Shown piece after piece: positions 1-22,245 of a stretch of DNA of 22,245 nt. Origin of the DNA: a virus. Made by a program: the position numbers and the translations under genes. The notes under the pieces were generated by a model. That model did no database searches and had not been told where the DNA came from. It was given only the letters and a program-made list of their open reading frames with translations. The stretch's first letter is position 1. Each line of letters begins with the position of its first letter. The DNA lies in IMG/VR virus record IMGVR_UViG_3300034152_000385, positions 1-22,245 of that record. One strand, written 5' to 3'.

Positions 1-667
1 TCCTGCCGGTTAGTCCTGTATCTGCTGTTGGTCCACCAATCTCAAAATTTCCAGTGGGATTGATAAACACTTGTCCAATCTCTTCTTTAATTATCTCATC
101 TATTACGAAAACTTTAATCATATCTCTTAATTTATCTATGTCCATTGATGTATGATGAGCAGACACTACGACTGTTTGAATTTTCTCCCCATTAATTGTA
201 ACTTGAGACTTGCCATCTGGTAATAAAAAGTTAAGTATTCTTTCTTTTCTACATTTAGCTAACTGCATAGTTAATTTATGAGCCAAATCTATAGCTAAAG
301 GCATATAATTATCTGTCTCATCAGTAGCGTAACCAAACATCATTCCTTGGTCGCCTGCACCACCAGTATCTACTCCCATAGCAATATCTGGTGATTGTTT
401 CTGAATAGAAGTAATTATTCCAAACTCCTCTGGATAATATCCTATTCTATCTAATGTTTTATTTACTACTGCTGGTACATCTATATAACCTTTAGTAGTC
501 ATTTCTCCTGCAACATAAATAATACCTTTAGTAATTAAAGTTTCACAAGCTACCCTACTATAAGGGTCTTGCCTAAGTGCTTCATCCAGAATAGCATCTG
601 AAATCTGGTCGCATACCTTATCTGGATGGCCTTCTGTTACTGATTCACTAGTAAACAAGTTTAACAT
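1..667 (-). CDS. metK: S-adenosylmethionine synthetase (MetK), 3' end cut by window
   Basis: This gene makes S-adenosylmethionine from ATP and methionine in the cytoplasm. The first 222 codons are in the window and the C-terminal part lies beyond position 1 (family length is about 390 residues). It begins [20 protein letters not shown], the standard MetK start with the GHPDK ATP-binding motif. It continues with [12 protein letters not shown] and, near the edge, [13 protein letters not shown], both family signatures. The ATG at 667 is preceded by AAGGAG, which touches the stop of the 26-codon ORF just upstream. MetK occurs in some large phages as a host-derived metabolic gene. Here it lies directly downstream of a radical SAM gene, and another radical SAM gene is about 4.8 kb upstream, so it may supply their cosubstrate; that link is inference. 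Identity is very secure. Confidence 0.96.
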
Positions 668-678
668 TTACACTCTCC

Positions 679-759
679 TTATCGTGTTACTCTTTCTCTG
701 CGTTTTCGTCTATCGTTTTTCTTTCTTTTAGTATATCTTCTTTTACCTTTTTTAGCCAT
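679..759 (-). CDS. 26-residue arginine/lysine-rich peptide
   Basis: A short ORF encodes MAKKGKRRYTKRKKNDRRKR followed by RERVTR. More than half of its residues are Lys or Arg, so it could bind nucleic acid. Evidence that it is translated: an AGGAGA SD about 5 bases before the ATG, formed partly by the TAG stop of the upstream radical SAM C-half, and a TAA stop that runs into the AAGGAG SD of metK. It therefore fills the only gap between the two genes and keeps the translational coupling seen along this strand. No family is recognised. It could also be a leader peptide that only serves coupling to metK. Confidence 0.6.
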   Translation of the reverse strand: MAKKGKRRYTKRKKNDRRKRRERVTR

Positions 760-768
760 TTTTATCTC

Positions 769-1653
769 CTAGAACTGTCTATATCCTCTAAACTTAGTAT
801 TGTGTCTCATGTATAAATCATTAGCTTGTCTCTTCATATATTGGTCTTGCTTTCTATAATAATTACTGATAATCTGACAATTTGCGTGATATAGAGCCTC
901 ATGAATTTCATCAGTACTCATCTCATCTTCAATAAAATTGACAGCTACTAAATCACTATTTAAATGTTTATTCTCATAAAAATCTTCAGCATCTTTTATC
1001 AAACCGTCCTTGATTGCTTTATAATATAATGGACAACCAGGATACGGTGTTACTGGTCTAATCGTTCTCAATTGAGCACAATCATCATACTTTAGAAGAA
1101 AATCAACTGCATTAGCTAAGGTCTTTCTATTATCACCGGGATTACCGAACATGATATTTAAACCGGGACTAATACCAACTTTAAGAGTAGCTTCAACTCC
1201 TCTTTTAATTATATCAATAGTCAGAGCTTTGTTCATTAATCTTAGAACATTATCATTAAGAGCCTCGATGCCATAATTGATAAAGATACAACCCGCTTTC
1301 TTCATCAACTTTAGTACGTCTTCTCTAGCGTAATTCAATCTACCGTTACAATGCCATCTGATTCTTAAATCTGCCTTAATGATTGCCTCACAAAGACTTA
1401 CAGTTCTTGGTATAGAGGACATTAACAATTCATCTGAGAAATCTATAACATTAATCCCATATACTTCTTGTAAAAATTTTATCTCATCTATAATAGCTTC
1501 ATTACTACGAGGTCTAAATCCCTTATCCATACGATAACAATTATGTACTAAAATATTATTAGCAAAATAGTTATTATGTGGATAGCAAGAGATATTATAA
1601 AGTTTATCTGTTTTTTTAATCTTCTCTATTTTTTTAATCTTAATCCATTTCAT
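769..1653 (-). CDS. C-intein plus C-terminal half of a split B12-type radical SAM protein
   Basis: Residues 1-38 are a C-intein ending NNILVHN. Residue C39 begins the C-extein, CYRMDKGFRPRS, which carries the third cysteine of the radical SAM cluster motif. The rest is the radical SAM barrel: IDFSDELL (substrate/cluster strand), RWHCNGRLN, GCIFINYGIEALND and GLNIMFGNPGDN are typical of the B12-binding/Elp3-type SAM barrel. It cannot bind a cluster alone, because the first two cysteines are encoded in the ORF at 3084-3983. Trans-splicing should join 208 upstream and 256 downstream residues. The ATG at 1653 overlaps the stop of the nuclease gene (ATGA), so translation is probably coupled. The substrate of the assembled enzyme is unknown. 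Confidence 0.9.
   Translation of the reverse strand: MKWIKIKKIEKIKKTDKLYNISCYPHNNYFANNILVHNCYRMDKGFRPRSNEAIIDEIKFLQEVYGINVIDFSDELLMSSIPRTVSLCEAIIKADLRIRWHCNGRLNYAREDVLKLMKKAGCIFINYGIEALNDNVLRLMNKALTIDIIKRGVEATLKVGISPGLNIMFGNPGDNRKTLANAVDFLLKYDDCAQLRTIRPVTPYPGCPLYYKAIKDGLIKDAEDFYENKHLNSDLVAVNFIEDEMSTDEIHEALYHANCQIISNYYRKQDQYMKRQANDLYMRHNTKFRGYRQF
1540..1653 (-). mobile_element. C-terminal half of a split intein (IntC, 38 residues)
   Basis: The ORF starts MKWIKIKKIEKIKKTDKLYN and ends ISCYPHNNYFANNILVHN before Cys+1. This matches intein blocks F and G: the YNIS...HNNYFANNILVHN pattern, penultimate His, terminal Asn, and a Cys nucleophile as first extein residue. A length of 38 residues is normal for a naturally split C-intein. 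The Lys-rich first 17 residues may pair with the N-half, whose C-terminal region has acidic patches; that pairing is inference. Confidence 0.92.
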
Positions 1654-2330
1654 AATATTCCTAATTTTTTTAAATCTTTTTGAAATAATAATTCAACTAT
1701 TAAATGAGGGTATTGTTTTTTAAATAACTCAAATTTCTTTTTAGCTTTATCTCTCCACCAACCTTTAATTTCTATATATTTATTTTCCTTTGGTAAGTAA
1801 AAATCAGGACAATAGCCAACTAACTCTTTTTTAATATATACTTTAAAAATAGAAGGTTCATATATCCATTTTATTTTATTCTTATCCAGATATTTAGCAT
1901 AAGCTAATTCATATGAAGATTTAAAGTGATTATTTTTATATTTATATCTTTTAAATTTTTTCATATTAAAATTTCTTTCGTATAACCAATTTCTAGCTTT
2001 TTCTTTTTTTAAATTAGCTATCTCCTCACCATAAAAATCTATCCATGTTTTACCTTTCATAATTCTTAAAGGATTTTTATCTGAATTTGCTCTCTTTTTA
2101 GCTATCTTACTAATAATCCTTTTTCCTTTATTTGTACACATAAAAGGAGTAATTTTACCTTCTTTAAATAATCTTTTTTGAGTATCGGCTACTTTTTTAG
2201 CAATAACTTTATTTTTCATTGGATTTTTCTTTTTCATTCTAATAGAATTAGCTTTAGACCTACATTTTATAGAGTAATATTTCTTTTGTTGTTTAATAAG
2301 TATTTTTTGACAAATGTTACAATTTTTCAT
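1650..2330 (-). CDS. PD-(D/E)XK homing-type endonuclease with NUMOD3-like repeats
   Basis: The 226-residue basic protein has three parts. The N-terminus has C4, C7 and C23 and could hold a small metal site. Residues about 35-115 carry NPMKNK and NPLRIMKGK segments that resemble the NUMOD3 DNA-binding repeats of homing nucleases. Residues about 138-190 form a nuclease core: SSYELAYAKYLD (E141), YCPDFYLP (D176) and KYIEIKG (E187, K189), the E...PD...ExK pattern of Vsr/EDxHD-like nucleases. Such nucleases are known inside split-intein genes, where they would cut intein-less alleles and drive homing. The start overlaps the methyltransferase end by 14 bases, and its stop overlaps the IntC start by 4. 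The target site is not visible. It could instead be the restriction partner of the methyltransferase. Confidence 0.82.
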   Translation of the reverse strand: MKNCNICQKILIKQQKKYYSIKCRSKANSIRMKKKNPMKNKVIAKKVADTQKRLFKEGKITPFMCTNKGKRIISKIAKKRANSDKNPLRIMKGKTWIDFYGEEIANLKKEKARNWLYERNFNMKKFKRYKYKNNHFKSSYELAYAKYLDKNKIKWIYEPSIFKVYIKKELVGYCPDFYLPKENKYIEIKGWWRDKAKKKFELFKKQYPHLIVELLFQKDLKKLGIL

Positions 2331-3087
2331 TTTTTAATCTTTTCTTCGCAATCTCACAATAATTTTTATCTATTTCTATTCCTATAAAATTTCTATTTAA
2401 ATTTTTAGATGCTATTGCAGTTGTTCCACTTCCTAAAAAACAATCTAATATTAAATCATTTTCTTTAGTATGTAATTTTATTATTCTTTCTATTGCTCTT
2501 AATGGTTTGGGTGTAAAATGTAATTTTCTAAATCTTTTTAATTCTTTTGAATTATAAAAAGAGATTTCATTTATATCAGTCCATACGTTAGTCCATCTTT
2601 TGTTTTCATTTAACATTCTATTACTTAAATTTTTTCCTTCAAAATAAAATCCATCTAATTTTCTCTTTTCATTACTGTATTGTTCATTTTTATTCCAAAC
2701 AAATTTCTTATTATTTTTTACAAACCACATAATTTCTTCTCTCGTATAAAGCCATCCTATACGCATACCAATACCACGTTGTTTTTTCCAAGTAATTAAA
2801 TCTTTAAAATGAAAATATTTTTTAAGTAAAGGAAACCATCTAATTAAACTCTGACTCTTCTCTCCAATACCACACCAAATATAAATATTGCAACTATCTT
2901 TAGCTACTCTAAATAACTCTTTAATTACCTCATCGTTAAATACTTCTTTCTTATCCCATTTCTGATTAGTAGTCAGATATGGAGGGTCAGTAATGATTAA
3001 ATCAATACTTTCATCTGGTATTTCTTTCATTATATCTAAACAATTTCCTTGAATTATTTTGTTAATAAAATCTTCTGGATATTTCAT
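2317..3087 (-). CDS. Beta-class DNA methyltransferase (N6-adenine or N4-cytosine)
   Basis: The 256-residue protein has the catalytic motif IV, LIITDPPYLTT (D34-P-P-Y37), near the N-terminus. The SAM-binding motif I, LDCFLGSGTTAIA (215-227), lies near the C-terminus, followed by NFIGIEIDKNY. This order is the beta class of amino-methyltransferases, and HFTPKPL just before motif I is typical of it. Length fits a compact stand-alone enzyme whose recognition region lies between the motifs. Its ATG overlaps the stop of the N-intein ORF (ATGA), and its 3' end overlaps the nuclease start. It lies inside the fractured radical SAM gene, where a methyltransferase is unexpected. It may protect the target of the neighbouring nuclease, or the whole phage genome; neither is proven by the sequence. 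Confidence 0.9.
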   Translation of the reverse strand: MKYPEDFINKIIQGNCLDIMKEIPDESIDLIITDPPYLTTNQKWDKKEVFNDEVIKELFRVAKDSCNIYIWCGIGEKSQSLIRWFPLLKKYFHFKDLITWKKQRGIGMRIGWLYTREEIMWFVKNNKKFVWNKNEQYSNEKRKLDGFYFEGKNLSNRMLNENKRWTNVWTDINEISFYNSKELKRFRKLHFTPKPLRAIERIIKLHTKENDLILDCFLGSGTTAIASKNLNRNFIGIEIDKNYCEIAKKRLKNEKL

Positions 3088-3359
3088 ATTTTTAATACCT
3101 CATCTCCTTCTTTTAAATCTTTAACTTCCACCCATCCTCTTTTTGTATATACCGGATGTTCTTCTGATATTTCTAATTCTGTTTTATCTTCCAGAGTAAT
3201 TTTATAATATTCTCCCTTTCTTTCAAATAAATCAGTTACTCTAGTTTCTTCTATTGTGTTTTCTTTTTCATTAAATCCTAAAACTATATCATCTTTTTTA
3301 AGTTTTTTTATCTCTTTTTCTCCGTTAGAAGTTTTTATTTTAGTATTTTCTGTTAGGCA
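3084..3359 (-). mobile_element. N-terminal half of a split intein (IntN, 91 residues)
   Basis: It starts at C209 of the radical SAM N-half with CLTENTKIKTSNGEKEIKKL, the usual block A with catalytic Cys1. It continues through DDIVLGFNE to block B (ELEISEEHPVYT, an SxxH variant of TxxH) and ends GWVEVKDLKEGDEVLKI at a natural stop. That end point corresponds to the usual break between N- and C-inteins. There is no LAGLIDADG or HNH domain; the endonuclease function seems to have moved to the free-standing gene downstream. Confidence 0.92.
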
Positions 3360-3983
3360 GAAAGCACAATTAAATGTACACCCTCTACCAGATAATACTG
3401 GCATTATCAAATCAGTAGGTTTAGTATGAACGTATCTCTGAAGTCTATAAAAAGCTATAGGAAACAACTCATAAGCAGGCCAAGGTATTGTATCTATATC
3501 TTTAATTAACTCTCGTCTAGGATTTATCTTAATCTCATCAACATATCTGTAAGCAATACCTTTAACTTCATCTACTTCTTTTTCATTTCTGATAGTATCT
3601 AGTAATTCAATTATAGTTTCCTCACCTTCACCAATAACAATTATATCTGCACCAGTTTTCTTAAAAAAGAATTCAGGTTCAGGTGATGGTCCATGACCCC
3701 CAAGAATATATATAGGTTTTACATCAGCATTATTAATAGCTTTGGATATCTCTTTTATTTTATGATATTGATAATATCCTGCTATTAGATTAACACCAAC
3801 TACATCAAAATGTTCGTGGTTGAGGTATTCAGTAAGATGTTCATCTGGATAATGATGCATATCTTGATTGTAAATCTCAACATCATACCCATTCTTAACT
3901 AAAGTTCCAGCTATATATGCCAATCCTTGAGGGAATGGTGGTACAAACGACCCATTATCATAAACTACTAGTAGTATTTTCAT
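3084..3983 (-). CDS. N-terminal half of a split B12-type radical SAM protein plus N-intein
   Basis: Residues 1 to about 140 form a cobalamin-binding-like Rossmann domain: MKILLVVYDNG, PPFPQGLAYIAGTL, IYILGGHGPSPEPE and IIVIGEGEETI are hallmarks of B12-binding radical SAM proteins. A linker of the IPWPAYELFP type leads into the radical SAM start VLSGRGCTFNCAF, which gives cluster cysteines C202 and C206. At C209 the extein stops and an N-intein begins, running to the stop. The third cluster cysteine is supplied by the other ORF at 769-1653. The ATG at 3983 overlaps the stop of the VOC gene (TAATG). No strict DxHxxG cobalamin loop is obvious, so B12 binding is likely but not certain. The substrate is unknown. 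Confidence 0.88.
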   Translation of the reverse strand: MKILLVVYDNGSFVPPFPQGLAYIAGTLVKNGYDVEIYNQDMHHYPDEHLTEYLNHEHFDVVGVNLIAGYYQYHKIKEISKAINNADVKPIYILGGHGPSPEPEFFFKKTGADIIVIGEGEETIIELLDTIRNEKEVDEVKGIAYRYVDEIKINPRRELIKDIDTIPWPAYELFPIAFYRLQRYVHTKPTDLIMPVLSGRGCTFNCAFCLTENTKIKTSNGEKEIKKLKKDDIVLGFNEKENTIEETRVTDLFERKGEYYKITLEDKTELEISEEHPVYTKRGWVEVKDLKEGDEVLKI

Positions 3984-4510
3984 TATTCATCAGCATCTTT
4001 ATAATCTTTCTCTAAATCAGCTTCACTTATACTTTTAGGACTTTTCTTCATAGGAATCTTTTTCTTAGTTGTCTTCATTGGAATTCTTTTCTTAGATAAT
4101 CTAGTTGTCCCTTTATGAACTTTTAAATCTTCAACTAACTCAATCATATTTCCATCATAGTCATAGCAGAAACATAGCTTACATTCTCCTGCTGGGTCAA
4201 TAATAGGTGGAGACATAAACTTAACTTGTTCTCCAATCAATTTAATATACAATGCATCAACATCATCAACTGAAAATGCTAAATGATTCCAACGACCTTT
4301 CTGTTTATCTCTAGGCATTAAATACATTTCGATCATATCATCATCTTTTTTAAGCTTGATATACTCAACATTAACAACACCAAGTAATTGCTTGATGTAA
4401 TTTACATCTTCCTTTGCTTTCTTAACTACTTTGAATCCTAACAAATCTCTGTAGAATCTCAAAGCAGTCTTCTCATCATGAACACTAAATCCTACATGTC
4501 TAATTTTCAT
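3983..4510 (-). CDS. VOC-superfamily (glyoxalase-like) metalloprotein with Lys-rich tail
   Basis: The protein has two vicinal-oxygen-chelate half-repeats. The first opens with KIRHVGFSVHDEKTALRFYRD, the second with RWNHLAFSVDDVDALY. H5, E61, H76 and E124 sit where the four metal ligands of glyoxalase/epimerase-type VOC enzymes lie. Residues about 130-175 are an extra tail with a repeated KKRIPMK/KKKIPMK unit, then an acidic end. I chose the ATG at 4510: a GGAGG SD stands 7 bases upstream and the codon overlaps the stop of the SDR gene (TAATG). An in-frame start at 4534 lacks an SD. VOC enzymes include lyases, epimerases and antibiotic-resistance proteins; the reaction here cannot be told. Confidence 0.85.
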   Translation of the reverse strand: MKIRHVGFSVHDEKTALRFYRDLLGFKVVKKAKEDVNYIKQLLGVVNVEYIKLKKDDDMIEMYLMPRDKQKGRWNHLAFSVDDVDALYIKLIGEQVKFMSPPIIDPAGECKLCFCYDYDGNMIELVEDLKVHKGTTRLSKKRIPMKTTKKKIPMKKSPKSISEADLEKDYKDADE

Positions 4511-5457
4511 TACAAACCTCCATTTGCTAACCATCCACCATCTATATAAATATCTTGCCCAGTAACATACTTGGCATTTACTAAGAATTTAATGGCTTCT
4601 TTTACATCTTCTGGTTTTCCCCAACGCTTTAAAGGAATCATACTAGTAACTTTCTTTCTTCTGTTTTTCCAAGAGTATTTAGTCATATTTGTTTTAAAAT
4701 AACCTAAACCAATATTATTAACTCTAACTTTAGGTGCATAATCCATTGCTAATGCTTTAGTTAATTGTTTCAAACCACCTTTAGATACACCATATGCTGG
4801 ATTGCCTTTGAATCCTCTTTCTGACCAAAGACTAGTTATGTTTATTATACAACCTCCTTCTTTCATCTTTTCATAAGCTAGTTGAGATAATTGAAATGGA
4901 GCTAATAAATTGATGTTTAACATATAATGCCAATCTCCTTGAGCAACTCCAGCACAATTTACTAATACTTCTAGATTTTTAACTTGTTTAAATACTTTCT
5001 CCATTTCCCAAAGGTTCTCAACAAACTCAACACCTTCAATTGTTCCATCATGTGTTGGTGCATTATCTATTACTCTAACGATATATCCCATTTCAGTTAA
5101 AGCATCTACAATAGCTCTACCAATACCACCACGACCACCAGTAACTATAGCTGATTTTTGTTCTTGAAAGTAATCGTCAGAAATAATAGATTTATCATCT
5201 ATGAAATAATCTGCATCTGGCTTTCCCATTATTAACTCTTGATATTTACAGCCCCACTCTTTTAATTGCTTTTCAGTAAGCTTTCTCCAGTCTTTACCAG
5301 TACTCCCACCTCTGGCAGTAAAGTAGATTATATGATTATGCCAATCGTAGAGTTGATTTATATGAGCTATTCTATCTTTATAAGGCTTAGCGTTTTTATA
5401 ATCTCCTCTGGTATCAGTACAAATGGTGCCGTCAATATCTATACAGTACTTCTTCAT
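4510..5457 (-). CDS. Fusion of HAD-type phosphatase and short-chain dehydrogenase/reductase
   Basis: Two enzymes are joined in 315 residues. Residues 1 to about 95 are a HAD-like phosphatase: DIDGTI (D7, D9), FTAR (46-49) and GKPDADYFIDDKS (78-90) correspond to HAD motifs I, II and III/IV, without a large cap. Residues about 100-315 are a classical SDR: TGGRGGIG cofactor loop (106-113), NCAG (167-170), S209, and Y222-x-x-x-K226. The C-terminal VTGQDIYIDGGW is typical of SDRs that reduce small carbonyl or sugar substrates. The ATG overlaps the radical SAM stop (ATGA). HAD and SDR steps are common in nucleotide-sugar and surface-glycan pathways, and a glycosyltransferase-like gene is nearby, but the substrate is unknown. 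Confidence 0.9.
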   Translation of the reverse strand: MKKYCIDIDGTICTDTRGDYKNAKPYKDRIAHINQLYDWHNHIIYFTARGGSTGKDWRKLTEKQLKEWGCKYQELIMGKPDADYFIDDKSIISDDYFQEQKSAIVTGGRGGIGRAIVDALTEMGYIVRVIDNAPTHDGTIEGVEFVENLWEMEKVFKQVKNLEVLVNCAGVAQGDWHYMLNINLLAPFQLSQLAYEKMKEGGCIINITSLWSERGFKGNPAYGVSKGGLKQLTKALAMDYAPKVRVNNIGLGYFKTNMTKYSWKNRRKKVTSMIPLKRWGKPEDVKEAIKFLVNAKYVTGQDIYIDGGWLANGGL

Positions 5458-6254
5458 AGCAACCCTCTAGGTATTCCCCAATACTCACATTCATTACATA
5501 GAGGTATTTCATTTCTTTTTCCGTCTATGTGTTTTTGTAAATACTCTTTTCTTTTCTTACCATTCCAAATCTCTTCAAGAGTTTGAGTATTTAAATCTCC
5601 TATAATTAATTTGTCTTCTGGATCGAATCTAACACAAGGAGATACTTTACCAAATCTATCAATAGATAAATGATTTAATATTTCTAAACAAAACCCTACT
5701 TCTGGTATAACTACTTTCTTTTCATAATCATAACTACCCATAGGAGAATGAAGTATTCTATCTATTGTCATAACTCCTAAATCTATCCATCTTCTCTTAT
5801 CTAAGACATCACCATTAAATCTAATAATAACTCTAGGTTTTCTATTTCCTCTATCTTCTAGAAACTTTTTAACTATTTCATATTGTTCATCTCCATCTGG
5901 ATCATTAGGTATAACAGATACAGTAATTACTTCACAACGTTCAATTATGCTAGAATATTGTTTCATTAGTAGTTTTCCGTTCGTATCGAAATGTCTAATA
6001 CAATGACCAAATAAATCTAAAGCTTTTAATAGATGAGGATATAAAAGAGGTTCTCCATTATTATGAAAATGAATAAGAATTCCTTCAGGTACTTGTTTAG
6101 CTATCTTTTCTACTAGAGCTATATCCATATCTCCATAGTTAGTAACTAATTCTGGGTAATCCCTCTCTATTTTTCTTCTACCACAAATCCAGCAATTTTT
6201 ATTACATTTTGATGTGAGTTCGATATGAATAGCATAGAGTCCAGTTAAAGCCAT
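5454..6254 (-). CDS. Radical SAM enzyme with SPASM-like C-terminal domain
   Basis: A 266-residue radical SAM protein. The cluster motif is CNKNCWIC (C17, C21, C24), followed by IHFHNNGEPLLYP, the GGEP-type SAM-binding strand, with HNNGEP in place of the more usual GGEP. The C-terminal part has SIDRFGKVSPCVRF (C207), IGDLNTQTLEEIW and PLCNECEYWG (C253, C256), the pattern of a SPASM/Twitch auxiliary-cluster domain, with C189 as a possible extra ligand. Such enzymes modify peptides or small molecules. The ATG at 6254 has AAGGA about 10 bases upstream and follows a small ORF by TAATG overlap. It lies in a run of metabolic genes with a HAD-SDR fusion just downstream. No peptide precursor is evident nearby, so the substrate is unknown. 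Confidence 0.9.
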   Translation of the reverse strand: MALTGLYAIHIELTSKCNKNCWICGRRKIERDYPELVTNYGDMDIALVEKIAKQVPEGILIHFHNNGEPLLYPHLLKALDLFGHCIRHFDTNGKLLMKQYSSIIERCEVITVSVIPNDPDGDEQYEIVKKFLEDRGNRKPRVIIRFNGDVLDKRRWIDLGVMTIDRILHSPMGSYDYEKKVVIPEVGFCLEILNHLSIDRFGKVSPCVRFDPEDKLIIGDLNTQTLEEIWNGKKRKEYLQKHIDGKRNEIPLCNECEYWGIPRGLL

Positions 6255-6355
6255 TATATTAATTCCTTTTTTATCAATTTATATCCATTACTATATCCGT
6301 ATTTTGGTAAATTATTTCTTATTGCAATTCTAATTAATTCTTTATCTACTTTCAT
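6254..6355 (-). CDS. 33-residue hypothetical peptide
   Basis: A short ORF, starting MKVDKELIRIAIRNNLPKYG and ending LIKKELI, fills the gap between the small membrane protein gene and the SPASM radical SAM gene. Its TAA stop overlaps the radical SAM start (TAATG), the same coupling seen elsewhere. Against it, the only SD-like sequence (CAGGA) is about 15 bases from the ATG. It is basic, probably helical and has no recognised family. Its position next to a SPASM protein makes it a weak candidate substrate peptide; it has no Cys and only one Ser, so this is speculative. Confidence 0.4.
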   Translation of the reverse strand: MKVDKELIRIAIRNNLPKYGYSNGYKLIKKELI

Positions 6356-6374
6356 TGAATTGCATATAATCCTG

Positions 6375-6581
6375 TTAACATTTTATATAATTTACTATTC
6401 CTATTATCATTGCTACTGTATTCATTATCATACCGAAATATAGTTGTTTAGTATAATGTATTATTGTCCATAAAAAACAACCAAAAGCATATAATAACCA
6501 CCAATTTCTATGTTGAGGTATTAGTACTAGAGAAGCTAATACTATAGTTGCACCTATTAAATCAAATTTATTTATTTTCAT
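6375..6581 (-). CDS. Small three-helix membrane protein
   Basis: The 68-residue protein has three hydrophobic stretches: residues about 8-22 (LIGATIVLASLVLIP), 27-43 (WWLLYAFGCFLWTIIHY) and 48-66 (YFGMIMNTVAMIIGIVNYI). Small proteins of this shape are common in phages and loosely resemble part of PnuC-like transporters; I would not assign a transport role. The ATG at 6581 overlaps the stop of the metallopeptidase-like gene by 4 bases (ATGA). Confidence 0.75.
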   Translation of the reverse strand: MKINKFDLIGATIVLASLVLIPQHRNWWLLYAFGCFLWTIIHYTKQLYFGMIMNTVAMIIGIVNYIKC

Positions 6582-7039
6582 ACTATGGTATCTTTATAAT
6601 CTTTTATTCTTATAAAAGCTTTATAATAAATAGGTTCATGTTTTTTATAATATTTCATTCTCTGTAATTTAATAAATCTTTTTATTAGTAATTTATATTG
6701 TTTAGGATAATACTTTTTCATCATATCACAGGAAAACTTTTCAGCTTGATATTCACTTTCTATTTGCTGTTTTTTAGTATTATATGGTAAGTTATTAATT
6801 AAATGTCCTATTTCATGAAATATATCACTAATAAGAATACATTTAGGACAAGCTCCAAGTCTTCTTGAATGATACCTCAAACAAACATTATTTTTATCTT
6901 GCCAATTGTCTATGGCAAGTGGACAATCTAATCTATTGTCTTTTCTTATTTCAACAGGTTTTGGTAATTTCAATCTACCACACCAATAATGAAATAGTTT
7001 GATTAATTGTATTGCCTTAGTTCCCTTTCTTTCTGCCAT
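6578..7039 (-). CDS. HEIGH-motif zinc metallopeptidase-like protein
   Basis: The 153-residue protein carries FHEIGHLINN (HEIGH at 75-79), the HExxH zinc and catalytic motif. About 15-20 residues later comes ESEYQAEKFSCDMM, whose acidic residues can supply the third zinc ligand, as in ImmA/IrrE-type peptidases. A preceding CPKC (64-67) may bind another metal. It is short for a full ImmA protein, with no helix-turn-helix domain, and very basic at its C-terminus. ImmA-like peptidases cleave phage repressors; anti-repressor or host-factor cleavage is possible but not shown. The start has an AGAGGT SD and overlaps the glycosyltransferase end by 23 bases. Confidence 0.72.
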   Translation of the reverse strand: MAERKGTKAIQLIKLFHYWCGRLKLPKPVEIRKDNRLDCPLAIDNWQDKNNVCLRYHSRRLGACPKCILISDIFHEIGHLINNLPYNTKKQQIESEYQAEKFSCDMMKKYYPKQYKLLIKRFIKLQRMKYYKKHEPIYYKAFIRIKDYKDTIV

Positions 7040-7658
7040 CCAACATACCTCTAATGTGCAATGTTTTTTTGTACATTCTACTTGCTTGATAATGTCTTAT
7101 AACTGGATCCAATTTGACTATTGGTTTGCCTCCTCTAGGTAAACTATCTATATAAATATATTCTAGAGGTAAAGGATATACTTTTAAATTATATTTTCCG
7201 ATTATTCTTTGCAATACTTTTTGTTCCCATTCATTACTTTTTACTGCTTCTTCATGCCATTCTTTACATAAATCTTTAACTATTTTACGATTGCGGAAGT
7301 ACATAGTTCCAGTAAGAAGTTCTTTAACATCTTTTCCTTTATAACCATACCATTGATTCCAAGATAAAGTATGGTAAGATATATCATATTCTTCTGGTAT
7401 TTCATCAAAGAATATTGGATATTTTTCTACTTTAGCATCTGCATCTATCCAAACTACATCTTCATTTAATTCATTTAGTTTATCGAGAACAAACTGAGAT
7501 TTTAATGCTGTATTATCGTACCAAGTTCTTCCTCCCTCTATTGTCGATAAATGATATTTTAATTTAAATTTAGTTAAAGATACCTGTAAATAATCTCTCA
7601 TTAAATCTACATAAGGCGTATTGTTTGTTGCGTATGATATTATTGTGTACTTATTCAT
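7017..7658 (-). CDS. GT-A-like glycosyltransferase (putative)
   Basis: The 213-residue protein begins YTIISYATNNTPYVDLMRDY and contains EDVVWIDADAKVEKYP, with DAD at 72-74. That is the hydrophobic strand plus DxD metal/nucleotide-sugar motif of GT-A transferases. A later GTMYFRNRKIVKDLC and EQKVLQRII resemble the acceptor side of nucleotide-diphospho-sugar transferases of phage and capsule loci. It overlaps the upstream gene by 8 bases and the downstream peptidase-like gene by 23. Phages use such enzymes to glycosylate DNA or virion proteins or to alter host surfaces; the target is unknown. Confidence 0.65.
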   Translation of the reverse strand: MNKYTIISYATNNTPYVDLMRDYLQVSLTKFKLKYHLSTIEGGRTWYDNTALKSQFVLDKLNELNEDVVWIDADAKVEKYPIFFDEIPEEYDISYHTLSWNQWYGYKGKDVKELLTGTMYFRNRKIVKDLCKEWHEEAVKSNEWEQKVLQRIIGKYNLKVYPLPLEYIYIDSLPRGGKPIVKLDPVIRHYQASRMYKKTLHIRGMLDGRKKGN

Positions 7659-8319
7659 TCGCTATCCTCTCAAAGAAATTGTCATAATCTATCTTCTCAA
7701 ATTGATATAAGTTACTGTTAGGACTGACATTATATATTTTTATTTTCTCTTTTAAATATAAATCAAAGTCTTTAATAAAGATTTTTCCTAATTTCTCTAG
7801 ATATATTTCAGGATTTCCGGCTCCTCTTGAATATATGTTTAAATCTTTTATCTTATCTTGATAGTAATGTGTTTTTCTTTGATTTACTGAAGTTGTTCCC
7901 CAATCATAGCCAAGTATGTAAGCAATATCATAATCTTCTAATACTGCAAGAGATAAAGCAAAACAACCACTTAAACCATGTCCACCAATAAAGACCAAAG
8001 GAACATTTTTCATTCCTTCTCCATAAAACTCTCTCTGCCTACAACATTCCTTTTGTTCTACTACATCTCCAATAAAAGCATACTTTCTATGTGCTTTACA
8101 AGTTAGTTTAACTCCTTGGCTTCCCATAACTTGTATATAATGTGCGTTATGTTCAAAGAATCTATAATCTACCCATAGTTGTCTAGTTGGATTGTATGGC
8201 ATAGTTCTAAAAGCTGAATTGAGAGACCATACTTCTCTACCTTTTATCTTATCCCATAGTCTCTTATCAATTCCCTCTTGAATACTAGAACCGCCACCTA
8301 CTATAATTACTGATTTCAT
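7651..8319 (-). CDS. DUF115 / norphogenetic-like phage protein
   Basis: The 222-residue protein opens with SVIIVGGGSSIQEGIDKRLW, a glycine-rich Rossmann-like loop, followed by VWSLNSAFRTMPYNPTRQLW. The middle has GGHGLSGCFALSLAVLEDYD and IAYILGYDWG. This order (GGGSS..., N.AF, GLSG..AL..A, GYD) is seen in phage norphogenetic-type proteins and in the DUF115/sialyltransferase-like group. It probably binds a nucleotide or nucleotide-sugar. It starts by TAATG overlap with the gp46-like gene and is followed by a glycosyltransferase-like gene, so the two may act together. The exact function is not known to me. Confidence 0.6.
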   Translation of the reverse strand: MKSVIIVGGGSSIQEGIDKRLWDKIKGREVWSLNSAFRTMPYNPTRQLWVDYRFFEHNAHYIQVMGSQGVKLTCKAHRKYAFIGDVVEQKECCRQREFYGEGMKNVPLVFIGGHGLSGCFALSLAVLEDYDIAYILGYDWGTTSVNQRKTHYYQDKIKDLNIYSRGAGNPEIYLEKLGKIFIKDFDLYLKEKIKIYNVSPNSNLYQFEKIDYDNFFERIANE

Positions 8320-9734
8320 TAATCCTCCAAAGCAATTAGATATACTCTATCAGGTATATCATCTAGTCTATGTATTACTGATAATAATTGAAATGAAGAG
8401 CTTTTAAATAATTCTAGAATAGTAAGTAGATTATCTTTATCTAGATTACTAAATCCTTCATCTGCTATGATTAAACCAGCTTCTCCTCTTTCCATTAACA
8501 AAGACATTTGAAAGGCAATAGATATTATTAACCTCTGTCCAGAAGACAGGTCTTTATATTTATATTCTTCATTGCCTTTGTATAATATAATATCTATTCT
8601 ACCTTTATCATCTAAATCAAATTTGATAGTAAAACCAACTTTCTTAATTATATCATTTATAATTGGCTCTAATACTTTTATCCACTCTGTAATATAATAA
8701 GAAGCAAAGTTATCAAGCTCTTTGATAGCTTGTTTCATTATCTCAACATCTTTAGTAGTCCATTTATAATCTTTCTGCTTAACTCTATTTTCTAATTCAG
8801 CTTGTATTCTAATTAATTTCTCTTTCTTTTCTTGGCTTTTTCTTTTAACAGTTCTTAAATGAGTAATCTCATCATTCTCTTCTTCTATTTTTGAGAGAAG
8901 AATAGGTATTTTTTTATTTACTGCATCTATTCTATAATTAATTTTTTGTACTAAATGTAATTTAATACTCTCTGTAATTTCTCTACTACAAGTAGGGCAA
9001 GTAGAATATTCAAGTATTTTATGTTTCTCAGTCTTTTCTCTGTCTTTAGTTATCTCTAAATTAGATTTTTTAATATTTAGATTAGTTAGTTCTTGACCTA
9101 TCTCAGTTATCTCTTTCTCTAAATCATATATACTTTCTGTTATATTTAATACACCAATATTAATTACATGTAATCTTTTTTCGGAAGGATAATGAATCTT
9201 ATCAAGTTTTAAATTATCTCTATTGTATATATCTCTTTGTCTGCGTTTAGTTTGTAAACTATTTCTTATCTCATTAAATACCTTATCATTGAAAGAGAAT
9301 AGAGTCTTTCTAAGTGATGTTCTACCTTCTTCAAGTATATTGATTCCTTGTTGAACATCAATCATTCTGAATTTTCTAAAATATTCTACATTTTTAAATC
9401 TATTATTCAACCAATCTTGTGCTACTTTATTGTTAGCAAACATCATTGGAGGATAATTCACTTCTTGAACGAAAATCTTAGTAGGATAGTCTCTCTTTAT
9501 TACTATATTTTCAAAATGTAGTTCTACTTTACATGATTTGCTTTTACCTCTAGTAGGTAGGTTTTCTAGAGATACTTCACTATGTCCATATATAGCAAAG
9601 AGTAAAGCGTCTTTGATAAGTGTTGACTTACCAGAGCCATTCTTACCTCTTATCATATTTACTTTATCGAAATGAAAGGTATGTTGCCCTTCAAAATTCT
9701 TAAAGTTTTCTAAAACAATCTTTCTCAGTACCAT
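8319..9734 (-). CDS. Rad50/SbcC/gp46-like recombination ATPase
   Basis: A 471-residue SMC-type ATPase. Residues 1-60 hold the N-lobe: IVLENFKNFEG, then Walker A GKNGSGKST (30-38), then the FAIYGHSEV Q-loop region. Two coiled-coil arms (about 200-240 and 265-330) flank a zinc-hook CPTC (246-249). The C-lobe has the ABC signature LSSGQ (396-400), Walker B LIIADEGFSNLD (421-432) and an H-loop histidine (VIH, 453-455). The arms are much shorter than in cellular Rad50, as in phage gp46. It works with the Mre11-like nuclease encoded upstream to process DNA ends for recombination-dependent replication. Its start lies within the last codons of the GGCT-like gene (10-base overlap). Confidence 0.95.
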   Translation of the reverse strand: MVLRKIVLENFKNFEGQHTFHFDKVNMIRGKNGSGKSTLIKDALLFAIYGHSEVSLENLPTRGKSKSCKVELHFENIVIKRDYPTKIFVQEVNYPPMMFANNKVAQDWLNNRFKNVEYFRKFRMIDVQQGINILEEGRTSLRKTLFSFNDKVFNEIRNSLQTKRRQRDIYNRDNLKLDKIHYPSEKRLHVINIGVLNITESIYDLEKEITEIGQELTNLNIKKSNLEITKDREKTEKHKILEYSTCPTCSREITESIKLHLVQKINYRIDAVNKKIPILLSKIEEENDEITHLRTVKRKSQEKKEKLIRIQAELENRVKQKDYKWTTKDVEIMKQAIKELDNFASYYITEWIKVLEPIINDIIKKVGFTIKFDLDDKGRIDIILYKGNEEYKYKDLSSGQRLIISIAFQMSLLMERGEAGLIIADEGFSNLDKDNLLTILELFKSSSFQLLSVIHRLDDIPDRVYLIALED

Positions 9735-10054
9735 CTGCTACCTATGTGTTTAAATTTAGTAGTCGCTTTCAACCAGTCTTTAAACTCGAAGAAAATAACA
9801 TCACAATATACTGCCGTTTTATATCCAGCATACCGCTCCATTTCATTTACTATTGACCAAGTTTCATGGTCAATCTCATATATCTCTCCCTCTATAAAAT
9901 GACTAGCTATCTCACTCTTTATAGCAACAGGATAATGGCCAGTATCATATAGAGTATATCCTGGAATATGGTCTTTTCTTATAAACTTAGACCTTTCCAG
10001 TATTCTATGGTTGTAGTGTCCTTTTTTAAGCGTCCCGTAAACAAACAATTTCAT
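9725..10054 (-). CDS. Gamma-glutamylcyclotransferase-fold (GGCT/AIG2-like) protein
   Basis: The 109-residue protein begins MKLFVYGTLKKGHYNHRILE, the YGTLxxG substrate loop of the GGCT fold. It continues with PGYTLYDTGHYPVAI and FIEGEIYEIDHETW (the GEIYEID strand bearing the acidic residue), then MERYAGY.T..YCDV. Length is normal for a single domain. Family members remove gamma-glutamyl groups as 5-oxoproline, for example from glutathione or glutamyl amines, but phage members are mostly untested. It is sandwiched between the Mre11-like and Rad50-like genes, overlapping both (29 and 10 bases), an unexpected place for it. Confidence 0.88.
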   Translation of the reverse strand: MKLFVYGTLKKGHYNHRILERSKFIRKDHIPGYTLYDTGHYPVAIKSEIASHFIEGEIYEIDHETWSIVNEMERYAGYKTAVYCDVIFFEFKDWLKATTKFKHIGSRWY

Positions 10055-10913
10055 TTTCTAACTCTCTTCTAACGTCTTTATCTTTAATTGTTTGTAGCCA
10101 GTTATCTATGATTTCCGATAAGCTTTTCTTTTCTTTAATTTCTTCAACTTTACCTTTCTTATCTGTAAAGTTGAGTTTGATTTTAAACTGATAGAATTTA
10201 TGTTTATAGTCTTCAATTCTATTAACTCCTCTCTTAAATTCTCCAAAAGAGTTAAAGACCAATCTTACCTTAGTATCTTGATTAATATCATCTAGTTTAT
10301 CTATACTATCTACTTCAACCATTGGGATAGGAGTTTTTAACTCTATGAATCCTAAGTTCTTTCTAAATAGTTTAGCTATGTATTTCTTGCCAGTATTTAA
10401 TTCACTAAAGTTAGTATATATAATACTCCCGAGATGATATATTTTATCAGTAAGTTTTTGAAATTGATGCTGATGTCCTAACAGAGCATAATCATATCTT
10501 CTTAATCTTTTTAAAGGTATGTCATATCTCTCATGATTAGGTACTTGTAATCCAAAATACATATAAGATTTTTCAGTCATTTTATGACCGAAGTACATAT
10601 TATCGAATGTATAATCTTCACAAACTGTTACACCAAAACGCTTTAGATATTCAACACTACTGTAATTCTGTTTATAATTAACCATTACATGATTACCACG
10701 AAGCATTATAACCTTACTAGCTTTTCTCTGGAACTGATTTACCCAATAACTTCCAAAATCCAGTTCTTTAGCAGTAGGTCTTTTACTATGGTAGTAATCT
10801 CCTAAACATATAATAACTTCGTCAGTAGTAAGTCTTTTATATATTTCATTAAAGACCTCTTCTAACTCGGCTAGTTTAGGTTCTTCAATATGTGGGTCAC
10901 CGAATATCAACAT
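10026..10913 (-). CDS. Mre11/SbcD/gp47-like nuclease
   Basis: The 295-residue protein has the calcineurin-type phosphoesterase motifs in order: GDPH (5-8), LGDYYHSKRP (GDxxH variant, 38-42), RGNH (72-75), FGHKM (H110) and LLGHQHQ (146-149). These bind two metals and give Mn-dependent nuclease activity in Mre11 and T4 gp47. The C-terminal 100 residues are the cap and Rad50-binding region. The start MLIFGDPHIEE fits the family well, but the ATG has no SD; it lies 17 bases inside the end of the zinc-ribbon ORF, so initiation is probably by coupling. Its partner ATPase is encoded two genes downstream. Confidence 0.93.
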   Translation of the reverse strand: MLIFGDPHIEEPKLAELEEVFNEIYKRLTTDEVIICLGDYYHSKRPTAKELDFGSYWVNQFQRKASKVIMLRGNHVMVNYKQNYSSVEYLKRFGVTVCEDYTFDNMYFGHKMTEKSYMYFGLQVPNHERYDIPLKRLRRYDYALLGHQHQFQKLTDKIYHLGSIIYTNFSELNTGKKYIAKLFRKNLGFIELKTPIPMVEVDSIDKLDDINQDTKVRLVFNSFGEFKRGVNRIEDYKHKFYQFKIKLNFTDKKGKVEEIKEKKSLSEIIDNWLQTIKDKDVRRELENEIVCLRDA

Positions 10914-11037
10914 TTTTTGGTACTAATTTGCTTTTACAATATGGACATAAATCTTCCTCTAGAGCATACTTATCCTCTATAGGTCTATTACATTTATTAC
11001 ACCACCACCAAAATGCATTAGGGTCTCCATGAGCCAT
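10897..11037 (-). CDS. 46-residue zinc-ribbon protein
   Basis: A small ORF between thyX and the Mre11-like gene reads MAHGDPNAFWWWCNKCNRPI and on through LCPYCKSKLVPK. Two CxxC pairs (C13/C16 and C31/C34) form a clear zinc ribbon, preceded by a run of three tryptophans. The ATG at 11037 lies inside the last codons of thyX and has a GAGGTGG SD 4 bases away. Its stop lies 17 bases inside the Mre11-like gene, which has no SD of its own. Zinc ribbons of this size bind nucleic acid or act as protein adaptors; the partner is unknown. Confidence 0.8.
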   Translation of the reverse strand: MAHGDPNAFWWWCNKCNRPIEDKYALEEDLCPYCKSKLVPKNVDIR

Positions 11038-12721
11038 TTTCCACCTCTATATCTTCAAACACTTCTGGTAATCTTTTCTTAAATTCACTTAATATTCTAC
11101 AAGCTACTTCTCTCATTTGAGGGTGTGCTGTTTTATGGGTTCTTAGCTTTAAGAAATGTCTCCATTCTCTTAGATTATATGTTATAACTATCTCTGTTTT
11201 TAATGAGTTAGGTAATACTGAACGAGCTTCTTGAGGAGTTGCCCCATACATTATCATAAGATTGTATATTTTTTCACATTGTTGCATATGACAATCCCAT
11301 AAATTATAAAGTTCATCATTTTTAGCTGGAGAGGGACTATTCCAAAAACAAGGTATTATAAACTCCATATCTTTACCTGCATAATTACAGTATCGAGTAG
11401 ATTCTTGAGAATAGCTACCTAGTCTATGTCTTACTAACTCATGTGAATTTCCACACCAAACAGGTTTTCCATTTCTCATAACATATAATTTATGATATTT
11501 TGGCATTTCTACACAATAAACATCATCACAATTACCTTCAATTTTATAACTTTTTTCATTTTTTCTAAAATAATGATTAATAGTATTAATAATGCTAACT
11601 CTATATGTTTTAACTTTTCCTTGAATAAAATGATTTGGTCTATTTCTAACATCTAAATAAGAAATATTTGCTGTTTTTCCTATCTTTAAGGCTATTTCTA
11701 CAATATCTTCTGCAAACTTTTCTGATGCAGTATAAATATAAAATCCTTTGGATTTAGAATGATTAGTTCCGTCTCCTAATTTTATACCTTCAAGTAAAGA
11801 TTCTAAACATTCTTTACTTTCATTTTTAATCCAGAATGGTAGAGAAATATAATAAGTTTTTTTATAATCATCATTTTTAAGAAAATTTTCTTTTAAAAAA
11901 TAATATAAAGGTAAATTATTTATGATATATTCATTTTTTTTAATTCTATAATTTATTCTTAATATTTTAAGAATTTTTTCTATTTCTTTCTTCCCTTTTT
12001 CTTTTTTTTGGGATATTACAATAGAGCCACCATTATTATTCTTTCTATGAGTTAAACTTCCATCAGTTATCCAAACACCTAAAAACTTATAAAAATCTTT
12101 CCTATTATATATATCACCTTTAAATATTTTCTTATAAAATCCTCTATTAATTAATCTATTCTCGATTTTGATTTCTTTTTTAGATTTTTTCTTCCAAAAA
12201 TTACATCCTTTAGAAAATTTATACGCTTTATTAAACATTTCTATTGCTCTAATAAATTTCCACTCTTTTTTTCTCGTATGAATATCTTGTACCCACATTT
12301 TATGTTCAGGAGTTACTAACAAATCAATTTGAGTCGTTTTGAAATTTATAAGGTCTCCTGTATAAAATTCTTTTATTAATTTAAAATTTTTAGTTAAAAT
12401 TAATTCATCTTTATTATTTTTAGTGTATATTAAATCATTACTATTAACTTCATAAAAATATTTCCAACCATTATTTGTCAAAACTTTAGTATCTGCTGAA
12501 TAACAAACCCCTCTATCACAAATCACTCGAACCGTAATCTTCTCATGCTCTATAACAGATTCATGTCCTCTTTTAAGAATCATTTTAACAAACTTAACTG
12601 CTGAAGCATGATTAGATTTATTCTCGCTTTTATAACAAGTTCGTCCAGCCTTTTCTATTCTCTTTAACATTTTCAGAGAATTAAAAGGTTCTATTTCTAT
12701 ACTAGGCTTTATTATCTTCAT
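11018..12721 (-). CDS. thyX: Flavin-dependent thymidylate synthase ThyX, interrupted by an intein
   Basis: ThyX makes dTMP from dUMP using FAD, NADPH and methylene-tetrahydrofolate. The host protein is residues 1-72 plus 426-567, about 214 residues after splicing, the normal ThyX size. N-extein: RTCYKSE, RGHESVIEHE and VRVICDRGV are conserved ThyX segments. C-extein: SHELVRHRLGSYSQESTRYC contains the RHRxxSxxxxSxR signature. Later segments include NSLKTEIVITYNLREWRHFL and HPQMREVA. A LAGLIDADG intein occupies residues 73-425. The gene starts inside the end of the small SH3-like gene and overlaps the zinc-ribbon gene at its 3' end. ThyX replaces or supplements a host ThyA in dTMP supply for phage DNA. 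Confidence 0.97.
   Translation of the reverse strand: MKIIKPSIEIEPFNSLKMLKRIEKAGRTCYKSENKSNHASAVKFVKMILKRGHESVIEHEKITVRVICDRGVCYSADTKVLTNNGWKYFYEVNSNDLIYTKNNKDELILTKNFKLIKEFYTGDLINFKTTQIDLLVTPEHKMWVQDIHTRKKEWKFIRAIEMFNKAYKFSKGCNFWKKKSKKEIKIENRLINRGFYKKIFKGDIYNRKDFYKFLGVWITDGSLTHRKNNNGGSIVISQKKEKGKKEIEKILKILRINYRIKKNEYIINNLPLYYFLKENFLKNDDYKKTYYISLPFWIKNESKECLESLLEGIKLGDGTNHSKSKGFYIYTASEKFAEDIVEIALKIGKTANISYLDVRNRPNHFIQGKVKTYRVSIINTINHYFRKNEKSYKIEGNCDDVYCVEMPKYHKLYVMRNGKPVWCGNSHELVRHRLGSYSQESTRYCNYAGKDMEFIIPCFWNSPSPAKNDELYNLWDCHMQQCEKIYNLMIMYGATPQEARSVLPNSLKTEIVITYNLREWRHFLKLRTHKTAHPQMREVACRILSEFKKRLPEVFEDIEVENGSWRP
11447..12505 (-). mobile_element. ThyX intein with LAGLIDADG homing endonuclease (353 residues)
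   Basis: It begins at C73 with CYSADTKVLTNNGWKYFYEV (block A), has LLVTPEHKMWV (block B, TxxH), and ends LYVMRNGKPVWCGN before Ser426. The penultimate residue is Gly rather than His. Between the splicing blocks are two LAGLIDADG motifs, FLGVWITDGSL and LLEGIKLGDGT; both keep the catalytic Asp, so the nuclease may be active. Excision joins DRGV to SHELVRHR, restoring the ThyX signature without a gap. This confirms the boundaries. Confidence 0.93.
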
Positions 12722-12902
12722 CTTTCCATTCCTCTAATTCATACTCAAACATGTTAGCAATTGCATAACTATTAGATAACCTTACTTGATATCCAATTTC
12801 ATTACCAGTATGAGTATTTCTGTCATATGTTTCAATGACCATTCCTTTTTCACCAGTAAGCTTAACCTTTACAAGTTCTCCTATTTGAAATCTAGGTTCC
12901 AT
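12702..12902 (-). CDS. 66-residue SH3/KOW-like small protein
   Basis: The protein MEPRFQIGELVKVKLTGEKG and onward looks like a small beta-barrel: a 'GxLVKVK...GEKGMVIE' opening, a middle turn TGNEIGYQVRLSN, then an acidic end. It may bind nucleic acid or protein, as KOW/SH3-type phage proteins do, but no exact family is recognised. I chose the ATG at 12902, which follows a strong GGAGGAG SD by 4 bases; a TTG one codon earlier is less likely. It overlaps thyX by 20 bases and the upstream basic ORF by 11. Confidence 0.75.
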   Translation of the reverse strand: MEPRFQIGELVKVKLTGEKGMVIETYDRNTHTGNEIGYQVRLSNSYAIANMFEYELEEWKDEDNKA

Positions 12903-13080
12903 CAATCTCCTCCTCTAACCTTTTTTTGTCTCTACTTCTTAGTTTTCTTCTCTTTGGTTTCTTTCTGGTTACTGGATTTATTTCCCATACCTTTCTTTTG
13001 TACTTTGTTGGTAGTTTTTTCTTTTTCATTTTTCTTCCTGCATAATAAACAATTACACCAATCAAAATGAGCTTTACCAT
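12892..13080 (-). CDS. 62-residue basic protein with N-terminal hydrophobic segment
   Basis: The ORF starts MVKLILIGVIVYYAGRKMKK, a possible membrane or signal-anchor helix. It is followed by a very basic stretch (KYKRKVWEINPVTRKKPKRR) and ends KRLEEEIDGT. It overlaps another minus-strand ORF (12932-13117) in a different frame over 149 bases. Its own start has only a weak GAG-type SD. In its favour, the C-terminal WEINPVTRKKP looks protein-like and its end carries the SD of the next gene. Either it or the overlapping ORF, or both, may be real. Confidence 0.45.
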   Translation of the reverse strand: MVKLILIGVIVYYAGRKMKKKKLPTKYKRKVWEINPVTRKKPKRRKLRSRDKKRLEEEIDGT

Positions 13081-13117
13081 CACTCATGAGCCAATTCGTT
13101 CTAGACTTATAACTCAT
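12932..13117 (-). CDS. 61-residue Cys-cluster, Lys-rich hypothetical protein
   Basis: The ORF starts immediately after the exonuclease stop (TAAATG), so it would be read by coupled reinitiation. It begins MSYKSRTNWLMSDGKAHFDW, then a CNCLLC cluster (C21, C23, C26) that could be part of a metal site. It ends in a low-complexity Lys/Thr/Asn tail, ETKEKKTKK. The N-terminal half looks coding, while the tail looks like an unselected frame. The overlapping ORF at 12892-13080 shows the reverse pattern, which suggests a frame change in the A-rich stretch at about 13015-13030. Confidence 0.45.
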   Translation of the reverse strand: MSYKSRTNWLMSDGKAHFDWCNCLLCRKKNEKEKTTNKVQKKGMGNKSSNQKETKEKKTKK

Positions 13118-13846
13118 TTAGATACTTCGTTTATTAATCATTGAAAATCTATTGATTCTTTTCCATAAAGCTTCAGTAGATACTACATCTTCAATATTAT
13201 GTTGAAGTACATAATTTATTGCCTTTTTATCTCCTTTGGCTGCATTATACCACGGTTCAAATTCAAACCCATGCTCTTTAGCCGATATACCAAAGAATTT
13301 ACAAGCATGTTTTAAACTTTTAGACCTTAAAGAAAATTTACTTTTTAACAAAAAGAATGTATCTGTATGATATATTTCTTTATATACTGGAAAATCTAGG
13401 TTGTAATATTCTGCTCTTGTCCTAAGAAATGGTAAATCAAAATATGTAGAGTAATGACCTACAACTCTAGTATATTTTCTTAGGTCTTTAATCAAATCTT
13501 TCATTAATCTCTTATCATTATCACCTTTTAGTTTACATTCGGCAGGTGTTATTGCGTTTGTATGAACCTTTCCATCTAAATCTTTGATACAGTATGTCAA
13601 CATAAACCCCATATCCGCTTTAAAACCGAATGTAAATGTTTCAATGTCTAGAAATCCTATCTTTTCTTCAAGCACTACCTTTTTTCCATTTTTAGTTACA
13701 ATAACCTTTTCATCAAAAGCACATTTAGGATGTGCCAAGTATGAATGGCCATGTTTACAAGTATTTCTAGCCAGTCTAATAATATCTCGCTTAGGCAAAG
13801 AGGCTATTAACCTATAACATTCCATACTGCCTTTTTTCTTTTTCAT
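13118..13846 (-). CDS. DEDD-type 3'-5' exonuclease / RNase H-like protein
   Basis: The 242-residue protein has the exonuclease motifs: GFLDIETF (D67, E69), VVGHYSTYFDLPFL (D138) and HNIEDVVSTEALW (D220), with HTDTFFLLK in between. The pattern fits the RNase_H_2 group of predicted 3'-5' exonucleases related to the proofreading domain. The N-terminus carries CKHGHSYLAHPKC (C30, H32, H34, H39, C42), a likely zinc site not usual in minimal exonucleases. The ATG at 13846 has a GGAGG SD about 10 bases upstream and overlaps the stop of the small membrane protein gene (ATGA). Role in repair, primer removal or nucleotide recycling is inferred. Confidence 0.88.
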   Translation of the reverse strand: MKKKKGSMECYRLIASLPKRDIIRLARNTCKHGHSYLAHPKCAFDEKVIVTKNGKKVVLEEKIGFLDIETFTFGFKADMGFMLTYCIKDLDGKVHTNAITPAECKLKGDNDKRLMKDLIKDLRKYTRVVGHYSTYFDLPFLRTRAEYYNLDFPVYKEIYHTDTFFLLKSKFSLRSKSLKHACKFFGISAKEHGFEFEPWYNAAKGDKKAINYVLQHNIEDVVSTEALWKRINRFSMINKRSI

Positions 13847-14013
13847 TGACCATTACCTCCATTTGTTCTACTTTTAGCGGCAAAATAGAACGTTATTACT
13901 ACCAAGAACACATTCATAAAATTATCTACGGGTATAATACCTTTAGCTGATAGATAGCAGAAGGTACCAGTTAATCCCACCGTTACTATTGACCGAACAC
14001 TCTTAATCCACAT
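13843..14013 (-). CDS. 56-residue two-helix membrane protein, holin-like candidate
   Basis: This small ORF follows a very strong AAGGAGG SD and begins MWIKSVRSIVTVGLTGTFCY. Hydrophobic stretches at about 8-28 and 33-46 (FMNVFLVVITFYFAA) are separated by a short KGIIPVDN turn. The tail KSRTNGGNGQ is hydrophilic. Small two-helix proteins ending in a VVITFYF-like segment are common near phage lysis and structural genes, but a holin role is only a suggestion. Its TGA overlaps the exonuclease start (ATGA). Confidence 0.78.
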   Translation of the reverse strand: MWIKSVRSIVTVGLTGTFCYLSAKGIIPVDNFMNVFLVVITFYFAAKSRTNGGNGQ

Positions 14014-14035
14014 TAAATTCCTCCTTCATATATGA

Positions 14036-14061
14036 GAGTGGTAGGAGCTAACCCACCACTC
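14036..14061 (-). terminator. Intergenic hairpin, possible weak terminator or processing site
   Basis: The sequence GAGTGGT-AGG reads into CCC-ACCACTC and forms a 10-bp stem (one G-T pair) around a 6-base loop. It lies in the 67-base gap between the genes ending at 14081 and starting at 14013. No U-run follows on the minus strand, so a standard Rho-independent terminator is unlikely; RNA processing or stability control of the downstream message is an alternative. Confidence 0.45.
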
Positions 14062-14080
14062 CCTATATATTTCTCATAAT

Positions 14081-14368
14081 TTAAGTAGTCTTTTTGAAAT
14101 ACTGATATGCAGTTTCAACTAACCAGTTTACAAAGCTATCACTAGCTTCTTTTCCTGACTCTACAATTTTAGCTTTAATTCTTTCAAAAGCTTGTTTTCT
14201 CTTTTCTTCATTAGTTAAATCAGTTGTTGCTAATTCAGTAACAATAGCTACAGCGATATCCTTAAACTCTGCCGCTAAAATCTGTTGTGCAGTAGGGATA
14301 GCAATAGCAATAAACTGTTTAAACACTCTCAAAAGAGAATTAAACAAATTCTTTAACCAAGCCCACAT
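14081..14368 (-). CDS. 95-residue helical protein, possible LLH-type holin
   Basis: The protein begins MWAWLKNLFNSLLRVFKQFI, an amphipathic start. It continues into a moderately hydrophobic segment (AIAIPTAQQILAAEF, then DIAVAIVTELA), followed by a charged helical region KRKQAFERIKAKIVESGK. One weak membrane helix plus a long helix resembles phage holins of the LLH group. The ATG has a strong AAGGAGG SD, which lies within the last codons of the gene upstream. It sits between small unknown proteins, and no endolysin is visible in the window, so the lysis role is tentative. Confidence 0.68.
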   Translation of the reverse strand: MWAWLKNLFNSLLRVFKQFIAIAIPTAQQILAAEFKDIAVAIVTELATTDLTNEEKRKQAFERIKAKIVESGKEASDSFVNWLVETAYQYFKKTT

Positions 14369-14370
14369 CT

Positions 14371-14571
14371 CTATACCTCCTTTTTTATATATTCTTTACC
14401 ATCAATAACTACCTTTGTAACTTCACCATTTTTTCTTTCTACATATATATCATGAAATTTTTCTTCTAGTTTTTTTATTTGTGAATTTAAATTTTTTCCA
14501 AAATCTTTGAATATAGAGTCAAAAAGCTTGTCAAAATTTTTCCAAAAATCTTTAGGAACTAAATCTTCCAT
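14371..14571 (-). CDS. 66-residue coiled-coil hypothetical protein
   Basis: The protein is MEDLVPKDFWKNFDKLFDSI followed by an amphipathic helix (NLNSQIKKLEEKF) and a beta-like end, VTKVVIDGKEYIKKEV. No family is recognised. A GGGAGG SD precedes the ATG and is embedded in the last codons of the TIGR03790-like gene. It ends two bases before the next gene starts. The tight spacing suggests it is made together with its neighbours. Confidence 0.72.
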   Translation of the reverse strand: MEDLVPKDFWKNFDKLFDSIFKDFGKNLNSQIKKLEEKFHDIYVERKNGEVTKVVIDGKEYIKKEV

Positions 14572-14574
14572 TTT

Positions 14575-15750
14575 TCACACCTCCCGTTGCGTTAATGGGT
14601 CACCAGTGCAATGATAAGCCCATAAGAATCCTGGTATGCTGTATAATACGGCTTCACCGTATGTATATCCATTTACAACATAATATCCTATTTCTGCTGG
14701 TTGACACACTCCACTAGTATATGGTTCAAACATTGGCATGGTAACAAAACAACAACCAGCTTTTACTGCATCAAAGGCTGCCCTATTACCAGAATGTACT
14801 TGAGACCATAAACTCTTTGGTTGCCAAATCCAAGCATCATTATAAGTACCATCATACCAACCTAACCACATCTTAGTTTTTATTGGTGGTTCTTCTATAT
14901 CTTTAACTTTATCATATGCTCTTTGAGCGGAATCTAGTTGACTTTGTGTATATAGAGAAGCATTTTCAAGCATATCATTTAACTTTTTCAACTTAGATTC
15001 TTTTACTCCATATACATCTCCATATGTCCAACCATGATTATGCCAAATATAATCAGTTTTTCCTATTTCTTCAAAGTATTTAGCTAAACAACAATGCTTA
15101 TAATCCATATCCATATAAGAGTAATGTCTATTATCAGGATATTTATCTATGTCAACAATATGCATTATATTTCCATATCTACTATCTACAAAATCAATTC
15201 CCTCAGTAGGTTCTATAACAGAATTATTTATTTGCTGTATAGCTAAATCTCCTTCAAGAGCAGAAACCATATGATATATACCTCTCTGATGATTGAATCT
15301 TTCCCATGGTTTCCTAAAAGTATTGCCATATGATTTTTGCCAATAAGGGTTGTTTCTATTGTAATACTGTAAATCTTTTCTAAGTGTATATATTACTGCT
15401 GTAAATGAGCAAGTAGATACTCTTTTTTCTCCATTGTTCTGCTCATAATACTTTATCGTCCTAGAAGGGTTAACTAGAACTATATAATGAATGTTCTTAG
15501 GACCTAACTCATCTAGCTTCTGTTGAACAGGAACTACATAATCATCAAAGACATGGTCCCAAGAAGCTCTACTGTTTATATCATCATGGGGTATATGTAG
15601 AACATGGGTATCTGGTATATTCCTAACACTCTGATAATGTTGAGTTATCCTATCAGTAGATTCATGAGGAAAGGTAACTACCAGTACCCTAGTTTCTACA
15701 TTCCCTTGAGGTAGAACAGTAATTGTTAATTGTTCTTTAGTTTGTGCCAT
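14575..15750 (-). CDS. TIGR03790-like protein (caspase/gingipain-like fold suspected)
   Basis: The 391-residue protein has no signal peptide. It opens with a strand-rich region, VLVVTFPHESTDRITQHYQS and SVRNIPDTHVLHIP, where the pattern 'VxVV...S..I..HY...R.IP..H...I' resembles TIGR03790 proteins. The match is clearer at the C-terminus: WLGWYDGTYNDAWIWQP, then AGCCFVTMPMFEPYTSG, GYTYGEAVLYSIPGFLW and CTGDPL, mirroring that family's GWYDG, AGAA...EPY, EA...P.LSW and GDPL blocks. The family is uncharacterised; distant likeness to C25-type peptidases has been suggested by its fold-like layout, but that is inference. It is unusual in a phage and may be a virion or host-surface protein. AGGAAAAGAG precedes the ATG. 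Confidence 0.7.
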   Translation of the reverse strand: MAQTKEQLTITVLPQGNVETRVLVVTFPHESTDRITQHYQSVRNIPDTHVLHIPHDDINSRASWDHVFDDYVVPVQQKLDELGPKNIHYIVLVNPSRTIKYYEQNNGEKRVSTCSFTAVIYTLRKDLQYYNRNNPYWQKSYGNTFRKPWERFNHQRGIYHMVSALEGDLAIQQINNSVIEPTEGIDFVDSRYGNIMHIVDIDKYPDNRHYSYMDMDYKHCCLAKYFEEIGKTDYIWHNHGWTYGDVYGVKESKLKKLNDMLENASLYTQSQLDSAQRAYDKVKDIEEPPIKTKMWLGWYDGTYNDAWIWQPKSLWSQVHSGNRAAFDAVKAGCCFVTMPMFEPYTSGVCQPAEIGYYVVNGYTYGEAVLYSIPGFLWAYHCTGDPLTQREV

Positions 15751-15883
15751 CTTTCTCTTTTCCTGTAACAGCTTCCGTAAAATCTCTAATCAAATTTTGA
15801 GCCATTTGTTTAAAATTGTCATTAAGCTCATGTAAAATTTGTTGAGGATTTTCGTCTATTACATCATCTAAATAATCGTCCAT
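15737..15883 (-). CDS. 48-residue acidic hypothetical protein
   Basis: A short ORF links the Ig-like gene and the TIGR03790-like gene. It begins MDDYLDDVIDENPQQILHEL and ends EAVTGKEKDGTN; it is acidic and predicted helical. Its ATG overlaps the stop of the Ig-like gene (TAATG) with a GGAG SD about 10-11 bases upstream, and its end runs 14 bases into the next gene. No family is recognised. The overlaps on both sides are the main evidence that it is translated. Confidence 0.68.
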   Translation of the reverse strand: MDDYLDDVIDENPQQILHELNDNFKQMAQNLIRDFTEAVTGKEKDGTN

Positions 15884-16173
15884 TATTCCACTACTCCATC
15901 ATCTGCTGTTACTTCAATATTATACGTTCCTGCATCACCATGATTAGGAGTATATCTTAATGTAGCGGTTCCGTCTCCATTATCAGTAAATGTTGCTCCA
16001 GCAGGTAATCCTGTAGCTGTCAATGTTATTGGGTCTCCATCTGGATCCGAAGCTGTAACTACTAATTCTAATGGTTCAGTTTCTTTAACCACTTGATTGG
16101 GTATATCCTCAATTACAGGTGGTCTATTTTTCTTCTGAACCAATAGCTCAAATACTTTCTTTGCTATAGCCAT
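15883..16173 (-). CDS. Single Ig/cadherin-like domain protein
   Basis: The 96-residue protein has a short helical start (MAIAKKVFELLVQKKN) followed by one He_PIG/cadherin-like domain. The blocks are RPPVIEDIPNQVVKETEPLE, ASDPDGDPITLTATGLPAGA, DNGDGTATLRYTPN and GTYNIEVTADDG. Such domains decorate phage capsids and tails and bind carbohydrates on cell surfaces. I chose the ATG at 16173, with GGAGG 7 bases upstream. An in-frame start at 16206 would add 11 residues but has a poor SD. It lacks a secretion signal, as expected for a virion part. No larger structural gene is in the window to show where it attaches. Confidence 0.85.
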   Translation of the reverse strand: MAIAKKVFELLVQKKNRPPVIEDIPNQVVKETEPLELVVTASDPDGDPITLTATGLPAGATFTDNGDGTATLRYTPNHGDAGTYNIEVTADDGVVE

Positions 16174-16273
16174 GATAATCCTCCATATACTTTTGAATAT
16201 ATTCATTTTCTTCTACCCCTAATATTCCCATATACAATAAAAAAGAGCAGTAAAAGAAGTAATATGTAACATA

Positions 16274-19200
16274 TCATAAATGACACTCATCTCCATCACA
16301 TTTATTTCTTTTAGTGGGTTTTCTCTTGAGAACTCCTCCTTTTGATCCATCACGAAATATAGTTACTCCTTTCACTCCTAACTTCCAAGCTGTCATATAT
16401 ACTTCTTTAACATCATCAACACTAGCTTCATTAGGCATGTTTACTGTTTTAGAAATACTACCATCTAACCACTTTTGCCATTGAGCTTGTATCTTCAGAT
16501 GCCACTCTGGCGTTATATCATGAGCAGTTCTAACAAATTTAGATTTATATAGCTCTCTAGTTTCTCTTATAACTCCTACGGTTAGATGCCTTTCAAAATC
16601 AACATCAAATACTGGTTCTATTCCACTACTACAATCTGCAAGTAATGATAATGAACCAGTAGGTGCTATTATCCTCTTCCAAAAACAATCTTTAGCTAAC
16701 TTATCTGTAACTTCTTTATATACTTTACCAATCTCATCAATAAAGTCTAATGATTCCTGACTATCATATTTAATACCTAGTTTAATCAAACAATCTGCAA
16801 ATCCCATTACACCTACACCAATAGGATCCAACTCTTTCATAGTTCTAGTTATTTCAGGTAGAGGATAATGTGAATTACCTGTAATACAAACTTTACCATT
16901 TCTTCTGACTATCCAAAATCCATTTTCTACAGTAGGACACCAAACTTTTCCTTTAAAATTTTTGATTTCTTTCTTTCTAATGTGTCTATATTTTCTTTTA
17001 TTAATTCTAATAACTCCAACTTGAGAAATTGTAGGTTTAATTAGAGTATTTCTATAACCAATTAATGTAGTTAGAAATTGAAATCTATTTAACGCTTTTA
17101 AATCTTTTGCCGCATAAGTATAGTTCCAATAATCTTTTGTACTGCCGTCTCCTTTTATCATAGTATCAAAAAGTAATTTTAATTGTCTTAAAGAAAAAGA
17201 ATTAAATATCCATAAAGGGATAATTTTATGATTTTCTTCTAATTTTAATTCTTTTGAAAAAGAAACAGGTAAATACCAACTGTCCTTCTTTGGATTTGCT
17301 ATTTTTAATCCTAAATCTTTAAATATATCATCTAATTCTTTCGAATATTGAGGATGAATCCCCCTACTTTGTGATATAACATAAGCATTTTTATTTTTAT
17401 GTCCTTCTGTAATTACCCAACCAATTAATTTAATAATATTATCATCGATATTAAAATCTTTTTCTCTATTAATTGGTCTGCAAGCAGGAATTTGACACTG
17501 TTGTGGTAAATGTTTTGCTGTAGCTATTCTATAGCTAAAAGGATTAACTGATACTCTTTGTCTTAAATTATAAGGAGAAAATATAACTTTATGATTAGGA
17601 GTAACTAATAAATCTAAACCTGATTTTGAAGACAATTCTATCATGTTTTCATTTTCTAAATCGAACTCATTAATTTTCAGAATAGGTTGCCATTCACTTT
17701 TATCAGTATGTAGCGAATATGTTAATATTTCTTCTCCTTTGCTTAATTCATTATATTTTTTCCATCCTTCTTTAGTTAATGCTTCAGCATCATCTGTAAC
17801 GCATACTGCATTATTATTTCTTAATGCTCTAACGGCAATTTCTAGATGTTTTTCAAATAACTTAAAATCAAATTTGTTATATCTTACTAATTTACTTATA
17901 TTTATAGAACCAAGACAACAAGCTCCGTATGAAGGAAGAGGAACCTCACCACATGGGTTGGTACTTTTTATTTTAACCTTCGGAAAAAGTTTATTATCCT
18001 TATTAATTCTATCGTAAAATAGAAACCCAGGATCACCACTATTCCAAGCACAGAAACAAATGACATCAAATATGGTTTTAGCATTAATAACTCCCCATGT
18101 TGAATTATCTTGGGGATTCTTTAATTCAATCTCTTCCCCTTTCTCTACTTTTTTCATAAACGAATCACTAACCATAATAGATATATTAAAGTTAGTTAGA
18201 TTGTGAGCTAACTTACTTCTAATAAACTCTATAACTTCTGCATGTTCGAAGTTTAAAACTCCCATTAAAGCGCCTCGTCTAAAACCACCTTGTTTAACTA
18301 CCTCAGTTGCAGTATCAAATAGTTTCATAAATGATACAACACCACTTGATGTTCCACCAGTTCCTAGTTGTGCATCTCTAGGCCTCAATTTACTGAAGTT
18401 CATTCCAACTCCACCACCATTTTTGAAGATAATAATCATATCATGAAGAGCTTTACTAATACTCTCCATACTATCTTCAACTGGTAATACAAAACAGTTA
18501 TGAGCTATAAATCCATTGGCAAAATTCCAATGGGGAGTTTCTTTCATTGTAAAATCAAATACTTCACAATTTTCCAACTCTTTTATTTCTATAACTTTTA
18601 ATTTACAATCAAAAGAATATTCACTTTTCCTAATTAATTTATTTTTCTTACTACTGTAAAATCCTATTTTCTCTTTAAAAATATGTGAATTAGTTACTCT
18701 AATAAAAAGATCATATTTTTCTTTTGATAGATAATCTCCATTATACCAATGATGTATTTTAGCTTTTCCAACTGTTATATAGGACGGTATCCCAAAAGAA
18801 GCTAATAATATTTGCACTTTATATATCATACTTTTACAAGTAGTTTTTAAATTGATTTCTCCCTTATTATTAACTGAACCGTTAGCTTCAAATAATCCCA
18901 TTAAAAAACTAGCTACTTTTTCAGAATTGCCATATAAAATATCATCAGGTAAATCTCTATTAGGTAAAGTGTGTTCTAGAAAATCAGTGTTACATCCTAA
19001 TTTTTCTAATTCAATTCTTTTTTTACAATAATCTTTCTTGTTTTTTCTATTGTTTTCAAATTTCGAAAAATTCAAAAAATCTGCAATTTCTTCTTCTTTA
19101 TTTTTATCTATATTTACTTTAACCCAAGTAGTATTCTCTTTACTACCATCTCCAAACAAAAATCCTCTTAATACTTCTAGTTCTGAATATACTTTACAGT

Positions 19201-19654
19201 CTCTATTTCCCAATCCCCATTTTATGTCTTTATTTAAAGTATCTTTTGCTTCAATAAAATTATCATTATCTAACATTATTTTATGATCGGGAGTGCATTT
19301 TATAGATAATCCATTATTACATTTTAACTCTATTATTTCCTTTTCTCCATTTGACCAAGAATACCAATTATCTCCATGAATATCTTCTATTTTTCTCAGT
19401 TTATCATTATCGAGTAAAATTGTATCTCCTGTTAGACATGCATGAAGCATTCCTTTTTTAGTTCCTGCATTTCTTAGACAAGGAGAATTAGGGAGAAAAT
19501 ATCCTTCAGTCATAGCACATTTCAGCTTTTTTTCGAACTTCTTGTCTCCCAGAGATAAAGCCTCTGCTACTCTTTTGTAAACGTCTTTAGGTTGCTCACC
19601 TTCTCGACAATATCTTTGACGTAATAAATTCTTTGCGTTTTTACTTATTGCCAT
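16274..19654 (-). CDS. nrdJ: Class II (B12-dependent) ribonucleotide reductase with two inteins
   Basis: The enzyme reduces ribonucleotides to deoxyribonucleotides using adenosylcobalamin. Removing two inteins (residues 73-386 and 618-927) leaves about 502 residues, short for NrdJ and with no ATP-cone. Extein landmarks: FLPNSPCLRNAG, CFVLPVEDSM (redox Cys, residue 387), FKNGGGVGMNFSKLRP, NPCGEVPL (radical Cys 568, Glu 570), CCLGSINI, GVGVMGFADCLIKLGI and IAPTGSLSLLADCSSGIEP. NPCGE rather than class I NLCxEI points to class II. The tail CDGDECHL has a Cys pair for thioredoxin-type reduction. The ATG at 19654 overlaps the previous stop (TAATG). It should supply dNTPs for the polymerase upstream without oxygen. 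Confidence 0.94.
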   Translation of the reverse strand: MAISKNAKNLLRQRYCREGEQPKDVYKRVAEALSLGDKKFEKKLKCAMTEGYFLPNSPCLRNAGTKKGMLHACLTGDTILLDNDKLRKIEDIHGDNWYSWSNGEKEIIELKCNNGLSIKCTPDHKIMLDNDNFIEAKDTLNKDIKWGLGNRDCKVYSELEVLRGFLFGDGSKENTTWVKVNIDKNKEEEIADFLNFSKFENNRKNKKDYCKKRIELEKLGCNTDFLEHTLPNRDLPDDILYGNSEKVASFLMGLFEANGSVNNKGEINLKTTCKSMIYKVQILLASFGIPSYITVGKAKIHHWYNGDYLSKEKYDLFIRVTNSHIFKEKIGFYSSKKNKLIRKSEYSFDCKLKVIEIKELENCEVFDFTMKETPHWNFANGFIAHNCFVLPVEDSMESISKALHDMIIIFKNGGGVGMNFSKLRPRDAQLGTGGTSSGVVSFMKLFDTATEVVKQGGFRRGALMGVLNFEHAEVIEFIRSKLAHNLTNFNISIMVSDSFMKKVEKGEEIELKNPQDNSTWGVINAKTIFDVICFCAWNSGDPGFLFYDRINKDNKLFPKVKIKSTNPCGEVPLPSYGACCLGSINISKLVRYNKFDFKLFEKHLEIAVRALRNNNAVCVTDDAEALTKEGWKKYNELSKGEEILTYSLHTDKSEWQPILKINEFDLENENMIELSSKSGLDLLVTPNHKVIFSPYNLRQRVSVNPFSYRIATAKHLPQQCQIPACRPINREKDFNIDDNIIKLIGWVITEGHKNKNAYVISQSRGIHPQYSKELDDIFKDLGLKIANPKKDSWYLPVSFSKELKLEENHKIIPLWIFNSFSLRQLKLLFDTMIKGDGSTKDYWNYTYAAKDLKALNRFQFLTTLIGYRNTLIKPTISQVGVIRINKRKYRHIRKKEIKNFKGKVWCPTVENGFWIVRRNGKVCITGNSHYPLPEITRTMKELDPIGVGVMGFADCLIKLGIKYDSQESLDFIDEIGKVYKEVTDKLAKDCFWKRIIAPTGSLSLLADCSSGIEPVFDVDFERHLTVGVIRETRELYKSKFVRTAHDITPEWHLKIQAQWQKWLDGSISKTVNMPNEASVDDVKEVYMTAWKLGVKGVTIFRDGSKGGVLKRKPTKRNKCDGDECHL
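16874..17803 (-). mobile_element. NrdJ intein 2 with LAGLIDADG endonuclease (310 residues)
   Basis: It begins at C618 with CVTDDAEALTKEGWKKYNEL, has LDLLVTPNHKVIF (block B, TxxH) and ends GFWIVRRNGKVCITGN before Ser928. Two LAGLIDADG-like motifs are present, KLIGWVITEGH (acidic residue Glu) and LFDTMIKGDGS (Asp), so cutting is possible. Splicing joins LRNNNAV to SHYPLPEITR, giving the usual VxxYPLPE stretch. The C-terminal end resembles that of the ThyX intein. Confidence 0.92.
18497..19438 (-). mobile_element. NrdJ intein 1 with LAGLIDADG domain (314 residues)
   Basis: It begins at C73 (CLTGDTILLDNDKLRKIED), has IKCTPDHKIML (block B) and ends HWNFANGFIAHN before Cys387. LAGLIDADG motifs are LRGFLFGDGS and LMGLFEANGS. 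In the second, the catalytic acid position is Asn, so the nuclease may be weakened or a nickase. Excision leaves HA-CFVLPV, a perfect fit to RNR. Confidence 0.93.
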
Positions 19655-19935
19655 TATAATTTCTCCACAGTAACCATTCCTTGTATTTTAAATATCTCGT
19701 TATCATTTCGTCTTATCCCAATTTCCAATATAGGTTCTTTGTTTGCATCTAAAGCCTGATTCCATAATTTTTCTAAAGTCTTTAACGTAATCCTAAAGCT
19801 TTTTTTATCAGTAAACTTACATTCAATAACAAAATCCTCCATGTGGAGGTCTGCTTTTTGAAACCACAAACCCCCACTGGAGATTGTTTTCTGTACTTTA
19901 TTCTCGAACTTATTTCCTTTCTTGCGATTGCTCAT
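19654..19935 (-). CDS. PD-(D/E)XK nuclease, Holliday-junction-resolvase-like
   Basis: The 93-residue protein begins SNRKKGNKFENKVQKTISSG, with KGxxFE as in archaeal-type and phage resolvases. It continues with WFQKADLHMEDFVIECKFTD, which provides D34 (or D38) and the E-C-K pair of the PD-(D/E)XK core. KTLEKLWNQALDANKEPILE forms the next helix and strand. Length suits the minimal nuclease core. It may cut branched DNA made during recombination-dependent replication, consistent with the gp46/gp47-like pair elsewhere. It overlaps the upstream gene by 26 bases and the NrdJ start by one (TAATG). Another restriction-like role is not excluded. Confidence 0.78.
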   Translation of the reverse strand: MSNRKKGNKFENKVQKTISSGGLWFQKADLHMEDFVIECKFTDKKSFRITLKTLEKLWNQALDANKEPILEIGIRRNDNEIFKIQGMVTVEKL

Positions 19936-20134
19936 CTTTCTTCGGTTCTTTAAGTTCGATACCGTGAAATTTCATTATAGCTGTCTGATTTGTTCTGATG
20001 TTGTGTAATAGTTTTAGATTTAGTGTTTGCAACTTAATCAATACCTTCAATAGTTCCTCAACAGTAGCGTTTTTATTAGCGATAGCCTCATCTGCCTTGG
20101 TGTTCTCTTGGTGTAAAGCTTGACTTGATAACAT
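19910..20134 (-). CDS. 74-residue helical hypothetical protein
   Basis: The protein starts MLSSQALHQENTKADEAIAN and consists mainly of a predicted coiled-coil helix (VEELLKVLIKLQTLNLKLL) with a charged tail EPKKDEQSQERK. No family is recognised. A GGAGG SD precedes the ATG and the start overlaps the upstream stop (TAATG). Its place between the polymerase and the resolvase-like nuclease suggests a role in replication, perhaps as an oligomeric adaptor; this is guesswork. Confidence 0.72.
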   Translation of the reverse strand: MLSSQALHQENTKADEAIANKNATVEELLKVLIKLQTLNLKLLHNIRTNQTAIMKFHGIELKEPKKDEQSQERK

Positions 20135-20349
20135 TAGTTTTCCTCCTGCTTTCCAAATTCTATATTTTTATCTTTATGTATAAATTTTTCAGGTTTAGAT
20201 AGAACGTCATGATACGTCCTACTTATATCCCTTATTTCATATTCTCCATTTAGGTTTAATATGAAATGCCCTAATTCCTTGTTGTCTTCTAAAAATGTAA
20301 TATGATTCAATTTACTTCTGTTATGTTCTAACGTAACTTTCCAACCCAT
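20134..20349 (-). CDS. 71-residue hypothetical protein
   Basis: The protein is MGWKVTLEHNRSKLNHITFL and onward, with beta-rich segments ELGHFILNLNGEYEIRD and a C-terminal charged tail. No family is recognised. A very strong AAGGAGG SD lies 5 bases before the ATG, immediately after the polymerase stop. Its compact, hydrophilic make-up suits a small accessory or DNA-binding protein. Confidence 0.72.
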   Translation of the reverse strand: MGWKVTLEHNRSKLNHITFLEDNKELGHFILNLNGEYEIRDISRTYHDVLSKPEKFIHKDKNIEFGKQEEN

Positions 20350-20359
20350 CTTGACCTCC

Positions 20360-22245
20360 TTAAAATAAACTTAATTGATCCGAGTTATATAATCTTAATT
20401 TATCCCATTCCATAGCGTCAAAGATATTTTCAGCTTTGAGAATAATACTTCTTCGTATTACTTCTTCCCAATCAACTTTATCTTTTTCTATAGTATTCTC
20501 TTTATTTATACCTAGAACATTAATATCTTTTCCGTTCTTATCTTTACCTAACTTCTTCACAAAAATATACCAGAATAATTCACCTTGACGAACATCAAAA
20601 TCTTTAAATATTTCTTTACTATTAAAAAATGCTCTAACAAATATAGGTTTATTTACATAATTCTTATTTTGAACTTTACAAGGAAAAGCTAAATCTAGTA
20701 GTGGTAATGTCTTAATTTTCTTCTTCTCCTCTTCAATCCATTTAAATATAGTTTCTCTACTTTCTTTATTAAGCACCTTCTCAAGTAATTCTCGTTGAAA
20801 CTGTGCTTCATATTTACTACTAGAGCTTCTTTTTATTTCAACGCCCTTTATTTCAGGCTCATCTTTACCATGAATATAACCATAGTAATGACATTTACCT
20901 AAAAGAAATAACTTTTCAAAATACCCTTCATATTCAAAAGCCAAATCTATTTCATCTTTATTGTATTTCTTTCCCCAATCTTGAATATAAGAATTTAGTT
21001 TACTACTAATATCCTCCTTTGTGTTGATAAACACGCTATCAGTATCCCAATACAATACTTTATAACCCTCTCCCTCTAATCTCTCTTTAGTATATAATAT
21101 TAAATCTCTAACTAAATAAGTTATTGCAGAAGCAACATTATTATCATGTAACCTAAAGTATTGATTACCCATTACTCCGAAGGTTGAATTTACTATTGCT
21201 TTAATTGCATCATATTTCTTTTGTAAACTTGAATCCTTCTTTACGGCTTTCTTCAAATCATTTTTAATTGTTAATATTTTTTGAACAACTTTTGGAAGTA
21301 GAGCTTCTTTATTCTGTTTAAACTTTGTTCCACTAATTTCGATTCCATCTTGTCCGATATTCTGTGTATCTAAACAAAAATTAACAATCATACTTGGATA
21401 TGCAGAAGTTAAATCAAATTTACCTACATCAAATACTGCACCTATCTCTGAAGATTCTCTAGTAGCACCTTTGAATGATAAACGATTCTCAGCTTTTGTT
21501 TTATTAGGTAGTATTATATTCTGATTCTTTGCCTCTTCTAGCAACATCATTTCTACAATTCTAGAATTAAAATATAAATCTTCCCATTTTACTTTAGATA
21601 GTCTTCTAACTTCATCATAGTATGATATTAGACGACCACCTTTCTTCAATGCTTCTATATCTACTAACATTTCAACATCACCAATATTTCTCAACTTAAC
21701 TTCTTCATTGAGTGAACCAAAGTGAGGATTCTTAAACTTTTTACCCCGACCTAAATACTTTTCACCTATATAATCTAAAGCATAACTAGCTTCACGCATA
21801 TTAACCTTTCTAAATAAAGTAAGATAGTCTAAGATACTTATTCCAGCAGGATAAAATATATCTAAATGATTTAAATATTTCTTACCCATTCTAGCTAAGT
21901 TAATTGGACTTAGTTTCTTTGCGATTCCCATATAACGTTGATGTAAGTAAGTATAGTCAAAGTCCACATTCCAAGCTAGTAACATATCTGGAGCTTCTGT
22001 CTTTACATGATTAATAAAGTCTTCCAACATAAGCTTATCATTTTTATAGTCTCCTAGCCAAAAAGTTTTATATTCTTTTCTATCTGATATATAAGTAGTT
22101 ATACAAGATACAGGCTTATCTGCTTTAACTACATCTGGAAACTCATCTGATAGAATTTCAATATCAAAGAACATATACTTTATAGGACAAGATTCTATCT
22201 TATCCACTTTATTTATCAAGTAGTTATTTACATATTTGTCAACGA
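20360..22245 (-). CDS. Family-B DNA polymerase with 3'-5' exonuclease, 5' end probably beyond window
   Basis: This is a replicative-type DNA polymerase. Counting from the TTG at 22219, exonuclease motifs are FFDIEI (D19, E21), WNVDFDYTYL (83-92) and NIGDVEML (D181). Polymerase motifs are FDLTSAYPS (268-276, motif A), KAIVNSTFGVMGN (340-352, motif B) and YWDTDSVF (390-397, motif C). The frame stays open through the window edge and the TTG has no SD, so the true start is likely outside. At about 620 residues it is short, with a small thumb. The last five residues, QLSLF, match the bacterial beta-clamp motif. No intein interrupts the conserved motifs, although polymerases are favoured intein sites. 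Confidence 0.94.
   Translation of the reverse strand, partial: VDKYVNNYLINKVDKIESCPIKYMFFDIEILSDEFPDVVKADKPVSCITTYISDRKEYKTFWLGDYKNDKLMLEDFINHVKTEAPDMLLAWNVDFDYTYLHQRYMGIAKKLSPINLARMGKKYLNHLDIFYPAGISILDYLTLFRKVNMREASYALDYIGEKYLGRGKKFKNPHFGSLNEEVKLRNIGDVEMLVDIEALKKGGRLISYYDEVRRLSKVKWEDLYFNSRIVEMMLLEEAKNQNIILPNKTKAENRLSFKGATRESSEIGAVFDVGKFDLTSAYPSMIVNFCLDTQNIGQDGIEISGTKFKQNKEALLPKVVQKILTIKNDLKKAVKKDSSLQKKYDAIKAIVNSTFGVMGNQYFRLHDNNVASAITYLVRDLILYTKERLEGEGYKVLYWDTDSVFINTKEDISSKLNSYIQDWGKKYNKDEIDLAFEYEGYFEKLFLLGKCHYYGYIHGKDEPEIKGVEIKRSSSSKYEAQFQRELLEKVLNKESRETIFKWIEEEKKKIKTLPLLDLAFPCKVQNKNYVNKPIFVRAFFNSKEIFKDFDVRQGELFWYIFVKKLGKDKNGKDINVLGINKENTIEKDKVDWEEVIRRSIILKAENIFDAMEWDKLRLYNSDQLSLF

What the first reader, a model, noticed from the sequence alone, without database searches (positions are those of the whole stretch)
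1540..3983. Radical SAM gene fractured by a split intein that encloses a methyltransferase and a nuclease
The sequence shows N-extein plus IntN (3983-3084), a DPPY methyltransferase, a PD-(D/E)XK nuclease, and IntC plus C-extein (1653-769). All four ORFs overlap by 4 to 14 bases. Known fractured genes with split inteins carry a lone free-standing nuclease; the added methyltransferase makes this a restriction-modification-like cargo inside a host enzyme. The cell would obtain a working radical SAM enzyme only by trans-splicing two proteins encoded on either side of that cargo. I know of no described system with this exact content.
Basis: partly seen in the sequence, partly recalled or inferred. 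Interest (0 to 1): 0.92.

Follow-up and report, generated by a model that had tools for sequence, protein, structure and literature searches.

The report
Methyltransferase carried inside a split intein
A phage enzyme gene is cut in two by a mobile split intein that carries, besides its usual DNA-cutting homing enzyme, a DNA methyltransferase; a second, unrelated phage gene shows the same combination, so these elements can apparently carry extra genes.

Summary
A B12-binding radical SAM gene is broken at the third cysteine of its CxxxCxxC cluster motif. The order is N-extein+IntN, an intact beta-class DNA methyltransferase, a PD-(D/E)XK nuclease, then IntC+C-extein, all overlapping. Joining the halves gives 464 residues. 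Every relative examined (12 viral contigs, 80 cellular genomes, 46-64% identical) encodes this uninterrupted.

The locus is a fractured gene with a split intein. The nuclease is of a NUMOD3/T7-endonuclease-I-like family, mostly free-standing in phages, that also sits alone inside other split inteins. It is very probably a homing endonuclease, not half of a restriction system. The methyltransferase's nearest relatives are stand-alone phage enzymes, so I read it as captured cargo, probably anti-restriction.

The best new evidence is a second case: a terminase gene (L009/L013) split by an intein carrying an HNH nuclease plus a different methyltransferase. Forty other split inteins sampled in phage contigs have none. 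No such content turned up in phage genomes or in the papers I could read (the founding paper was not held). This is a rare variant, found twice, of a known kind. Splicing, homing and the methyltransferase's role are untested.

The parts
3360..3983 (-). N-extein: B12-binding domain and start of the radical SAM domain, 208 aa, ending CTFNCAF
   Evidence: colinear with the N-terminal part of continuous homologues
3084..3359 (-). IntN: intein N-half, 91 aa, starting CLTENT; stop codon included
   Evidence: TIGR01445 1.2e-7, PF07591 6.7e-8, PF14890 2.1e-5; GC 26% against 32% in the N-extein
2317..3087 (-). DNA methyltransferase, 256 aa, beta-class motif order (DPPY, then FLGSGTT)
   Evidence: PF01555 1.9e-44 over the whole model; closest solved structure MboIIA, 5e-28; relatives
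1650..2330 (-). Probable homing endonuclease, 226 aa: T7-endonuclease-I-like PD-(D/E)XK domain (residues about 130-226) with an N-terminal extension, probably DNA-binding
   Evidence: PF05367 1.4e-9; PDB 1m0d 2.6e-7; E141, D176 and K189 conserved, E187 nearly so; relatives in split inteins; structure models
1540..1653 (-). IntC: intein C-half, 38 aa, ending NNILVHN before Cys+1
   Evidence: PF14890 model positions 119-155, 2.8e-5; GC 19%
769..1539 (-). C-extein: rest of the radical SAM protein, 256 aa, starting CYRMDKG; stop codon included
   Evidence: PF04055 2.9e-17; colinear with continuous homologues

Best explanation
It is a mobile split-intein cassette (a 'fractured gene') of about 1.8 kb, inserted at the most conserved spot of a phage B12-binding radical SAM gene. 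The two halves are made as separate proteins from one run of overlapping genes. IntN and IntC associate and splice in trans, rebuilding the CxxxCxxC motif and a 464-residue enzyme. The PD-(D/E)XK nuclease is a homing endonuclease that cuts the uninterrupted gene of a co-infecting phage, so that repair copies the whole cassette. The methyltransferase is an orphan phage DNA methyltransferase picked up as cargo; it most likely methylates the phage genome, for example against host restriction, and so benefits the carrier. SHOWN from sequence: anatomy, exact splice junction, catalytic motifs present, uninterrupted relatives, family of each part. INFERRED: splicing, homing, and the role of methylation. 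Confidence by step: architecture 0.97, trans-splicing 0.85, homing nuclease 0.8, methyltransferase as anti-restriction-type cargo 0.5. The figure below is for the whole statement.
For: Exact junction and uninterrupted relatives. C1, the terminal HN and Cys+1 are all present. The cassette is AT-rich like the three cis inteins of the same contig. The nuclease family is mostly free-standing, 10 of 35 members scanned have NUMOD3, and members sit alone in split inteins L109, L171, L403 and L413. The methyltransferase's relatives are stand-alone. A second split intein, in a terminase gene, has an HNH-NUMOD3 nuclease and a 32%-identical methyltransferase, so joint carriage was acquired separately.
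Against: No activity is shown for any part. The block-B threonine is a serine (SEEH) and block F has Asn where Asp is usual, though the inteins of L105, L112 and L125 share that Asn. NUMOD3 is not detected in this nuclease itself, and its N-terminal half is modelled with low confidence. No close relative of the whole cassette was found, so mobility is not seen directly. Nothing shows what the methyltransferase modifies.
Confidence: 0.55

Rival explanations
1. Modification-restriction-like pair inside the intein: the methyltransferase protects DNA from the neighbouring nuclease, which attacks unmodified DNA at many sites and so excludes competitors or enforces retention of the cassette.
For: The two genes are adjacent and overlap by 14 nt. 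A second split intein also pairs a methyltransferase with a nuclease. PD-(D/E)XK is also the usual fold of restriction enzymes.
Against: Nuclease relatives lack a methyltransferase nearby in 65 of 66 loci and occur alone in other split inteins. PADLOC has no match for the nuclease. Close relatives of the methyltransferase have no such nuclease beside them. The second case uses an unrelated nuclease family.
Confidence: 0.13
2. The nuclease is a phage Holliday-junction resolvase or debranching enzyme, and the cassette is a passive insertion that no longer moves.
For: Best Pfam, PHROG and PDB sequence matches include T7-type resolvases.
Against: The N-terminal extension of about 130 residues, NUMOD3 in 10 of 35 members scanned, and repeated placement between intein halves of unrelated genes are homing-enzyme traits.
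Confidence: 0.08
3. The methyltransferase is a neutral hitch-hiker, left in the cassette by a recombination at the split-intein gap, with no benefit to cassette or phage.
For: Methyltransferase genes are common in phages (1,095 of 50,697 records hold a relative), so chance capture is plausible. None of 40 other split inteins has one.
Against: The frame and motifs are intact, overlaps are tight on both sides, and joint carriage is seen twice with different enzymes.
Confidence: 0.2
4. Assembly artefact: an intact radical SAM gene of one phage joined to sequence from elsewhere.
For: All known relatives are intact; the window is a metagenome-derived virus record.
Against: Both break points fall exactly at intein splice junctions that restore a conserved motif; both intein halves are present and in order; an analogous cassette exists in another contig.
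Confidence: 0.02

Closest known systems
Fractured genes with split inteins and a free-standing homing endonuclease (Dassa et al. 2009, doi 10.1093/nar/gkp095; not held, known to me from memory and from its citation in PMC3653736)
   Same: Phage-type host gene cut in two at an intein site, IntN and IntC on separate proteins, nuclease gene between them, uninterrupted homologues elsewhere.
   Different: A DNA methyltransferase is also inside; the nuclease has a T7-endonuclease-I-like domain rather than the EDxHD type I remember from that paper; the host gene is a radical SAM enzyme.
Split inteins of ribonucleotide reductase (L109, L171) and UDP-sugar dehydrogenase (L403, L413) found here
   Same: Same nuclease family between IntN and IntC.
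   Different: They carry the nuclease alone.
Split-intein terminase of IMGVR_UViG_3300024259_000061 (L009/L013) found here
   Same: Split intein with both a homing-type nuclease and a PF01555 methyltransferase in overlapping order.
   Different: The nuclease is HNH with NUMOD3 and fused to IntN; gene order is nuclease then methyltransferase; the methyltransferases are 32% identical.
Phage methylase genes invaded by inteins or homing elements (PMC9957025, PMC11855218; abstracts seen)
   Same: Phage DNA methylase and an intein or homing element in one locus.
   Different: There the methylase is the host gene being invaded; here it is cargo inside the element.
Type II restriction-modification systems
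   Same: A DNA methyltransferase next to a PD-(D/E)XK nuclease.
   Different: The nuclease is of a homing/resolvase-like family that is not regularly paired with a methyltransferase.

Membership tests
Split intein (naturally fractured gene) | IntN on one protein and IntC on another, with C1, terminal HN and Cys/Ser/Thr+1 | tested here: met
   CLTENT...; NNILVHN|C; TIGR01445 and PF14890 matches on the right parts
Split intein (naturally fractured gene) | Joined exteins equal an uninterrupted homologous protein | tested here: met
   101 of 101 homologue loci span the junction without interruption
Split intein (naturally fractured gene) | Trans-splicing of the two halves | not testable with these tools
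   Needs co-expression
Homing endonuclease | Nuclease catalytic domain with its active-site residues | tested here: met
   E141, D176 and K189 conserved, E187 nearly invariant; PF05367
Homing endonuclease | Encoded inside, or associated with, an intron or intein, or free-standing in phages with modular DNA-binding motifs | tested here: met
   Inside a split intein; relatives free-standing or in split inteins, NUMOD3 in 10 of 35 scanned. NUMOD3 itself is not detected in the window's protein.
Homing endonuclease | Cuts the empty allele and promotes its conversion | not testable with these tools
   Needs a cleavage or co-infection assay
Type II restriction-modification system | DNA methyltransferase gene next to an endonuclease gene | tested here: met
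   Overlap of 14 nt
Type II restriction-modification system | Endonuclease of a known restriction family, with the pairing kept in relatives | tested here: not met
   No PADLOC match; 1 of 66 relatives has a related methyltransferase in its locus
Type II restriction-modification system | Methylation blocks cutting at a shared site | not testable with these tools
   Recognition sites unknown
B12-binding radical SAM enzyme | B12-binding domain, CxxxCxxC and radical SAM barrel in one chain after splicing | tested here: met
   no NCBIfam equivalog reached its cut-off, so the reaction is unknown

The most novel reading that the evidence does not exclude
Split inteins serve as cargo platforms in which a homing nuclease is combined with a DNA methyltransferase that marks the carrier's own DNA. 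The methyltransferase would protect it from the nuclease's off-target cutting, or from nucleases of rival elements: a hybrid of homing and modification-restriction that excludes competitors, while a host enzyme depends on the element through trans-splicing.
Probability: 0.13. Interest if true: 0.85.

Novelty: new variant of a known kind. Interest (0 to 1): 0.56.

Why it matters
Fractured genes are described with a nuclease between the intein halves. Two unrelated phage genes that also carry a methyltransferase suggest that splitting an intein opens a site where extra genes can ride at little cost to the host protein. That would make split inteins a possible route for spreading anti-restriction genes between phages, and it is testable with small constructs. 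It also adds a split intein at a recurrent site, the third cluster cysteine of radical SAM enzymes, where the enzyme should not work until splicing is done.

Tried and rejected
Restriction-modification pair: tested by the neighbourhoods of both families and PADLOC; not supported. Assembly join: rejected on the exact splice junction and the second case.

More cassettes with a methyltransferase: searched through relatives of both methyltransferases (14 and 71 loci), through IntC (157 loci) and through a chimeric IntN+methyltransferase+IntC query in 50,697 phage records; only the terminase case appeared. Two of the five rows of the first IntC query alignment were consensus-like sequences that I wrote to widen the pattern, not real inteins. 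L300 has a methyltransferase, but outside the intein. My first motif test for methyltransferases missed the known case and was replaced by an HMM plus a looser motif.

Intein tree: the window's intein falls near those of other radical SAM genes, but support is 0.29-0.59, so no claim is made. Close relatives of the whole nuclease: only two weak ones at first; a catalytic-domain alignment found 66 loci; an 8-row alignment gave no searchable stretch. Group I introns around 18 nuclease relatives: none in Rfam. Promoter and terminator signals in the cassette: no more than chance. Repeats at the cassette ends: none notable.

Papers: none found with a methyltransferase inside a split intein; Dassa 2009 is not held.
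Full report
WHAT IS THERE. The window is a virus record of 22,245 bases. On its minus strand four open frames overlap: 3983-3084, 3087-2317, 2330-1650 and 1653-769. The first is a B12-binding domain and the beginning of a radical SAM domain (208 aa) followed by an intein N-half (91 aa). The second is a full-length PF01555 DNA methyltransferase (E 1.9e-44). The third is a 226-aa nuclease with a PF05367 domain (E 1.4e-9). The fourth is an intein C-half (38 aa) followed by the rest of the radical SAM protein (256 aa). The break lies at ...CTFNCAF|C..., so the cysteine that follows the intein is the third ligand of the CxxxCxxC iron-sulfur motif; the enzyme should not hold its cluster until the halves are joined (inference). 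The overlaps are 4, 14 and 4 nt, which suggests translational coupling (inference).

THE EMPTY SITE. Nine viral contigs hold the same gene without a break. A profile of the joined protein finds 12 viral loci and 80 bacterial and archaeal loci, 46-64% identical to it. All 101 loci checked (the 9 and the 92, which overlap) read across the junction without an insertion. One of the two patterns used for the profile scans covers the junction and would miss interrupted copies, but the first scan used patterns from the C-terminal half, all but one away from the junction, and also found only intact genes. The cassette is AT-rich: 19-26% GC against 32-33% in the exteins. The three cis inteins of the same contig, one in ThyX and two in the ribonucleotide reductase, show the same drop, and Pfam finds LAGLIDADG domains in both of those proteins.

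THE NUCLEASE. Its C-terminal domain matches T7 endonuclease I by sequence and in Foldseek's ranking (E just above 0.001). The predicted structure is confident only for about residues 130-226. A second structural alignment lists TnsA, I-Bth0305I, Bax1 and Vsr at Z 6-8, as expected for this fold, so structure alone says little about function. Placement says more. An alignment of the catalytic domain finds 66 viral loci. In 64 no intein half was detected around the nuclease; in L403 and L413 it sits between the halves of a split intein that breaks a protein I read as a UDP-sugar dehydrogenase at its GGH|C motif. Two more members sit between intein halves of ribonucleotide reductase genes, L109 and L171. 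Of 35 members scanned, 29 match PF05367 and 10 carry NUMOD3; NUMODs are DNA-binding modules of phage homing endonucleases (PMC3943268). A related methyltransferase lies in only one of the 66 loci, and not next to the nuclease. This is the profile of a homing endonuclease family, not of a restriction enzyme.

THE METHYLTRANSFERASE. It has the beta-class order of motifs (DPPY first, FLGSGTT later) and resembles MboIIA. Its nearest relatives in viral contigs (53-61% identical, L018-L022) are single genes, with no intein signal around them and no nuclease of this family beside them. In 50,697 phage records 1,095 hold a relative, none reaching 60% identity. Orphan methyltransferases of phages often protect against restriction (general knowledge; not tested here). 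Its recognition site cannot be predicted.

A SECOND CASE. One of the contigs with an intact radical SAM gene (L009, IMGVR_UViG_3300024259_000061) has a fractured terminase gene. The N-extein ends ...GFDLYGG and runs into an IntN that is fused to a NUMOD3-HNH nuclease (PF07460 6.9e-11). An overlapping methyltransferase gene follows, then IntC and the terminase C-extein. The joined terminase aligns in one piece to phage proteins annotated as terminase large subunit or terminase (Vibrio and Rhodobacter phages). The two methyltransferases are 32% identical and the two nucleases are of different families, so the combinations arose separately (inference).

HOW RARE IS IT. Two scans for IntC sequences gave 157 loci. 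Pairing IntN with IntC gives 42 usable split inteins, counting the window and the terminase (two false pairings left out by eye). The other 40 have gaps of 82-1363 bp and no methyltransferase between the halves; the two cassettes here have gaps of 1457 and 1560 bp. The terminase case entered the second scan because its own IntC was the query, so it is not part of an unbiased count. A tblastn search of phage records with IntN, methyltransferase and IntC in one query listed no record with all three among the 50 best. I found no paper describing a methyltransferase inside a split intein. The founding paper on fractured genes is not held, so 'not described' holds only for what I could read.

HOW IT MOST LIKELY WORKS. 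The cassette is a mobile split intein. The nuclease cuts the empty radical SAM gene of a co-infecting phage and repair copies the cassette; the intein halves splice the host enzyme back together, which removes the cost. The methyltransferase is cargo that probably modifies phage DNA to the carrier's benefit. The first two steps follow from the known behaviour of these families; the third is the weakest. A link between homing enzymes and anti-defence genes has been shown in another form: SegB of phage T6 amplifies anti-defence loci (PMC13096335).

WHAT IT IS COMPARED WITH. It works like, and by every sequence test made here belongs with, fractured genes with split inteins. It differs by the methyltransferase. 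By the tests available it is not a restriction-modification system: the nuclease is of the wrong family and the two families are not regularly paired. Whether methylation affects cutting could not be tested, so a functional interaction between the two enzymes stays open.

SITE PREFERENCE. The same position, the third cysteine of CxxxCxxC, is occupied by split inteins in two other radical SAM genes (L105, L112) and by a cis intein in another (L286); L151 has one at the second cysteine. L112 and L105 are among the best IntN matches, but the tree is too weak to claim one lineage.

Noticed in passing
L013:3643-1477 (-) and L009:814-2307 (+): Fractured terminase large-subunit gene: IntN fused to a NUMOD3-HNH nuclease, then an overlapping methyltransferase gene, then IntC plus C-extein.
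   Followed up: yes
L151:2891-5002 (+) with ORF 3147-4088 (+): A radical SAM gene with a cis intein whose linker looks low in complexity; a 313-aa ORF in another frame inside it has NUMOD3-like and PD-(D/E)XK-like motifs (seen by eye), so a nuclease may be nested out of frame within an intein. L119, L125 and L286 have similar linkers.
   Followed up: no
L105:2064-4888, L112:2503-4789, L286:2390-5440: Inteins (two split, one cis) at the third cysteine of CxxxCxxC in other radical SAM proteins, the same position as in the window.
   Followed up: partly
L403:2459-4580 and L413:2385-4575: Genes that look like UDP-sugar dehydrogenases, fractured at GGH|C by split inteins with a lone nuclease of the window's nuclease family.
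   Followed up: partly
window 11018-12721 (-) and 16274-19654 (-): Cis inteins in ThyX (one) and in the ribonucleotide reductase (two); LAGLIDADG domains found in both proteins. The contig thus carries at least four inteins, one of them split.
   Followed up: partly
window 2-667 (-): S-adenosylmethionine synthetase gene (N-terminal and central domains, cut by the window end) directly downstream of the radical SAM gene; it would supply the cofactor of both the radical SAM enzyme and the methyltransferase.
   Followed up: no
window 3983-8319 (-): The radical SAM gene sits in a run of glyoxalase-like, HAD/SDR, SPASM radical SAM and sugar-transferase-like genes, possibly for a sugar or surface modification.
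   Followed up: partly
L026:2646-3164, L027:2833-3267, L028:2673-3110 (+): Short T7-endonuclease-I-like proteins without the N-terminal extension lie near methyltransferase genes in three viral contigs; probably ordinary resolvases.
   Followed up: no
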